Positions 1-64,000 of a stretch of DNA of 64,000 bases are shown in pieces. The notes beneath the pieces are model-generated. The model had not been told where the DNA came from, ran no database searches, and saw only the letters and a program-made list of their open reading frames with translations. The stretch comes from Pseudothermotoga elfii DSM 9442 = NBRC 107921 (GTDB lineage Bacteria > Thermotogota > Thermotogae > Thermotogales > DSM-5069), in assembly GCF_000504085.1 (NCBI RefSeq), contig NC_022792.1:434001-498000 (forward strand), written 5' to 3'. The position numbers were made by a program, and so were the translations under genes. Position 1 is the stretch's first letter; every line of letters starts with the position of its first letter.

Positions 1-953
1 ATCCACATTTTGGACCGTGTTTGAATCCGCACGATTCTTCAAGAATCTCTGGAGGTTCATCTGGCGGCTCAGCTGTTGCTGTCGCTTCAGGAATGTGTCT
101 TGCAGCCATTGGGACAGATACAGGAGGTTCTATCAGGATTCCCTCTGCGCTTTGCGGGGTAGTTGGCTTCAAGCCAACTTATGGAAGAGTTAGTCTAAGG
201 GGGATAATGCCTCTTGCATGGCATCTGGATCATGCTGGACCAATAACAAAATGTGTTGAAGATGCTCGAATAGTTTTGAAAGTGATAGAAGGCTATGATT
301 CAAAAGATCCATTTTCGATCAGAATGAGAAATTCAAAAATAGATGGTAAAAAAACTACAAAGATAAAAGTAGCTAAAGGAGTTGGGGATTTTGTTGGCAA
401 AGCTGATGAAAGAATCTTGAAACTTGTTGATGAGTTTTCAAAAGAACTCGAGAAGCTTGACATGAAAATTGAAATGGAAAATACTGACTGGTTAAAGGAT
501 GTAGCAGCTGCAAATGGTTTAATGACACAGGTTGAAGCAGCTGCATTTCACAGGAATCGACTCGAGGAAAAACCAGAGTGGTTTTCAGAAGATGTGAGAG
601 AAAGGTTGATTCAGGGTAAATCAGCCAGCGGTGTAGAATATGCACTTGCAAGGCATACTCAGAGTATAGCAAAGCATCGTTTCAATGAATTTTTTAAGGC
701 TTATGACCTGCTTTTGCTGCCAACAGTTCCTGTGATTGCTCCTCTGCTTCATGGTGAAGGGGCTGTTGAGTTGTCGAGAAAATTAACAAGATTCACAGCT
801 TCATTTGACATAACAGGTCTTCCGGCGATAACCATACCATACGGCAAAATCGAAGGGCTACCGGTAGGAGTTCAGCTTGTTGCTGCAAGTGGCAGGGACG
901 CTTTTTTATTGAAAATTTCGCGCGTAATTGAACAAGTTCTGGCAAATCAATAA
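1..953 (+). CDS. Amidase signature family protein (5' end outside the window)
   Basis: Amidases of this family hydrolyse carboxamides or act as GatA-type amidotransferase subunits. The reading frame is open to the window edge, and the residues before the first possible internal start (PHFGPC, then NPHD) continue the family alignment, so the gene starts upstream. The glycine/serine-rich signature GGSSGGSAVAVASG is at once followed by GTDTGGSIRIPS, which supplies the cis-Ser and nucleophile Ser of the Ser-cisSer-Lys triad. The lysine would lie upstream and is not seen. About 316 residues are present. No gatB or gatC is adjacent, so the substrate is open. The 3' end overlaps the convergent HEAT-repeat gene by 7 bp. 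Confidence 0.88.
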   Translation, partial: PHFGPCLNPHDSSRISGGSSGGSAVAVASGMCLAAIGTDTGGSIRIPSALCGVVGFKPTYGRVSLRGIMPLAWHLDHAGPITKCVEDARIVLKVIEGYDSKDPFSIRMRNSKIDGKKTTKIKVAKGVGDFVGKADERILKLVDEFSKELEKLDMKIEMENTDWLKDVAAANGLMTQVEAAAFHRNRLEEKPEWFSEDVRERLIQGKSASGVEYALARHTQSIAKHRFNEFFKAYDLLLLPTVPVIAPLLHGEGAVELSRKLTRFTASFDITGLPAITIPYGKIEGLPVGVQLVAASGRDAFLLKISRVIEQVLANQ

Positions 954-1579
954 ACAAATTGCCTCACTTTTTCTACGAGCTCTGGTTCGTTTAATTTCGT
1001 AAATTTGTCCCATAATGCAGGATTTTTCATCGTTATCATGGAGATTGCCTTTATGATATCCTGCCTGATCTCTGTTGAAAATGATTTGTTTTTGTAAGCA
1101 TCAACAAGGCAATTGAGTGATTTTTCTGATGGAATATGTGCTAAAGCCATGATTGCCTGTTCTGCCAACTGGTCTTTGTATTCATCCTCAAGTACAAAGT
1201 AACATAGTATATCTATCACCGTATCTCCATCTCCAAGTTTTGCAAGGGCTTCATAAATTACAAGCTGTGCACTTTCATTATCGTACCTGCTCAACAGCTG
1301 ATACAGGTCCTGTTTTATGCACTTTTCTTCCATGTCAGCCAGTACATCGATCAAATAAAGCAAAACAATATCATTTTGCTGCGCTCTGTGAACTCTGTCT
1401 TTGAATATTTTCAAAAGGATGGGCTTTGCATTATCACCAAATCTCTGTATTGTTTCAAAAGCTATTTCTCTAACTTCGTCGTTTTCATCAGTGAGAAGCT
1501 CGACAAGTTTTGGAATAGCATCAACACCTTTTTCTGTTACAATACGTTCTATGAGTGATTTGTAATTGTCTAAATCCAT
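947..1579 (-). CDS. HEAT-repeat protein downstream of sbcC
   Basis: A 210-residue, acidic, all-helical protein. Repeats of the HEAT type are visible, for example VDAIPKLVELLTDENDEVRE and further pairs of about 35 residues around ALAKLGDGDTVIDIL and AIMALAHIPSEKSL. No catalytic motif, signal peptide or membrane helix is seen, so it probably acts as a cytosolic protein-binding scaffold. Its ATG overlaps the end of sbcC by 10 bp and has a GGTG-type ribosome site, so it is probably translated with the SbcCD nuclease genes. A role with SbcCD is inference from position only. Confidence 0.8.
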   Translation of the reverse strand: MDLDNYKSLIERIVTEKGVDAIPKLVELLTDENDEVREIAFETIQRFGDNAKPILLKIFKDRVHRAQQNDIVLLYLIDVLADMEEKCIKQDLYQLLSRYDNESAQLVIYEALAKLGDGDTVIDILCYFVLEDEYKDQLAEQAIMALAHIPSEKSLNCLVDAYKNKSFSTEIRQDIIKAISMITMKNPALWDKFTKLNEPELVEKVRQFVY

Positions 1580-4125
1580 TTCACCACACCACCTTTTTCG
1601 ACAACAAGTTTTTTATCAAAAAATTCAGCAAACTGTGGGTCGTGCGTGACAAATCCAATTACCCTGTTTAATTTTTCCATTTGTTTTAGTGTTTGTGCTA
1701 CTTTCGCTTTATTATCTTCGTCAAGGGCTGAAAAGCCTTCATCTATAAAAAAGGCTTCCATTTGACCTGCGGCGATTTCGGCGATTGACATCGCCAGAGA
1801 TAGTGATACTAAGGTTTTTTCCCCGCCGGAGAGGCCGTCTGCATTTCTTTTTATACCGTCATCAATCACGGCAAACCCATTTTCATCTATAGATAATCTG
1901 AACCTGCCATCTGTCAGGATATCGAGAATATCATTAACCTTGATGAGGATATTTTCAAGTACAATTTTTGCTATATAAGACTGAAATTCTCTCGCCGAAA
2001 AGGTGCTTTTAACTGATTGAGCGATTTGATATTCTTTATGAATCTGGTTGAAGATCCGTTCCAGATTTTCTTTTTCCCGTCGAATTTCTTCCAGTTCTTT
2101 TATCAAATGTTCCATCACTGCTTTCTGCCGAATAAAATTATCACGCTGTTTTTTCAGCAATTCTACAGTGTTATTTAATTCGGCAAAAAGGCTTTCGCAC
2201 TGTTGTGCGGATATCTTCGTTAGGTTTCTTAACTGGGTAAGTTTTTCTTTGTTGTAAACTATTTCCGATTCTATTTTTTGAAGCACCTGGACAGCGCTGT
2301 GAGTCGGGAGTTGTTTTTTAAAATATGACTCAAATTGTTCTAAGGTAAAGTTGATCTCACCGAGTTTCTCGAAAAACTTTTCCTTATTCGATCGCAGTTC
2401 TTTCGCTGTTTTTTCCTGCTGTTCTGAATTTTTCTTCAATCTTTCCTTCAATTCACTAATTCGCTTGTTTATTTGATCTGATCGTTCTTTCAGCTGGGAA
2501 ATTTCCGACTGAACTGTGATCTTGTTGTTCATGGCGTTCTGTATCTGTTTGGAAAGATTATGGATCTTGCTTTTAAGATCGTCACTGTAGCCAATTTGCA
2601 AAAGCTTTTTTGAAACAGTTGAAATTTCTTCTTCGTGAAGAGAAAGATCATCTTGAGTTTCTAAGAGTTTTCTCGTAAGGTTTTCTTTTTCTTCAAGGAG
2701 ATTTTTTAACTCAAACTGGATTTGATCTATTTCCTTGGATAGCATTTCTATTGCTTTCTTAAGATATTCGTATTTTTCGATCTTTTCCTCTACTGTGGTT
2801 GAAAATTCGCTTTTTTTATAAGAATTTCCACACACAGGACAAATATCTCCATCTTGCAAAGTTTGAGCTATTTCCTGAGCCATATGGATAATAGCCTTTT
2901 GTTTAATCTGATTGAATTCAGACTCTTGTTCGAAAAATTGTTTTTGCTTTTGAAACAGTAAACGCTGCTTTTCTTCAATCAAGTCCTGTGTTTTGTTCAA
3001 AGAATTCTGCAGATCATCTATGTCTTTGCTGATTCTTAATTTAACTGCTTTTAATTCATTCAATTTTTTCAGCAATTCGTTGCTCTCTATATCTATTTTC
3101 TGTAGTTTTTCCAGTTCGGATGTAGATTGGGAAATTCTTTTGTCTATATCTTGCTGTTTTGTGAAAAGTTGCTCAAGTTGAGTGTTGACCTTTTTGAACT
3201 CATACTCAAGGCTATTGATTTGTTTTTCAAGTACTTTGGCATCATCTTTGAGAGATTCCATTTGCTTTTTTGATGTTAGAAAGATCTGGTATTCTGCTCC
3301 CAAGGATTTTGCAAGGGAAATCTTTTTTTCTTCCTCTGCTTCTTCAAGCACCCGGTGCTTTTTTTTCTCTAAATTTTCAAGTGTTTTCTCGATTTGATTA
3401 ATTTCATTCCACAGATCTTTTTCTTTCTCGATTTGTTTCAATTCTTTTTGCTTTATGTCAATTTTTCCCGACAGATTTTGAATAGCATTTGTCAGTTCCG
3501 ATATTTGCTTGTGTGGATTCTGGCTCGAAAGTTTTTCTAATCTGCCCCTAAAATCTGCTAATCGAGCCTGATATTTTTCATGCTCAGATTCCAGTTTTCT
3601 GACTATTTCACTTATCTTTTCTTGCATTGCTTTGATTGTTTTCTTTGGGGAAATCACGTCAAAGACAATATCATTTATCTCAGATCTCCTTGCAGTTAAA
3701 AGGTGAGCTGCCCTGCCCTGAGGCAGGAAAAATGTCGTTATAAAACTGTCGTAAGAGATGTCCATGATTTTTCTCAATTCTTTATCTACCAGAGTCCTGT
3801 GCGTGGTAACAACTGCGTTGTTTTCAGACAGAGATGCCTCGGAACCGCCGGAAGCTTTGATGCGCCTTATGACTTCGTACTTTTTTCCATTTCTCAGAAA
3901 CGAGAACTTGATCTGACAGCTTGAGGATCTCGAACGAATATACTCTGACGGACTTTTTTTCCCGTATCTGACTCCTGTTCCATATAGTGCAAAAACAATT
4001 GCTTCAAGTAAAGAAGATTTTCCAGCGCCGTTTTGCCCAATTATAAGAAAGACGCCATCTTTGAAAGATAAATTGCATTTTTTAATACCGAGAAAATTCT
4101 CTATTTCAATTGTCAGTGGCCTCAG
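1570..4125 (-). CDS. sbcC: SbcC/Rad50-type ATPase of the SbcCD (Mre11-Rad50) DNA-end nuclease
   Basis: SbcC is the SMC-like ATPase that tethers and opens DNA ends for the SbcD nuclease. Visible are an N-terminal Walker A (GQNGAGKSSLLEAI), long heptad-rich coiled coils on either side of a zinc-hook CPVCG, and a C-terminal signature LSGGEKTLVSLSLAM followed by a Walker B FFIDEGFSALD. I place the start at a CTG (4123-4125) giving MRPLTIEIENFLG, because this is where the family homology begins and a GGGAGG (4135-4140) lies 9 nt upstream. A TTG at 4155 would add 10 residues but has no ribosome site. The gene overlaps sbcD by 20 bp. Length is 851 residues, normal for thermophile Rad50. Confidence 0.92.
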   Translation of the reverse strand: MRPLTIEIENFLGIKKCNLSFKDGVFLIIGQNGAGKSSLLEAIVFALYGTGVRYGKKSPSEYIRSRSSSCQIKFSFLRNGKKYEVIRRIKASGGSEASLSENNAVVTTHRTLVDKELRKIMDISYDSFITTFFLPQGRAAHLLTARRSEINDIVFDVISPKKTIKAMQEKISEIVRKLESEHEKYQARLADFRGRLEKLSSQNPHKQISELTNAIQNLSGKIDIKQKELKQIEKEKDLWNEINQIEKTLENLEKKKHRVLEEAEEEKKISLAKSLGAEYQIFLTSKKQMESLKDDAKVLEKQINSLEYEFKKVNTQLEQLFTKQQDIDKRISQSTSELEKLQKIDIESNELLKKLNELKAVKLRISKDIDDLQNSLNKTQDLIEEKQRLLFQKQKQFFEQESEFNQIKQKAIIHMAQEIAQTLQDGDICPVCGNSYKKSEFSTTVEEKIEKYEYLKKAIEMLSKEIDQIQFELKNLLEEKENLTRKLLETQDDLSLHEEEISTVSKKLLQIGYSDDLKSKIHNLSKQIQNAMNNKITVQSEISQLKERSDQINKRISELKERLKKNSEQQEKTAKELRSNKEKFFEKLGEINFTLEQFESYFKKQLPTHSAVQVLQKIESEIVYNKEKLTQLRNLTKISAQQCESLFAELNNTVELLKKQRDNFIRQKAVMEHLIKELEEIRREKENLERIFNQIHKEYQIAQSVKSTFSAREFQSYIAKIVLENILIKVNDILDILTDGRFRLSIDENGFAVIDDGIKRNADGLSGGEKTLVSLSLAMSIAEIAAGQMEAFFIDEGFSALDEDNKAKVAQTLKQMEKLNRVIGFVTHDPQFAEFFDKKLVVEKGGVVKWI

Positions 4126-5218
4126 TTTGCTCAACCTCCCTGAACAACTTTTCAACCAATTTGACCATTGGTTGTTCCAGATTTCCGTATTTTCCTTTTA
4201 TATATGCTTGGTACAGTTGGATTATGTCAAATTTTTGTTGGTTTAAATTTTGATATCCACCTTTTTCGTGCTCGTTTCTAAACTCTACTTTTTTAACGCA
4301 CTCGAAATTTTCCATCAGATACTTTCTTACCTCGTTCGACGGCGGTGCATTGAAAATGACTCTCACATAACCTTCAAAAGATTTCAGTTCATTACTGAGG
4401 GATTCAAGAGATTGTTCTGAATAGTCTGTTTTTCTAAAGGTTTTAAGTTGTTTTCTTGGTGTATCAACGATTCTAATTTTTGTCCTTTCTCCCGAGAAAT
4501 CGACAATGATAGCTCCTTTTCTATCTTTTTCCTCACCAAAATCCATAGCTATCGGGGAACCTGCATAACACATTAAAGGTGATTGCTCCACAATACTCAA
4601 CGCATGTATGTGGCCAAGGGCTACATAATCCAGCCCGGTTGGTATCATGGATGCTTTAATCTGTACTTCCATTGAATTTTCTCTTTCAGATTCTATCAGA
4701 CCTTCTATCATGATGTGAGCTGCTAAAAGGTTTATTTTTTCCCGGTCGATATTGTTTCTGATATCTGTGAAGACACTGCTAAGATAATCGCCAGCAAAGT
4801 CATTCGATTCATCAAGTGTCTTTTGAAAATCCAGATATGGCAGGAAAAAGAGTTTGAACTCGCCAGATGATATTTCCGTCCGTGAATCTATAATATGCAG
4901 ATTTTTGACGGGCAGGTTTTTCAAAGCTTTGATTCCCCTCCAGTCGTGATTACCAAGGACAAGAAAAGTTGGAGCAAGACTTGAAAATTCTGCCAGGATA
5001 TTTGTGAGAACATTGAGAGCTTCTATTTTTGGTGAAATTTTGTTGTGTACCACATCGCCAGTTATAATTATCAGATCAACTGATTCTTTCTTCGCGGCAG
5101 TAACAAGAAACCTCAACGCATTCTCGGTTTCGGCGAGTCTATCAACAGTCTTGGAGCCCGTCCACGATTCTAAGCCAAGGTGCCAGTCGGAAGTATGAAG
5201 TATTTTCAACTCATTCAC
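4106..5218 (-). CDS. sbcD: SbcD/Mre11-type exonuclease subunit
   Basis: Metal-dependent nuclease partner of SbcC for double-strand break resection and hairpin opening. The 370-residue protein has the calcineurin-like motifs in order: HTSDWHLG near the N-terminus, ITGDVVHN, LGNHDW, AAHIMIEG and ALGHIHA. The GTG start at 5216-5218 gives MNELKILHTSDWHLG. It overlaps the panB stop in GTGAATGA, a typical coupling arrangement. An upstream extension to 5275 would run into panB and has no homology. It lies directly before sbcC. Confidence 0.93.
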   Translation of the reverse strand: MNELKILHTSDWHLGLESWTGSKTVDRLAETENALRFLVTAAKKESVDLIIITGDVVHNKISPKIEALNVLTNILAEFSSLAPTFLVLGNHDWRGIKALKNLPVKNLHIIDSRTEISSGEFKLFFLPYLDFQKTLDESNDFAGDYLSSVFTDIRNNIDREKINLLAAHIMIEGLIESERENSMEVQIKASMIPTGLDYVALGHIHALSIVEQSPLMCYAGSPIAMDFGEEKDRKGAIIVDFSGERTKIRIVDTPRKQLKTFRKTDYSEQSLESLSNELKSFEGYVRVIFNAPPSNEVRKYLMENFECVKKVEFRNEHEKGGYQNLNQQKFDIIQLYQAYIKGKYGNLEQPMVKLVEKLFREVEQTEATDN

Positions 5219-6008
5219 CAGCCTTAAAAACGTTTTCTTCGAAGGGAAAACGATGATTTTGAACGTCTGAGACATAATTTTTGACAGCTTCTAAGGAAAT
5301 TTGGAAGAGATTACTGTAACGCTTTGCAAATTTTGGTAGAAAAGATGGATTCATTCCGAGCAGATCATTTATAACCAGGATCTGACCATCGCAAAATCTA
5401 CCTGAACCAATACCTATTGTAGGTATAGAAAGATTTTCTGTTATCATTTTGGCAGTTTCTTCAACAACCATTTCAAGCACGATTGAAAAGACGCCTGCTT
5501 CTTCAAGCGCTTTTGCTTCTTCAAGGAGGTATTTCGCGGATTTATCGCCCTTGCCCTGAACTTTATATCCTCCAAACACATTCACCGATTGTGGTGTTAA
5601 TCCAAGGTGACCCATGACAGGTATTCCTGATTTCACTATTCTTTCTATTGTCGTTGAAAAAAAAGATCCCCCTTCAAGCTTTACAGCATTCGCGCCAGCT
5701 TCTTTTAGAAATCTACCGGCGTTTCTCACCGCTTCGTCTGAAGAACATTGATACGATAAAAACGGCATATCTGCTATTATAAAAGCCTCGGGCGCCCCTC
5801 TTCTCACAGCCTGCGTGTGGCGGATCATATCTTCCATAGTTGCCGGCAATGTATCTGAATAACCGAGCACATTGTTTGCCAGGGAATCTCCCACAAGTAT
5901 GGCATCTACACCAGCCTGATGGACAATACTGGCAAATACGGAGTCATAAGCGGTTAGCATTACTATTGGTTTTTTCCCCTTCATAGATTTGAATTTGTTT
6001 ACGTTCAT
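5211..6008 (-). CDS. panB: 3-methyl-2-oxobutanoate hydroxymethyltransferase (ketopantoate hydroxymethyltransferase)
   Basis: First committed enzyme of pantothenate/CoA synthesis: it moves a hydroxymethyl group from methylene-tetrahydrofolate to 2-oxoisovalerate. The 265-residue TIM-barrel protein shows the N-terminal MLTAYDSVFASIV, the metal-site stretch ILVGDSLANNVLGY, DTLPATMEDMIRHTQAV, and the late conserved IGIGSGRFCDGQILV. The ATG overlaps the stop of the upstream Rossmann/DUF2520 gene by one base (TAATG). Together they suggest the first two pantoate-forming steps. panC and panD are not in the window. Confidence 0.95.
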   Translation of the reverse strand: MNVNKFKSMKGKKPIVMLTAYDSVFASIVHQAGVDAILVGDSLANNVLGYSDTLPATMEDMIRHTQAVRRGAPEAFIIADMPFLSYQCSSDEAVRNAGRFLKEAGANAVKLEGGSFFSTTIERIVKSGIPVMGHLGLTPQSVNVFGGYKVQGKGDKSAKYLLEEAKALEEAGVFSIVLEMVVEETAKMITENLSIPTIGIGSGRFCDGQILVINDLLGMNPSFLPKFAKRYSNLFQISLEAVKNYVSDVQNHRFPFEENVFKAGE

Positions 6009-6808
6009 TATCCCACCTCACCCTTGATTTTGATCAGAATATCTATCATATCATCATAAAGCTTTTTGTATTCAGGAAACGTTTTCACGAAGATCTCCCG
6101 TTCTTTCTCAACGATAAGCCAATCCTCCCTTGCAACAGGTCCCGTCAGAGACTTTTGAACACCTTTTTTAAGAATATTATGCACAGAGCTCATCATGAGT
6201 TTTGGTATCACTTCTTGAAATCCTTTTATATTGTAAAGCTTGTAGAGTTTCTCGGAAAGGTAAGCCAGTGCCACATTGAAATTTGACGCAATCACAGCTG
6301 CAAGATGATAAGCCCCCTTGGACCCATAAGGAATCTCAACCCAGCAATTTGATATTTTTTCTACGATTTGTTTTGCAACCAGAAGGCCTTCTCTATTTCC
6401 CTCTATGCCAAAGCAGCATGTTTTTATATATTTGAGGGCATTTTCTTCATCGGCAAATGACAGATTTGGATGGATCGAACCACGAGCCCAGCCTTTTTGA
6501 TCAAAATCTTTGAAAATTTCTGAATCAAGAAAGCCGCTGAAATGAAAAGCACTGGCTTCTTCTAATCTATTTTTCAATTTGTGATACACTTCAGAGATCG
6601 ATTGATCTGGGACGGCAAAAAAGGTAACTCCTTTTAAGGTGAAATCTTCTTCATAGGTTTTTGGAAACCCCTGTCCTATTTTTGCAACAAAATCTTCAGC
6701 TCTTTGCTTCGAACGTGAAACAACACAGCCAATCGAAAAATCCTCCTCCAATAAAATTTTACATAAAACGAAAGCCACTTTACTTGTACCAACTACATTA
6801 ATATTCAT
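6008..6808 (-). CDS. Rossmann-like/DUF2520 protein, candidate ketopantoate reductase (PanG-like)
   Basis: A 266-residue protein with an N-terminal nucleotide-binding fold (MNINVVGTSKVAFVL) and a helical C-terminal half containing the SIHPNLSFAD and KGAYHLAAVIASNFNVAL stretches typical of the DUF2520 family. Several members of this family have been reported to act as non-canonical ketopantoate reductases. I recall this from the family and cannot verify it here. The ATG at 6806-6808 is preferred over an extension to 6838 because GGTGATGAG precedes it and the Rossmann strand begins there. The one-base overlap with panB supports a role in pantoate synthesis, but reductase activity is inferred. 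Confidence 0.8.
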   Translation of the reverse strand: MNINVVGTSKVAFVLCKILLEEDFSIGCVVSRSKQRAEDFVAKIGQGFPKTYEEDFTLKGVTFFAVPDQSISEVYHKLKNRLEEASAFHFSGFLDSEIFKDFDQKGWARGSIHPNLSFADEENALKYIKTCCFGIEGNREGLLVAKQIVEKISNCWVEIPYGSKGAYHLAAVIASNFNVALAYLSEKLYKLYNIKGFQEVIPKLMMSSVHNILKKGVQKSLTGPVAREDWLIVEKEREIFVKTFPEYKKLYDDMIDILIKIKGEVG

Positions 6809-6885
6809 AAACTCATCACCAAATAAATTAAACCACATGAGATGGTAAAATTAATTTGTGGAAGAGTTACGCAAGGAGGAAAAAA

Positions 6886-7791
6886 ATGAAGTGCAGAAAA
6901 TGTTCGAAAACTGCTGTGATACGTTTGAGGCAGCACAATACTGCGTTTTGTGAGGAACATTTTAACGAATATTTTGAAAAACGTGTTGAAAGAACCATAA
7001 ACGAATATTCCATGTTCAATAAATCGGAAAAGCTTCTTGTTGCTGTTTCTGGTGGAAAGGATAGCTCAGTTGCCTGGTATGTTTTAAAAAAATTGGGTTA
7101 TACCACATCGGGGTTGTTTATAGATCTTGGTACTGAAAACAATACAGAAATTGTTAAGAAAATTTCTGAAAAAACAGGTGAAGAACTGTTAATTGTCAAT
7201 GGAAAGCAGTATTTTGGAGGACTTACTGTAGCTGAAATTTCTCGTATTGTTAAACGGCCAACATGCTCGATTTGCGGTCTTATAAGAAGATATATAATGA
7301 ATAAGGTCGCTTATGAGAAAAATTTCGACGCTGTTATCACAGGACACAATCTGGATGATGAGGTTTCGTTTCTACTCGGCAATGTTCTCAACTGGCAGGT
7401 AGAGTATATAAAAAGACAGGCACCTGTTCTGGAATCTAACGGAAGATTAATTAAAAAAGCCAAACCATTGGTGTGGTTGACAGAAAAAGAAATTTATGTG
7501 TATGCTTTAATCAATCGCTTAACTTTCTCAACTGAAAGATGCCCTTTTTCAAAAAATGCAAGTTCTCTCAAATACAAAAAGGTGTTGAATGAACTTGAAA
7601 TAACTCAACCGGGTGTCAAACTCAGATTTTACAAAGAATTTCAGAAAAAAGATCTTTTTGGTTCAGATAATGAAGAAAAAGCCAGATTATCAGAATGTGC
7701 AATTTGCGGATACCCAACTACGGGTAAGGTGTGCAGTTTCTGCAGATTGGAAGAGATGGTAAAAGATGCCATGGGAAAACAAGAGGATTGA
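6886..7791 (+). CDS. ttuA: tRNA 5-methyluridine-54 2-sulfurtransferase, TtuA type
   Basis: TtuA thiolates position 54 in the T-loop of tRNA, a modification that stabilises tRNA in thermophiles. The 301-residue protein has an N-terminal zinc finger (C3, C6, C22, H25), the PP-loop SGGKDS at residues 55-60, the iron-sulfur cysteines in RPTCSICGLIRR and ERCPFS, and a C-terminal zinc finger (CAICGYPTTGKVCSFC). This double-finger plan separates TtuA from TtcA. The ATG at 6886 has AAGGAGG 6 nt upstream. The sulfur carrier TtuB is not seen nearby. The 3' end overlaps rodA by 26 bp. Confidence 0.88.
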   Translation: MKCRKCSKTAVIRLRQHNTAFCEEHFNEYFEKRVERTINEYSMFNKSEKLLVAVSGGKDSSVAWYVLKKLGYTTSGLFIDLGTENNTEIVKKISEKTGEELLIVNGKQYFGGLTVAEISRIVKRPTCSICGLIRRYIMNKVAYEKNFDAVITGHNLDDEVSFLLGNVLNWQVEYIKRQAPVLESNGRLIKKAKPLVWLTEKEIYVYALINRLTFSTERCPFSKNASSLKYKKVLNELEITQPGVKLRFYKEFQKKDLFGSDNEEKARLSECAICGYPTTGKVCSFCRLEEMVKDAMGKQED

Positions 7792-8851
7792 ATTTTATAT
7801 CCCAGTTTTCGTTGCTCTGCTCATGATAATAGGCCTTGCAGTTATTTACAGTGCCACACGAGATTCTGGTATGAATTATTTGAAAAGACAGATTATATGG
7901 GACATTTTGGGAATTATTGTTCTTTTCGCTAGCGTTTTTTTACGCGAAAGGGATATTCGAAGGTCAGTTTGGATGGTTTATTTTGCAGCCATTGCTTCAC
8001 TTGCCCTTGTTCTTGTTTTTGGGACAACTTCCGGCGGTGCACGTAGATGGTTTGACCTGAAGGCTGGTTATTTTCAACCATCTGAACTTGGAAAAATAGC
8101 CGTCGTGCTTGTGAGTGCAACACTTCTTTCAAAGCCGACTGTAAAGCGTGTTCTGGTTTCTTTGATTTCTATGTCTGCTGTGTTGTTGTTGATAGCTGCT
8201 GAACCAGACCTTGGTACAGCGGTTTTGATAGCTGCCGTTTGGTTTATCATTCTCGTTTGCTCGAAAGCGTCTATGAAGCTAATATCGATCATTTTGATTA
8301 TGATAATTGCAATGATTCCGTTTTTGTATTTCTTTGGTTTAAAAGATTACCAGAGAGATAGAATTCTTTCCTTCCTTTCGCCATCAACGTATGCACAAAG
8401 TAGTGCCTACAATGTTATTCAATCTTTGCACGCGATTGGTTCTGGGGGACTCTTGGGAAGAGGCTATCTCAAAGGCCCTGCAACGATATGGAAATATGTA
8501 CCGAAAAATCATACTGACTTCATTTTATCTGTTTTGGGTGAGGAATTTGGCTTTGCTGGTGTCCTGACCTGCCTTTTTTTGTATATGGCCCTGGCTTTTA
8601 GAATACTTCGCACTATCATGTTTGCGAAAGATGAATTCTGGCAACTCATCAATACTGGTATAATGGCAACTTTCGTTTTACATGTTTTCGAAAACATGGG
8701 AATGGCGATGGGAATAACTCCAGTAACAGGTATTCCGCTGCCTTTTATCAGCTATGGAGGCTCTTCCACACTCTTTTTCTGTATACAGCTGGGTTTAGTA
8801 ATGAAATCTTATGCTGTTGGCAAAGCTGGTAAAAAATTGGAAGGAGGGTAA
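7766..8851 (+). CDS. rodA: RodA-type SEDS peptidoglycan glycosyltransferase
   Basis: SEDS proteins polymerise lipid II into glycan strands. RodA serves cell elongation. The 361-residue protein has about ten membrane helices, the AEPDLGTAVLIA motif with the catalytic-region aspartate, VPKNHTDFILSVLGEEFGFAG, and the ending MGITPVTGIPLPFISYGGSS, which resembles RodA more than FtsW. It begins inside ttuA (26-bp overlap) with only a weak ribosome site, consistent with coupling. No class B PBP or MreB gene lies beside it in this window. Confidence 0.9.
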   Translation: MPWENKRIEFYIPVFVALLMIIGLAVIYSATRDSGMNYLKRQIIWDILGIIVLFASVFLRERDIRRSVWMVYFAAIASLALVLVFGTTSGGARRWFDLKAGYFQPSELGKIAVVLVSATLLSKPTVKRVLVSLISMSAVLLLIAAEPDLGTAVLIAAVWFIILVCSKASMKLISIILIMIIAMIPFLYFFGLKDYQRDRILSFLSPSTYAQSSAYNVIQSLHAIGSGGLLGRGYLKGPATIWKYVPKNHTDFILSVLGEEFGFAGVLTCLFLYMALAFRILRTIMFAKDEFWQLINTGIMATFVLHVFENMGMAMGITPVTGIPLPFISYGGSSTLFFCIQLGLVMKSYAVGKAGKKLEGG

Positions 8852-8853
8852 TT

Positions 8854-9480
8854 GTGGTAAGGAAAACAAGGGAAAGCATAGTTACTTTTCTGATCTTTCT
8901 TTTCATAGTGGCACTGATAGGCGGTCTGTTTCTATCCGTTTTCTCTTTTTTCTATTATTTGAATCAGAAAAAAGAATACGAAAAGAGCTTAACTTCACTT
9001 GAGAAAAAGATAACTACCTTGAATGAAAGAATAAACAGGTTGGAAAATTTTATTGGACCCAACTCTACGATGGATAAACTTATTTCAATCTCCGGTTTTT
9101 TGTCGAACACCACCGTTGACTTAGAGCGAATCGTTGAAGAGATTTACGACGATCCAACTACAGGTTACATAAGGTTGTTCGTTATGGGTCAGGAAAATGT
9201 ATGGGTGACATTCAGAAAAAACGAAACAATTTATTTTTCAAGGGAATTAAAACCGGGTCTGGCTCCTTACAAATTTTATTATTTCAAATCTCCCGCTGTT
9301 CAAACGGAATATTCGCTGGAAATTCCAAGAGATTGTACAATTGTTATTGGAAAACCTGGTCTGGTTTCTTTCCTTGTTTACGGCGTTGGCACAAGATACC
9401 ATCCAACAAAGATAGTTACCTGGAAAGATGCAAAGATAAGCAATTTAGAAGCAGATCTGAGTTTATATATACCAAAATAA
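8854..9480 (+). CDS. Single-pass membrane protein with a coiled coil, unknown function
   Basis: Not recognised. The 208-residue protein has an N-terminal membrane helix (about residues 10-36), a short coiled coil (about 38-68, KKEYEKSLTSLEKKITTLNE), and a C-terminal half rich in beta strands. The GTG start follows AGGAGGG, two bases after the rodA stop, so the two are almost certainly co-translated. The topology (short cytoplasmic tail, helix, extracytoplasmic coil plus beta domain) would suit an envelope-assembly factor partnering RodA, but that is inference from position and topology only. Confidence 0.75.
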   Translation: MVRKTRESIVTFLIFLFIVALIGGLFLSVFSFFYYLNQKKEYEKSLTSLEKKITTLNERINRLENFIGPNSTMDKLISISGFLSNTTVDLERIVEEIYDDPTTGYIRLFVMGQENVWVTFRKNETIYFSRELKPGLAPYKFYYFKSPAVQTEYSLEIPRDCTIVIGKPGLVSFLVYGVGTRYHPTKIVTWKDAKISNLEADLSLYIPK

Positions 9481-9506
9481 GAGGAGCCTGTAAGAACAGG
9501 CTCCTC
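9481..9506 (+). terminator. Perfect 10-bp hairpin after the rodA operon
   Basis: GAGGAGCCTG (9481-9490) and CAGGCTCCTC (9497-9506) form a perfect stem around a 6-base loop, starting directly after the stop codon at 9478-9480. There is no T-run after it, so it is a weak intrinsic terminator at best. It could also be an RNA 3'-end protector or part of the larger structured segment that follows. Confidence 0.5.
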
Positions 9507-9551
9507 AGGCAGCTTGGTTCCATCCAAGGGGGGATAGGGGGGTCGCTGTCC
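9507..9551. other. G-rich structured segment before nfnA
   Basis: GGCAGC (9508-9513) can pair with GCTGTC (9545-9550, one G-U pair), enclosing a small hairpin TTGG/CCAA (9514-9517 with 9524-9527) and two runs of six G (9528-9533 and 9537-9542) separated by three bases. It encodes nothing convincing on either strand. The G-runs stand out in this A+T-rich genome. Function unknown. Confidence 0.4.
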
Positions 9552-9626
9552 AGAAATAATACTAACGCCAAAGTTGTTAAATGTCAATGACAGAAAATAA
9601 ATACAACGTTTAGAGGAGGTGACCCT

Positions 9627-10469
9627 TTGAGCAACGAAATTCTGAAGAAGACAAAACTTGCCCCGCAGGTTTATGATTTCATCATAAAAAATGAAGAGAT
9701 TGCAAAAAGAGCAAAACCAGGTCAATTTGTTGTGGTAAGGATAGGGGAAAAAGGTGAGCGAATACCATTGACAATAGCAGATACTTATGAAAATAGCTTT
9801 AGAATGGTAGTGCGCGCGGTAGGAAAAACAACGTACGAGCTGTGTATGATGGAAGAAGGGCAGCATCTATCTGATATAGCTGGACCACTTGGGAATCCAA
9901 GTGAAATAGATTATTTTGGAGATGTGATGTTGATTGGCGGAGGTGTTGGCATAGCCACATTACTGCCAATTGCAAAGGAGTTGAAAAGATTCAACAACAG
10001 ATTACATGTAATTCTTGGTGGGCGGAATAAAGATTACGTAATCATGCTCGAAGAATTTGAAAATCTCTGCGATGAATTGATAATTACGACTGATGATGGT
10101 TCTATGGGAATTAAAGGTGTTGTAACTGATGGCATGGATCTGGTTATGAAAAATACGAAAATAAATATTGCATGGGCTGTTGGACCTACAATTATGATGA
10201 AATTCTGTAGCATCAAGGCAAAAGAGCTTGGAATAGAAAAGATCTGGGTTTCACTCAATCCTATTATGATAGATGGCACCGGTATGTGTGGGGCATGCAG
10301 AGTAACTGTTGATGGAAAAATGAAATTTGCGTGTGTTGATGGTCCAGAATTTGACGGGGAAAAGGTTGATTGGGATGAGCTACTTAAGCGTTTGAGTCAG
10401 TACAGAGACGAAGAGGAAATAAGTTTTGGAAAATTCAAAGAACAAGTGGGTGATCTTTCATGGCTTTAA
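9627..10469 (+). CDS. nfnA: NADH-dependent ferredoxin:NADP+ oxidoreductase, subunit A (NfnA/SudB type)
   Basis: NfnA is the small flavoprotein of the electron-bifurcating complex that links NADH and reduced ferredoxin to NADP+. The 280-residue protein has a ferredoxin-reductase fold: an FAD-binding stretch ERIPLTIADTY, the NAD(H)-binding MLIGGGVGIATLLPIAKEL, and a C-terminal [2Fe-2S] cysteine group around GTGMCGACRVTVDGKMKFACVDG. The TTG start follows GGAGGTGA 4 nt upstream. It overlaps nfnB by 10 bp, and the pair order matches other Nfn loci. A dihydroorotate-dehydrogenase electron-transfer subunit is excluded by the partner gene. Confidence 0.9.
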   Translation: MSNEILKKTKLAPQVYDFIIKNEEIAKRAKPGQFVVVRIGEKGERIPLTIADTYENSFRMVVRAVGKTTYELCMMEEGQHLSDIAGPLGNPSEIDYFGDVMLIGGGVGIATLLPIAKELKRFNNRLHVILGGRNKDYVIMLEEFENLCDELIITTDDGSMGIKGVVTDGMDLVMKNTKINIAWAVGPTIMMKFCSIKAKELGIEKIWVSLNPIMIDGTGMCGACRVTVDGKMKFACVDGPEFDGEKVDWDELLKRLSQYRDEEEISFGKFKEQVGDLSWL

Positions 10470-11875
10470 AGCCTCCAGCAAAGAAAGTGCGTATGAAAGA
10501 GCAGGAACCTCAGGAACGAATCCACAATTTTTTTGAAGTTGCTCTTGGTTATTCAGAGCGTGAAGCAATGGAAGAAGCTAAAAGATGTTTGCAGTGCGTT
10601 CATCACCCATGTGTAAGCGGTTGTCCTGTTGGGATAGATATTCCCGGTTTTATAAAAAAGATTAAAGAAAATAGATTTTATGAAGCGGTAAAAATTCTCA
10701 AATATTACAATAACCTTCCGGCTGTTTGTGGAAGGGTATGCCCACAGGAAACTCAATGTGAAGCAAAGTGTGTTGTTGGGAAAATACCTGGTTCTGAGCC
10801 TGTTGCCATAGGTAGGCTGGAAAGATTTGTCGCAGACTGGGAAGCTGTTAATGTTAAAGACAATCAAATCGAATTGCCCGAAAATAAAAATAAAAAAGTG
10901 GCTGTGATTGGCTCTGGACCTGCCGGATTAACAGCGGCTGCCGATCTTGCAAAGCAGGGTTATGTGGTTGATGTATTCGAAGCACTTCATAAACCAGGTG
11001 GTGTCCTTGTTTATGGTATACCGGAATTCAGGTTGCCAAAATCCATAGTTGACAGAGAGATTGCTTACATTAAATCCCTCTCCGTTAGAATTTTGGTAAA
11101 TACACCTGTGGGCAGAGCAGTAACTGTTGAAGAGTTGCTGCAAAATTACGATGCCATCTTTATTGGAGTTGGTGCCGGTACACCGAAATTCATGAATATC
11201 CCGGGAACCAATTTGAATGGTGTTTATTCTGCAAATGAATTTCTTACAAGAGTAAATTTGATGAAAGCTTATCTCTTTCCAGAATTTGACACGCCGATAA
11301 GAAAGGGAAAGAAAGTAGTTGTGGTCGGAGGAGGAAATGTCGCTATGGATGCGGCAAGGAGTGCCCTGAGGCTTGGCGCACAAGAGGTAACAGTTATTTA
11401 TAGAAGAACAGAGCAGGAAATGCCTGCTCGAAAAGAAGAGTATTTCCATGCTGTTGAAGAAGGTGTACATTTCCGATGGCTTACGCAACCAATTGAGTAT
11501 CTCGGTGATGAAAAAGGTACTTTGATTGGTGTGAGATGCATAACGATGGAGCTTGGGGAACCAGATAAAACTGGCAGAAGAAAACCTATACCCATAGAGG
11601 ATAGTGATTTTGTCATTGAAGCGGACACAGTTGTTGAAGCTATCGGTACGGACGCAAACAGGTTTCTGCTGAATCAGTTTAAAGGATTATCAATAAATAA
11701 ATGGGGTTATATTGTTGCGGACGAACAAACAGGCGCGACAACTCTGAAAAAAGTCTTTGCAGGTGGTGACATTGTTACTGGCGCCGCTACGGTTATAGAG
11801 GCCATGGGAGCGGGAAAAAAAGCTGCATACTGGATAGGAAAGTATCTTGAAGGCGAGTTCAATCCTTGGAAGTGA
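10460..11875 (+). CDS. nfnB: NADH-dependent ferredoxin:NADP+ oxidoreductase, subunit B (NfnB, GltD-like)
   Basis: The large subunit of Nfn carries the bifurcating FAD, two [4Fe-4S] clusters and the NADPH site. The 471-residue protein has the N-terminal cysteine-rich domain (RCLQCVHHPCVSGCPVG, then CGRVCPQETQCEAKCV), a first dinucleotide fold VIGSGPAGLTAAADLA, and a second VVVGGGNVAMDAARSALRLG with the NADPH-type region IYRRTEQEMPARKEE. The final FAD segment is VFAGGDIVTGAATVIEAMGAG. It is also similar to the small subunit of glutamate synthase, but the neighbouring nfnA and the absence of a large gltB subunit favour NfnB. Confidence 0.92.
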   Translation: MALKPPAKKVRMKEQEPQERIHNFFEVALGYSEREAMEEAKRCLQCVHHPCVSGCPVGIDIPGFIKKIKENRFYEAVKILKYYNNLPAVCGRVCPQETQCEAKCVVGKIPGSEPVAIGRLERFVADWEAVNVKDNQIELPENKNKKVAVIGSGPAGLTAAADLAKQGYVVDVFEALHKPGGVLVYGIPEFRLPKSIVDREIAYIKSLSVRILVNTPVGRAVTVEELLQNYDAIFIGVGAGTPKFMNIPGTNLNGVYSANEFLTRVNLMKAYLFPEFDTPIRKGKKVVVVGGGNVAMDAARSALRLGAQEVTVIYRRTEQEMPARKEEYFHAVEEGVHFRWLTQPIEYLGDEKGTLIGVRCITMELGEPDKTGRRKPIPIEDSDFVIEADTVVEAIGTDANRFLLNQFKGLSINKWGYIVADEQTGATTLKKVFAGGDIVTGAATVIEAMGAGKKAAYWIGKYLEGEFNPWK

Positions 11876-11888
11876 GAGGGAGTTTTAG

Positions 11889-12302
11889 ATGAAAATAACT
11901 TGTATATTTGTTAATATTTCGGAGGAATTTGTCAAGCAAGTGAGAAATTTTTTCAGATTGTCAGAGTTCAATTTGAGATGTGTTTTCGTTTCGAATGATG
12001 TCGATGAAATAACCGAGATGATTTTCAATTATGCTGAAAAAGAAAACGATCTTTTACTTGTTTTTGGTGGTGTTGATACAAGAGAAGGAGCGACTTCAAG
12101 CATAGCATTGAAGCGTATATGCGATCAGAGAGTGTACACACTTGAAACATTAGTTTGCGAAATGCTTGCCAGGGAAAAAAGATGCCTCCTCACATCTCCC
12201 ACAGTTGGAATGAGGAGAAAAACTCTGATTATGTGCTTGCCTCAGGATGAATCTGTCTTCAATATAATATCTCTGGCGATAGGTGCATTGAAAGGCGGAT
12301 GA
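11889..12302 (+). CDS. Small MogA/MoaB-fold protein, motifs degenerate
   Basis: A 137-residue protein whose centre and C-terminal half align by eye with MogA/MoaB molybdopterin-binding domains: DLLLVFGGVDTREGAT corresponds to the TTGGTG...RD.T motif, and MRRKTLIMCLPQDESV to the G.TLI..LPG motif. The key GGTG reads GGVD and the LPG reads LPQ, so molybdopterin binding is doubtful. It begins 13 bp after nfnB with GGGAG upstream and is probably co-transcribed with it. A helper role in the Nfn operon, or a relic fold, are both possible. Confidence 0.65.
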   Translation: MKITCIFVNISEEFVKQVRNFFRLSEFNLRCVFVSNDVDEITEMIFNYAEKENDLLLVFGGVDTREGATSSIALKRICDQRVYTLETLVCEMLAREKRCLLTSPTVGMRRKTLIMCLPQDESVFNIISLAIGALKGG

Positions 12303-12312
12303 ACCGCCTTTC
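12290..12312. terminator. Terminator-like hairpin between convergent genes
   Basis: GAAAGGCGG (12290-12298) pairs with CCGCCTTTC (12304-12312) around a 5-base loop. It spans both stop codons, of the MogA-like gene and the facing amidohydrolase gene. T-runs are poor on both sides, so termination strength is uncertain. Confidence 0.5.
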
Positions 12313-13468
12313 ATTTACTGTAAACCATATTACCCTCTATAAAAACTTTTTCCACAACGGATTTCATATCGAAAGGATGCCCTGACCATATAACTATGTC
12401 AGCGTCCTTTCCTGGTTCGAGAGAGCCTACCTTTTCTGATAAACCAAGAATTGTGGCAGGATTTATTGTTAACATTTTCAGTAACTCTTCTTCTTTAACA
12501 CCATATCTCATTGCCGCTGCAGCCTGGACAGTCGCATGTTCAAGTGGTATGACAGGATGATCGCACATCAGAGCAGTTAAAACACCTTTTTCTGATAAAA
12601 TTTTTAAAGCTCCCATTGTCATATCTCTGAGTTCAAGTTTGGTTGCAAAAGTAAGCAAAGGACCAGCGACAACGGGTACCTTTTTTGATGCCAGTATATC
12701 CGCTATTTTGTATCCTTCAGTACAATGTTCAATTACGAAGCTCAGGTTGAATTCTTCCGCTATTCTAATAGCAGTCAATATATCATCTGCTCTATGAGCG
12801 TGCATTCTTGCAGGAAGTTCTCTTTTGAGTAATTTTTCACCCACTTCGTATTTTGGATCTCTCTCGGTAAATTCTTTGCCTTCTTTCAAAATTGACTCTT
12901 TCTTTTTCATATAATCCTGGGATTTCATAAGAAATGATCTGATAACCGACGCGGTACCCATTCGAGTGTTTGGCATAATTTTTTTCTCTGAATATACACG
13001 TTTGGGATTTTCTCCGAAAGCCATTTTAACACCCGCGGGATTTTTGATACACATCTCAGCAGCCGTTTTTCCGTTGAATTTTGCTATGAATCCCTGCCCA
13101 CCGACCGGGTTGGCACTTCCCATAACTACGAAAACAGTTGTAACACCTCCAGATAGAGCTTTACTTATAGCCACATCGTCTGGATAAAAAGCATCAAGAG
13201 CTTGCAAATGTGCTGTCACTGGATCAGTCATTTCGTTACCTTCGCTCTCCGTTGCCCCAAGGCCCTCTGGATACAACCCAATATGGCAATGGGCATCGAT
13301 AAAACCCGGGAAAAGATATTTTCCCGATACATCAAAAATCTCTGTACCTTTGCCGGGTTTGATCTTCTCGCCAATTTGCCTGATTTTGCCATTTTCTACC
13401 AGTACATCGCCAGTGAAAGGCTTTTTGCTTATTGGAAAAACGTGTGCTCCCTTGAAAAGAATCTTCAC
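12311..13468 (-). CDS. Metal-dependent amidohydrolase (imidazolonepropionase-like)
   Basis: A 385-residue TIM-barrel hydrolase of the amidohydrolase superfamily. It has the first metal motif FIDAHCHIGLYPEG, a histidine in EHCTEGYK, the catalytic aspartate region MCDHPVIPLEHAT and the C-terminal strand NPATILGLSEKVGSLEPGKDADIVIW typical of the family. The substrate cannot be told from sequence. The GTG at 13466-13468 is chosen because GGAGGTG lies 4 nt upstream and the first beta strand (KILFKGAHVFPI) begins there. It is a monocistronic leftward gene between two rightward operons. Confidence 0.88.
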   Translation of the reverse strand: MKILFKGAHVFPISKKPFTGDVLVENGKIRQIGEKIKPGKGTEIFDVSGKYLFPGFIDAHCHIGLYPEGLGATESEGNEMTDPVTAHLQALDAFYPDDVAISKALSGGVTTVFVVMGSANPVGGQGFIAKFNGKTAAEMCIKNPAGVKMAFGENPKRVYSEKKIMPNTRMGTASVIRSFLMKSQDYMKKKESILKEGKEFTERDPKYEVGEKLLKRELPARMHAHRADDILTAIRIAEEFNLSFVIEHCTEGYKIADILASKKVPVVAGPLLTFATKLELRDMTMGALKILSEKGVLTALMCDHPVIPLEHATVQAAAAMRYGVKEEELLKMLTINPATILGLSEKVGSLEPGKDADIVIWSGHPFDMKSVVEKVFIEGNMVYSK

Positions 13469-13505
13469 AGTTTCACCTCCAGAATTGTTAGTAATACGCA
13501 CTTTC

Positions 13506-13514
13506 AGTATATCA
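13506..13514 (-). promoter_or_regulatory. Extended -10 promoter for the amidohydrolase gene
   Basis: Reading leftward, TGATATACT matches the TGn-extended -10 form, about 38 bp before the GTG start. No good -35 is seen, as is usual for extended -10 promoters. Confidence 0.5.
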
Positions 13515-13543
13515 CAAAAAATCACGCTATTGTTTTAAATTTG

Positions 13544-13552
13544 TGTTATTAT
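13544..13552 (+). promoter_or_regulatory. Extended -10 promoter for the diguanylate cyclase operon
   Basis: TGTTATTAT fits a TGn-extended -10 about 34 bp before the TTG start at 13586. It lies back to back with the leftward promoter at 13506-13514, so the two transcripts diverge from about 40 bp. Confidence 0.45.
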
Positions 13553-13585
13553 TAAAAGGAAAAGCAAAATGTGGGGGAGACTTTG

Positions 13586-15256
13586 TTGAGTAAATTGAAT
13601 AAACTTTTGATTTTTCTAATAGCCCTCTGTATTTTCCTGCTCAGTCTGTACATTTTTTATCTTTCAAATAGCACAAAAGCGCGTCAAAGGATTATACAGG
13701 CGGAAAAAACTCTGAAGGGAGCTGTTGAATTTGTTGGAATGACGGTGCATGAAAACTTCTTTCGCGATGATAATGTGTACAGAGCAGTAATCCAGGAAGA
13801 TGAGGTTTTCTTGAAGCAAAAACTACAGGAGATAATTGATAAATATCCAAATGTGATCAGGGTATATATCCAGGAAGTTGAACAGGAATACCTCAATTCT
13901 TTAGAAATTTTTACTGTGGATATTGTAAATGGAAATTTCAGGCTAAGTTTCAAAATTTGCAAAAAGGATCTTTCCGCTTACGTTTCGGGAAAACTTGCGC
14001 GAGTGATCCTGAATGCGCAGCAGTTTATAAACTCTCTCGGTTTTGATGATATACAGATCAATGGTGCATCGTACGAATACAGTGGCCCATTGATTTCTTC
14101 TCTTGAGATTTTGACATCCGCTTTAATAGCGTTATGCTCAACTTTCATTTTTGCTTTTGTGGCCCGATGGAGAAAATTAAACTTAGAGAAAAGGTATCAT
14201 GAGAAACTCCACAGGAGGACACTTTGTCAGGAAGCTATACTTAATTTCACGAAAATCGTCTTGAGCGGTCAGGTGGAAGATAGTTATCAGTTTCTTCTGG
14301 AAAAGGCTGTTGAGCTTGTTCCTGGTGCCCAGGCTGGAAGTTTGCTGATGAAGAAAAACGATGTTTTTGTTCTAACGCATGTTGCTGGATACGATCCAAA
14401 AATAGCTGGTAAGATGTTTTTCAAACCCCATGAACTGGCGCAGCAAATTGATGGAAGAATCAGAATAATAAAAGATCTGCACCAGATCAATACCCAGAAC
14501 TTAGATGAGGTGAGAAAGGAATTCCTCTACTCAGTTGATAAAGTTGCTAAGATAAAATCTTTGCTATCTATTCCCATCATTGCAAAAGATGAAGTTGTTG
14601 CATTTTTGAATCTCGATAACTTTGAAAACGAGAACGCTTTTAATGAGGAAGCTGTAAACATAGCAGAACTTTTTGCGGGCCATGTTGGTGTATTGTTCGA
14701 ACGAATGAGACTGGAGGAAGAATTGAAAATTCAAAAACAGTTGATGGAATATCTTTCATACCATGATCCACTTACAGATTTGCCAAACAGAAGAATGCTT
14801 GAAGAATACGTTGAAAAAACTTTCGCCATTGCGAGCCGGGAAAACAAACCAGTATGTGTTATATATATGGATCTTTATAAATTCAAAGATGTAAACGACA
14901 CATTTGGCCATCCTGTTGGGGATGATCTACTGAAAATTCTGGGCAACCGATTGAAAAAAGAAATCAGGCGAGGAGATATGGTTGCCAGATTTGGTGGAGA
15001 TGAGTTTGTTTTTGTTCTTTATGATGTCTCAGTAGAAGGAGCCATAGAGTTCTCCAGGCGCCTGCTTGAATTTATTCAAAAACCAATCGTGCTTCAGAAT
15101 AAGATTTTTACAATTTCTGCCAATCTTGGAATAGCGGTTTATCCGGCAGATGGCGATAACTTTGAAACTGTTTTGAGAAATGCAGACATGGCTCTTTATA
15201 CTGCCAAAAGGAAAGAACAACCATTTGCCATTTTTTCACAAATATCTCAATCTTGA
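13586..15256 (+). CDS. Membrane-bound GAF-GGDEF diguanylate cyclase
   Basis: Makes cyclic di-GMP from two GTP. The 556-residue protein has a first membrane helix (about residues 5-26), an extracytoplasmic region of about 150 residues, a second helix (about 170-190), a GAF domain (about 215-375), and a C-terminal GGDEF domain from DPLTDLPNRRMLE. The active site is intact (RFGGDEFVFVLYD), and RRGD five residues upstream forms an RxxD inhibitory site, so product feedback is expected. The TTG start has GGGGGAG 6 nt upstream. A GTG at 13571 is an alternative. Its next gene encodes a lipoprotein. Confidence 0.9.
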   Translation: MSKLNKLLIFLIALCIFLLSLYIFYLSNSTKARQRIIQAEKTLKGAVEFVGMTVHENFFRDDNVYRAVIQEDEVFLKQKLQEIIDKYPNVIRVYIQEVEQEYLNSLEIFTVDIVNGNFRLSFKICKKDLSAYVSGKLARVILNAQQFINSLGFDDIQINGASYEYSGPLISSLEILTSALIALCSTFIFAFVARWRKLNLEKRYHEKLHRRTLCQEAILNFTKIVLSGQVEDSYQFLLEKAVELVPGAQAGSLLMKKNDVFVLTHVAGYDPKIAGKMFFKPHELAQQIDGRIRIIKDLHQINTQNLDEVRKEFLYSVDKVAKIKSLLSIPIIAKDEVVAFLNLDNFENENAFNEEAVNIAELFAGHVGVLFERMRLEEELKIQKQLMEYLSYHDPLTDLPNRRMLEEYVEKTFAIASRENKPVCVIYMDLYKFKDVNDTFGHPVGDDLLKILGNRLKKEIRRGDMVARFGGDEFVFVLYDVSVEGAIEFSRRLLEFIQKPIVLQNKIFTISANLGIAVYPADGDNFETVLRNADMALYTAKRKEQPFAIFSQISQS

Positions 15257-15272
15257 GTGGGGGTGTATTTGT

Positions 15273-17006
15273 ATGAAAAAATGGGCGCTACTTTTTTCGG
15301 CCTTTTTGCTGCTGTGTGGTTGTTTAAAACTTGACAGTTCAAAAGGATCTCTGGTTGTAAAAATCCTCAGTGAGAAAGTAATTCCTGATTCAACAGCTGT
15401 TCAAGGACTGATAATTCTTCAAAACGACTCCAGGACGATTCAACAGTTTTTCAATTTTCCCGGTCAGTCAGAGATCGGTTTTGAAGGACTTGAAACGGGT
15501 TTCTGGAATATTGAGGTAAATTTGCTCGACAGCCATGGATATGCTTTGTATTCTGCACATAAACAGGTAACTGTTGTTGCTGGTCAGACGACAAGCACTT
15601 CGATTAGCTTAGAGTTGAATAAGGCGGATTTGGAGCTTGTGATTTCTGTTAATTCTGATCAGATTGATCGAATTAATATAGAACTTTCATGTAACGAGGA
15701 GAAAATAGAAGAACAATCTACAGTGATCAACAATGCAGCATTCTTTAATTTTAGCGGGCTACTCAGTGCAGTATGGAATCTGAGAATAGAGCTCTATTCT
15801 CTTGACAACTTGATCATGGTTTGCCCTTCAAGTGGAGCTTATGGATTAGAACTTCAGCCAGGGAGAACGAATGTTTTTCAGATAGAGATAGATAACTTTG
15901 GATCAGTTACAATAGAGATTTTGAGCAATGATCTGGAAGCAGTTTCAAATGCGACCGCCGTAAATCTTGATGAAGGAATAAGTATACAATGGGAAGCGGT
16001 TTATGGGGCAGATTACTACGACATATACAGAAAAGAAGGAAATCTGTGGGTTAAAATGAATACCGATGATCTTTCGGAAACAAATTTTGTTGACACATAT
16101 GTTGAAGAAGGCGAAGAGTACAGTTATGTCATAAACGCAAGATCTATCGATGGAAAACACAGCGGTTTTTCCCAGCCATTCACAATTGTTCGTGATATCA
16201 GGAGAGTATTTGTGTTTTCAAATGAAAAAATCTATGTATTCCACTGGAATGAAGACAGACTCGATAATTTTCAGGAAATACAGGTTTCAGAAACTCTGCT
16301 TGATATAGGGGCTGAAAACAGATACCTGATCACAGTTGGTCACTATCCTTGTACATTTACAAGATACAATGGAACTACCTTTTCTAAAGAATGCCAGAAC
16401 ATTTTTCAAGCCTACCCACTTTCTGCTTCTTTTAATGGCGATTATTTTTATACTGTTGCAGGGAATTATCTACTAAAATTAAGCAGTAAAACGCTGGATT
16501 ATCAGCAATTTCCTTTTCCTGGAGTTGCAAGAATTTCTGTTGATGACTTTTTGTGCGCAGCAGATAATACCGGAATGGTGAGTATATACGCGCTCTCGGA
16601 TTTTTCAAACTATCTTGATAGAGTTAACGGTTCATTTGCATTCACCAGGGGAGGAAGTGTTTATGTGTTTTCCCAGGGGCAGATCAATATTTACCACGTG
16701 GATGGGCAGGATGTTACTCTGAACAAACAGATAGCATTCAGTAGAGACCCCTTGAATATGCGTGTTTATAATAACTACATCTATGCAGGAACAGATAATG
16801 GAGTATACATAATAAACATAGATGATGGCAGTCAGAATACGATTGCTTCAGGATTGTTGATACGTGATCTGGAAATCTTCGATAAAAAACTTTATATTGT
16901 CGAGAATAACGAGTTACTGGTTTATGATTTGATCAATCCATCGATGCCTGTTTTCATAACTTCGACGATCTTTCCAGTTAATTGTTTTGGAGTGAGTGTT
17001 GATTGA
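15273..17006 (+). CDS. Lipoprotein with a fibronectin-III-like domain, unknown function
   Basis: A 577-residue protein with a lipoprotein signal peptide (MKKWALLFSAFLLLCGC, lipidated Cys at 17). It continues with beta-rich domains: two carbohydrate-binding-like or Ig-like repeats (about 25-210), an FN3-like stretch containing ISIQWEAVYGADYYDIYRKE (about 225-305), and a C-terminal region of repeated strands that may form a propeller (about 310-577). The ATG at 15273 is chosen because the signal peptide starts there. An open extension upstream falls within the GGDEF gene. It lies 16 bp after the cyclase gene and was probably co-transcribed. No enzyme motif is seen. Confidence 0.85.
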   Translation: MKKWALLFSAFLLLCGCLKLDSSKGSLVVKILSEKVIPDSTAVQGLIILQNDSRTIQQFFNFPGQSEIGFEGLETGFWNIEVNLLDSHGYALYSAHKQVTVVAGQTTSTSISLELNKADLELVISVNSDQIDRINIELSCNEEKIEEQSTVINNAAFFNFSGLLSAVWNLRIELYSLDNLIMVCPSSGAYGLELQPGRTNVFQIEIDNFGSVTIEILSNDLEAVSNATAVNLDEGISIQWEAVYGADYYDIYRKEGNLWVKMNTDDLSETNFVDTYVEEGEEYSYVINARSIDGKHSGFSQPFTIVRDIRRVFVFSNEKIYVFHWNEDRLDNFQEIQVSETLLDIGAENRYLITVGHYPCTFTRYNGTTFSKECQNIFQAYPLSASFNGDYFYTVAGNYLLKLSSKTLDYQQFPFPGVARISVDDFLCAADNTGMVSIYALSDFSNYLDRVNGSFAFTRGGSVYVFSQGQINIYHVDGQDVTLNKQIAFSRDPLNMRVYNNYIYAGTDNGVYIINIDDGSQNTIASGLLIRDLEIFDKKLYIVENNELLVYDLINPSMPVFITSTIFPVNCFGVSVD

Positions 17007-17020
17007 AAGGAGGATTATCT

Positions 17021-17497
17021 ATGTGGTTGATCATTTCAGACACGCATGATAATATACCAAAAATACGCCAATTTCTTGATGAAGCGAAGAGAAGAAATGT
17101 AACTCACATCTTTCATTGTGGAGATGTAATTTCTCCCTTTGCACTTGCCGAGTTTCTCAAGCAAGACTGTGATTTTTATGGTGTGTTTGGAAATAATGAC
17201 GGAGAAAAAATATTGCTGAATCAGAAATCCTCCGGCAGAATGAAGAAAGGCCCAGCTGAACTGATTATCAGCAAATACAGAATTTTGATGATGCACGAAC
17301 CGATTAGTATCGATGCTTTTTTAGAAGCGAATTTCTTCGATTTTGTTTTTTACGGCCACACACACAAAGTGGATGTGAGAAAAAGTTCAAAAACTGTGGT
17401 CCTGAACCCGGGAGATGCAAGTGGGTATCTATCTAATCAAGCTACAGCTGTTTTTCTCGAACCTGAGACTGGACAACTCGAAGTGTACCATTTGTGA
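17021..17497 (+). CDS. YfcE/MJ0936-family phosphodiesterase
   Basis: A 158-residue calcineurin-like metallophosphoesterase. The motifs in order are MWLIISDTHDN, HCGDVISP, VFGNNDGE, MHEP and FYGHTHKVD, giving a full two-metal site. The family hydrolyses phosphodiesters in vitro and its natural substrate is generally unknown. The ATG has AAAGGAGGA upstream, and the gene follows the lipoprotein gene by 14 bp. A second YfcE-type gene lies at 47745-48299. Confidence 0.88.
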   Translation: MWLIISDTHDNIPKIRQFLDEAKRRNVTHIFHCGDVISPFALAEFLKQDCDFYGVFGNNDGEKILLNQKSSGRMKKGPAELIISKYRILMMHEPISIDAFLEANFFDFVFYGHTHKVDVRKSSKTVVLNPGDASGYLSNQATAVFLEPETGQLEVYHL

Positions 17498-17533
17498 CGA
17501 ATATATTGCAATTTTGTAAAGCAGGGGCGACTT

Positions 17534-17586
17534 GAAATCATTCGATTTTCCCATGTAATGCGACAATCTGGACATCGAATGAATTC
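17534..17586. repeat. Inverted repeat in the pre-fab gap
   Basis: GAAATCATTCGAT (17534-17546) and ATCGAATGAATTC (17574-17586) are complementary at 12 of 13 positions around a 27-base loop. It could be an RNA hairpin in the 3' region of the phosphoesterase transcript or a protein-binding site. Nothing more can be said. Confidence 0.5.
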
Positions 17587-17732
17587 TGTTAAAAAGATTG
17601 ATTCAGGTCATTTTTATTTGTTTCACGTCATAATTTTATATTGGTTTTTAAAAGAATAACTTCTTTATGAAAAAAGTTGTTTGGTGTAAGAGTTTTTGTG
17701 TTAACAAAACACAGTTAATTTATTTACATAGT

Positions 17733-17759
17733 AAAGGGGCTGTTTGACTGCCCCTTTTT
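17733..17759 (+). terminator. Intrinsic terminator overlapping the fabF promoter
   Basis: AAAGGGGC (17733-17740) pairs with GCCCCTTT (17750-17757) around a 9-base loop, followed by TT, giving five T in a row. It ends upstream transcription only about 40 bp before fabF. Confidence 0.8.
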
Positions 17760-17772
17760 ACATTTTTATAAT
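17744..17772 (+). promoter_or_regulatory. Sigma-A-type promoter of the fab operon
   Basis: TTGACT (17744-17749), a 17-bp spacer, then TATAAT (17767-17772). The -35 hexamer lies in the loop and first stem base of the terminator, and the spacer contains its descending arm and T-run. The expected start is near 17779, leaving a leader of about 20 nt with GGAGG. Confidence 0.75.
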
Positions 17773-17797
17773 GGACCAACAGGAGGTAGATTGAAAA

Positions 17798-19024
17798 GTG
17801 CGTAGGGTTCTTATAACAGGTATGGGGATCGTATCTCCAATAGGAATAGGAAAAGAAAAAGTACTCGAATCACTTAAAAAGTCTTACATAGCAGCTGATA
17901 CGATAAAGAGTTTTGATCCAGCTGACCTTCCGGTGAAGATAGCATCTGAAATTAAAGACTTCAACCCTGAAGAATTTCTGGATAGAAAACTTGTTCGCAG
18001 GACGGATAGATTTGTACATTTCGCTCTTGTTGCTGTTAAAGAAGCACTTGAACAGGCCAAACTGGATCTGTCATTGCATTCTGAACGTACAGCAGTTTTA
18101 ATAGCTTCAGGTATGGGAGGTTTCATAACGCTGGACAATGAGAATAACAAATTTCTTTCGGGCGGTCCGGGTAAAGTGAGCCCGTTTTTGATACCAATGC
18201 TTTTGATAAACATGGCTTCTGGAATTGTAGCAATTGAATATGGGCTCAAGGGAGTAAATTTTGCCCCTGTAAGTGCATGTGCAGCGTCAGGACATGCTAT
18301 AGCGCTTGGGTCAATGTTGATCAGACACGGTTATGCTGACGTTGCTGTAGTAGGTGGTGCGGAAGCGACAATAGCACCGTTGCCAATAACGGGTTTTGCA
18401 AATATGAAGGCTTTGTCAACCAGAAACGATAAACCAAAAGAAGCTTCGAGACCTTTCGATGCCAGTCGTGATGGATTTGTCATGGGAGAAGGAGCGGCAG
18501 TTCTGGTGCTTGAGGCTGAAGAAATTGCGAAAGATAGGAAAGCAGATGTACTTGCTGAAGTAAAAGGGTATGGAATGAACGACGATGCATATCATATGAG
18601 TGCCCCGGATCCGGAGGGGACGGGCGCAGAAAAAGCTATGCGAATGGCTTTGAAAGATGCTGGAATCTCTCCTGACAAAATACAGTATGTTAGTTGCCAT
18701 GCCACAAGTACACCAGCGGGAGACGCAGCTGAGGCGAAAGCTATCGAAAAACTCTTTGGACGAGAAGTCTTTGTCAATAGCACCAAAACTCTTATGGGGC
18801 ATCTTCTCGGAGCGGCAGCGGCAGCAGAAACTGTTGTTGGGATCCTGCAAATGCACAACCATTTTCTTCATGCGATGCCCAATCTTGATGAAAAAGACCC
18901 TGAAATAAAAATTAATGTTGTTGGTAAGAAACCGGTTGAAATTCATTTTGACAATTTTGTGAAAAACTCATTTGGCTTTGGTGGTCACAATACATCCCTT
19001 GTAATAGGGAGGTATGAATCTTGA
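17798..19024 (+). CDS. fabF: 3-oxoacyl-[ACP] synthase II
   Basis: Condenses acyl-ACP with malonyl-ACP in fatty-acid elongation. The 408-residue protein has the Cys-His-His triad: C161 in PVSACAASGHAI, H301 in SCHATSTPAGDAAE and H335 in TLMGHLLGAA, plus the C-terminal NSFGFGGHNTSLV loop. The GTG start follows GGAGG with an 11-nt spacer, slightly long. It is the first gene of fabF-fabZ-fabK-fabD. ACP, fabG and fabH are elsewhere. Confidence 0.95.
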   Translation: MRRVLITGMGIVSPIGIGKEKVLESLKKSYIAADTIKSFDPADLPVKIASEIKDFNPEEFLDRKLVRRTDRFVHFALVAVKEALEQAKLDLSLHSERTAVLIASGMGGFITLDNENNKFLSGGPGKVSPFLIPMLLINMASGIVAIEYGLKGVNFAPVSACAASGHAIALGSMLIRHGYADVAVVGGAEATIAPLPITGFANMKALSTRNDKPKEASRPFDASRDGFVMGEGAAVLVLEAEEIAKDRKADVLAEVKGYGMNDDAYHMSAPDPEGTGAEKAMRMALKDAGISPDKIQYVSCHATSTPAGDAAEAKAIEKLFGREVFVNSTKTLMGHLLGAAAAAETVVGILQMHNHFLHAMPNLDEKDPEIKINVVGKKPVEIHFDNFVKNSFGFGGHNTSLVIGRYES

Positions 19025-19443
19025 ATATCGATGAAATTAAGCAAATTCTGCCACACCGGTTTCCTATGCTACTTGTTGACAGAATCGTTGAAAAAAGTGA
19101 AGATCACGCTAAAGCTATCAAAAATGTGACTGCATCTGAAATATTTTTTCTGGGTCATTTCCCTGCATATCCCATTTATCCGGGTGTTTTGATAATAGAA
19201 GGCCTTGCTCAAACGGCCGGGTTGATGCTTCTAAATCGGGGCGAGTCAGTTATTCCAGTTTTTGCTGGTATAGATAATGCGAGGTTCAAATCTGAAGTTA
19301 GACCCGGGGATGTTCTGGAATATGAGGTGTGGCTCAAGGAAAGAAAACTTGGTATGGCGAAGGTGGAAGCAATTGCGAAAGTTCAGGGAAAAATAGTTGC
19401 AACAGCAACTCTCCTGGTTGGAGTGAGAAAGAATGAAAAATAG
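19021..19443 (+). CDS. fabZ: 3-hydroxyacyl-[ACP] dehydratase
   Basis: Hot-dog-fold dehydratase of fatty-acid synthesis. In 140 residues it has PHRFPMLLVDRI, the catalytic H46 in FFLGHFP and E60 in GVLIIEGLAQTAG. The TTG start overlaps the fabF stop by four bases, which couples translation. Confidence 0.95.
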   Translation: MNIDEIKQILPHRFPMLLVDRIVEKSEDHAKAIKNVTASEIFFLGHFPAYPIYPGVLIIEGLAQTAGLMLLNRGESVIPVFAGIDNARFKSEVRPGDVLEYEVWLKERKLGMAKVEAIAKVQGKIVATATLLVGVRKNEK

Positions 19444-20371
19444 GGTAACCGAACTTTTGAAAATAAAGTATCCGATTTTAATGGGTGGAATGGCATGGGC
19501 TGGAACTCCAGCTCTTGCCGCAGCTGTCTCTCAGGCGGGCGGACTTGGGATAATAGGTTCAGGAGCAATGAGACCGGATGAACTTGAGATAGCTATACGA
19601 ACTGTAAAAAACCTTACTGATAAACCTTTCGGGGTAAATATAATGCTTGCCTCACCTTATGCAGATCAACTTGTGGAAGTCGTCATCTCTGAAAAAGTTC
19701 CTGTTGTGACTTTTGGTGCTGGCAACCCGGCAAAATACATTCCGAATCTTAAAAAAAGTGGTGCAGCTGTCATACCAGTAGTTGCATCAGATTCATTTGC
19801 AAAATTGGTGGAGAGAGCAGGTGCTGATGCAGTTGTAGCAGAAGGTATGGAATCAGGTGGGCATATTGGCGAAGTAAGTACGGTGGTTCTCACTAACAGG
19901 GTTTCTAAAAGTGTGACAGTTCCAGTTATTGCGGCCGGAGGGATAGCAGATGGCAGAGGTATGGCAGCAGCTTTTGCGCTTGGTGCTGAGGGTATTCAAA
20001 TGGGAACGAGATTTCTGGCGACGATAGAAGCAGAGATCCACGAAAGTTACAAAAAAAAGATACTGACAGCTTCAATAAGGGACACAGTCGTCACGGGAGC
20101 AAAACTCGGTCATCCAGCAAGAGTTCTGAAAACACCGTTTGCAAAAAAAGTTTGCGAGCTTGAAGTCAATAATTCTCTGGAGGCGGAACAGGTTCTGGTT
20201 GGAAGCCTTCGTGAAGCTGTTTTGAATGGAAATCTGGAGAGAGGATCTTTTATGGCTGGTCAGTGCGCTGGATTAATCGATGAAATATTATCTGTTAAGG
20301 ATGTTATTGAGAAAATTATGAGAGAGTTCGTAGAGACTGTGAAAAAACTCTATGAGGAGGTGAAAAAATGA
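19433..20371 (+). CDS. fabK: FMN-dependent enoyl-[ACP] reductase II
   Basis: Reduces the enoyl-ACP in the last step of each elongation cycle, using FMN. The 312-residue TIM barrel of the nitronate-monooxygenase/FabK family has the N-terminal KYPILMGGMAWAGTPALAAAVS, the conserved AEGMESGGHIGE, and VIAAGGIADGRGMAAAFALGAEG with MGTRFLATIEAEIHESYK, which fit FabK better than nitronate monooxygenases. Its place between fabZ and fabD settles the role. It overlaps fabZ by 11 bp. FabK enzymes are insensitive to triclosan. Confidence 0.93.
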   Translation: MKNRVTELLKIKYPILMGGMAWAGTPALAAAVSQAGGLGIIGSGAMRPDELEIAIRTVKNLTDKPFGVNIMLASPYADQLVEVVISEKVPVVTFGAGNPAKYIPNLKKSGAAVIPVVASDSFAKLVERAGADAVVAEGMESGGHIGEVSTVVLTNRVSKSVTVPVIAAGGIADGRGMAAAFALGAEGIQMGTRFLATIEAEIHESYKKKILTASIRDTVVTGAKLGHPARVLKTPFAKKVCELEVNNSLEAEQVLVGSLREAVLNGNLERGSFMAGQCAGLIDEILSVKDVIEKIMREFVETVKKLYEEVKK

Positions 20372-21273
20372 AAGCTTTTCTTTTTCCGGGTCAGGGATCA
20401 CAATATTCTGGAATGGGGAATGATCTCACTTCGTTTTCAAGGGCATATTATTTCTTCGAGACCGCGAGAGAGGTACTTGGGATAGATATTTTCCAGGTAA
20501 TGAACGGTGACGAAGATTTTTTAAAGTTAACAGAAAATGCTCAGCCGGCTATTTACATAGCAAGCTACATTGCTTTTGACGAACTTATAAGGGCAGGATA
20601 TGTTCCATCGTTGCTGGCGGGACACAGTCTCGGTGAATATACAGCACTTGCTGCGGCAGATGTGTATGACTTTGAAACCGGCCTGTATCTTGTCAGAAAA
20701 AGAGGAGAATATATATCTCAGTCAGTCAAACCCGGCGAAGGAACTATGGCAGCAGTGATAGGTGCAAAAATTGATGAGATAGAAGCTGCGATATCGGATA
20801 TAGACAATGTATGGGTTGCAAATCATAATTCCGAAGATCAGGTAGTTATCAGTGGTATGGTTGAATCCGTGAGAATTGCCATAGAGAGATTGAAAAAAAT
20901 TGCAAAGAGAGTTGCAGAGTTAAAAGTCAGTGGACCGTTTCATACTCCTCTATTAGAATCAGCAAGGGAAAAAATGGCCCATGAACTGCGCGGAATAAAA
21001 TTCAGGAAGCCTCGTTGGCCAATCGTTATGAACAGTACCGGTCGTGAAACGACTGATCCAGAGAAAATAAGAGAAAATATTCTGAGTCAAATTTGTGGAC
21101 CTGTTTTGTGGTATGACAGCATTAATAGAATGATTCAGCTCGGTGCGAAATCGTTTATTGAGGTGGGCCCCCAGAAAGTGCTCACCAATCTTTTAAAAAG
21201 ATCTAAATCGGCACCGTGTAAGCATTTTACGGAAATAGTTTTTGAAAGGCAATTCGAAGCTGTTGGAATATGA
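20368..21273 (+). CDS. fabD: Malonyl-CoA:ACP transacylase
   Basis: Loads malonyl onto ACP. The 301-residue protein has FLFPGQGSQYSGMG, the nucleophile S87 in LAGHSLGEYTALAA, the catalytic histidine in VSGPFHTPLL, and the late FIEVGPQKVLTNLLKR. The start overlaps the fabK stop by four bases (ATGA) behind GGAGGTG. It is the last gene of the operon and faces the clc gene with only 3 bp between stops. Only a weak A+T-rich hairpin (21279-21295) is seen there. Confidence 0.95.
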   Translation: MKAFLFPGQGSQYSGMGNDLTSFSRAYYFFETAREVLGIDIFQVMNGDEDFLKLTENAQPAIYIASYIAFDELIRAGYVPSLLAGHSLGEYTALAAADVYDFETGLYLVRKRGEYISQSVKPGEGTMAAVIGAKIDEIEAAISDIDNVWVANHNSEDQVVISGMVESVRIAIERLKKIAKRVAELKVSGPFHTPLLESAREKMAHELRGIKFRKPRWPIVMNSTGRETTDPEKIRENILSQICGPVLWYDSINRMIQLGAKSFIEVGPQKVLTNLLKRSKSAPCKHFTEIVFERQFEAVGI

Positions 21274-21276
21274 ATT

Positions 21277-22848
21277 CTATTCATTTTTGATGAATGAAAG
21301 AACCTCGTTACTTTCAATAACCCCTCTTCCGGGAGGCAGAAAATGTGGAATCTCATCGTTTTGGTTGAGAATAATAGTCAAAACGTCTCCCGGATGAATT
21401 ACTGTTTCACCGTTTGGTATTATTTCATTGTTATCGCGTTTTATGAATGCGATAAGACAGCTTTCAGGCAAAACGCAATCCTTAATTTTCAGGCCAGCAA
21501 GCTCAGAATCGGGTGTGACAGTTACTCTGATGACAGATGTACGTTTTGCTTGCGCTGTTTTTGATAAAGGAAGCCTTTCGAAAAGCATATCATAAACGGA
21601 AGACACTTTAAACAGGCTCGATATGATATAGGCAGATATGGAAACAACGGAAAGCGACAGTAAATGGTTGAAAGATCCAACAAGTTCTGTAACAAGTGCT
21701 ATGCCAGTTATTGGTGCCCTGACCACACTGGCAAAATAACTGGCCATACCCAGGACTACAAAATTAGTTAAATAGGAATCATTAAAATTCCAGAACACGT
21801 TTATCAAATGATAATATGCACTACCAATAAGAGCACCAATTGCGAGCATTGGCAAAAAAATACCACCAGGTGCCTTTGAGCCATAACTGATCATTGTAAA
21901 ATAAAATTTCAAAACAAGTAAGACAATCAACATTTTTGCTGAAAAAAGTCCATGTGCAACGTCCATTATTAATTCGTGTCCTCCACCCAGAACCTGCGGG
22001 ATTTTCAACAGGAAAAACCAGGCAGCTATTGTAGGGATCATTAAACTGAATACCTTCAATTTTCCCATCTGTTCTGAAAACCACAGGATGCTCTTGGTGA
22101 AGAATGCACCAAAAATACCAATTACTACTCCTAAACCAAGTATGAGTGGATAGTACTTTAAAGGTAATACACTGGAGAGTTTCAGATCAAATATTGGAGC
22201 CACTCCAAACACAACTTTTGAAATATATCCAGCTGTTATAGCTGCTATCATCGAAGTTAAAAGAGTTAGCGGAGATATATTTCTTTGCAGTTCCTCTATC
22301 GAGAAAATGACAGCGGCAAATGGAGCATTAAAGGCAGCGGCAAGTCCGGCACTTGAACCAGCAACAATCATATGCTTTTTTTCAAGATCATTTTTAGCAA
22401 ATTTATTTGAAAATATGAGCCCTACTGAAGCTCCTATCTGAACAGACGGTCCTTCTCTGCCAAGTGAAAAGCCGTTTATTATTGCCAAGAAACCTCCAAA
22501 AAATTTTCCGAGAAGAACTTTTAACGGTTCATAATTAATTTTTCTCAGCAAAATGGCTCTGACCTGTGGTATACCACTGCCGTTTACATGCGGTACTTTT
22601 TTGGTAATCCACCAAATGATGAGCGAAAAGCCAACTGTCATGAATATCCAGAAAATAAACCAGCTGCCATACTTTATCGAACTTCTTATATTTTCAGCGC
22701 ATGTAATCGAAAGTCTATAAAGAACAACTACCAGACCAGACACAGCGCCAGTCAGGAAACTTTTAAATATCAATTTGTTGGTGAGCACCTTTTTTGTGCT
22801 GAGAATATCTGCAAAATATCTGTTTTTTCTATAACCTGAACCACCCAT
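21277..22848 (-). CDS. ClC-family chloride channel/antiporter with a C-terminal TrkA-C domain
   Basis: A 523-residue membrane protein, helical through about residue 430. The ion-path motifs are intact: GSGIPQV, GREGPSVQIGA with the gating glutamate, and GGIFLPMLAIGA. The last 70 residues (VTVTPDSELAGLKIKDCVLPE onwards) form an RCK-C/TrkA-C ligand-binding domain, seen in some bacterial ClC proteins as a regulatory cap instead of CBS domains. Whether it is a channel or a Cl-/H+ exchanger cannot be told. The ATG has GAGGAG upstream. It diverges from nrdD. Confidence 0.92.
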   Translation of the reverse strand: MGGSGYRKNRYFADILSTKKVLTNKLIFKSFLTGAVSGLVVVLYRLSITCAENIRSSIKYGSWFIFWIFMTVGFSLIIWWITKKVPHVNGSGIPQVRAILLRKINYEPLKVLLGKFFGGFLAIINGFSLGREGPSVQIGASVGLIFSNKFAKNDLEKKHMIVAGSSAGLAAAFNAPFAAVIFSIEELQRNISPLTLLTSMIAAITAGYISKVVFGVAPIFDLKLSSVLPLKYYPLILGLGVVIGIFGAFFTKSILWFSEQMGKLKVFSLMIPTIAAWFFLLKIPQVLGGGHELIMDVAHGLFSAKMLIVLLVLKFYFTMISYGSKAPGGIFLPMLAIGALIGSAYYHLINVFWNFNDSYLTNFVVLGMASYFASVVRAPITGIALVTELVGSFNHLLSLSVVSISAYIISSLFKVSSVYDMLFERLPLSKTAQAKRTSVIRVTVTPDSELAGLKIKDCVLPESCLIAFIKRDNNEIIPNGETVIHPGDVLTIILNQNDEIPHFLPPGRGVIESNEVLSFIKNE

Positions 22849-22997
22849 AGCATTCTCCTCAGGTCATTACACTATTTTTCACGTGTACTACCACGTAAAA
22901 ATTTTAATGGTGCAATTTGTCAACGCTGTAAAGAACTCAGTAAGGTCGGTCATATTTTTCCTTGCGTTTTTTTTAAGGTCATTTGTTGAAAAGATTC

Positions 22998-23026
22998 TTG
23001 ACATTATCCTATATATTGTATATTAT
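22998..23026 (+). promoter_or_regulatory. Sigma-A-type promoter of nrdDG
   Basis: TTGACA (22998-23003), 17-bp spacer, TATTAT (23021-23026). The first NrdR box lies in the spacer and the second just after the expected start near 23033. Confidence 0.8.
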
Positions 23027-23051
23027 GTTATTTAGATACTATATATAGTAT
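23006..23051 (+). promoter_or_regulatory. Pair of NrdR boxes
   Basis: Box 1 has the core CTATATATTG (23009-23018). Box 2 is the perfect 16-base palindrome ATACTATATATAGTAT (23036-23051) with core CTATATATAG. Centres are 30 bp apart, about three helical turns, as in known NrdR targets. Box 2 ends directly before the GGAGG of nrdD. Binding should block both the promoter and early transcript. nrdR itself is not in the window. Confidence 0.85.
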
Positions 23052-23063
23052 GGAGGTGTTTGC

Positions 23064-24833
23064 ATGAAAAACATGGTTGAACAGTATTTGCTGTTGAAAG
23101 ACTGGCGTATCAGAGAGAACAGTAACATGAATTATTCGTTGCAGGGGTTAAATAATCACATTGTTTCAGAGATTACATCCGATTACTGGCTTAAATGTGT
23201 ATATACAGAGAAAATCTCTAAAGCCCATATGGAGGGAGATTTTCACATACACGATTTGAATTTGCTTGCTCCATACTGTTGTGGTTGGGATTTGAGAGAT
23301 CTTTTAATCAACGGATTTGGTGGGGTTGATCAAAAGATAGAGAGTAAACCGCCAAGACATTTCAGGGTAGCTTTGATGCAAATTGTCAATTTTTTCTACA
23401 CGTTACAAGGCGAAGCTGCCGGTGCTCAAGCTTTTTCAAATGTTGATACGCTTCTGGCACCTTTTATTGCTTACGATAAACTTTCTTATCAAGAAGTAGT
23501 TCAATGTCTTCAGGAATTTGTTTTTAATCTAAATGTTCCAACCAGAGTGGGATTTCAAACTCCTTTTGTGAATATAACAATGGATGTAGTTGTTCCAAAG
23601 TATATGGCGAATGAACCTGTTATTGTAGGTGGTCAGTTTCAGGAAAAAACATATGGTGAATTTCAGCAGGAAATGGATATGTTTAACAAGGCGTTTTGTG
23701 AAGTGATGTTAGAAGGCGATGCGAGAGGAAGAGTCTTTAGTTTTCCAATACCTACATATAATGTGACCGGGAATTTCCCATGGGAAAGTGAAGTCGGGTA
23801 TATGATTTTACAGATGACTGCCAAGTACGGTATACCTTATTTTGCCAATTTTGTGAGCTCGGGTTTATCGCCCGAGGATGTTCGAAGCATGTGTTGCAGG
23901 CTCAGATTAGACAACCGAGAGCTTTACATAAGAGGTGGTGGGCTTTTTGGGGCAAATCCAATGACGGGATCCATAGGTGTGGTAACTATCAATATGCCGA
24001 GGATAGGGTATTTATCTGGAACCGAGGAAGAGTTTTTCAAAAGATTGAATTCTATTATGGAGATAGCAAAAGAAAGCCTTATTGTAAAAAGAAATGCAAT
24101 AGAGAAATTCACAGAATGGGGATTGTATCCGTATTCAAAGGTCTGTTTGAAAAAAGTTAAAAAATTTTTTGGACAGTATTGGCACAATCATTTCAGTACG
24201 ATAGGACTTGTTGGTATGCATGAAGCTTTGATGAACTTTTTCAAAAGAGGAATAGATACACCAGAAGGAAAAACTTTTGCAATGCGTGTTCTTGATTTCA
24301 TGCGGGAAAAGCTGTTGATTTTTCAACAAGAAACCGGTACCCTTTTCAACCTTGAAGCAACGCCAGCTGAAGGTGCATCTTACAGACTGGCAAAACTTGA
24401 TAAAGAGTGCTTCAAAAATATTTACACAAGTGGAGAAAATGAGCCTTATTACACAAATTCTACACAATTACCGGTGAATTACACAGATGATTTGTTTAGA
24501 GCTCTACAGATTCAAGAGGATTTACAGTTAAAATACACAGGCGGAACAGTTTTTCACATATTTCTGGGGGAAAAAGTTGAGGATGCATACAGCCTTGGAG
24601 CACTCATAAAGAGAATTTTTGAAAATTATAGACTTCCCTATATCACCGTAACCCCTACTTTCAGCATTTGCCGTGATCATGGTTATATCGGTGGAGAGGA
24701 ATATTCCTGTCCAGTTTGTGGTCAGCCGACAGAAGTGTGGAGCAGAGTGGTGGGATTCTACAGACCAGTTCAAAACTGGAATCCTGGAAAACGAGAAGAA
24801 TTCATTCATAGAGTAAATTATGTTGTTAATTGA
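23064..24833 (+). CDS. nrdD: Anaerobic (class III) ribonucleoside-triphosphate reductase
   Basis: Makes deoxyribonucleotides by glycyl-radical chemistry under anoxia. The 589-residue protein has HIHDLNLLAPYCCGWDL near the N-terminus, paired cysteines C277-C278 in MCCRLRLDNREL, and the C-terminal glycyl loop with G564 in SRVVGFYRP. The preceding zinc site is C536, H539, C549, C552 (CxxH and CPVC) instead of four cysteines. It starts directly with the catalytic domain, so no N-terminal ATP-cone is present and dATP feedback through a cone is not expected. The ATG has GGAGGTG upstream. NrdG follows. Confidence 0.95.
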   Translation: MKNMVEQYLLLKDWRIRENSNMNYSLQGLNNHIVSEITSDYWLKCVYTEKISKAHMEGDFHIHDLNLLAPYCCGWDLRDLLINGFGGVDQKIESKPPRHFRVALMQIVNFFYTLQGEAAGAQAFSNVDTLLAPFIAYDKLSYQEVVQCLQEFVFNLNVPTRVGFQTPFVNITMDVVVPKYMANEPVIVGGQFQEKTYGEFQQEMDMFNKAFCEVMLEGDARGRVFSFPIPTYNVTGNFPWESEVGYMILQMTAKYGIPYFANFVSSGLSPEDVRSMCCRLRLDNRELYIRGGGLFGANPMTGSIGVVTINMPRIGYLSGTEEEFFKRLNSIMEIAKESLIVKRNAIEKFTEWGLYPYSKVCLKKVKKFFGQYWHNHFSTIGLVGMHEALMNFFKRGIDTPEGKTFAMRVLDFMREKLLIFQQETGTLFNLEATPAEGASYRLAKLDKECFKNIYTSGENEPYYTNSTQLPVNYTDDLFRALQIQEDLQLKYTGGTVFHIFLGEKVEDAYSLGALIKRIFENYRLPYITVTPTFSICRDHGYIGGEEYSCPVCGQPTEVWSRVVGFYRPVQNWNPGKREEFIHRVNYVVN

Positions 24834-24846
24834 GGTTGATGGACCG

Positions 24847-25548
24847 ATGTATGTTCAAGGATGGGTCAAAGTAAGTTTGCTGGATTTTCCAAAAGAACCA
24901 TGTTCTACTGTTTTTATCTCTGGGTGCAATTTGAGATGCCCATACTGCCATAATTCGATGCTTGTTACAGTTGATAAGTCTCTGGCACAGACAAAATGGA
25001 AAGAAGTTCTCGCATGGATCAAAAGCAACAGAAAACTTATAAATGCAGTATGTATAACAGGAGGAGAACCAACTTTAAGAAAAGATCTTTATTTAATGAT
25101 CCATCTTGCAAAAGAATTAGGAATTAAGGTCAAACTTGATACAAATGGCACCCAACCATATATTATTGAAAAATTGATCAGGTTGAAAATGGTTGATTTC
25201 GTTGCAATGGATATAAAGGCTCCATTGAGCAAATATGAGAAGGTATGTCGTGCATCTGTAGATTTAGATTCCATAAAAAGATCAGTTGAGGTAATAAGAT
25301 CACTTGCCCCAGAATACGAATTTCGCACTACTTATCATCCGGACCTGCTCTCCGTAGAAGATTTTTTGGAGATTTGCAAATGGCTGGACAGGTCATCAAA
25401 TTACGTTCTTCAGCGATGTAGAATCGGAGAAAATCTTGATCCATCTTTCAACAAAATGCCAGTATATTACAGTTTAGGAGAAATTATCAAATTACTCAGA
25501 AATCATTTTCAGCATTTCACTTTGAGAGGATTTAGTGAGTTCGCGTAA
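24847..25548 (+). CDS. nrdG: Anaerobic ribonucleotide reductase activating protein (radical SAM)
   Basis: Generates the glycyl radical on NrdD from S-adenosylmethionine. The 233-residue protein has the CxxxCxxC cluster at C27, C31 and C34 in GCNLRCPYCHN, the SAM-binding CITGGEPTL, and KLDTNGTQP, the usual NrdG/PflA pattern. I choose the ATG at 24847 (MYVQGWVKVSLLDFP), where family homology starts, with GAGGT about 10 nt upstream. An ATG at 24820 would overlap nrdD by 14 bp. Longer than the short E. coli NrdG, as is common in Thermotogales and archaea. Confidence 0.92.
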   Translation: MYVQGWVKVSLLDFPKEPCSTVFISGCNLRCPYCHNSMLVTVDKSLAQTKWKEVLAWIKSNRKLINAVCITGGEPTLRKDLYLMIHLAKELGIKVKLDTNGTQPYIIEKLIRLKMVDFVAMDIKAPLSKYEKVCRASVDLDSIKRSVEVIRSLAPEYEFRTTYHPDLLSVEDFLEICKWLDRSSNYVLQRCRIGENLDPSFNKMPVYYSLGEIIKLLRNHFQHFTLRGFSEFA

Positions 25549-25598
25549 AAATCTTTCATGGCACGTTAGGGGTATAATAAATCTTGGGAGGATTTTAA

Positions 25599-26405
25599 TT
25601 GAGGGTGGGGTTTCTGATAGATGGTATTTGCCCGGGTGCCAATCAGTTTATATACACTCTGACGAATTATTTATCAAGTATTACTGGGTTTTTCCATGGA
25701 TGGCAAGGCTTGCTGGAAAACGATTTTAAGTTAATCAGGGCTAACGAAATTGAGCAATTTAAAAAAATGGGTGGTTCTATTGTAGGAAGCACACGTAAGA
25801 TATCGATTTTTCATGACTGGAAGTCGAAGGTTATCAGAGTTTTGACGATGAATCATATAGATTTGCTGGTTGTTCTGGGGTCTGAAAGATCGTTTCCCAT
25901 GGTTAGCGAGTTATTTTCGGCCGGAGTAAAAGTTGTTCTATTACCATGCGCAGATTCTGGTTCTTTTTGCTTCAGTTATAGACTTGGGTTAACTACCGTG
26001 ACTTTGCAATTGTTGAATTTTTTTCATTCTCTCAATAGATATGATCATGGATCTGTTACAGTTCTTTTTCCGAATGGAATTGAAGATGTAATTTCTAAGC
26101 TGAGGCTTGCCAGCGATTTTGTTTTGTTGCGTGAAAGTGATAAGGCCTCTGTAATTTTCAGAAATCACCCTGCAAGAGAAACCACTACGATAAAAATCCT
26201 TGGTATGCTCAGTTCAGCATTTCCAGAGAAAAAAGATATAGAGTTTGCAAGAGTTTGCGCCAAAAAATTGGTTGATTATCTTGATAATCCAAAAGGAGGA
26301 GTACTTGCAGAAATTGACGGGGGGTTGAAGATCATTCCACTTCAATATATTAAAAGCCAGACTGAATTTACTGTGGAGAGGATTCTTGAGAAAGTGAGGG
26401 AATAA
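25599..26405 (+). CDS. Divergent phosphofructokinase homologue lacking catalytic motifs
   Basis: The 268-residue protein follows the PfkA fold order: FLIDGICPGANQFIY for the N-terminal GGDAPG loop, GWQGLLENDF, GGSIVGSTRK, LLVVLGSERSF (94-99) for VIGG[DE]GS, and VVLLPCADSGSF (116-123) where PFK has IPKTIDND. The ATP-binding glycines, catalytic aspartates and the later MGR and HVQRGG motifs are missing, and it is about 50 residues short. It is therefore probably not a sugar-phosphate kinase. The TTG start has GGGAGG 7-8 nt upstream, and a possible TATAAT lies at 25573-25578. First gene of the 25-gene run. Confidence 0.75.
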   Translation: MRVGFLIDGICPGANQFIYTLTNYLSSITGFFHGWQGLLENDFKLIRANEIEQFKKMGGSIVGSTRKISIFHDWKSKVIRVLTMNHIDLLVVLGSERSFPMVSELFSAGVKVVLLPCADSGSFCFSYRLGLTTVTLQLLNFFHSLNRYDHGSVTVLFPNGIEDVISKLRLASDFVLLRESDKASVIFRNHPARETTTIKILGMLSSAFPEKKDIEFARVCAKKLVDYLDNPKGGVLAEIDGGLKIIPLQYIKSQTEFTVERILEKVRE

Positions 26406-26408
26406 ATC

Positions 26409-26933
26409 ATGAAAGGAGAACATCCTTATGTTAAGTGGGCCATAAAAAGCATTGAGGCATGGTTGAAAGAGAAAAGATTGCTGAACCCACTTAAAGATGG
26501 TGCACCTGTGGAATTACTGAAAAGAAGAGCGGGTGCTTTTGTTAGCCTCCATAAATTGGATGGATCTCTCAGAGGGTGTATAGGAACATATGTTCCGACG
26601 AAAGAAAATCTTGCTGAAGAAATAAGGGATAATGCAATTGCTGCAGCAGTGGAAGACCCTCGCTTTCTTCCAGTTAGCACAAATGAGCTTGATGATATTA
26701 AAGTAAGTGTTGATATATTGAGCGAACCTGAAGAGGTGTCGGGTATAAACCAGCTTGACCCTAAGAAATATGGCATTATAGTTGCGAAAGGATATCGAAG
26801 GGGTCTTCTGTTACCTGATTTAGAGGGTATCGATACTGTTCAGGAACAATTAAAAATAGCCAGGAGAAAAGCGGGCATTCTGGATAATGAGAAAATTACC
26901 GTATACCGTTTTACAGTTGAAAGGTTTTATTAA
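26409..26933 (+). CDS. AMMECR1-domain protein (AmmeMemoRadiSam system protein A)
   Basis: A 174-residue AMMECR1 protein with the invariant LRGCIGT motif in SLHKLDGSLRGCIGTYVP and the following NAIAAAVEDPRF segment, and a C-terminal RGLLLPDLEGIDTVQEQL. The family is found with Memo and a radical SAM enzyme in many prokaryotes. The biochemical role is not settled. It lies 3 bp after the PFK-like gene and 11 bp before the radical SAM partner. The Memo component (protein B) is not in this window. Confidence 0.92.
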   Translation: MKGEHPYVKWAIKSIEAWLKEKRLLNPLKDGAPVELLKRRAGAFVSLHKLDGSLRGCIGTYVPTKENLAEEIRDNAIAAAVEDPRFLPVSTNELDDIKVSVDILSEPEEVSGINQLDPKKYGIIVAKGYRRGLLLPDLEGIDTVQEQLKIARRKAGILDNEKITVYRFTVERFY

Positions 26934-26944
26934 GGAGTGATTTT

Positions 26945-27934
26945 GTGCAAAAAATGGCGTTGTATTTTACCAGTCTTTCAGATGAAAAAATTAAATGCGA
27001 ACTTTGTCCCCATCATTGTGTTTTGGAGAATGGGCAGATCGGTTTTTGCCTGACCAGAAAAAATAAGGAAGGGATTATGGAGTTATTGAATTATGGTCAG
27101 ATTACGTCTATTTGCGTGGATCCAATAGAGAAGAAACCGTTATTTCATTTCAATCCAGGGGAGAAGATCTTATCTGTTGGAACCTTTGGCTGCAACATGA
27201 AATGTGCTTTTTGTCAAAATTGGGAAATATCCCAGCAACCGGCTCCAACTCGCCGGGTTCTTCCTGAACAGCTTGTCTCCATAGCTCTGGAGAGAGGTTC
27301 TCGTGGTATAGCCTATACTTACAATGAGCCATTCGTTTGGTTTGAATTTGTTCTCGATACGTCCAGAATAGCTTCCAAGGAAGGTTTGTATAACGTTTTA
27401 GTCACGAATGGGCTTGTAGAAGAAGACCCTCTCAGCCTGTTGATACAATCAATTCATGCCATAAATGTTGATCTCAAAGCTTTCGAGGAAGAAACTTACC
27501 GTCGTCTCGGGGGAGATTTGAACACTGTTAAGAGGACCATAAAAGTAGCTGTTGAGGCAGGTATACATGTTGAGATAACTACACTGATTGTACCAGGAAT
27601 CAGTGACGACATGGAACATCTTGAGGAAGAATTCAAATGGCTGGCAAGTTTAGATAAATCTTTGCCTCTTCATTTATCTCGTTATTTTCCAAACTATAGA
27701 ATGAGCAATCCTGCCACATCAAATTCAAAACTTATTGAGGCCTATAACCTGGCGCGACAGTATCTGGATTATGTTTATATAGGAAATCTTTGGGATTCAA
27801 ATTACGAAAGCACGGTTTGCCCTTCGTGTGGGACCCTCGTAGTCAGGCGTGATAGGTATGAGATTCAAAACGAAGGTTTAGATCGAGAAGGCAGGTGCAA
27901 AAAATGCGGAAAAAAGATCGCGAAAGTTTTTTAA
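26945..27934 (+). CDS. amrS: AmmeMemoRadiSam system radical SAM enzyme (AmrS)
   Basis: A 329-residue radical SAM protein similar to pyruvate-formate-lyase activases. An N-terminal cysteine group (CELCPHHC, GFCLTRKN) comes before the radical cluster CNMKCAFCQNWEIS (CxxxCxxC), then ITTLIVPGISDD and LHLSRYFPNY. The C-terminus has a rubredoxin-like finger (CPSCG and CKKCG). The GTG start follows AAGGAGTG. The substrate is unknown. The conserved pairing with AMMECR1 is the main context. Confidence 0.92.
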   Translation: MQKMALYFTSLSDEKIKCELCPHHCVLENGQIGFCLTRKNKEGIMELLNYGQITSICVDPIEKKPLFHFNPGEKILSVGTFGCNMKCAFCQNWEISQQPAPTRRVLPEQLVSIALERGSRGIAYTYNEPFVWFEFVLDTSRIASKEGLYNVLVTNGLVEEDPLSLLIQSIHAINVDLKAFEEETYRRLGGDLNTVKRTIKVAVEAGIHVEITTLIVPGISDDMEHLEEEFKWLASLDKSLPLHLSRYFPNYRMSNPATSNSKLIEAYNLARQYLDYVYIGNLWDSNYESTVCPSCGTLVVRRDRYEIQNEGLDREGRCKKCGKKIAKVF

Positions 27935-28956
27935 GAACAAATCGTTTGTTGTTTATTCTTCTTTTCGTTGGTCTGGCGATAATCTTTTCCTTAACTGCCG
28001 CAGTCTTTGTCAGATCACAGCACAACTATTATGAGTACGATGGCTTTACGCTTGGAACCTACTGCAGAATCGTTGTTTCGTCGAAAAAAGGCTCAAAATC
28101 CCTTGCGGAAATCATGTTTGATGAGATGGACAGAATTTATAAAAAATACAACCTGAATGATGAAAATAGTTTCTTGAGTAAAATAAACACTTCCAAAGAT
28201 TGGGTTGACCTTGACGAGGAAACATTTGTTCTTCTTGATGCTGCTGTCAAATTTTCGGAAATAACCAGTGGGGCGTTTGACCCTGCTCTTGGAAATCTAA
28301 TAGAGCTCTGGGGATTCAACAAAATAGCTGAACATTCACCAGAGACTGTACCATCAAAATTTGATATAGCTGAAACATTGAAAAAATCAGGGGTAAGAAA
28401 CGTAGAATTAGACCGGAACACAAGGAGAATAAGGTTGCTGAATGGTGTCAAGCTTGATCTTGGAGGGATAGCTAAGGGTTATGCCCTTGATAGGGCATAT
28501 CAGATAGCGAAAGAAATTGATCCGGAGTGTACGGGTTTTGTTGAAGCCGGGGGCGATATTAGAATACTTGGGCCAAAATTTGGATCTCGACCATGGGTTG
28601 TTGGTGTGAAAGATCCGCGGAAAGCAGACTCGGTGGTAACGTACCTTTATTTGACAGAAGGTGCTGTTGCCACTTCTGGCGATTACGAGAGATACTTTAT
28701 TTTGGACAACGTGAGGTATCATCATATTCTTTCACCTGAAACAGGTTATCCTGCACAGGGTGCTCAATCAGCAACCGTTGTTGCAAAAGACGCGGTAACA
28801 GCTGATGCACTTTCAACGGCTGCTTTTGTCATGGCGAAAGACTGGGAGTACGTAGTCCTGGAATATCCAAAATTTGGAGGAAGTGTTTTGATAATAACAG
28901 AGGATGGATCTGTGTGCAGATCACCTTCAATGAGAGTATATGAGCAGGCGAAATAA
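27904..28956 (+). CDS. apbE: FAD:protein FMN transferase (ApbE)
   Basis: Attaches FMN covalently to Ser/Thr of extracytoplasmic redox proteins. The 350-residue protein has an N-terminal membrane helix (about residues 12-35), then the ApbE fold: GFTLGTYCRIV, KLDLGGIAKGYALD, FVEAGGDIRILG, GAVATSGDYERYF, HHILSPETGYPA and the metal-site region DAVTADALSTAAFVM. The ATG at 27904 begins just before the anchor and lies inside the amrS end. Together with the next two genes it forms a recognised ApbE/NusG-II/Gx group. The target flavoprotein is not in this window. Confidence 0.93.
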   Translation: MRKKDRESFLRTNRLLFILLFVGLAIIFSLTAAVFVRSQHNYYEYDGFTLGTYCRIVVSSKKGSKSLAEIMFDEMDRIYKKYNLNDENSFLSKINTSKDWVDLDEETFVLLDAAVKFSEITSGAFDPALGNLIELWGFNKIAEHSPETVPSKFDIAETLKKSGVRNVELDRNTRRIRLLNGVKLDLGGIAKGYALDRAYQIAKEIDPECTGFVEAGGDIRILGPKFGSRPWVVGVKDPRKADSVVTYLYLTEGAVATSGDYERYFILDNVRYHHILSPETGYPAQGAQSATVVAKDAVTADALSTAAFVMAKDWEYVVLEYPKFGGSVLIITEDGSVCRSPSMRVYEQAK

Positions 28957-29305
28957 GTTTTTCAGAAAAGCAGATTTTCTTGTAATATTGGTAATTTTGC
29001 TGATAATTGTTATCAGTTTTTTTGTTAAGGATAAAAATTCCTCGCAAGTAGAGGTATGGAAAAATGGAGAGATCGCGATGGTAATCAAACAGGCAGGGGA
29101 ATACGAGCTCAGAGAAGGTGATAATCATTTGATGAACATATATTTTGACGGGAAGACGGTCTTTGTCAAGAATAGTTCATGCTCATTGAAAATTTGTGAA
29201 AAAACTGGAAAAGTTGGACCTGGTGGGGTTATCATATGTGTTCCGAACAGGGTTCTAATAAAGTTCAGTGGTAAAATGCCAAAGGCGGATGTGATAACTT
29301 GGTGA
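28940..29305 (+). CDS. NusG domain II-containing membrane-anchored protein
   Basis: A 121-residue protein with one N-terminal helix (about residues 13-29) and a small extracytoplasmic domain containing SSCSLKICEKTGKVGPGGVIICVPNRV, the C...C.KTG....G..I.C.PNR pattern typical of the family. Despite the name it is not a transcription factor. Such proteins commonly sit next to Gx transporters and ApbE. It overlaps apbE by 17 bp and the Gx gene by 7 bp. Role unknown, probably in extracytoplasmic flavin or quinone redox. Confidence 0.85.
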   Translation: MSRRNKFFRKADFLVILVILLIIVISFFVKDKNSSQVEVWKNGEIAMVIKQAGEYELREGDNHLMNIYFDGKTVFVKNSSCSLKICEKTGKVGPGGVIICVPNRVLIKFSGKMPKADVITW

Positions 29306-29877
29306 GAGCGAAGAGAATAGCCTTAACAGCGTTAATGATCAGCCTGGGTGTGGTAACGTATGTTCTGGAAAGTGTAGTACCTTTTCCCATTCCAAATGGA
29401 AAATGGGGATTCTCAAATTTTGTTGTGTTGCTTTCTATTTTTGCTTTTGGGGGAGTTGAAGGAATAAAAGTTGCGATCGGGAAAAGTTTGATCGGGTCTA
29501 TTTTGACCGGCCACTTTATGGATGTGGCTTTTTTTATGAGTGTTGCTGGGTCTTCGTCTGCAGCTCTGATTGAAACTGTCTTATCCAGGGTTGGGTTCTT
29601 TGGTCTATTTGGTGTAAGTTTGTGCGGAAGTATTGCAAATAATATTGCTCAAATATTTGTTGGCTCTGTTTTTTTGCAAAGCAAATCTTTCTTTATAATA
29701 CTACCTTATATGCTTTTTCTTGGCATACCAGGTGCCCTTGCAAACGCATATATTGTTAAGAGGGTGTTGCCGTATGTTGAAAGAATTCAGGTTAGTACTG
29801 GCTTCGACTTCACCACGAAGGAAAATGCTGCTCAAGAAACTGTTCCGCAGATTCGAAATAATCGCTCCGGAAATTGA
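29299..29877 (+). CDS. Gx transporter family membrane protein (ECF S-component-like)
   Basis: A 192-residue protein with five or six membrane helices. Its N-terminal AKRIALTALMISLGVVTYVLESVVP and GFSNFVVLLSIFAFG resemble Gx family members, often annotated heptaprenyl-diphosphate synthase component I or compared with ECF substrate-binding components. The substrate is unknown. The last 35 codons overlap the start of maf by 104 bp. The hydrophilic tail from about residue 160 looks like read-through rather than conserved protein. Confidence 0.85.
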   Translation: MVRAKRIALTALMISLGVVTYVLESVVPFPIPNGKWGFSNFVVLLSIFAFGGVEGIKVAIGKSLIGSILTGHFMDVAFFMSVAGSSSAALIETVLSRVGFFGLFGVSLCGSIANNIAQIFVGSVFLQSKSFFIILPYMLFLGIPGALANAYIVKRVLPYVERIQVSTGFDFTTKENAAQETVPQIRNNRSGN

Positions 29878-30376
29878 AGAAAAGAATTTCGAGACTGCCC
29901 AGGAAACAGTTGAAAAACTATCAATTTTGAAGGCTTTGAATGTTTATGAAAAGGTCAGTGATGCAATTGTTATTGGAGCAGATACGATAGTCGAAGTGGA
30001 TGGAAATATTCTGGGAAAACCAGAAAATAATTCTGAAGCACGATGTTATTTGCGCATGTTGTCGAATCGTTCACATATTGTACATACAGCTGTGGCGGTT
30101 GTCAGCCGTGGAGAGGTCTGGACCAAATATCGCTATACCACAGTCAAATTCAGAAAAATACCCGATGAATTCCTTGATAGTTATATTTCAATATATTCAT
30201 TTGATAAAGCAGGAGGATATGGTATTCAGGACTTGGGTGGAGTTCTTGTGGAAGGTATAGATGGTGATTTATATACTGTAATGGGTTTACCTATAGGAGA
30301 TTTGTGGGAATATTTTTACTCAAAAGGGTGGTGGAGTTTTGAAACCGAGAGAGAGGATGCTGAAAATTGGATCTGA
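29774..30376 (+). CDS. maf: Maf-family nucleoside-triphosphate pyrophosphatase
   Basis: Hydrolyses non-canonical or pyrimidine nucleoside triphosphates (dTTP/UTP for the YhdE branch). The 200-residue protein begins MLKEFRLVLASTSPRRKMLL, has the catalytic aspartate in VIGADTIVEVDG, KPENNSEARCYLRMLSN, and the late YGIQDLGGVLVEGIDGD. The ATG at 29774 is where homology starts, with GAGGGTG upstream. The reading frame runs 104 bp inside the Gx gene. Confidence 0.92.
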   Translation: MLKEFRLVLASTSPRRKMLLKKLFRRFEIIAPEIEEKNFETAQETVEKLSILKALNVYEKVSDAIVIGADTIVEVDGNILGKPENNSEARCYLRMLSNRSHIVHTAVAVVSRGEVWTKYRYTTVKFRKIPDEFLDSYISIYSFDKAGGYGIQDLGGVLVEGIDGDLYTVMGLPIGDLWEYFYSKGWWSFETEREDAENWI

Positions 30377-31016
30377 AGGCCTTTCAAAAGAAGAACTCAT
30401 TGCCATTTTATTGCGTACAGGAACCCGTGGAAAAGGTGTATTAGAGCTTGCTAATGAATTGCTACACAGCTTTAATTCGTCTCTTAAGATGCTTGCAAAT
30501 GCAGAAATAGAGGAAATAGCTTCAGTAGATGGGGTTGGTATAGCAAAGGCTGCGTCGATAAAAGCTGCTCTTGAACTTGGAAAAAGACTTTATCGTGAAT
30601 TATCAGATAACCGTATTTTGTTAGACAAGCCGGAATCAGTATACGAATATTGCCATGAGATGAGGTTTTTTGAAAAAGAAGTGCTGAGAGTTATTCTTCT
30701 GGACAGTAAGTTGTTCTCGGTATTTCACAAAGACATTACTCAAGGTACGAACAATCAAACGATATTTCATCCAAGAGAAATATTTAGAATCGCTATCAGA
30801 TCCAATGCAACTTCAATTATAGTTGTTCACAACCATCCTTCCGGAGATCCATCACCCAGTGCCGAAGACAAAAAAGCAACAGAGATGTTAATTTCTGCAG
30901 GTGATATACTCGGAATAGAGATTATTGATCATTTGATAGTTGGCAGAGAAAGGTACTATAGTTTTCGAGAAAACAGATTGCTGGGGGATAGAAAAGGTGG
31001 AAGAAGAAAAAGATGA
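30339..31016 (+). CDS. radC: RadC/JAB-domain DNA-repair-associated protein
   Basis: A 225-residue RadC protein with an N-terminal RadC region (GLSKEELIAILLRTGTRGKGV), a helix-hairpin-helix-like ASVDGVGIAKAASIKAAL, and the JAB metalloprotease motif VVHNHPSGDPSPSAED. The TTG start follows GGTGGTGG and overlaps maf by 38 bp. The function of RadC in repair is disputed. The metal ligands here are intact. Confidence 0.93.
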   Translation: MKPRERMLKIGSEGLSKEELIAILLRTGTRGKGVLELANELLHSFNSSLKMLANAEIEEIASVDGVGIAKAASIKAALELGKRLYRELSDNRILLDKPESVYEYCHEMRFFEKEVLRVILLDSKLFSVFHKDITQGTNNQTIFHPREIFRIAIRSNATSIIVVHNHPSGDPSPSAEDKKATEMLISAGDILGIEIIDHLIVGRERYYSFRENRLLGDRKGGRRKR

Positions 31017-32217
31017 AAGAATTTTGAATCTGTTACGACTCAAAATGGAACTTGAAAAAGATCTTCAAAAGCGCGGTGTAAAACAAACCGATCACCCTAA
31101 GAGATCTTTCGTGCCTCCAAAAGTGAAGGTGTCAATCGAGGAAGATCTGAATGTGCCGGTTAATGAGATATGGTCGTTGTATGATTTGAATCGATTTACT
31201 TATGGTGAAGACGAGTTATTGATCGAAAAATCTGTCCAGAAAAGGATAATATCTGTAGGAGACAAAAACCAGCGTTTGATTCTGGAAAAGATTGTTCACC
31301 TTCTCAAGGGAGATTATGACGGCTGTGTTGGCTTGAGTAAAAAGAGCGATCAGTATCTTGATAGCATTGATCTAATTGCAGATCTTTACAAAAACCAAAC
31401 TCCACCTGTTGAAAAAATGGTTTCCCTCCTCAGAAATTATTCATCTTCGCCTGTAGCTCTTCTATCTGCTGGGGAAGTGCTTCTCTCCATGGGGCGATTT
31501 CGAGAGGTTGCCAAACTTTTCAAAATAGCTTATGAAACCTCTAAGGATCCATACATACTACTTTTAACAAGTGCATATGATTCAGCTCAAATAGACGGGG
31601 CACTTTTTGCTAACTGTGCATCGAAAGGAAATTATAAACTTCTGGTATTGCTGATTTCGGCACTTACCGAAGATGAAAGCAAAGCAGATAAAGTAATAGA
31701 TGTAATCAAAAAAAAGCAATATACGTGTGTAAGATACATAGTTTCAAGAGCAAATCTCTCCATAGACGAGCTTTTCCCATTTTGCCCAAGATCACTTATT
31801 TTAAACAATGCGATTCAATTTATGGAAACGGGGAGATTTGATGAAGATCTCATTTCTACTCTTTCAAAACATGACCCACAGGCTTATTTACTTTTGCTTA
31901 GCAATGCTTTAAGGCGCGGTGATCTCGTAATGGCAAGAGAAATTCTTTCTATGATTATAAATTCAGCAGAAGGTGTATCTGTAACACCTGTCAATAAATC
32001 GAAAGCCCCCGTTTGCCTACAAAGTGTTGTAAGCATGCGAAAACCGATGGGAAAGTCAATTTTAATTGATGATCCTGATGAAGGTCTAACAATTATTCAA
32101 AAATCCATAGAGCAATTCGGGGATGTTTACGTTACCTTTAAAGACATTGAGTTTTTGAGGTTGTATTATGGTGAGAGATTTTGCAAAAATAATTATCTTC
32201 AGGAGGGTTCAAAATGA
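30997..32217 (+). CDS. Helical-repeat protein of unknown function (406 residues)
   Basis: Not recognised. The first 30 residues are charged and coiled-coil-like (LNLLRLKMELEKDLQKR), then a basic-proline linker, then mostly amphipathic helices. A TPR-like pair is visible near ALLSAGEVLLSMGRFREVAKLFKIAYE. No signal peptide, membrane helix or catalytic motif. The GTG at 30997 is preferred (20 bp overlap with radC, GGGGGAT upstream) over an open frame back to 30940. It lies in the long collinear run next to an HD-domain gene, and nothing suggests a substrate. Confidence 0.75.
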   Translation: MEEEKDERILNLLRLKMELEKDLQKRGVKQTDHPKRSFVPPKVKVSIEEDLNVPVNEIWSLYDLNRFTYGEDELLIEKSVQKRIISVGDKNQRLILEKIVHLLKGDYDGCVGLSKKSDQYLDSIDLIADLYKNQTPPVEKMVSLLRNYSSSPVALLSAGEVLLSMGRFREVAKLFKIAYETSKDPYILLLTSAYDSAQIDGALFANCASKGNYKLLVLLISALTEDESKADKVIDVIKKKQYTCVRYIVSRANLSIDELFPFCPRSLILNNAIQFMETGRFDEDLISTLSKHDPQAYLLLLSNALRRGDLVMAREILSMIINSAEGVSVTPVNKSKAPVCLQSVVSMRKPMGKSILIDDPDEGLTIIQKSIEQFGDVYVTFKDIEFLRLYYGERFCKNNYLQEGSK

Positions 32218-32762
32218 TTAGTAGAGAAGAAGCGTTAGAACTTGTCAAATTGCACGTGAAAAGCAAAAATTTGATCAAACATTGTTTGGCAGTGGAAGTT
32301 GTTATGAAGTTTTTGGCTGAAAAGTTTTCAGAAGATGTGAACTTATGGGCTATATCAGGGTTACTTCACGATCTGGATTATGACTATACGAAAGATAATC
32401 CGGAAAATCACGGCTTAAAAACCATTGAACTTCTTAAAAATTATGATATTCCACAATCTGTGAAAGACGCAATACTTGCTCACTGTGATAAGAAAAATCG
32501 TGTCACTAATATGGAAAAAGCCATATACGTTGCTGATCCGACAACCGGCTTTATCGTAGCTGCAGCGTTGATAACTCCTGAGAAATCCCTTTCTTCTGTT
32601 GACACTGATTTTCTGTTGAGGAGATTTAAAGAAAAGCTTTTTGCAAAAGGTGCTAATAGAGATCAAATGAAAAGATGTGAGGATCTTGGATTATCACTTG
32701 AGGAATTTTTAACTCTGTCGTTAGATGCTATGAAATCGATTAGTCATGATCTTGGTCTGTGA
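32214..32762 (+). CDS. HD-domain protein
   Basis: A 182-residue HD-superfamily protein. The metal-binding residues lie in HCLAVEVVMKFLAE, the HD pair LLHDLDYD, ENHGLKTIELL and AHCDKKNRVTNMEKAIYVADP. Such small HDIG-type proteins are usually phosphohydrolases of nucleotides or related compounds. The substrate is unknown. The start overlaps the previous stop by four bases (ATGA) with AGGAGG upstream. Confidence 0.85.
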   Translation: MISREEALELVKLHVKSKNLIKHCLAVEVVMKFLAEKFSEDVNLWAISGLLHDLDYDYTKDNPENHGLKTIELLKNYDIPQSVKDAILAHCDKKNRVTNMEKAIYVADPTTGFIVAAALITPEKSLSSVDTDFLLRRFKEKLFAKGANRDQMKRCEDLGLSLEEFLTLSLDAMKSISHDLGL

Positions 32763-32772
32763 GGTGATAGCA

Positions 32773-33507
32773 GTGAGCAGTTTAGAGTATCTTATTGAAG
32801 AAAGAATTGTTCGTTATAAAGAAGAATATAAATTTGAACCTTTTCTCAAAGAAGTTTCACGTGAGATGGTCAGAAAGAGCATAGAACATACTTTGTTAAA
32901 ACCTACCGCGACTGTCGAAGATATCGTTGCTCTATGTGAACAAGCCAAGGAATATAAATTTTGTGGTGTTTGTGTTAATCCATCCTTTGCCGAAACTTCT
33001 TTACAATTGCTTAAGGGTAGTGGTGTGAAAGTCATAAGTGTTGTCGGATTTCCTCTTGGGACAAATACTCAGCTTTCCAAAGCACAGGAAGCATCTGAAT
33101 TAATCAGAATAGGTGTGGATGAAATAGACATGGTAATTCACGTTGGTATGCTCAAATCACACGAATGGTCATATGTATATGAAGATATTCGTGGGGTTGT
33201 TGAAGCTTGTAAGGGTAAGCCTGTAAAAGTTATAATTGAAACATGCTATCTTACTAATGAAGAAAAGATAGCCGCTTGTGTCATCAGTGAACTTGCTGGC
33301 GCAAGTTTTGTTAAAACCTCGACAGGTTTTGGTCCTGCTGGTGCAACAGCAGAAGATGTAAATCTCATGAAATGGTCTGCACCAAAGCTTTCTGTGAAAG
33401 CATCTGGCGGGATTCGTTCTTACAATCAGGCAATTGATTTAATTAAAGCAGGGGCAACCAGAATAGGTACAAGCTCAGGAACAAAGATAATCTCTGAGGA
33501 GGTATAG
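32773..33507 (+). CDS. deoC: Deoxyribose-phosphate aldolase
   Basis: Cleaves 2-deoxyribose 5-phosphate to glyceraldehyde 3-phosphate and acetaldehyde. The 244-residue class I aldolase has IEHTLLKPTATVEDI, CVNPSFAETSLQLL, VVGFPLGTNT, DEIDMVIHVG, the Schiff-base lysine in FVKTSTGFGPAGAT and VKASGGIRSYNQA. The GTG at 32773 has GAGGTGA 5 nt upstream. It falls between the HD and FTCD-like genes. Confidence 0.95.
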   Translation: MSSLEYLIEERIVRYKEEYKFEPFLKEVSREMVRKSIEHTLLKPTATVEDIVALCEQAKEYKFCGVCVNPSFAETSLQLLKGSGVKVISVVGFPLGTNTQLSKAQEASELIRIGVDEIDMVIHVGMLKSHEWSYVYEDIRGVVEACKGKPVKVIIETCYLTNEEKIAACVISELAGASFVKTSTGFGPAGATAEDVNLMKWSAPKLSVKASGGIRSYNQAIDLIKAGATRIGTSSGTKIISEEV

Positions 33508-33509
33508 AA

Positions 33510-34148
33510 ATGAGTATTGAAAAAATATCCTTAAGGGAGTTCACTGAAAAAGTATCGGATAGAAATCCGACACCTGGTGGAGGTGCAGTTAGTGCGTTCG
33601 TTGGTTCTCTGGCAGCTTCACTTGTAGAAATGGTTGCCAATCTGACTCTTTTGAGAGAGGATTATTCAGAATGGCATACTGAAATGGAACGAGTAATAGA
33701 ACTTATGGAAGAAACGAGAGTTGCGCTGCTGGAAAGTGTTGATCTGGATATTAAGGCTTTTGACGAAGTTATGAATGCATACAGATTACCAAAATCAACA
33801 AACGAAGAAAAAGAACGCAGAACTCAAGCAATCCAAGAAGCGCTAAAAGCTGCTGCACATGTACCATACGAGACTTGCAGACATTTGAAAGAAATTGCGA
33901 AATGTGCTCTTATTGTTGCAAAGTGGGGAAATGTGAATGCGATATCTGATGCTATAAGTGCTGCTGAACTTGCTATGGGATCCTTTTACTCAGCAAGGGC
34001 TAATGTGCTGATAAATCTTAAATCCATAAAAGACGAAGACTTTAAAAATAATATGCTTCACGAATTGAAAACATTTGCCGGAGAAATGGAAGGAGCGTTA
34101 AAGAGTGTGCGACAGATTGCTTCAGAAAGAGCAAAGATCCTGTTTTGA
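33510..34148 (+). CDS. Cyclodeaminase/cyclohydrolase family protein (FTCD-like)
   Basis: A 212-residue all-helical protein of the formiminotetrahydrofolate cyclodeaminase family, with the signature DRNPTPGGGAVSAFVGSLAASLVEMVANLT and the later CALIVAKWGNVNAISDAISAAELA. Stand-alone members act as methenyl- or formimino-tetrahydrofolate cyclohydrolases. Which reaction applies cannot be told. It starts 2 bp after deoC with GAGGAGG upstream and overlaps tgt by 44 bp. Confidence 0.88.
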   Translation: MSIEKISLREFTEKVSDRNPTPGGGAVSAFVGSLAASLVEMVANLTLLREDYSEWHTEMERVIELMEETRVALLESVDLDIKAFDEVMNAYRLPKSTNEEKERRTQAIQEALKAAAHVPYETCRHLKEIAKCALIVAKWGNVNAISDAISAAELAMGSFYSARANVLINLKSIKDEDFKNNMLHELKTFAGEMEGALKSVRQIASERAKILF

Positions 34149-35218
34149 AATAGTATCAAAATTTGGCGAAGCACGTGTAGGAAAATTGCACACGAATCAT
34201 GGTGATTATGAAACACCAGTATTTATGCCGGTTGGAACTAATGCCAACGTTAAACTAACTGACACAATGAGACTGAAGGAAATAGGAGCAGGCATAATAC
34301 TGGGGAATTCTTATCATTTAGCTGTTAGACCGGGACTTGATGTTATACGTTTGCACGGAGGACTTCATCAATTTATGGGGTGGAAAGGAGGTATACTCAC
34401 CGACAGTGGGGGATTTCAGGTTTTTAGCTTGAGAAAGCTTCGTGATATTGGTGACGACGGCGTCTTAATAACTTCTCCTGTAGATGGTTCTAAAATGCTG
34501 CTAACTCCAGAACTATCTATGGAAATCCAGAGCACCTTGAACTCGGACATAGTAATGGTTTTAGATCATTGCCCAGGTCCTGAAGACAGTTATACGGAAT
34601 CCATGGTATCTGCTAAGAGAACTTACAATTGGGCTATGAGATGCTTAAAACATGGGGTAAATGAACATCAATTGTTGTTTGCGATTGCCCAGGGAGGCGT
34701 ATATGAAGATCTCAGAAAACTTAGCGCAGAACAGCTTTCTCAGCTTCCTTTCGATGGTTTTGCGATTGGTGGCTTAAGCCTTGGAGAACCATTTGAAAAA
34801 ACACTTTATTTAACACAAATTACTGTATCAGCCTTGCCTTCCGAGAATCCTCGATATTTCATGGGGGGCGGTTCACCTGCTCTGATAATTCAACTTGTTG
34901 AGATGGGGGTTGATATGTTTGATAGTGTTTTTCCCACGAGGCTTGCGAGACATGGTGCAGCGCTTACGTGGAAAGGAAGGTTGAATATTAAATCTGCCAG
35001 ATTTAAAAGAGACCTCCAGCCAATTGAGGAAAACTGTGATTGCTTTGTCTGCCAGAACTATAGTAAATCTTACTTGCACCATCTTTTTGACAGAAAAGAG
35101 GTACTCGGTGGTATACTTCTCACATACCATAATCTGCATTTTATGATGAAATTCATGAACAAGATTCGTAATTCAATTGAAGACGGGACCTTTAAAACTT
35201 TGAAAAGGGAGGTGCTGG

Positions 35219-36605
<1,387 letters not shown>

Positions 36606-36606
<1 letters not shown>

Positions 36607-36848
36607 TGGGTATTTCATTTGAAAGGTATATCAAGGCTATTGAAAAAGTTTTGAACAACATGGTAGAAAAAGAACGTGTCAATGTCGATGTCAGTGAGTT
36701 ATGGATAGATACATCTATTCCCGAAGACTTGATAGTGGAAATCATTAAAAATTGTCAGCTCGAGTATCCAGAAGCGCTTGAGTCTATAACATACGATGGA
36801 AAAACATTGTGGAAACGCGATCATGATTTACGAGATAGCAATATCTAA
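36606..36848 (+). CDS. Small protein of unknown function
   Basis: An 80-residue acidic protein, probably alpha/beta, with no recognised motif (MGISFERYIKAIEKVLN at the start). The ATG overlaps the pyrR stop by one base, with GGAGG upstream. The 3' end overlaps priA by 26 bp. Real by position and ribosome site, function unknown. Confidence 0.65.
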
Positions 36849-39036
36849 GATCCCGCTGAGAAAAAGTTTTCTGTATCAATATAGTGGTGAGTTGGAATCT
36901 GGCGAGAGAGTGCTGGTAAGTTTTAATAGTAGAGATTGTGTTGGTTATGTCTTATGTCAATCAGAGTTATCGGATAACATTGATTTGAGAGAAATAAAAG
37001 AAATAAAAGAAAGAATAGATGGGCTGAGTTTTGTCAATCCGAGGGATGTGGAATTGATAAAATGGGTAGCTCGTCGCTTTTATTCCCCGATTGGTCAGCT
37101 TTTTGATATGATGATACCGGCTTTTGTAGATGATTATGCAAAAACAATGGTTGAATCAACTTCTGAATTAATCCCATTAGAATCAATGAGTTTATCTGAA
37201 TTTATTTCAAAATATGGTGAGAAAACCCTGAAGATGTATTTGAAGAAAGGTTATATAAAACTTCGTAGAATTTTTGCAGCAAAACAACCAAGGCCAAGGG
37301 TGGGGAATCTTTATCTTTTTTTGAACAAAAATCTTGAAGAGGCCATTTTAACGGCAAAAAATCCAGATGAGTACGATGTTTTAAATTACTTGTTTGCGAA
37401 TGAAGGTGCAACTGTCAATCAGGTAGTTGAATCTACAGGTGTAACTGTCAAAAAGATTCGGAAGATGATGGATAAGGGTTTACTCAGAGCATCAGATATG
37501 CCATCTATTCAAAGTGCTTTGATAGAAAAAAATAGAGAAAATCAATTGATAATAGATGATAATGAGCCTGAGAAAAAGGTAATTTCCGGTGGAACTGTTG
37601 AGGAAAGATTCAATTTGATTCTTCCGCTGATAAAAAATGCTATTGAATCCGGCTGTTCGGTTTTATATTTAGTTCCTCTTTCTTCACAGATACCTTATAT
37701 CGCCGGTATGGTTCAGAAATCTCTTGATGTCAGAACGTATGTTTATCATGGTAATCTTTCAAAATCGCAAAAAGCTTTGGTTTGGATATCAGCCTACAAA
37801 GGAGAGACGGGGGTATATATCGGGACCAGAAACACTGTTTTTCTTCCTATCAAAAAACTTGGGGCTATTGTTGTCGAAAATGATGAGGACGAGAGCTACT
37901 ATCAGTTTGAGGAGCCTGTGTTTGATTGTGTTGAGGTTGCACAGAAGAGGGCATTTTTATACGATGTACCTCTGATACTCTCTTCAGCTTCTGGTAGACT
38001 TGATGATTTTAGCGATTTAGAAAACTCCTGCATTCTAAAATTACAGACATCTTCCAGAAATGTAATCCTTGTTGATATGAAGAAACAGAACAGCTTTTTG
38101 TCAGATCAGCTTGTTGAAAACATGAGAAAAGTTTTGAATGACGGCAAAAATATACTACTTCTGACCAGAAGGAAAGGTTATTCTCCATTTGTCAGATGCC
38201 TTGTTTGTGGATATACTGTTCTCTGTCCAAACTGTGACGTAGCCATGTCGTTTCATAAATCGGAAAATCTTTACAAATGTCACCAGTGTGGTTATGTGGA
38301 GCAAGTATCAGATATTTGCCCGAAATGTGGGGCTCACGCATTGTACCCAAAAGGTTTTGGAACTGAGAGAATTGAAAGATTGATCAAATACAATTTTCCA
38401 TCAGCCAGAGTTGCAAGGATTGATAGGGACACAACAAATTTTCGAGAATTACTCAATCGCTTATTTGAATTTCAAAAAGGAGAACTTGACATCCTTGTGG
38501 GGACAAGAATCATTTTGCATGGATTTACCTACCCAAAGCTTGGTTTGCTCGGATTTGTCGATATAGATAGCTTGCTTTTTCAACCGGATTATAACTCCAA
38601 AATTCGGGTATATCAGCAACTTCGCCAGGGGTTACAGATGGCACCGAATGCATTGATGGTTATTCAGACAGCAGAACCTGACAGTGATTTGATAAAATAC
38701 TTGTTTTCATCTGAGTATTGTTTTTATCAAGAAGAACTTGAGAGAAGAAAATCTGGGAATTACCCGCCATATTCGTTTTTAGTACAGGTAGTCCTGGAAA
38801 GCGATAATCCTTCAATAGGATGGGATCTCATAAGTTCCTGTGTGGATTCGCTTAGGGATGAAGAAGTCCTTGGGCCTGTAGAACATGCAGTTTTCAAATT
38901 AAAAGGTAAGTACAGGTTTCACTTTCTTATCAAAACTCGTGAACTTGATGATACACTAAGTAAACTGGACGGCAAACTGAATGAAATAGGATGGAAGGGT
39001 TGGAGGGTGTTCATAAATCCTCCACATTTGTGGTAA
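36823..39036 (+). CDS. priA: PriA-type replication restart protein with degenerate helicase motifs
   Basis: PriA recognises stalled forks and reloads the replisome. The 737-residue protein has the N-terminal 3'-binding and winged-helix regions and all eight zinc cysteines (CLVCG, CPNC, CHQCG, CPKCG). It also has LYPKGFGTERIE and a C-terminal domain ending GWRVFINPPHLW. Where PriA has the Walker A GVTGSGKT, this reads ISGGTVEERFN (about residues 254-264). The DEEH box reads ENDEDESYYQ, and the QVAGRAGR box reads YQQLRQGLQM. The ATPase is therefore probably inactive, as in actinobacterial PriA. The ATG overlaps the previous gene by 26 bp. Confidence 0.85.
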   Translation: MIYEIAISKIPLRKSFLYQYSGELESGERVLVSFNSRDCVGYVLCQSELSDNIDLREIKEIKERIDGLSFVNPRDVELIKWVARRFYSPIGQLFDMMIPAFVDDYAKTMVESTSELIPLESMSLSEFISKYGEKTLKMYLKKGYIKLRRIFAAKQPRPRVGNLYLFLNKNLEEAILTAKNPDEYDVLNYLFANEGATVNQVVESTGVTVKKIRKMMDKGLLRASDMPSIQSALIEKNRENQLIIDDNEPEKKVISGGTVEERFNLILPLIKNAIESGCSVLYLVPLSSQIPYIAGMVQKSLDVRTYVYHGNLSKSQKALVWISAYKGETGVYIGTRNTVFLPIKKLGAIVVENDEDESYYQFEEPVFDCVEVAQKRAFLYDVPLILSSASGRLDDFSDLENSCILKLQTSSRNVILVDMKKQNSFLSDQLVENMRKVLNDGKNILLLTRRKGYSPFVRCLVCGYTVLCPNCDVAMSFHKSENLYKCHQCGYVEQVSDICPKCGAHALYPKGFGTERIERLIKYNFPSARVARIDRDTTNFRELLNRLFEFQKGELDILVGTRIILHGFTYPKLGLLGFVDIDSLLFQPDYNSKIRVYQQLRQGLQMAPNALMVIQTAEPDSDLIKYLFSSEYCFYQEELERRKSGNYPPYSFLVQVVLESDNPSIGWDLISSCVDSLRDEEVLGPVEHAVFKLKGKYRFHFLIKTRELDDTLSKLDGKLNEIGWKGWRVFINPPHLW

Positions 39037-39047
39037 GGGGTGAAAGT

Positions 39048-40400
39048 ATGAGATGTATTGTTCTTGCAGCGGGAATGGGTGTAAGGATGAATTCGAAATA
39101 CGCAAAGGTCACTCATACCGTTTGTGGCAAGCCTATGATTCGTTGGATTCTCGATACAGTACTGAATCTGCTCGATAAGGTATGTGTGGTTGTTGGCCAC
39201 GATGCTGATTCAGTTAAAAAGCTTTTACCTGAAAATGTGGAAGTGGTTCATCAAAGTCAGCAGCTCGGTACGGGGCATGCCGTGATGAGTGCAAGAAATT
39301 TTATAGATCCAGCCGATAACTTGCTTATTCTTTATGGAGATATGCCTTTGATCACTGAGGGTACTATCCAGAAAATAATCAATTCACATAATTTGTCAAA
39401 CTGTGATGCAACAGTTGTTTCTGTTGAGATGAATGATCCGACGGGATATGGCAGGATTGTTAGAGACAAATCTGGAAAGTTTGTAAAGATAGTTGAAGAA
39501 TCTGAGGCATCAAATAGGGAAAAAGCCATTGTGGAAGTAAATACAGGAGTATATATCTTCAATGGGAGAAAACTTTTAGAAGTTTTACCAATGATTAACT
39601 GTAAAAACAAGAAAGGTGAGTACTATCTTACAGATGTGTTTGCATTCTTGGAGAGGGTCAATATTTATAAATCAGAACGCAGTTGTGAGTTTATCGGGAT
39701 AAACAATCGAATTCAACTTGCACAGGCAGAAAAATTTCGCAGACAATGGATACTTGAAGAATTAATGATTAAAGGTGTTACCATTGTGGACCCGGAGACA
39801 ACCTATATTGATGCTGATGTTAAGATTGGTAGAGATAGCATAATATATCCAATGAGTTTCATACATGGAGATACTAAAATAGGAGAAGATTGTATTATAG
39901 GCCCCATGACGAGGATAATTGACTCTTATATTGGAGACAGGGTTACTATTGTCAGATCTGAGTGCAAGGGGGCTCGAATTATGAGCGATGTTTCTGTTGG
40001 TCCCTTTAGCAGATTAAGAGAAGGAACGGTTTTGTGTAATGGTGTGAAGATTGGCAATTTTGTGGAAATTAAGAATTCGGAGATAGACCAAAATACGAAA
40101 GCACAACATTTGACATATTTGGGAGACGCTGTTGTTGGAAAAAGTGTTAATATAGGTGCCGGGACAATAACATGTAATTTCGACGGCAAGAGAAAAAATC
40201 AAACAGTTATCGAAGATGAAGTTTTTATTGGAAGCAATACAGCGCTGGTGGCACCGGTAAAAGTGGAAAAAGGAGCGTTTGTTGCTGCTGGATCAACGAT
40301 AAACAGAAATGTGCCCGCCTGGAGTTTGGCTATAGCAAGAGCCAGACAGGAAATTAAGCTTAACTGGGTTATCGATAAAAGGAAAAAGGAGGAAGATTGA
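39048..40400 (+). CDS. glmU: Bifunctional N-acetylglucosamine-1-phosphate uridyltransferase/glucosamine-1-phosphate acetyltransferase
   Basis: Makes UDP-GlcNAc for peptidoglycan. The 450-residue protein has the uridyltransferase start RCIVLAAGMGVRMNS and KVTHTVCGKPMI, QQLGTGHAVM, LYGDMPLI and EVNTGVYIFNGRKL. The C-terminal half is a left-handed beta helix (hexapeptide repeats) with the acetyltransferase loops GAGTITCNFDGKRKNQTVI. The ATG at 39048 follows AAGGGGTG. It overlaps prs by one base. Confidence 0.95.
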   Translation: MRCIVLAAGMGVRMNSKYAKVTHTVCGKPMIRWILDTVLNLLDKVCVVVGHDADSVKKLLPENVEVVHQSQQLGTGHAVMSARNFIDPADNLLILYGDMPLITEGTIQKIINSHNLSNCDATVVSVEMNDPTGYGRIVRDKSGKFVKIVEESEASNREKAIVEVNTGVYIFNGRKLLEVLPMINCKNKKGEYYLTDVFAFLERVNIYKSERSCEFIGINNRIQLAQAEKFRRQWILEELMIKGVTIVDPETTYIDADVKIGRDSIIYPMSFIHGDTKIGEDCIIGPMTRIIDSYIGDRVTIVRSECKGARIMSDVSVGPFSRLREGTVLCNGVKIGNFVEIKNSEIDQNTKAQHLTYLGDAVVGKSVNIGAGTITCNFDGKRKNQTVIEDEVFIGSNTALVAPVKVEKGAFVAAGSTINRNVPAWSLAIARARQEIKLNWVIDKRKKEED

Positions 40401-41350
40401 TGCCGTTTCAGAGAAATGATTTGAAGTTATTCGCTGGAAATTCTAATCCGGAGTTAGCAAAACGAGTAGCTGATTATTTGGGACTTCGACTTGGTGACTG
40501 TCAGGTTTCAAGATTTTCCGACGGAGAGATAAATGTTAAAATAAATGAAACGGTGAGAGGACATGATGTATTTGTCTTACAATCTTTTTCGCCCCCGGTG
40601 AATGAAAATGTAATGGAGCTCCTTATAATGATTGATGCTTTCAGAAGGGCTTCTGCGAATAGTGTTGCTGTTGTACTGCCATATTATGGATATGCTCGTC
40701 AGGATAGGAAGGCAAAAGGAAGAGACCCTATTACAGCAAAGTTGGTTGCGAATTTAATTACCGTTGCGGGAGCAAACAGGGTGCTTACTGTTGATCTTCA
40801 TGCCGAGCAGATACAGGGTTTTTTCGATATACCGCTGGATAATCTCTACAGTTTTCCTGTATTTATAGACGAAATAATGAGAATGCATGGAGATGAAAAA
40901 GAAAAACTGGTAGTCGTAGCTCCGGACGTAGGGGCAGTAAAAAGAGCCAGCAAATTTGCCGAAAAACTTGGTGTTCCACTCGCTATACTTGACAAGAGGC
41001 GCCCAACAGATAACGTGGCAGAGGTTGTTCACGTGATAGGAGAAGTTAAGGGAAAAGTAACAGTTGTGTTTGACGATATAATCGATACAGCTGGTACCCT
41101 GGTTCAGGGTGCGGAGATCTTGAAAAAATCAGGTGCAGAACGCATACTTGCTTGTGCAACGCATGGTATTCTTTCTGGAAATGCCGTTGATAGAATAGAG
41201 AAAAGTGATATTGATAAGGTTTATATAACTGATACAGTTTATCACAAAGGACTGTCGAGTAAATTCCATGTTGTCAGTGTATCAGCTCTTTTAGGAGAGG
41301 CGATAATCAGGATAAGAAAGAATCTTTCTGTGAGTATATTGTTTAGATGA
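40400..41350 (+). CDS. prs: Ribose-phosphate pyrophosphokinase
   Basis: Makes PRPP from ribose 5-phosphate and ATP. The 316-residue protein has RFSDGEINVKINE, YYGYARQDRKAKGRDPITAK, VLTVDLHAEQIQGFFDIP, VVAPDVGAVKRA and the PRPP loop VTVFDDIIDTAGTL. The ATG begins one base before the glmU stop ends, with GGAGGAAG upstream. The glmU-prs-rplY-pth order is conserved in many bacteria. Confidence 0.96.
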   Translation: MPFQRNDLKLFAGNSNPELAKRVADYLGLRLGDCQVSRFSDGEINVKINETVRGHDVFVLQSFSPPVNENVMELLIMIDAFRRASANSVAVVLPYYGYARQDRKAKGRDPITAKLVANLITVAGANRVLTVDLHAEQIQGFFDIPLDNLYSFPVFIDEIMRMHGDEKEKLVVVAPDVGAVKRASKFAEKLGVPLAILDKRRPTDNVAEVVHVIGEVKGKVTVVFDDIIDTAGTLVQGAEILKKSGAERILACATHGILSGNAVDRIEKSDIDKVYITDTVYHKGLSSKFHVVSVSALLGEAIIRIRKNLSVSILFR

Positions 41351-41364
41351 GGAGGGAAAAAGCG

Positions 41365-42015
41365 ATGCGGCTTAAAGCAATGTTGAGAAACGAGCGAGGA
41401 AAAAGATCTGTTAGAAAAATGAGAGCAAAAGGTTTGATCCCAGCTGTTGTGTATGGGCCGGAAACCGAGCCTCTGAGTATTAATCTAAATAAGTCAGAGG
41501 TAGAAAAGTTGCTGGCTAAGGCCTCCGAGGCTCTTCCAGTAGGATTAGAAATAAAATATGACGATCGTTCCGAGGAAATGGAGGTCTTCATAAAAAAAGT
41601 ACAGGTGGATAAAGTAACGGATGAAATTGTTCATATCGATTTTTACAAACCTGCCAAAGGTCATACTATGAAGATAAACGTTCCGATTCGTGTTTTTGGG
41701 AAAGCCATAGGCGTCGAAAAAGGAGGAATTCTGGAGATAGTTCATAACGAGCTTCCTGTAGAAACATTACCATCTGCTTTGATAGACCACATAGAAATAG
41801 ATGTTACACATTTGGAACTTGGACAATCTGTACATGTGAAAGATTTGCGATTGCCTTCAGGCATGAAGGCGTTGTTGCATCCAGAAGAGGCTTTGGTAAC
41901 AATAGTTGTACCCCGTGGTTTGCTTGTTGAAGAGGCACATGAAGCTGTTGAAGTACAGGAAACAGCTGAACCAGAGGTTATAAAGAAAGGCAAGAAAGAG
42001 GAAGAAGAGGATTGA
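41365..42015 (+). CDS. rplY: 50S ribosomal protein L25 (TL5/CTC form)
   Basis: 5S rRNA-binding protein. The 216-residue long form has the L25 beta domain (RSVRKMRAKGLIPAVVYG) and the C-terminal CTC domain (LELGQSVHVKDLRLPSGMKAL), ending in a charged, lysine/glutamate-rich tail. The ATG at 41365 follows GAGGAGGG. An ATG at 41347 has no such site. It overlaps pth by four bases. Confidence 0.93.
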   Translation: MRLKAMLRNERGKRSVRKMRAKGLIPAVVYGPETEPLSINLNKSEVEKLLAKASEALPVGLEIKYDDRSEEMEVFIKKVQVDKVTDEIVHIDFYKPAKGHTMKINVPIRVFGKAIGVEKGGILEIVHNELPVETLPSALIDHIEIDVTHLELGQSVHVKDLRLPSGMKALLHPEEALVTIVVPRGLLVEEAHEAVEVQETAEPEVIKKGKKEEEED

Positions 42016-42575
42016 AAGTAATTGTAGGACTTGGTAATCCCGGTCCACGTTATGCCTTTAACAGGCATAACGTGGGTTTTATGTTTGTAGATCGATTCAA
42101 AGAGTTCAAAAAGTGCAGCACATGGCAACACAGAGATAGGTATACTTTTAGCCAGTGCAAAGACATTTTTTTAGTGAAACCGAATACTTTCATGAATTTA
42201 AGTGGGATAGCTGTTATAAAATGTCAAAGAGATTTTCATGTCACGACTACTGATATAATTGTTGTATATGACGATGTTGATTTACCGTGTGGAAGGCTCA
42301 GAATAAAAGCCCAGGGAGGATCTGGTGGTCACAGGGGATTACAATCAATCATTGATTATATTGGGACCAACGAGTTTGTTCGTTTGAGAATAGGAATAGG
42401 ACCAAAACCAGAAAATATTGATTTAGCTGATTATGTGCTTGAAGATTTCACTGAAGAAGAGTTAAGATTGATTGATAAGGTTCTTGATAAAGCAGTGGAA
42501 GCAGTTGATGTCATGTTGAATGAAGGTTTAAGCAAAGCGATGTCTGTTTTCAATTCTTACGAGGTGGTTTTGTGA
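42012..42575 (+). CDS. pth: Peptidyl-tRNA hydrolase
   Basis: Releases tRNA from peptidyl-tRNA. The 187-residue protein has VGLGNPGPRYAFNRHNVGF with catalytic H19, VKPNTFMNLSG, VVYDDVDLPCGRLRIKAQGGSGGHRGLQSI. The TTG start overlaps the L25 stop in ATTGA, with a purine-rich upstream stretch as ribosome site. Codons 12-22 contain a perfect 12-bp inverted repeat followed by four T. Confidence 0.94.
   Translation: MKVIVGLGNPGPRYAFNRHNVGFMFVDRFKEFKKCSTWQHRDRYTFSQCKDIFLVKPNTFMNLSGIAVIKCQRDFHVTTTDIIVVYDDVDLPCGRLRIKAQGGSGGHRGLQSIIDYIGTNEFVRLRIGIGPKPENIDLADYVLEDFTEEELRLIDKVLDKAVEAVDVMLNEGLSKAMSVFNSYEVVL
42045..42080 (+). terminator. Terminator-like hairpin inside pth
   Basis: CCACGTTATGCC (42045-42056) and GGCATAACGTGG (42064-42075) are perfectly complementary around a 7-base loop, followed by GTTTT. 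It lies about 35 bp into pth and could attenuate the downstream part of the gene run, unless masked by translating ribosomes. Confidence 0.5.
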
Positions 42576-43003
42576 AATGTAATTCTTGTGGAGGCCCAGG
42601 TGAGAAATTTATTAGATTTGTGTCTGATGGGATGGTTAAAGAGATTAATTACTGCACAGATTGCCTGAGAAGATCACTCAGGGAGGCTCCTGTGTTCTCA
42701 AAAGAGGGAATAAAATATATCGCAGCTCACATAGAGATTGTCCAGGATACAGATCTGAGGGAAATTTCACCAGATGGCTCGGGTACCAGTGATGTCATAT
42801 TTTCAATAGCTCCAGTCGCTGTTTTGAGAATTTTGTTTGATAAAGATAATGTTTCTCAAACCGACCTCAACGAAGCAGCTAAGAGGAGAATTTATGTGCT
42901 CCAGCATAGATTGGAAGAAGCTCTAAAGCAGGAGGATTACAAAACGGCGAACAAGATAAAAAAGCAGATTAATGATATAAGGGAACGTATTCTGGAGAAA
43001 TGA
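42572..43003 (+). CDS. UVR-motif zinc-finger protein (McsA-like)
   Basis: A 143-residue protein with an N-terminal CNSCGG and CTDCLR zinc pair and a C-terminal UVR motif (RLEEALKQEDYKTANKIKKQIND). It resembles McsA, a partner of the McsB arginine kinase in Firmicutes, but no mcsB or clpC is adjacent, so the role is unknown. The GTG overlaps the pth stop by four bases. Confidence 0.85.
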   Translation: MKCNSCGGPGEKFIRFVSDGMVKEINYCTDCLRRSLREAPVFSKEGIKYIAAHIEIVQDTDLREISPDGSGTSDVIFSIAPVAVLRILFDKDNVSQTDLNEAAKRRIYVLQHRLEEALKQEDYKTANKIKKQINDIRERILEK

Positions 43004-43875
43004 TTATGGTAGGTCGAATAATAATTTTTGGCCTTTGTTTTGTTTTGTTGTTTTTTTTCCTTTCCAATGTTTTTTCGGGAAATCTCATTCTGTCCAGTGC
43101 AATATTGAAGCTGGGGAGATTTGAGATACGTTACTACTCAGTTTTCATACTGACAGGTGTTATACTTGCCTATATTCTTGCAAGAAAAAGAGCTCTGAAA
43201 GAAGGAGTCAAAGCTGAACAGCTGGACGAGTTGATTTTCTATGCGATTATTTTTGGCATAGTAGGTGCTCGTCTATTTTACGTAATCTTCAACTGGAATT
43301 ATTACAGAAATAATTTCATTGAAATTTTCATGGTTTGGCATGGGGGATTAGCCATACAGGGCGCGATTGTTTTTGGTATAACTGTTTTCATTTTGTACTC
43401 AAAGATTAAGAAAAACCTTACCTTCAGTATATTTCAAGCACTCGATCTTGGAGCTCTGTACCTTCCCTTAGGTCAATCTATAGGCAGGTGGGGTAATCTT
43501 TTTAACTACGAGGCCTTTGGTGGCCCTACCACGTTACCATGGAAAATGTATGTGCCATCAGGATTTCGCCCGATAAAATATATAAATTATGAATATTTTC
43601 ATCCCACTTTTTTATATGAATCTATATGGGATTTTTCGATCTTTTTATTGTTGATTTTGTATATTGAAAGGCATAGAAAAAATCACGGCGAGGTCTTCGC
43701 ACTGTATTTATGTTTTTATTCCCTTGGAAGAATTTGCATTGAAAGCCTCAGGCTTGATAGCCTTTTCTGGGGGGAAGTTCGTGTTGCTCAGCTTTTTAGT
43801 GCAATATTGATGATAGCAGGGTTCATTTTGTTTATTTACAGAAGGGGCGGTCTTTCTGATCTACGCGATCGGTGA
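43000..43875 (+). CDS. lgt: Prolipoprotein diacylglyceryl transferase
   Basis: Adds diacylglycerol to the lipobox cysteine, the first step of lipoprotein maturation. The 291-residue protein has seven or so membrane helices, RYYSVFILTGVILAYILA, HGGLAIQGAI and the signature GQSIGRWGNLFNYEAFG. The ATG overlaps the previous stop by four bases (ATGA). It would serve lipoproteins such as that at 15273-17006. Its 3' end overlaps the next gene by 20 bp. Confidence 0.94.
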   Translation: MIMVGRIIIFGLCFVLLFFFLSNVFSGNLILSSAILKLGRFEIRYYSVFILTGVILAYILARKRALKEGVKAEQLDELIFYAIIFGIVGARLFYVIFNWNYYRNNFIEIFMVWHGGLAIQGAIVFGITVFILYSKIKKNLTFSIFQALDLGALYLPLGQSIGRWGNLFNYEAFGGPTTLPWKMYVPSGFRPIKYINYEYFHPTFLYESIWDFSIFLLLILYIERHRKNHGEVFALYLCFYSLGRICIESLRLDSLFWGEVRVAQLFSAILMIAGFILFIYRRGGLSDLRDR

Positions 43876-44485
43876 CATCCACGGTTGTGCCTCAGCGCTT
43901 GAAATGCTTCTCAATTTGCTCCCTCTGGAGAAAAGTGACAGATTGATTTTTCTGGGAGATTATGTAGATCGTGGGCCAGATAGCAAACTTGTTTTGAATA
44001 AATTGATATCTCTGAGAGATGTATATGACTGTGTTTTTTTAAGAGGAAATCACGAATGGATGATGCTTAATTATCTGGATGAAGGTCGCGATTTCGAGTT
44101 GTGGTCTATAAATGGAGCTATGGCTACAATTAGAAGTTACGGGGGAATAGAAAAGATTCCTCGCGAGCATATTGAGTTTCTTCATTCAACGGTTTTCTAC
44201 CACGTGGAAACAGATTTTGTCTTTGTTCATGCAGGGGTGAGACCTTCAATTCCATTGGAAAAACAGAGTTATTTTGATCTGGTATGGATAAGGGACGAAT
44301 TTATCTTCTGTGATGAACCTTTAAAAGACTATACTGTTGTTTTTGGGCATACGCCTTTTGAAAAAGTTTTTTTCGGTAAGAATAAAATAGGAATAGATAC
44401 TGGTTGTGTTTATGGAGGTAATTTGACAGCAATGCGGTTGTATGATAGAAAAATCTTTCAGATTAAGTGTGGTGACTTAAGGTGA
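43856..44485 (+). CDS. PPP-family metallophosphatase (protein phosphatase/Ap4A hydrolase type) starting at CTG
   Basis: A 209-residue PPP-family phosphatase with the metal-site motifs [34 protein letters not shown] and GHTP. The first motif lies upstream of the first ATG (43904), and no ATG, GTG or TTG exists between it and the in-frame stop at 43814. A CTG at 43856 gives [10 protein letters not shown] and has AAGGGG 8 nt upstream, so it is the most likely start. An ATC at 43859 is the only other near-by option. Substrate (phosphoprotein or diadenosine tetraphosphate) unknown. Confidence 0.85.
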
Positions 44486-44976
44486 AGGCAGTTTACCCGG
44501 GATCTTTTGATCCAATTACCTATGGTCATCTTGACATAGTTAATCGAGCGCTGAAAATTTTTGAAGAATTGTGGATCGTAGTAATGAGCAATCCAAGAAA
44601 ATCCCCCGTTTTTACTGTTGAAGAAAGAGTAGAGATGATATCAGATCTTGTTAAAAAAGAACCAAATGTACATGTGGATAGTTATCAGGGGTTACTTGTT
44701 GATTACCTCAGGAGTAGAAATATAAAGGTAGTTATACGTGGTCTTAGAGCCGTTACAGATTTCCAGTATGAGCTTGAGATGGCTATAGCAAATAAAAGTA
44801 TGTGCAAAGAATTTGAAACGGTTTTTCTTATGACTGATGAACGTTTTTCGTTTTTATCATCTGGATTGGTTAGGGAAGTTGCATCCATGGGAGGAGATGT
44901 GACTAAATGGGTTCCTCCAAATGTTGCAGAAGCTCTCGAAAAACTCAGGTCTAAAGGAAAACAATTTATGTTATAA
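44482..44976 (+). CDS. coaD: Phosphopantetheine adenylyltransferase
   Basis: Penultimate step of CoA synthesis. The 164-residue protein has [17 protein letters not shown] with the nucleotidyltransferase T/HxGH-type motif, [32 protein letters not shown]. The GTG overlaps the phosphatase stop by four bases. It is the last gene of the 25-gene run. Confidence 0.95.
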
Positions 44977-44977
44977 T
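44969..44977 (+). promoter_or_regulatory. Extended -10 promoter for tsf
   Basis: TGTTATAAT is a perfect TGn-extended -10, located at the coaD stop and about 45 bp before tsf. No -35 is needed in this class. Confidence 0.55.
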
Positions 44978-45021
44978 AAGCCTTGCTCAATTTAGTAATA
45001 GTATGAGAAGGAGGTCATTTT

Positions 45022-45618
45022 ATGCAGATAACCGCTGATATGGTTAAAAAATTGCGAGAGATGACAGGTGCAGGCGTTATGGAGTGTAAAACGGCTCTGA
45101 CTGAAGCAGATGGTGATTTTGAAAAGGCTGTGGAAGTGCTCAGAAAACGAGGTGCTGCGGTGGCACAGAAAAAAGCAGGAAGATTAACAAAAGAAGGTAT
45201 AGTTACTTCATACATTCACTTTAATGATAAAATTGGTGTGCTCTTAGAATTGGGTTGCGAAACAGATTTTGTGGCCAGAATGCCGGAATTTAAGGAACTT
45301 GCATACAATCTTGCCAAGCATGTTGCGGCTATGAATCCAAAATATGTTACCAGGGAGGATGTCCCGGAAGAGGTTTTAGAGAAAGAAAAAGAAATTTACA
45401 GAGCTCAGTTGGAAAACTCCAATAAACCAGCGGCTGTTGTGGAGAAAATTGTTCAGGGTAAACTCGAAAAATTCTATGAAGAAGTTTGCTTATACGATCA
45501 GAAATACATTTTTGACGATGAAAAAACAGTAAAAGAAGTTGTTGATGAGTTGATAGGAAAGATAAGAGAAAATATCAGAGTAACAAGGTTCGTCAGAATG
45601 CGAGTGGGAGAGGAATAA
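45022..45618 (+). CDS. tsf: Elongation factor Ts
   Basis: Nucleotide-exchange factor for EF-Tu. The 198-residue short form, as in Thermus and Thermotoga, has the UBA-like N-terminus ([22 protein letters not shown]) and the core [14 protein letters not shown]. The ATG follows AAGGAGGT. rpsB is not upstream, which is unusual since tsf normally follows it. Confidence 0.94.
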
Positions 45619-45622
45619 AATT

Positions 45623-45648
45623 GGCGCCTTAAGGCGCCTTTTATATTT
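45623..45648. terminator. Bidirectional terminator after tsf
   Basis: GGCGCCTTAAGGCGCC (45623-45638) is a perfect palindrome folding into a 6-bp G+C stem with a TTAA loop. TTTTATATTTT follows on the + strand. It sits between the convergent tsf and PLP-enzyme genes. Confidence 0.85.
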
Positions 45649-46777
45649 TATTCAGTGCCTGGGAAAGATCTTCGAGAAGATCTTGAACATCTTCAATCCC
45701 TACGGATAATCTGACTCCTCCCTTAGATATGTGAGCTTTTTGCAGTTCCTCATCGTTCAATGCTGAGTGTGATGTTAGACATGGAATAGTTACAAGAGAT
45801 TCTACACCTGCAAGTGACGTGGCCTGGCGAAAGAGCTTCAAATTGCTGGCGAATCTCAAAGCGTTGTCGGTTGTTTCTAAATCAATATAAATGACTCCTC
45901 CAAAACCAGGACAATCTTTGTAACATTCAGGGATATTTTGTTGCAATGAGGGATATCTTACTTCTTTTATTTTCGGGTGTTTTAAGAGAAAATCTACGAT
46001 AATTTCAGCATTTTTGTTATGCTGCGTCATTCTTAATGAGAGTGTCTTCACCGACCGAGCCGTTAGAAAAGCTTCAAATGGATTTGGATTGGCACCGAAG
46101 GTATACATTTGTCTCCAGATTTTTTCAATCAATTTTTGATGTCTGGCAGTGACAAAACCGAGTATGATATCCGAATGACCTCCAACATATTTTGTTAGAC
46201 TATGGATTTCAACGTCGGCTCCAAATTTGAGCGGTCTAAAGTTGTAAGGAGACATAAAGGTATTATCTACATAAAGTAATGCACCTTGCTCATGTGCTTT
46301 TTTTGCCAATGAATCTATATCAGCAAGTTTTAGCAATGGATTTGTTAATGACTCAACAAAAACAACCTTCGCATCACTAAAATCTCTGTGGTTCAACTCA
46401 TCTACAGGTGTAAATTCGCATTTTATACAGAATTTTGATAAAATTTCTCTGATCATGGCATATGTGCCACCGTAAAGTTCCGCCGAGAAAATCACCCTGT
46501 CGTTTTCAGATAAAACAGATAAGAGAGAGCAACTTATTGCTGCCATTCCAGAAGATAGAAGTACACCGTCCTCTCCGTTGCAAAGTGCCGCCAATTTTTT
46601 CTCCAGCATTCTTACAGTCGGATTGGACATTCTTGAATAGATGTAACTATTTCTATCGTTAGACTCATATTTTTCAGCACTCATGAGAAAATTCGATGTT
46701 TGAAAAATCGGTGTGGTTACTGAATCGAGAAGATGAATCTCCCCGATGTGGATAGCTTTTGTGCTGAACCCTTTCAT
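45641..46777 (-). CDS. Trans-sulfuration PLP enzyme (cystathionine gamma-synthase/lyase family)
   Basis: A 378-residue Cys/Met-metabolism PLP enzyme. It has YIYSRMSNPTVRMLEKKLAAL, LLSSGMAAISCSLL, YVDNTFMSPYNFRPLKFGAD, the PLP lysine in SLTKYVGGHSD, and a C-terminal GGVRLSVGIEDVQDLLEDL. It could be cystathionine gamma-synthase, a beta/gamma-lyase or methionine gamma-lyase. The family cannot be split by eye. The ATG at 46777 has AAAGGTGGGA upstream. Confidence 0.9.
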   Translation of the reverse strand: MKGFSTKAIHIGEIHLLDSVTTPIFQTSNFLMSAEKYESNDRNSYIYSRMSNPTVRMLEKKLAALCNGEDGVLLSSGMAAISCSLLSVLSENDRVIFSAELYGGTYAMIREILSKFCIKCEFTPVDELNHRDFSDAKVVFVESLTNPLLKLADIDSLAKKAHEQGALLYVDNTFMSPYNFRPLKFGADVEIHSLTKYVGGHSDIILGFVTARHQKLIEKIWRQMYTFGANPNPFEAFLTARSVKTLSLRMTQHNKNAEIIVDFLLKHPKIKEVRYPSLQQNIPECYKDCPGFGGVIYIDLETTDNALRFASNLKLFRQATSLAGVESLVTIPCLTSHSALNDEELQKAHISKGGVRLSVGIEDVQDLLEDLSQALNKI

Positions 46778-46779
46778 GT

Positions 46780-47748
46780 TTATCCCACCTTTTCTCCAAA
46801 TGATTCTAATACTGCGCAATGAACATACACAGGATCATAAAAATATCTATCTAAATATTTTTCGAGAAAGATTACCGGTAGGACATCTTCGGGTGTTCTC
46901 GGTATAATGGAGGATTGATCAGTTAGAAGTGGTAAGGTTCTGGCAAGAGAATTAAATGTGCTGAAAATACTCTCTTTGGTCTGGTTGAATTCGCTTTTAT
47001 CAATAATTGTTTCTATTCTTACAAGCCCTCTCAGGCCTGGTTTGTTGATCAATTTCAAATATGACATAATTCTCAATAAATTCCTATCATGCCCGAGCTC
47101 TGCTATTATACTTTTCGATCTTTCCCCACTCTTCATAAATGCATATGCATTGAAAGTTTCAAAATTCACAAAAGCCTTCTGGACATTTTTAACCAAACCA
47201 ATAGGCCCACGATTTTTTTTAAATGCGGGCGTAGCAAAATCGATGCTCCCATCCTTTATGGTAAGGCATTCTGATATTTGATTTTCCACTTCTAATTGTT
47301 CCGCATGCTGCATGTAAATTTCTATAGCCGACTTTGCGTCTTCTCCAACACAGGTTATGCAGTTGAGTTTACCGATATTCAATTCTTCTCCATCTTTCAG
47401 ATTTGCTATATTGGCAAAATCTTTTGGAATACCAAGCACTAACTTCGACTTTGGCCCATCGTCAGGTGAAAAGAGAGGAAAACATTCCCCTTTCTTGAAG
47501 CGCACAGAACCAGTTATTATCTGACATAGAAGAGTCACATAGCCGGAGACGGTTATAGATTCAAAAGTGCGCCTGCGGCTGTCTACGAATATAATATCGT
47601 CCAAGAATCTTCCAGAATCAATTGAGTCATCTTCAAGTAATGTGAACTGATTTTGGTAGTTTATATCCGGTGGTATCATTAAGCCCTCATCGTTGATGCG
47701 TTGAATGCGAGGATTAAGATCCTCAAAAATTTTCGATAGATCTCTCAT
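46780..47748 (-). CDS. NurA-domain nuclease
   Basis: NurA is a 5'-3' nuclease that acts with the HerA ATPase in DNA-end resection. The 322-residue protein matches by motif order: FVDSRRRTFESITVSGYV (VDG[SR]-like metal site), HAEQLEVENQISECLTIKDGSIDFA (a late DGSL-type site), RGPIGLVKNVQKAF, and GLVRIETIIDKSEF. No herA is near. The ATG overlaps the YfcE-type stop by four bases (ATGA). A call based on motifs only, moderately firm. Confidence 0.72.
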   Translation of the reverse strand: MRDLSKIFEDLNPRIQRINDEGLMIPPDINYQNQFTLLEDDSIDSGRFLDDIIFVDSRRRTFESITVSGYVTLLCQIITGSVRFKKGECFPLFSPDDGPKSKLVLGIPKDFANIANLKDGEELNIGKLNCITCVGEDAKSAIEIYMQHAEQLEVENQISECLTIKDGSIDFATPAFKKNRGPIGLVKNVQKAFVNFETFNAYAFMKSGERSKSIIAELGHDRNLLRIMSYLKLINKPGLRGLVRIETIIDKSEFNQTKESIFSTFNSLARTLPLLTDQSSIIPRTPEDVLPVIFLEKYLDRYFYDPVYVHCAVLESFGEKVG

Positions 47749-48299
47749 AAACTCATCTCCATGTATAAATCACCAGAGAGAGTATAAATACCCAGATATA
47801 ATTTATTCGAAAATTCCACAACACCGTAAGTTGGCGGGCAATTGCTTTTTGGAAGAGATGGGCTACCAGGATTAAAGAGAATCTTTGACTGGATTTTTTC
47901 GAGTCTTGGAATGTGCGTGTGACCGTAAAAGAGTATGTCCGCATTGTGCGCATTTAGAAGTTCTATCATATCTTCATCAGAGTGAAGATTTTCACCATGT
48001 AAAAGCACAGCCTTATAATGACCGAATGTTAATATCATGAATTTCGGCATATCTTCATTGTGTAGAACTGAAAGATCTACATCTGCATCACAGTTGCCTC
48101 GAACATAAATAATATTTTTATCTTTTAGAATTTGAGCAAGTTTTGATGGACTGTAGCCTTCTGGGATAGGGTTTCTTGGTCCGTGATAGAGAACGTCACC
48201 AAGGTGATAATATTTATTCACCGAACCCGATAATCTCTCGATGACTTCCCAGCTTTTGACCGAGCCGTGGGTATCCGAAATTATAAGGAATTTAAGCAT
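47745..48299 (-). CDS. yfcE: YfcE-family phosphodiesterase
   Basis: A 184-residue metallophosphoesterase with FLIISDTHGSV, HLGDVLYHGPRNPIPEGY (the insertion typical of YfcE proper), VRGNCDADVD, VLLHGENL and FYGHTHIPRLE. All metal ligands are present. The natural substrate is unknown. The ATG has AGAAGGTGAG upstream. It is the second such gene in the window and more like E. coli YfcE than that at 17021. Confidence 0.88.
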   Translation of the reverse strand: MLKFLIISDTHGSVKSWEVIERLSGSVNKYYHLGDVLYHGPRNPIPEGYSPSKLAQILKDKNIIYVRGNCDADVDLSVLHNEDMPKFMILTFGHYKAVLLHGENLHSDEDMIELLNAHNADILFYGHTHIPRLEKIQSKILFNPGSPSLPKSNCPPTYGVVEFSNKLYLGIYTLSGDLYMEMSL

Positions 48300-48305
48300 T
48301 GTTTC

Positions 48306-49409
48306 TCACCTTCTTTTGAAATTAAATGCTCCGGTTAATAATACTAAGGCAAAAGTAATTACAGCTATAAGGGCAACTTTGATTAATTCGGATGCTGAAA
48401 CTACATCGTATATTTGCGATTTTCTCAAGACATAATTTACTGAAAATAAAGGAGAATACTTCGAAATAGTTTGCACAATCTCTGGCATAGAACTTATCGG
48501 TACAACCATGCCACTTAAAAAGAAAGAAACAATGATTGTCCCCACTCCAAGTAAGCTTGCGATCTGAAGATTATCAGTAATACACGATAGCATTACACCG
48601 AAGCTGGCGTGAAAAAAGGAATTCATAAAAGTTAAGAAGATAAGTAATCCAACAGGAAGGTATACACCTATTGAAACAAATATCAAGCAGGCTATAGCTG
48701 ATTCGACCATTCCTATCAGACTATATGCGATAACCTTTGCTGCAATATAGAGAAAACCTGACAGATTATATGTCATATACATATCTGTTAGTTTAATCTG
48801 GCGATCCAGGGTAGTTGAGCTACACGAAATAGCTATTATGACAAAAGCTGCTGATAGAAAAATTGCAATAGGTGTTAACAGTGATTCAAAACTCATGAGC
48901 TTTTCCTTTTCTGGCAGGATTAATTTTGGTGCCGGGTATCCGGGAGATGTGAACAAATATTTCATAACCTGAGGATCAAAAAAAGGGCTTCCCTGAAGAT
49001 CTTCAAACATGGAATTAAACAGTCGATAGACAATCGTTGATACCTGAAGATCTACAGGACTTGGTATGAAGCTCAGAGTTGTTTGTTTGGCAGCATAAAG
49101 ATTCTTAGAGAAATCCTTCGGAATTATCACTATGGCACTGTATTCACCTGAAAGCAGCTTACTTTGATAATTAGGTCCAACGTAAGATATGGTTCCCCCT
49201 CTAAAGAGTGACATAACTGTGCCAACGGTGAAACGAGACAGTGGATCATCATCAAGATTGAGGATACCTATTTTAGTGTTCAAAACGCTGAAACTATTAA
49301 ACATGATCAACGTGAGAAAAACGACAACTATTGGAACAAGAAACATTATTAGAAAGGATAACTTATTTTTGAAAACTCTGTTCACTTCTGTTAGTATTAA
49401 CCTAATCAC
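48306..49409 (-). CDS. ABC-2 type transporter permease
   Basis: A 367-residue permease with an N-terminal helix (about residues 17-38), an extracytoplasmic region of about 140 residues, and five C-terminal helices, the plan of ABC-2 (YhgE/NatB-type) exporters. The ABC ATPase is not adjacent on either side, so its partner must lie elsewhere or be shared. It overlaps tmk by four bases and precedes the yfcE gene by 6 bp. Confidence 0.85.
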   Translation of the reverse strand: MIRLILTEVNRVFKNKLSFLIMFLVPIVVVFLTLIMFNSFSVLNTKIGILNLDDDPLSRFTVGTVMSLFRGGTISYVGPNYQSKLLSGEYSAIVIIPKDFSKNLYAAKQTTLSFIPSPVDLQVSTIVYRLFNSMFEDLQGSPFFDPQVMKYLFTSPGYPAPKLILPEKEKLMSFESLLTPIAIFLSAAFVIIAISCSSTTLDRQIKLTDMYMTYNLSGFLYIAAKVIAYSLIGMVESAIACLIFVSIGVYLPVGLLIFLTFMNSFFHASFGVMLSCITDNLQIASLLGVGTIIVSFFLSGMVVPISSMPEIVQTISKYSPLFSVNYVLRKSQIYDVVSASELIKVALIAVITFALVLLTGAFNFKRR

Positions 49410-50014
49410 CTGATGATCCCCCAGTAGAGTTGCTCAAAAATTAGTATGATTTCTGAGTGTATTTCTTCAATAGCTTTTTCGCCGTTCATCAAGAAAATCC
49501 TTTTTTCCTTTCTTGCCAGTTCCAGATATGCCTTTCTGACTTTTTTCAAAAACTCAATTCCTTCAGATTCAATTCTATCAAAAATTCTTTTTCTCTTGAG
49601 AGCTGTTTCCACTGGTACATCTATATAAAAAGTCAGGTCGGGTTTTAAACCATCTGTTGCAAAGTCATTGAGTTTCTCAACGAGCTCTGGCCCCAGTTCT
49701 CTTCCGACACCTTGATAAACAACGCTCGAGTCAATAAAACGATCCGCTACAACTACTTTGTTTTCCTTCAAAGCTGGCAATATTATCTGTGAAACTAATT
49801 GAGCCCTGCTGGCCAAAAAAAGCAATAGTTCAGCTTTTGGATAAATTTGAAATTGACCTTTGAGCACTATTTCCCGCAAAATCTCACCTAACTCGGTCCC
49901 TCCTGGTTCTCTGACATGTATATAAGGTAAATTCTTATTTTTAAGGTAAGACAAAAAAAGTCTCAATTGCGTTCCTTTTCCACTTCCATCGATTCCCTCA
50001 AAAGATATTAACAT
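49406..50014 (-). CDS. tmk: Thymidylate kinase
   Basis: Phosphorylates dTMP. The 202-residue protein has the P-loop FEGIDGSGKGTQLRLF, REPGGTELGEILRE, and the DRFIDSSVVYQGVGRELG region with the DRx motif. The ATG is preceded by GAGGAGG. It lies 18 bp after acyP on the leftward strand. Confidence 0.94.
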   Translation of the reverse strand: MLISFEGIDGSGKGTQLRLFLSYLKNKNLPYIHVREPGGTELGEILREIVLKGQFQIYPKAELLLFLASRAQLVSQIILPALKENKVVVADRFIDSSVVYQGVGRELGPELVEKLNDFATDGLKPDLTFYIDVPVETALKRKRIFDRIESEGIEFLKKVRKAYLELARKEKRIFLMNGEKAIEEIHSEIILIFEQLYWGIIR

Positions 50015-50032
50015 TATTGAACAATCCTCCTC

Positions 50033-50302
50033 TCACGGCACAATGTCAAATGATGTGAAATTTTGTCCGGCCACTCTTTCGTATTTTACACTAATTACGG
50101 TAGCCATCGGTGGTCCGATGGACACTGCCTTGAGAAACTCTACGAGGATTTCTTCGGGTGCTTCAGCGTGAATCTCTACTGATCCATCTTCCGCGTTTCT
50201 AACATATCCTTTAATTTTCATTTTATTTGCTAATTTATATGTAAAATATCTGAAACCAACTCCATGGACACGACCACTTATCTTTATAAAAAGTGCCTGC
50301 AT
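50033..50302 (-). CDS. acyP: Acylphosphatase
   Basis: Hydrolyses acyl phosphates. The 89-residue protein has [18 protein letters not shown] with the phosphate-binding arginine and [17 protein letters not shown] with the catalytic asparagine. The ATG follows AAGGAGGT. Confidence 0.94.
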
Positions 50303-50318
50303 GCTTTAACCTCCTTGA

Positions 50319-50327
50319 TGATATAAT
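50319..50327 (+). promoter_or_regulatory. Extended -10 promoter for guaB
   Basis: TGATATAAT is a full TGn-extended -10 in the 73-bp gap between divergent acyP and guaB, giving a leader of about 42 nt. Confidence 0.5.
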
Positions 50328-50375
50328 CTCAGCAAACATCTTACATCAAAATGAAGCTTTTTAGGAGGTGGAATC

Positions 50376-51833
50376 TTGATTTTTGAAGAAGGCATAACTT
50401 TTGACGATGTTCTTTTGATCCCGGGTTATAGCGAGGTACTTCCCTCTCAGACAGATGTGAAAACAAAATTGGTAGGAGACATTTATTTAAGCATTCCTTT
50501 AGTGAGTGCAGCGATGGATACTGTAACAGAGGCAGAACTTGCTAAGGCTCTTGCACGAGAAGGTGGTGTAGGTGTTATACATAAAAATATGTCAATTGAA
50601 GAACAGGCGCACCAGGTCTTGGTGGTAAAGAGAACTGAAAATGGGGTTATCTATGATCCGGTGACTATCCATCCGGAGGATACAATTCACGATGCATTGA
50701 TGCTTATGTCTACTTATAAAATAGGAGGACTGCCGGTAGTTGATGAAGAAGGAAAATTGATGGGATTGATTACGAACAGAGATATTAGATTTGAGAAGAA
50801 TTATTCAAGGAAAGTTAGAGAGCTTATGACGCCACGAACACAGCTCATTGTGGCCGATCCTTCTATAAGCCTGGATGAGGCTAAGGGTATATTGCATACG
50901 CATAAAGTAGAAAAATTGCCCTTGGTTGATTCTGACAATCATCTCGCTGGTTTAATTACTATTAAAGACATAATGAGTGTCGTCGAACACCCGTTTGCTG
51001 CGCGTGACAGCAAGGGAAGATTAATAGTCGGTGCAGCTGTGGGAACAGGCAATGATACTTTAGAGAGAGTACAAGCATTGAAGGACGCTCAGGTGGATTT
51101 TGTTGTTGTCGATACCGCGCATGGACACTCTAAGAAGGTTATAGATGTGGTCAAAATGATTAGATCTGATTTTCCAGAATTATTGATAGTTGCTGGAAAC
51201 GTTGCAACTTCAGAAGGAGCTCTCGCACTTATAGAAGCAGGGGCAAACTGCATAAAAGTTGGTATAGGGCCTGGTTCTATATGTACAACCCGTGTTGTAG
51301 CCGGGATAGGAGTTCCTCAGCTAACAGCCATAATGAGCTGTTCAAAAGTATGCAAAAATCATGAAATTACTTTGATAGCTGACGGCGGCATCAGGTACTC
51401 GGGAGATATAGTCAAAGCCCTGGCTGCAGGAGCAGATTCAGTTATGATTGGAAGCATCTTTGCTGGCACTGAAGAGGCTCCGGGTGAGGCTATTCTCTAT
51501 CAGGGAAGAAAATATAAAGCTTACAGGGGTATGGGCAGTGAGTCGGCTATGAGAAGAGGAAGTGCGGACAGATATTTCCAAAGTGAAAATTTCAAATTTG
51601 TTCCTGAAGGCGTTGAAGGTATGGTACCTTACAAGGGCACAATTAAAGATGTGGTTCATCAGCTTGTTGGTGGTCTCAGGGCAGGTATGGGATATGTAGG
51701 AGCAAAAGATTTGAGAGAATTGCAGGAAAAAGCCCGGTTTGTGAAAATAACAACCGCAGGAGTCAAAGAAAGTCACCCGCACGATATAATAATTACAAGA
51801 GAATCTTCAAATTATGGATCTTTTTCAAATTGA
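50376..51833 (+). CDS. guaB: Inosine-5'-monophosphate dehydrogenase
   Basis: Oxidises IMP to XMP in guanine nucleotide synthesis. The 485-residue protein has the barrel start [16 protein letters not shown], two CBS domains (about residues 92-148 and 152-205), the catalytic C303 in [28 protein letters not shown] and [13 protein letters not shown]. The TTG start follows AGGAGGTGG. Monocistronic. Confidence 0.96.
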
Positions 51834-51838
51834 TGTAG

Positions 51839-51870
51839 AATAAGGGCGAACAGCGCCCTTATTCTCTTTT
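51839..51870. terminator. Bidirectional terminator between guaB and glyS
   Basis: AATAAGGGCG (51839-51848) pairs with CGCCCTTATT (51854-51863) around AACAG, followed by CTCTTTT. It overlaps the last codons of the facing glyS gene. Confidence 0.8.
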
Positions 51871-53874
51871 AATCAGCTGCGTCAGATCGCCGATCATCAT
51901 GAAAAGTTCATCTATGTTTTTCAGGAAAGCAAGCCTGTTTTTTCTTATATCTTCACGATTTACCATAACAAAAACATCGTCAAAATACTTATCAATGAAA
52001 GGTTTAAGTGTTATAAGTGAACTTACACCCCTTTCATAATCGAGTTCTTTTAGGCTACTAACTACCGTCGATTTGACTTCGATAAACCGATTTAACAACT
52101 CTATTTCAGCATTTTCTTCAAAAAGAGCCCCGTCGAATTTTGTATCATTGAAATTTTTCGTAATGTTGTGCACTCTTTCAAAGCCTACGCATAATTCGTT
52201 GAAGCTGTTGTTTTTTACCATTTCTGCCAGAGCCCTCGCCGAGAGAAATCCTCTCAGTGGTTTTGACCAGAGATGATTCACTGCTCTGGATAAATCATAG
52301 TTGAATCCTTCGCCACTCAAAAACGCATAATATCTGTTAGACATGAAATCACTTATAATTTCCCATTTGCATGTTATGCTTAAAAGCTTAAGTGTCTCTC
52401 TTATCAATTCTTCGAGATCCAAGTCCCATTTCCTGTTCACGATCGTTTTGAAAATAACATCTGATTTATTTCTCAAACCAAAAGGATCCCGGGATCCAGA
52501 TGGAATATTTCCAACTGCAAGGTTACCAATTATGGTGTCTATTCTATCGGCAATAGCTATGATAGATCCAGTAATTGTTTTTGGTTCATCAAAATATTGT
52601 TCTTCTATAGCTTCCGCCACTTCCGCATCTTCTTCATTCATCAATGCATAGAGTTTTCCGATAGTTCCCTGAAGTTCTGGAAATTCATACACAACATGGC
52701 TGGCTATATCAGCCTTACTCAAGATTGCTGCTCTGCCGATTTTCTCAGCCATTTGGGAAAGTCCTAATTTCTCAGCCATGTATAGAGAAAGTTTCTTTAT
52801 TCTCAGAACTTTGTCAAACAAAGTACCAAGTTCTTTTTGAAACACCATTCCCTTTAATCTTTCATTGAAATCCTCAAGATTGTATCTTTTGTCTATTTCA
52901 AAGTAATATCTTGCATCTTCAAGTCTTGCGTTTACTACGTTGCTGTATCCGATAGTTATCTTTTCGATATTTCCAAAAGGATTGTCAATAAAAGCCACAA
53001 AATATGGCGTTATTTTTTGATTTTCAAATGTAGTGAATGCACTGAGATGATGCTTCACCGTGACAGTGATGAGCTCCTCAGGTAGATTTAAATATTCCTC
53101 TTTGAATTTTCCAACGATTGCTGTTGGCCACTCCAGAAGATTCGATATTTTCTTGATTAACTCTTTGTCTCTATCGCACGTGAGAAAATGTTCTTTCTCA
53201 ATCTTTGCCAGTTCTGCTTTGATTTTCTCAATTCTCTCTTCTTGATTAACAAGTACATAATGATTCTTAAGAAGATCGATATAATCAGCACAATTTTCTA
53301 CAGTGATGACTTTTTGCAGATTCGGGTGTCCTTGAGTTTTATTGGAAGAATTCTTTCCAAAAATCTGAAAAGGGAGTATTTGATTATTTAGCATAAGAAC
53401 TACCCATTTTACGGGCCGCACAAATAGATATTTTCCGTTCCCCCATCTCATAGATTTGGTGAATTTCAAACTCTGGATAACTTCAGTAAAGATTTCAGGC
53501 AGAACCTCTGATGCTTTTCTGCCAGGTACTTTTTTCCTAATGTACACATATTCATCTTTTAAGTAGATATCTTCTTCACTCGCTTCATTCGCAGACAAAA
53601 AACCAATTAAAGCTTTTGTGGGTTTTCCATCCAAGAAAGCTGTGCTTTTCGATGGTCCTCTTTTTTCAAGGATAGAATCTTCCTGCCTCTCAGCAATTTC
53701 TTTCACTAATACTGCCATCCGTCGATTAGTCACCACGGACAAAACGGTTCGAAACGCAAGCCTTTTCTCTGTAAAGAGTTTTTCTGTTAGTAACTGTAAT
53801 TGCTGCTGTATCTGACTCATTTCACTTGCCGGTAATTCCTCAATACCTATTTCTAATAGAGCTGTATTTGTCAC
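51859..53874 (-). CDS. glyS: Glycyl-tRNA synthetase beta subunit
   Basis: Beta subunit of the bacterial alpha2beta2 glycyl-tRNA synthetase, which carries the tRNA-binding and HD-like domains. The 671-residue protein has [68 protein letters not shown], and the HD-like [28 protein letters not shown]. The GTG at 53874 overlaps the glyQ stop by four bases and has GGGAGG upstream. An open extension to 54003 lies within glyQ. Confidence 0.95.
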
Positions 53875-54716
53875 TTTGACGAACCTCCCTGAAAAGTTTC
53901 TGCGCATCGTTTTGCCATAGATCTTATAGATCTTATGTATTCCTGTCTCTGAGAAACACTTATCGCGTTCCTTGCGTCCAATAAATTGAAAGTGTGCGAA
54001 CATTTGATCATGTAATCGTATGCAACTAAGTAATTGCCATTTTCTATTTGATTTTCAAACTCGGATTGGTAAATATCATACAATTGAAAAAGCTTCTGTG
54101 GTGATGACTGATCAAAATTATACTTTGAAAATTGCTTTTCGTTTTCCAGATATAATTGTCCATATGAAATTTTGTCATTCCACATAACATCGAAGATACT
54201 ATTTTTATTCTGCAGATACATTGCTATTCTTTCTATTCCGTAGGTTATTTCAAGTGGAATGGATTTTAAACTGATACCGCCTATTTGTTGGAAGTAGGTG
54301 AATTGGGTAATTTCCATACCATCTAGCCAGACTTCCCAGCCAACTCCCCATGCCCCAAGGGTTGGAGATTCCCAGTTATCCTCAACAAATCGAACGTCAT
54401 GTTCTTTAAGATTTATGTTTAAACTCTCCAAGGATTTGAGATAGATTTCCTGGCAGTTGTCCGGAGAAGGTTTGACTATCACCTGATATTGAAAATATCT
54501 TTGCAATCTGTTGGGATTTTCACCATATCTTCCGTCGGTAGGTCGACGGCTTGGCTGAACAAAGGCTACACTCCATTCACTATGTTTAAGGCATCCAAAA
54601 AATGTTGACGGGTGAAATGTTCCAGCTCCAACTTCCATATCATATGGCTGATCAATCAGGCACCCAAAACCTGACCAGTAATCGTTAAGTTTTTTTATGA
54701 TATCTTGAAGATACAC
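53871..54716 (-). CDS. glyQ: Glycyl-tRNA synthetase alpha subunit
   Basis: Catalytic class II subunit for glycine activation. The 281-residue protein has [57 protein letters not shown] and the late [14 protein letters not shown]. The GTG at 54714-54716 gives [16 protein letters not shown], the standard start, with GGAGG 8 nt upstream. A GTG at 54725 would add three residues. Confidence 0.96.
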
Positions 54717-54858
54717 TTCGAGCACCTCCGATTCATAAATTCATTATACCCTGAAAAAATATAATAAAACGATATCATATAGATGACAATCCCTGATTAT
54801 TCTTGTTTTAGCACAGAGTTTTTGTCATGTGCATCTTAACGAATTTGGGTTGCCGTTT

Positions 54859-54867
54859 TGCTATACT
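54859..54867 (+). promoter_or_regulatory. Extended -10 promoter for the AOR gene
   Basis: TGCTATACT fits a TGn-extended -10, about 36 bp before the AOR start. On the other strand a TATAAT (54743-54748) may serve glyQ. Confidence 0.5.
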
Positions 54868-54902
54868 CATTGCTGTAAGCAAATTGTCAAAGGAGGTATA
54901 AC

Positions 54903-56717
54903 ATGATTTTAAGAGTAAATCTGTCAACCAAAAAAGTAGTTGCTGAAAGGTTGAACAAAATGGACCTTGAAAATTTCATCGGCGGGAGAGGTATAGCTGC
55001 AAAGATTTTGTGGGATGAAGTAAAGCACGTTGATCCATTATCTGAAAGCAACAAACTCATTATCGCTGCAGGACCTTACAATGGCTTGAGAACTCCCAGT
55101 GGGGGAAAACTCGTCGTGGCTGCTAAAAGTCCCCTGACAGGAGGCTACGGTGATGGAAATATAGGTACCATGGCTTCGGTACATTTGAGGAAGGCTGGTT
55201 ATATGGCTTTAGTTGTTGAAGGTGCAAGTGAGAAACCAGTATACATTTATATTGATAATGAAAATGTGAGTATATTAAGCGCAGAAGGGTTATGGGGATT
55301 GAGTACATTTGAAACAGAGCGAAAATTGAAAGATGTTCATGGAAACAACGTAGGAGTGTTGAGCATAGGACCAGCTGGAGAAAACTTGGTGAAATATGCT
55401 GTCATTATTTCTCAGGATGGAAGAGCCGGGGGAAGACCGGGTATAGGGGCAGTCATGGGAAGCAAAAAATTGAAGGCGGTTGTTATAAGAGGGACGGGAG
55501 ATGTCCAGGTAAGAGATGTAGAGGCTTTCAAGAAGTACACAACAGATGTATACAAAATGATTCCCACTCTTCCCGCTTACGATTTTTGGATGCGTCAGGG
55601 AACACTGGCCACTCTTGAGTGGGCAAACAAAAATAAAGCCCTTCCAGTTAGAAATTTTGGGCAGGTGAAATTCGAATATGCCAGAACTGTTGATGGTTAT
55701 TCAATGGAAGCGATGAAAGTTACTAAAAGAGGATGTCCAAATTGCAATATGATTTGTGGTAACGTCGTACTTGATATGGAAGGAAAAGAAAGTGAACTGG
55801 ATTATGAGAATGTTGGAATGCTTGGCCCAAATATGGGCATGCCTTTTTTGAACAAGGTTGCTGTTTTAAACAGGTTGGCGGATGAATATGGCATTGACAC
55901 TATTTCGCTGGGAGCAGTGATGGGATTTATCATGGAAGCTTCGGAAAAGGGGTATGTGAAAGGCGCGCCAAAATTTGGAGATTATGATAACACTATAGAA
56001 TTGGTCAGAAAGATAGCTTACAGAGATGGGGAACTGGCAAATATTCTGGCAGATGGCGTTAAAGAAGCTTCGGAAAAGCTAAATCTCCAGCATTTAGCAA
56101 TGCATGTAAAGGGCTTAGAGGTCTCTGCTTATAATTGCTATATATATCCCGCAATGGCTCTTGCTTATGGAACGAGCGCCATTGGAGCTCATCATAAAGA
56201 AGCGTGGGTCATAGCCTGGGAAATAGGATCAACACCTCTTGAAGAAGCCACAACAAGCGAATATGTTATGACTTATACGCCGGAGAAAGCAAGAAAAGTT
56301 GTTGAGCAGCAACGAATAAGAGGTGGACTTTTTGAAATGCTCACAGCTTGTCGTTTACCATGGGTCGAACTTGGTGTTGATCTGGAGTGGTATGCAAAAA
56401 TCCTCAGCGCAATAACCGGAGAACAATATACACTGGATAGACTTTATGAAGCAGCCGACCGGGTATATTCACTCATAAGATGTTACTGGATCAGGGAATA
56501 TAGAGGCAAATGGAACAGGCACATGGATTATCCACCACAGCGTTGGTTTGAAAACGATATAAATGGTATGAAACTTGAAAGGGATAAATACGATCTACTG
56601 CTGAGCGAATATTACAAACTTCGAGGCTGGGATTCAAATGGTGTCCCGACACCCGAAACATTGAGAAGGCAAAAATTGGATTTTGCCATAGAGGAACTTG
56701 GAGATATTATCAGATAA
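54903..56717 (+). CDS. Aldehyde ferredoxin oxidoreductase family protein (tungsten-type)
   Basis: Oxidises aldehydes to acids (or related substrates) with ferredoxin. The 604-residue protein has the AOR N-terminal domain ([44 protein letters not shown]), [25 protein letters not shown], the [4Fe-4S] cysteines in [11 protein letters not shown], and a late cysteine in [12 protein letters not shown]. The pterin cofactor is presumably tungsten, by family. It is single, without a ferredoxin subunit. The ATG follows AAAGGAGG. The aldehyde substrate cannot be named. Confidence 0.92.
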
Positions 56718-56787
56718 TTTTTCCAATACGATACAAACACTTAATCTCTGTTAGACAAAAATATTGTATCTTCAGAATTGCGACTGC

Positions 56788-56816
56788 TTGACATATGAAT
56801 ATTGTAAGCATATAAT
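56788..56816 (+). promoter_or_regulatory. Consensus promoter of the tRNA-rpmG-secE-nusG cluster
   Basis: TTGACA (56788-56793), 17-bp spacer, TATAAT (56811-56816), a full consensus match, 14 bp before the first tRNA. It is the strongest promoter I see in the window. Confidence 0.9.
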
Positions 56817-56830
56817 ATCAAAGGCACGGT

Positions 56831-56906
56831 GCCAGCGTAGCTCAACCGGCAGAGCGGCTGATTTGTAATCAGCAGGTTGGGGGTTCGAGTCCCTTCGCTG
56901 GCTCCA
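56831..56906 (+). tRNA. tRNA-Thr (anticodon TGT)
   Basis: 76 nt with encoded CCA. The acceptor stem GCCAGCG pairs with CGCTGGC, the anticodon loop is TTTGTAA with TGT (reads ACA), and the T-arm has GGTTCGAGTCC. Cotranscribed with the following tRNA-Tyr. Confidence 0.95.
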
Positions 56907-56915
56907 CAGATGGGT

Positions 56916-57002
56916 GGTGAGGTGCCCGAGCGGCCAAAGGGGGCGGACTGTAAATCCGCTGGCGGAACGCCTTCGGAGGTTCAAATCCTCCCCTCACCAC
57001 CA
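56916..57002 (+). tRNA. tRNA-Tyr (anticodon GTA)
   Basis: 87 nt with a long variable arm and encoded CCA. The acceptor GGTGAGG pairs with CCTCACC, the anticodon loop is CTGTAAA with GTA, and the T-stem is GGAGG/CCTCC. Nine bases separate it from tRNA-Thr. Confidence 0.95.
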
Positions 57003-57026
57003 CTTTTATCTTAAGAGGTGTGGAAA

Positions 57027-57176
57027 ATGAGAGTGAAAATATCACTTAAGTGTTCTGAGTGCGGGAAAAAGAACTATTATACGGACAAAAACAAAACTGC
57101 CAAGGAAAAGCTGAGTTTCAGAAGATATTGCCCAAAGTGCAACAAACATACTGTTCATAGCGAAACTAAGTTGTGA
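57027..57176 (+). CDS. rpmG: 50S ribosomal protein L33
   Basis: A 49-residue zinc-type L33 with CSECG and CPKCN cysteine pairs and the family end HTVHSETKL. The ATG follows AAGAGGTG. It lies between tRNA-Tyr and tRNA-Trp, the usual place in the secE-nusG region of many bacteria. Confidence 0.95.
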   Translation: MRVKISLKCSECGKKNYYTDKNKTAKEKLSFRRYCPKCNKHTVHSETKL

Positions 57177-57183
57177 TCGATGT

Positions 57184-57259
57184 AGGGCCGTAGCTCAATT
57201 GGTAGAGCACCGGTCTCCAAAATCGGGGGTTGCAGGTTCGAGTCCTGCCGGCCCTGCCA
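57184..57259 (+). tRNA. tRNA-Trp (anticodon CCA)
   Basis: 76 nt with encoded CCA. The acceptor AGGGCCG pairs with CGGCCCT, discriminator G, anticodon loop CTCCAAA with CCA. It lies 7 bp after rpmG and 28 bp before secE. Confidence 0.95.
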
Positions 57260-57287
57260 AATTTTTTTGTACCATGGAGGGATATCT

Positions 57288-57485
57288 GTGGAAAAAATAA
57301 AAAAATTCTTTCGGGAGGTTGCTGCTGAAGCAAAAAAAACCCACTGGCCAAGTAGAAATGAGCTTCTGACCTCCACTTCTGTTGTTGTTTTAATACTGGT
57401 AGTAATGGGGGTTTATTTTTTTGTGCTGGACATGGTCTTCTCTGGAGCAATTAGAACGTTTTTGAAAGCAATTGGCATAGGGTGA
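57288..57485 (+). CDS. secE: Preprotein translocase subunit SecE
   Basis: A 65-residue single-helix subunit of the SecYEG channel. FFREVAAEAKKTHWPSRNEL precedes the membrane helix. The GTG at 57288 follows GGAGGG. Confidence 0.93.
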   Translation: MEKIKKFFREVAAEAKKTHWPSRNELLTSTSVVVLILVVMGVYFFVLDMVFSGAIRTFLKAIGIG

Positions 57486-57490
57486 TTTTT

Positions 57491-58555
57491 GTGAAAAAAA
57501 AGTGGTTCATCCTTAGAACGATGGCCGGATTTGAGCAAACGGCGAAGGAAAACTTGGAAGCGAAAATAAGATCCACAGGATTTGAAAGATATTTCGGCAG
57601 AATACTGGTTCCTGAAGAAACGATTCTGGATGCTACATCAAAATCTATAAAGCGTTTCGCGGTTTCTCTTAATGCCAAGCTGGTTGTTAAAAGTGGTGCC
57701 GACGTTGAGAGAGGAGATTTACTGGCTGAGGAACCCCCCATCCATGCTCGACACAGTGGTGTGGTGGTGAATGTTAAAAATTACAGAAAAGTAACTGTTG
57801 AAACGATAGACAGAAAATACTCGAAAACATACTTTTTGCCAGAAGGGTCAAAACTCGAAACGGGTATTAAAATTGGTGCTCGCATAAAACAGGGAATGCC
57901 ATTGACGAAGGATTTTGAACATATCTGCGAACTGGATGGAAAAATAGTTGAAAACGAGAGGGTTAAGCGTGTTGAGATTCAGAGGGAAGATGGTGAAATA
58001 GACATCTACCATATACCCTTAGATGTCTACGACTCACAGAAGGTTTTTAAGGGAAAGCAAGCAAAGAATGGCGAGCTTCTCGCCGATGGAAGAAAAATCT
58101 ACGCGACGTCTGGTGGGCGTGTGGAAATAGTGGATCTCGGAACAAGGAAGGAAATCAGAATCGCAAAGACTCATAAGAGAAGACTGTTTCCTGGATATGT
58201 TTTTGTAGAAATGATGATGAATGATGAGACCTGGCAATTTGCGCGAAATGTTCCAAGCATAATAGATTTTGTTTCTTCTGGAGGACAACCCTTAGAAATG
58301 AAACCTCGTGAAGCTCGGGTGATTCTGAGGCTTGCAGGTTTGGAAACTTATGAGGAGAAAATGAAACCGATCAAAGTGGAACTGGACTTTCACATTGGTG
58401 ATGTTGTCAAAATAACATCAGGACCGTTTGAAGATTTTGCAGGTGTAGTAAAAGAGATAGATGCTGAGAAACAAGAGCTAAGAGTGGCAGTAACTATTTT
58501 CGGCCGTGAAACACCGGTCACGGTAAAGATATCGGAAGTTGAAAGGATCCAGTGA
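57491..58555 (+). CDS. nusG: Transcription termination/antitermination factor NusG with the Thermotoga-type insertion
   Basis: NusG binds RNA polymerase and links it to Rho or ribosomes. The 354-residue protein is about twice the usual 180. The NGN domain starts KKKWFILRTMAGFEQTAKEN and resumes at KTHKRRLFPGYVFVEMMMN, with an insertion of about 170 residues (about 45-220) rich in VKSGADVERGDLLAEEPP-like segments. The C-terminal KOW domain is IGDVVKITSGPFEDFAGVVKE. This layout is known for Thermotoga maritima NusG, whose insertion (domain III) interacts with the other domains. The GTG start follows GGTGA. Confidence 0.96.
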   Translation: MKKKWFILRTMAGFEQTAKENLEAKIRSTGFERYFGRILVPEETILDATSKSIKRFAVSLNAKLVVKSGADVERGDLLAEEPPIHARHSGVVVNVKNYRKVTVETIDRKYSKTYFLPEGSKLETGIKIGARIKQGMPLTKDFEHICELDGKIVENERVKRVEIQREDGEIDIYHIPLDVYDSQKVFKGKQAKNGELLADGRKIYATSGGRVEIVDLGTRKEIRIAKTHKRRLFPGYVFVEMMMNDETWQFARNVPSIIDFVSSGGQPLEMKPREARVILRLAGLETYEEKMKPIKVELDFHIGDVVKITSGPFEDFAGVVKEIDAEKQELRVAVTIFGRETPVTVKISEVERIQ

Positions 58556-58556
58556 A

Positions 58557-58581
58557 GTGGGAGGGAATATTCCCAAACCAC
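58557..58581 (+). promoter_or_regulatory. Hairpin in the rplK leader (candidate L1 target)
   Basis: GTGG (58557-58560) with CCAC (58578-58581) encloses an asymmetric internal loop and the self-complementary GGGAATATTCCC (58563-58574), just before the AAGGAGG of rplK. Two short helices with an uneven internal loop in this position recall L1-binding leader sites, but this is inference. Confidence 0.4.
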
Positions 58582-58601
58582 CATAAGGAGGGAAAACTTC
58601 G

Positions 58602-59027
58602 ATGGCTAAAAAAGTAGTCGCAGAGGTTAAATTACAGCTTCCTGCTGGTAAAGCGACACCAGCTCCTCCTGTTGGACCAGCGCTTGGCCAACGAGGAGTA
58701 AACATAATGGAATTCTGTAAGAGATTCAATGCAGAAACTGCTGATAAAGCAGGGATGATTCTTCCTGTGATTATAACGGTTTATGAAGACAGATCATTCA
58801 GCTTTGTTGTTAAAACACCGCCGGCTTCGTTTTTGCTGAAAAGGGCGGCAGGGCTTGAAAAAGGATCAGGTGAACCCAAAAGGAAAAATGTTGGCAAGGT
58901 TACCCGAAAGCAATTAGAGGAAATTGCGAAAATAAAGATGCCGGATATAACTGCTAATGATCTTGAAGCTGCTGTCAAGATAGTTGAAGGAACAGCTAAA
59001 AGTATGGGTATTGAAATTGTAGATTGA
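58602..59027 (+). CDS. rplK: 50S ribosomal protein L11
   Basis: A 141-residue protein at the GTPase centre. It has [30 protein letters not shown] and the C-terminal rRNA-binding domain with [21 protein letters not shown]. The ATG follows AAGGAGGG. Confidence 0.97.
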
Positions 59028-59047
59028 TTTGTGAGAGGAGGAGGCGT

Positions 59048-59749
59048 GTGCCGAGACACTCCAGAAGGTATCAGGAAATAAGGCAAAAAGTTGATCGAAC
59101 CCGTTTTTATAGTGTTGATGATGCCATAGAGCTGGTTAAACAAACTGCTACGGCAAAATTTGATGAAACTGTTGAACTGCACCTGTCCACGAATATAGAT
59201 ACCAAGAGACCAGAACAACAAGTTCGTAGCACTGTTACTCTTCCACATGGGACAGGTAAGAGAGTTAGAGTGCTGGTCTTTGCAAAAGGAGACAAGGCTG
59301 AAGCTGCGAAAAATGCAGGCGCAGATTATGTTGGAGGAGATGAACTGGTAGAAAAAATAACTAACGAGAATTTCACCGATTTTGATGTTGCGATAGCTAC
59401 GCCTGATATGATGAGATCGATAGGAAAGTTGGGTAAAATCTTAGGTCCCCGTGGTTTAATGCCATCACCGAAATCTGGTACAGTTACAGAGGATGTTGAG
59501 ACAGCAGTTAAAGCGTTTAAAATGGGAAGAATTGAAGTTCGCAATGACAAGACAGGTTGTATACATATACCGGTGGGAAAGTGTTCTTTTGACGGAGAAA
59601 AACTCAGAGAAAATCTGCTGAGTGCATACAGACAGATCATTGCCTTGAGACCAGCGGGTGTAAAAGGGCAGTTCATAAAAAGAGTTGTCCTGAGTTCGAC
59701 GATGGGTGTGGGAATAAAAATTGATCAATCTGATTTAGAAAATATTTGA
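59048..59749 (+). CDS. rplA: 50S ribosomal protein L1
   Basis: A 233-residue rRNA- and mRNA-binding protein. The start [11 protein letters not shown] is standard for L1, from a GTG behind AGGAGGAGG. Conserved [18 protein letters not shown] and [19 protein letters not shown] are present. Confidence 0.96.
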
Positions 59750-59756
59750 ATAATTG

Positions 59757-59819
59757 CTTTTCGCCAAAGACAGTAGGTCTATGCTGAAAAAGGGGAGTCC
59801 CCGCCTACCGAGGCGAAAG
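59757..59819 (+). ncRNA. Ribosomal protein L10 leader
   Basis: The segment has the L10-leader pattern: an outer stem CTTTTCGCC/GGCGAAAG (59757-59765 and 59812-59819), AAAGACAGTAGG, an inner hairpin with GGGG/CCCC, and CCTACCGAGG closing the GTAGG/CCTAC helix. It precedes rplJ by about 75 nt, with an A+T-rich hairpin AAAGAAAC/GTTTCTTT next to it. It should bind the L10(L12) complex. Confidence 0.85.
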
Positions 59820-59852
59820 AAACGTTTAATAATATAGTTTCTTTTGCTGCGG

Positions 59853-59875
59853 GGTCTCTTTTTGAGACCTTTTTT
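59853..59875 (+). terminator. Attenuator terminator before rplJ
   Basis: GGTCTC (59853-59858) and GAGACC (59864-59869) around TTTTT, followed by six T. It sits just before the AAGGAGGTG of rplJ, so L10 binding to the leader could favour termination. Confidence 0.85.
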
Positions 59876-59894
59876 ATTGAAAGGAGGTGCAAAA

Positions 59895-60437
59895 TTGATA
59901 ACGAGACAACAAAAAGAGGCAGTTCTTGAAAAACTGGAAAATGACTTTTCCAACTCGTCGCTTGTAATGTTCATTAATTACTCAGGATTCAATGTCGCTA
60001 TGATGAGAGATCTAAGAAGAAGGTTGTACTCTAAATATGAACGTGAAGCTCGCTTTACGGTTGCGAAAAACACTTTGATAGGCCGTGCCCTTTCAAAAGT
60101 TGGTTATGCAGAAAAAGACTTTCAAAGTATACTTGCAGGACCAACGGCGGTGCTTTATGTTCTGTCTGATGATCCTATTGAAGCAATAAAGATCACTCAC
60201 TCTTTTTCGAAAGAGAAAAAACTCGAAGGAATATTTAAAGGTGGATTTCTGGAAGGAAACTATTTTACCGCTGATGACGTAAGCAAATTGGCATCGTTGC
60301 CTACAAAGGAAGAATTGTATGCAATGGTCGTTGGAAGAGTGCAAGCTCCTCTGACAAATCTTGTTTATGTTCTGAGTGGCACTATAAGAAAGCTTTTGTA
60401 TGCTTTGAATGCAATACATGATAAGAAATCGAAATGA
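59895..60437 (+). CDS. rplJ: 50S ribosomal protein L10
   Basis: A 180-residue stalk base protein. The TTG start gives MITRQQKEAVLEKLENDF, with GGAGGTG upstream. Conserved SLVMFINYSGFNVAMMRDLRRRL and FTVAKNTLIGRAL, then a long C-terminal helix for L12 dimers (LVYVLSGTIRKLLYALNAI), as in thermophiles that carry three L12 dimers. Confidence 0.96.
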   Translation: MITRQQKEAVLEKLENDFSNSSLVMFINYSGFNVAMMRDLRRRLYSKYEREARFTVAKNTLIGRALSKVGYAEKDFQSILAGPTAVLYVLSDDPIEAIKITHSFSKEKKLEGIFKGGFLEGNYFTADDVSKLASLPTKEELYAMVVGRVQAPLTNLVYVLSGTIRKLLYALNAIHDKKSK

Positions 60438-60452
60438 TGGAGGTGTGGTAAA

Positions 60453-60842
60453 ATGAATGTAGAGCAGATTGTGGAAGCTATTGAAAAACTAACAGTTGCG
60501 GAGCTCGCAGAGCTTGTTAAGGCATTAGAGGAAAAATTTGGCGTAAGTGCGGCTGCCCCCATAGCAGTGGCTGCTGCAGCAGCACCTGCTGCAGGCGCGC
60601 AACAGGCTCAGGCCGAAGAAAAGACAGAATTTGATGTTTTGTTAAAAGGCTTTGGCAGCAACAAGATAGGTGTTATCAAAGTTGTCAGAGAAATAACCGG
60701 TCTTGGTTTGAAAGAGGCAAAAGATCTGGTCGAGAAGGCCGGAAGTCCAGATGCGATTGTAAAAAGTGGTATTCCTAAAAATGAAGCAGAAGACATAAAA
60801 AAGAAGCTCGAAGAGGCTGGCGCCGAGGTTACTTTGAAATAG
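60453..60842 (+). CDS. rplL: 50S ribosomal protein L7/L12
   Basis: A 129-residue stalk protein: N-terminal dimer domain ([20 protein letters not shown]), alanine-rich hinge (about 35-55), C-terminal domain [39 protein letters not shown]. It is separated from rplJ by 15 bp with GGAGGTG. Confidence 0.97.
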
Positions 60843-60880
60843 TGTGAAAAGCTTTTCTTATAGGCAAAGAAAATGTATCA

Positions 60881-60914
60881 AACCTATACCAGCATCGCTG
60901 GTATAGGTTGTTTT
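60881..60914 (+). terminator. Hairpin between rplL and rpoB (possible partial terminator)
   Basis: AACCTATACCAGC (60881-60893) and GCTGGTATAGGTT (60897-60909) form a perfect 13-bp stem with loop ATC, followed by GTTTT. It may reduce rpoB transcription relative to ribosomal proteins, as the rplL-rpoB attenuator does in E. coli. RNA processing is the alternative. Confidence 0.7.
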
Positions 60915-61004
60915 GTGTTAACATACTTTGGTGTCTCTACTCTTTAATGGTACCTCATGTTTTCGGCTCCTGAGAAATATTTTACCGCAAAACGAGGTGA
61001 TTTG

Positions 61005-64000
61005 ATGCGAACCGTTTGTTACGGGAAGAGGGAACGTCTCACCTTTGGCCGCATCCATGATGCTGTGAAAGTTCCAAATCTCATATCAATTCAAATTGAT
61101 TCTTACAAAGATTTTCTTGAGAATGGATTAATAGAAGTCCTCAAGAAATTCTCTCCAATTACTTCTCAACCTCACAAAGGTGATTTGAAAAAAGGTGAAA
61201 AAGGATTCGTCTTGGAATTTGTTTCAACAAAAGTGGGACAACCAAACGCGCCCGTTGAAGAATGCAAACAAAAAGGGCTTACTTACACTGTCCCGGTTTA
61301 CACCACAGTACGTATTACTGATGTAAATACTGGTGAGATGAGAGAAGAAGAGGCTTTCCTTGGTTCGATACCGCACATGACTGAAAATGGAACATTTATA
61401 ATTAACGGTGCGGAAAGAGTTATTGTCAGTCAACTTGTGAGAGCGCCCGGTGTTTACTTTGTTGATGAAATTCCGAAAACTCAGGTTGTATCTCCAATTT
61501 ATGTTGCTCATTTTCTACCTGTAAGAGGTGCGTGGCTGGAATTACTCTACTACAGCGCAGACAATATGTTTTATGCGAGAATTGACAGAAAAAGACGTAT
61601 AAATCTCTTTTTGCTGTTTAAAGCATTGGGGTTCACTGACGACCTTGAAATTTTGGACCTCTTTCCTGATCCGATTGATGCTGACGATGAATACACTATG
61701 GAAAAAGCTGTTGGATCAATAATTCTCCATGATGTTGTTTTAGATGGAAAGAAAATTGTAGAAAGAGGTGGGGTTTTAACTAAGGCAGCATCACAGGCTA
61801 TTTTAGAATCCAAAATAGCAACCGTAGTGAGAGCGCATCCTGCTGCCCAAAAGACCCTGGAAAAGATGGTAGATACCTATGGGGAAGTTGATTCTTCCAA
61901 AGCGTACGTAGAGATTTTTAGAAAGTTGAAGCCGGGAGAGATTCCCAGGGTTAACACAGCAAAAGCATATTTGACGAGTTTATATTTCAGCACCGAGAGA
62001 TTTGAACTGTCTGATGTTGGAAGATACAAGATAAACAAGAGATTGACTCAGGCTTACAGAAGATATCTCGCTCAAGTTAAAGGACTTCCAGAAGAAGAAG
62101 TCGAATCAGTGGAATATAATCCTGAAGATCCTGTTTTAACACCTATGGATATAGTACTTGCAAGTAGATATTTGCTTGATGTAAGTAAAAATCCGGAAAT
62201 AATGGACACAAAAGACCATCTTGGAAACAAAAGGGTCAGAACTGTCGGTGAATTAATAAAATTGGAGTTTGAAAGAGCCTTTGCTCGTGCTCAGAGATTA
62301 ATTCAAGAACGCTTGACGCTTTATGCTTCACTCGACAAGATATCTATTCAGAGCCTGATAAATGTAAAAACGATAATAGCTGGTATCAATCAATTTTTTG
62401 CAACCAGTCCGCTATCCCAGTTTATGGAACAGGTTAATCCACTTGCCGAATTAACACATAAAAGGAGATTAACTGCAGTGGGCCCAGGCGGATTGAAAAG
62501 AGAGCGAGCTCGATTCGAAGTTAGGGACGTGCATCATTCTCATTATGGAAGGATGTGCCCAATAGAAACACCCGAAGGTGCAAACATAGGTCTTATAACT
62601 TCATTAGCGGTGTATGCGAATATTGACAAATTTGGTTTTTTAACCACTCCATATAGAAAAGTTGTCAATGGGGTTGTTACCAGTGAAATCGTTTATCTGA
62701 CAGCCGATGAAGAAGAACATTACAATATAGCTCCGTGCACAATCAAGATTGACAAAGATGGCAGAATACTTGATGAAAGAGTTCCTGTGCGATTCATGGA
62801 AAGATTGCAGTTTGTTGAGAAAAATAAAGTCCAATTCATGGATGTTTCAACAAAGCAAATAGTGAGCGTTTCAACATCACTTATTCCATTCCTCGAGCAT
62901 GATGATGCAAATAGAGCTTTAATGGGATCAAATATGCAGAGACAAGCAGTTCCTCTTGTGAAACCCGAAGCTCCGTTTGTTGCTACTGGTGTCGAGTATG
63001 ATGCGGCACTTTACTCTGGTTATGTTGTTCAAGCCAAATACAGCGGTAGAGTTAAGAAAGTTGATTCAAGAAAAATAGTTATTGAAAGAATGGATGAAAA
63101 TGGTAAACCTGTTTTGAAAAATGGTAAACCTGTTCTGGATGAATACAGATTAATGAAATTCATGAGAACAAATCAAGATACAACGGTAAATCAACGTCCA
63201 ATAGTAGATATTGGAGACATAGTAAAGGCAGGGGACGTGATTGCAGATGGTCCGGCAACTGATATGGGAGAACTCGCACTCGGGAAAAATGTACTGGTTG
63301 CTTTCATGCCATGGGAAGGGTACAATTTCGAAGATGCGATATTGGTAAGCGAAGAACTTTTGGAAGAGGACACCTTCACTTCAATTCACATAGAAGTTTA
63401 CGAGACTCAGGCCAGAGATACAAGACTTGGACCAGAAGAAATAACAGTTGATATTCCCAACGTGAGTAAAGAAGCGCTGAGAAACCTCGATGAAAATGGA
63501 ATAGTCAGGGTAGGTGCTTATGTTGGACCCCAGGATATTCTGGTTGGTAAGGTAACACCAAAAGGTGAAGGTGAAACTACACCCGAGGAGAAGATCATAA
63601 GATCTGTTTTTGGCGAACGAGGAAAAGATGTTAAAGATACTTCACTCAGGCTTCCTCATGGAACCGATGGCAGAGTTATAGATGTTAAAGTGTTCGATAA
63701 AGACGAAGAAACAGATCTTGGTGCAGGGGTCAACAAACTGGTTAAGGTTTATGTCGCTTGTCGAAAGACTCTCGAAGTTGGAGACAAACTTGCTGGAAGA
63801 CATGGAAACAAAGGTGTGGTATCAAAAATTCTTCCAAAAGAAGATATGCCATTTTTACCCGATGGTACGCCTGTTCAGCTGGTTTTGAGCCCACTTGGAG
63901 TGCCATCAAGAATGAATGTTGGTCAGATACTTGAAACACATCTTGGTTGGCTTGCTAAACTTACGCGAAACTGGTTTGCAACACCTGTCTTTGATGGTGC
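61005..64000 (+). CDS. rpoB: DNA-directed RNA polymerase beta subunit (3' end outside the window)
   Basis: About 998 residues are present without a stop. The ATG at 61005 follows GAGGTGA. Conserved segments include [28 protein letters not shown] and the rifampicin region with [20 protein letters not shown] (about residues 469-489). Also seen are [17 protein letters not shown] and the late [14 protein letters not shown] with [25 protein letters not shown]. In the rifampicin region, position 516 (E. coli) is Glu, 518 is Val and 531 is Thr. Family length is about 1260 in Thermotoga, so roughly 260 residues are missing. Confidence 0.97.

Follow-up and report, generated by a model that had tools for sequence, protein, structure and literature searches.

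Why would a genome keep a phosphofructokinase (PFK)-like gene that appears to have lost most of its active site, and keep it directly in front of AMMECR1 and AmrS? The question is raised by a locus in a 64,000-nucleotide stretch of the Pseudothermotoga elfii genome (hereafter, the window), which is part of one 2,169,860-bp contig. The gene and its downstream neighbors are arranged as follows.

25587..25592, + strand: Shine-Dalgarno-like GGGAGG, about 7 nt before the TTG start, as read from the sequence
25599..26405, + strand: pseudo-PFK gene, a degenerate AMMECR1-linked phosphofructokinase (268 aa, TTG start, stop at 26405)
26409..26933, + strand: AMMECR1 family protein (AmmeMemoRadiSam system protein A; NCBIfam TIGR04335)
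26945..27934, + strand: AmrS (AmmeMemoRadiSam radical SAM enzyme; NCBIfam TIGR04337)

The matches to TIGR04335 and TIGR04337 directly downstream bear out the adjacency to AMMECR1 and AmrS described in the earlier note. The AMMECR1 start lies 3 nt past the pseudo-PFK stop codon, and the GAGG preceding its ATG falls within the final pseudo-PFK codons; across the window's family, 0-8 nt separate the stop from the start, or the two frames overlap by 43 nt. The gene had also been placed at the head of a 25-gene run. The count is right, with 25 genes from this ORF through tsf (45618), but nrdD (23064) and nrdG (24820-25548) precede it on the same strand, the latter 50 nt away, and it is therefore not the head of the run. 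In related genera, fabK-fabD lies directly upstream of the pseudo-PFK instead of nrdD-nrdG. A sigma-70 scan of the 50-nt gap returned no site above thresholds and was not informative. Memo (PF01875) is encoded elsewhere in the P. elfii genome, outside the AMMECR1-AmrS locus. Genes for AMMECR1, AmrS, ApbE, and NusG-II-like and Gx-transporter-like proteins (window 26409-29877) cluster together in many of the genomes read, including those where the PFK sits elsewhere, and ApbE adjoining AmrS may hint at a flavin link. A 425-aa ORF occupies 30940-32217 inside the gene run.

At the level of sequence, the resemblance of the ORF to PFK is far above chance. Pfam PF00365 (PFK) matched residues 9-118, in the N-half only, with an E value of 1.1e-14 and 55 bits (cut-off 30.9), and this significant match places the N-half in the PFK-A superfamily by homology. 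NCBIfam PFK_mixed matched at 1.5e-12, and PFKs in the PDB were reached at 3e-4 with the single sequence and 3e-12 with the genus profile. Alignment to intact relatives paired GWQGL with GWKGL, GGSIVGSTR with GGTILGTSR, LVVLGSERSF with IAIGGDDTL, and CADSGSF with KTIDNDV, upholding the proposed order of PFK strands and loops. The protein had been called about 50 residues short, which agrees with its being 51 aa below PfkA of the same genome (319 aa); relative to its true orthologues (340 aa), the deficit is 72 aa. The likeness extends over residues 1 to about 160, the remainder not being recognizably PFK by sequence, and the protein can be divided accordingly.

25599..26078, + strand: N-terminal PFK domain (aa 1-160), the sole part alignable to PFK by sequence profile (hhalign E 1.1e-17; best Foldseek matches are PFKs in both models)
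26079..26402, + strand: C-terminal part (aa 161-268), common to the pseudo-PFKs; sequence comparison does not detect it as PFK, and its model has low confidence

HMMER and hhalign comparisons of the C-half with PFK, run with shuffled controls, gave no match better than the shuffles. The predicted structure shows the same division. An AlphaFold model from an alignment of pseudo and intact PFKs reached pLDDT 57-89 (ten-residue blocks) over residues 1-118 and stayed below 50 in the rest, and a control model from the pseudo copies alone reproduced the order of N-half elements with lower confidence. Foldseek placed bacterial PFKs first for both models (E 2.5e-8 and 4.6e-8); alignments confined to the N-half spanned roughly 125 columns at about 2.4-3.4 A. 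The predicted PFK fold is thus supported for the N-half, and the models of the C-half are not confident. The best Foldseek matches were bacterial ATP-PFKs (PfkA; E. coli 1PFK, G. stearothermophilus 3PFK), with which the protein shares the N-terminal Rossmann-like domain; however, these are not its closest relatives, and their F6P-site motifs are all missing from it.

Three relics of the active site can be located.

25623..25643, + strand: G-I-C-P-G-A-N loop (aa 9-15), derived from GGDCPGLN; D12 is gone, and 10/11 copies retain CPG
25878..25895, + strand: GSERSF (aa 94-99), derived from GGDDTL; 10/11 copies retain an acid at the D103 site, and D104 is gone
25944..25961, + strand: PCADSG (aa 116-121), derived from PKTIDND; K124 and D129 are gone, and 9/11 copies retain an acid at the D127 site

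D12, D104, K124, and D129 are gone from the pseudo-PFKs, together with the MGR and RGG motifs of the F6P site, which are missing from every pseudo copy scored. In place of the phosphate-donor motif GGD[GD], the window protein carries GSER and most relatives GN[DE]; in place of the catalytic P[GK]TIDxD, it carries PCADSG, in which only the D127-site acid is left, an assignment that we infer and that hinges on a one-residue alignment gap. The reported loss of TIDND (replaced by CADSGSF), GGD, MGR, and RGG is accurate for the motif strings, but acids persist at the D103 and D127 positions. Among the family's 11 copies, the D103-site acid is E in some genera and D in another. The D127-site acid is missing in two copies (G004 and G006), and G006 also lacks the D103-site acid and the CPG loop. 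The former active-site loops are the most conserved region: only 4/149 circular shifts of the loop mask equaled the contrast for all copies and 1/149 for the genus. The most conserved columns include C11-P12-G13, G94, P116, and G130, with A118, D119, and T133, all in former phosphate-cleft loops. Judged by these residues, the protein very probably has no F6P kinase activity.

The origin of the protein was traced through the same gene slot in 103 Thermotogota genomes, of which 101 contain AMMECR1 and all 103 contain PFKs. A degenerate PFK (242-298 aa) occurs in 11/11 genomes of the window's family; it lies directly upstream of AMMECR1-AmrS in 10/11, that is, in all 10 genomes having AMMECR1 on that contig, and the eleventh copy is at a contig end. 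Two genera have copies of about 263-298 aa; those of the other two genera measure 242-250 aa and lack some 20-45 N-half residues. By coordinates, a PFK occupies this slot in 40 genomes from six other Thermotogota families, and every copy read there is 340 aa long with GGDDT, PKTIDND, MGR, and RGGTP intact (in L011 and L067, the pattern picked an earlier GNEES string, and the motif is GGDDT in the alignment). GGDD and PKTIDxD are described as signatures of pyrophosphate (PPi)-dependent PFKs, the second not being decisive alone (PMC12203962). Family f9 keeps an intact copy apart from AMMECR1, and Thermotoga and a Fervidobacterium/Thermosipho-like family (f3) have AMMECR1 with no PFK in the slot. 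Orthologues with conserved AMMECR1/AmrS neighbors are thus present in every family genome that has AMMECR1 on that contig, and intact PFKs hold the slot across the class; therefore, the PFK-AMMECR1 neighbor link predates the decay. The intact PPi-type PFK abuts or overlaps AMMECR1-AmrS in six Thermotogota families (L005-L014, L016, L017, L020, L022, L024, L093-L108, and others). Among 80 loci outside Thermotogota, no PFK was found upstream of AMMECR1, and one other PFK-like match (L179) lay downstream.

Sequence searches point to the same ancestor. In single-protein searches, the linked PFKs scored E 1e-7 to 1e-13, the next PFK encoded by the P. elfii genome scored 2e-6, and the hhalign match listed above for residues 1-160 was between the genus pseudo-PFK profile and the linked PFK profile. 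A profile of the short form, comprising the most eroded copies, matched the linked PFKs at E 2e-6 and the window's genus at E 1.9e-13 over 194 columns, C-half included. Searched against the 103 genomes, it found outside its own family only AMMECR1-linked PFKs and none of the other PFK paralogues, which argues for descent from the pyrophosphate-type PFK. In the tree of all PFKs, long branches draw the pseudo clade away; a reduced tree placed pseudo and linked PFKs on one side at 92/82. Given these long branches, the trees agree with this origin, though weakly. Taken by slot and closest paralogue, the pseudo-PFK is a direct orthologue of the AMMECR1-linked short PPi-type PFK of Thermotogota (TIGR02483 PFK_mixed; GGDDT, PKTIDND), from which it almost certainly descends. 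The latter has 340 aa and intact motifs, whereas the window protein has 268 aa and most motifs lost.

Beyond the pseudo-PFK, the P. elfii genome encodes PfkA, another PFK next to hppA, and an intact Thermotogales PPi-PFK (NF041103). Both the window's family and Thermotoga carry NF041103, which was not found in genomes with an intact linked PFK, except in a metagenome bin (G035; contigs C65, C204, C121) that holds two AMMECR1 genes, the intact linked PFK, and NF041103, and that is probably mixed. This distribution fits a plausible course in which other PFKs replaced the catalysis and decay or loss followed, the order of events being our inference. A second odd PFK lies outside the window at L039:3773-4783 (-) (G000:C1 about 2,055,770-2,056,780), with further copies in L038, L199, L200, L201, L027, and L197. 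It keeps TIDND and QRGG, GGR (or SGH) replaces GGD in every copy seen across three families, and it adjoins the membrane pyrophosphatase gene hppA where context was read. PfkA of these bacteria carries GGEGS in place of GGDGS, as at L089:3596-4558 and L191:644-1600.

The gene is not dead DNA, as its purifying selection indicates. Pseudo-PFK dN/dS was 0.36 (0.23-0.55), 0.16 (0.10-0.23), 0.15 (0.12-0.22), and 0.22 (0.15-0.31) in four pairs, with synonymous sites near saturation in the pairs giving 0.15 and 0.22; all upper bounds (0.22-0.55) were below 1, and omitting the AMMECR1-overlapping part left the result unchanged (0.14-0.35). None of the 11 copies contains a stop or frameshift, despite divergence down to about 20% identity. 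An open frame combined with dN/dS below 1 marks a pseudoenzyme under selection, and it is highly likely that the gene is selected as a protein, although the constraint is 3 to 12 times looser than on the neighboring genes (dN/dS 0.03-0.07). Identity to other copies of the genus is 29-33%, compared with 71-77% for AMMECR1/AmrS. The idea of a PFK-derived protein kept without the F6P-kinase residues was thus supported in 11/11 family genomes. A chance ORF or recent pseudogene was ruled out by dN/dS and conservation.

Family-wide retention in the ancestral slot despite the lost active site suggests a non-enzymatic job. The explanation we favor, tentatively and at somewhat under an even chance, is a non-catalytic phosphate-ligand-binding or adaptor protein, possibly for AMMECR1/AmrS. 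Sequence and synteny show that the gene comes from a pyrophosphate-type PFK, which in much of Thermotogota is paired with AMMECR1, AmrS coming next. They also show that the Pseudothermotoga family's ancestor lost K124, MGR, RGG, and the recognizable sugar-phosphate half, while the slot and purifying selection were kept. Catalysis may have been taken over by PfkA and the Thermotogales PPi-PFK. The remaining N-terminal domain would still fold and could bind a phosphate-type ligand (e.g., Mg-PPi or a nucleotide) via the D103- and D127-site acids. It would serve as a sensor or adaptor without catalysis, with AMMECR1/AmrS, translated directly after it, as the likeliest partner. That a ligand is still bound in the old cleft is nearly an even call; binding is favored by the two acids retained in the old phosphate cleft and by conservation being highest there. 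Action on AMMECR1/AmrS is a more tentative possibility based on gene order, suggested by the position, near-overlapping frames, and retention of the gene. An unlikely special case would be that the former PPi site senses Mg-pyrophosphate, or else a nucleotide, and that the protein thereby controls the AMMECR1/AmrS radical-SAM pathway.

A tight, essential role is disfavored because the gene is under looser constraint than its neighbors, has been cut to about 242 aa in one genus, and is missing from the slot in Thermotoga as well as in the Fervidobacterium/Thermosipho-like family. Rapid divergence with repeated loss of length is what a protein of little importance would show, and a slowly vanishing relic is a serious alternative, if a rather unlikely one: another PFK took over, selection relaxed, and a minor or vanishing role is heading toward the loss seen in those two groups. 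The elevated dN/dS, the fall in length from 340 to 298, 268, and 242 aa, the empty slot in two related groups, and the redundant PFKs are all as such erosion would leave them; the uninterrupted frames at about 20% identity, dN/dS well below 1, charge preserved at two cleft sites through D/E exchange, and the C-terminal block that the short-form genus conserves are not. The linkage itself may be operon inertia, as the active PFK of family f9 lies apart from AMMECR1 and Thermotoga has no linked copy. The close spacing and the GAGG within the last codons could instead mean that the ORF is kept mainly for the AMMECR1 ribosome site at its 3' end and for translational coupling, which we consider improbable: dN/dS remains 0.14-0.35 outside the overlap, conservation in the window's genus peaks in the former cleft rather than at the 3' end, and active PFKs show equally close spacing.

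The conserved cleft loops and the acids retained at the D103 and D127 sites in most copies could also serve as metal and base in another phosphotransfer or hydrolysis, making the protein a real enzyme with a new substrate. Against this stand the loss of D12, K124, D129, MGR, and RGG, the C-half, which would be expected to hold the second substrate and is not PFK-like by sequence, and the absence of the D127-site acid in G004 and G006, leaving only a slim chance for such an enzyme. Assembly with the organism's remaining PFKs as a regulatory subunit, like plant PFP-alpha or the regulatory halves of yeast and mammalian PFK, would suit PFK ancestry and has eukaryotic precedent; yet the gene was never seen adjoining those PFK genes and its C-half, the carrier of much of the PFK tetramer interface, is unrecognizable, which makes this reading very improbable.

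Known systems offer partial parallels to the favored non-catalytic role. In yeast and mammalian PFK, the C-terminal half is no longer catalytic and has turned into an effector site (PMC12203962), and the pseudo-domain (C-domain) of Toxoplasma PFK2 is inactive but needed (PMC8836295). These lost catalysis and kept the fold, as the window protein appears to have done, and their regulatory or essential roles make a non-catalytic role reasonable; however, they are fused to active PFK, whereas the window protein is free-standing, bacterial, and beside AMMECR1. Our literature search found no paper on this gene or on any free-standing bacterial pseudo-PFK. In the AmmeMemoRadiSam system (TIGR04335, TIGR04337, PF01875), AMMECR1 and AmrS adjoin the pseudo-PFK and Memo lies elsewhere, but its defined parts include no PFK-derived member, and the functional link is suggested by position. 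For human MEMO1, one article (PMC11081632) still calls the primary molecular function unknown.

AMMECR1, AmrS, and Memo are widespread, and a whole bacterial class pairs a pyrophosphate-type PFK with AMMECR1-AmrS. The finding is more informative than first stated because the change from enzyme to pseudoenzyme can be traced, as a graded series, within one gene slot. This small thermophile protein offers a system for testing the PFK-AMMECR1 link. If the Mg-PPi sensor reading were true, a widespread orphan AMMECR1/AmrS pathway would be tied to the energy or pyrophosphate state of the cell. In one family, the PFK has apparently been deprived of catalysis yet kept in place, providing a natural split between the catalytic and non-catalytic roles of the gene next to AMMECR1.
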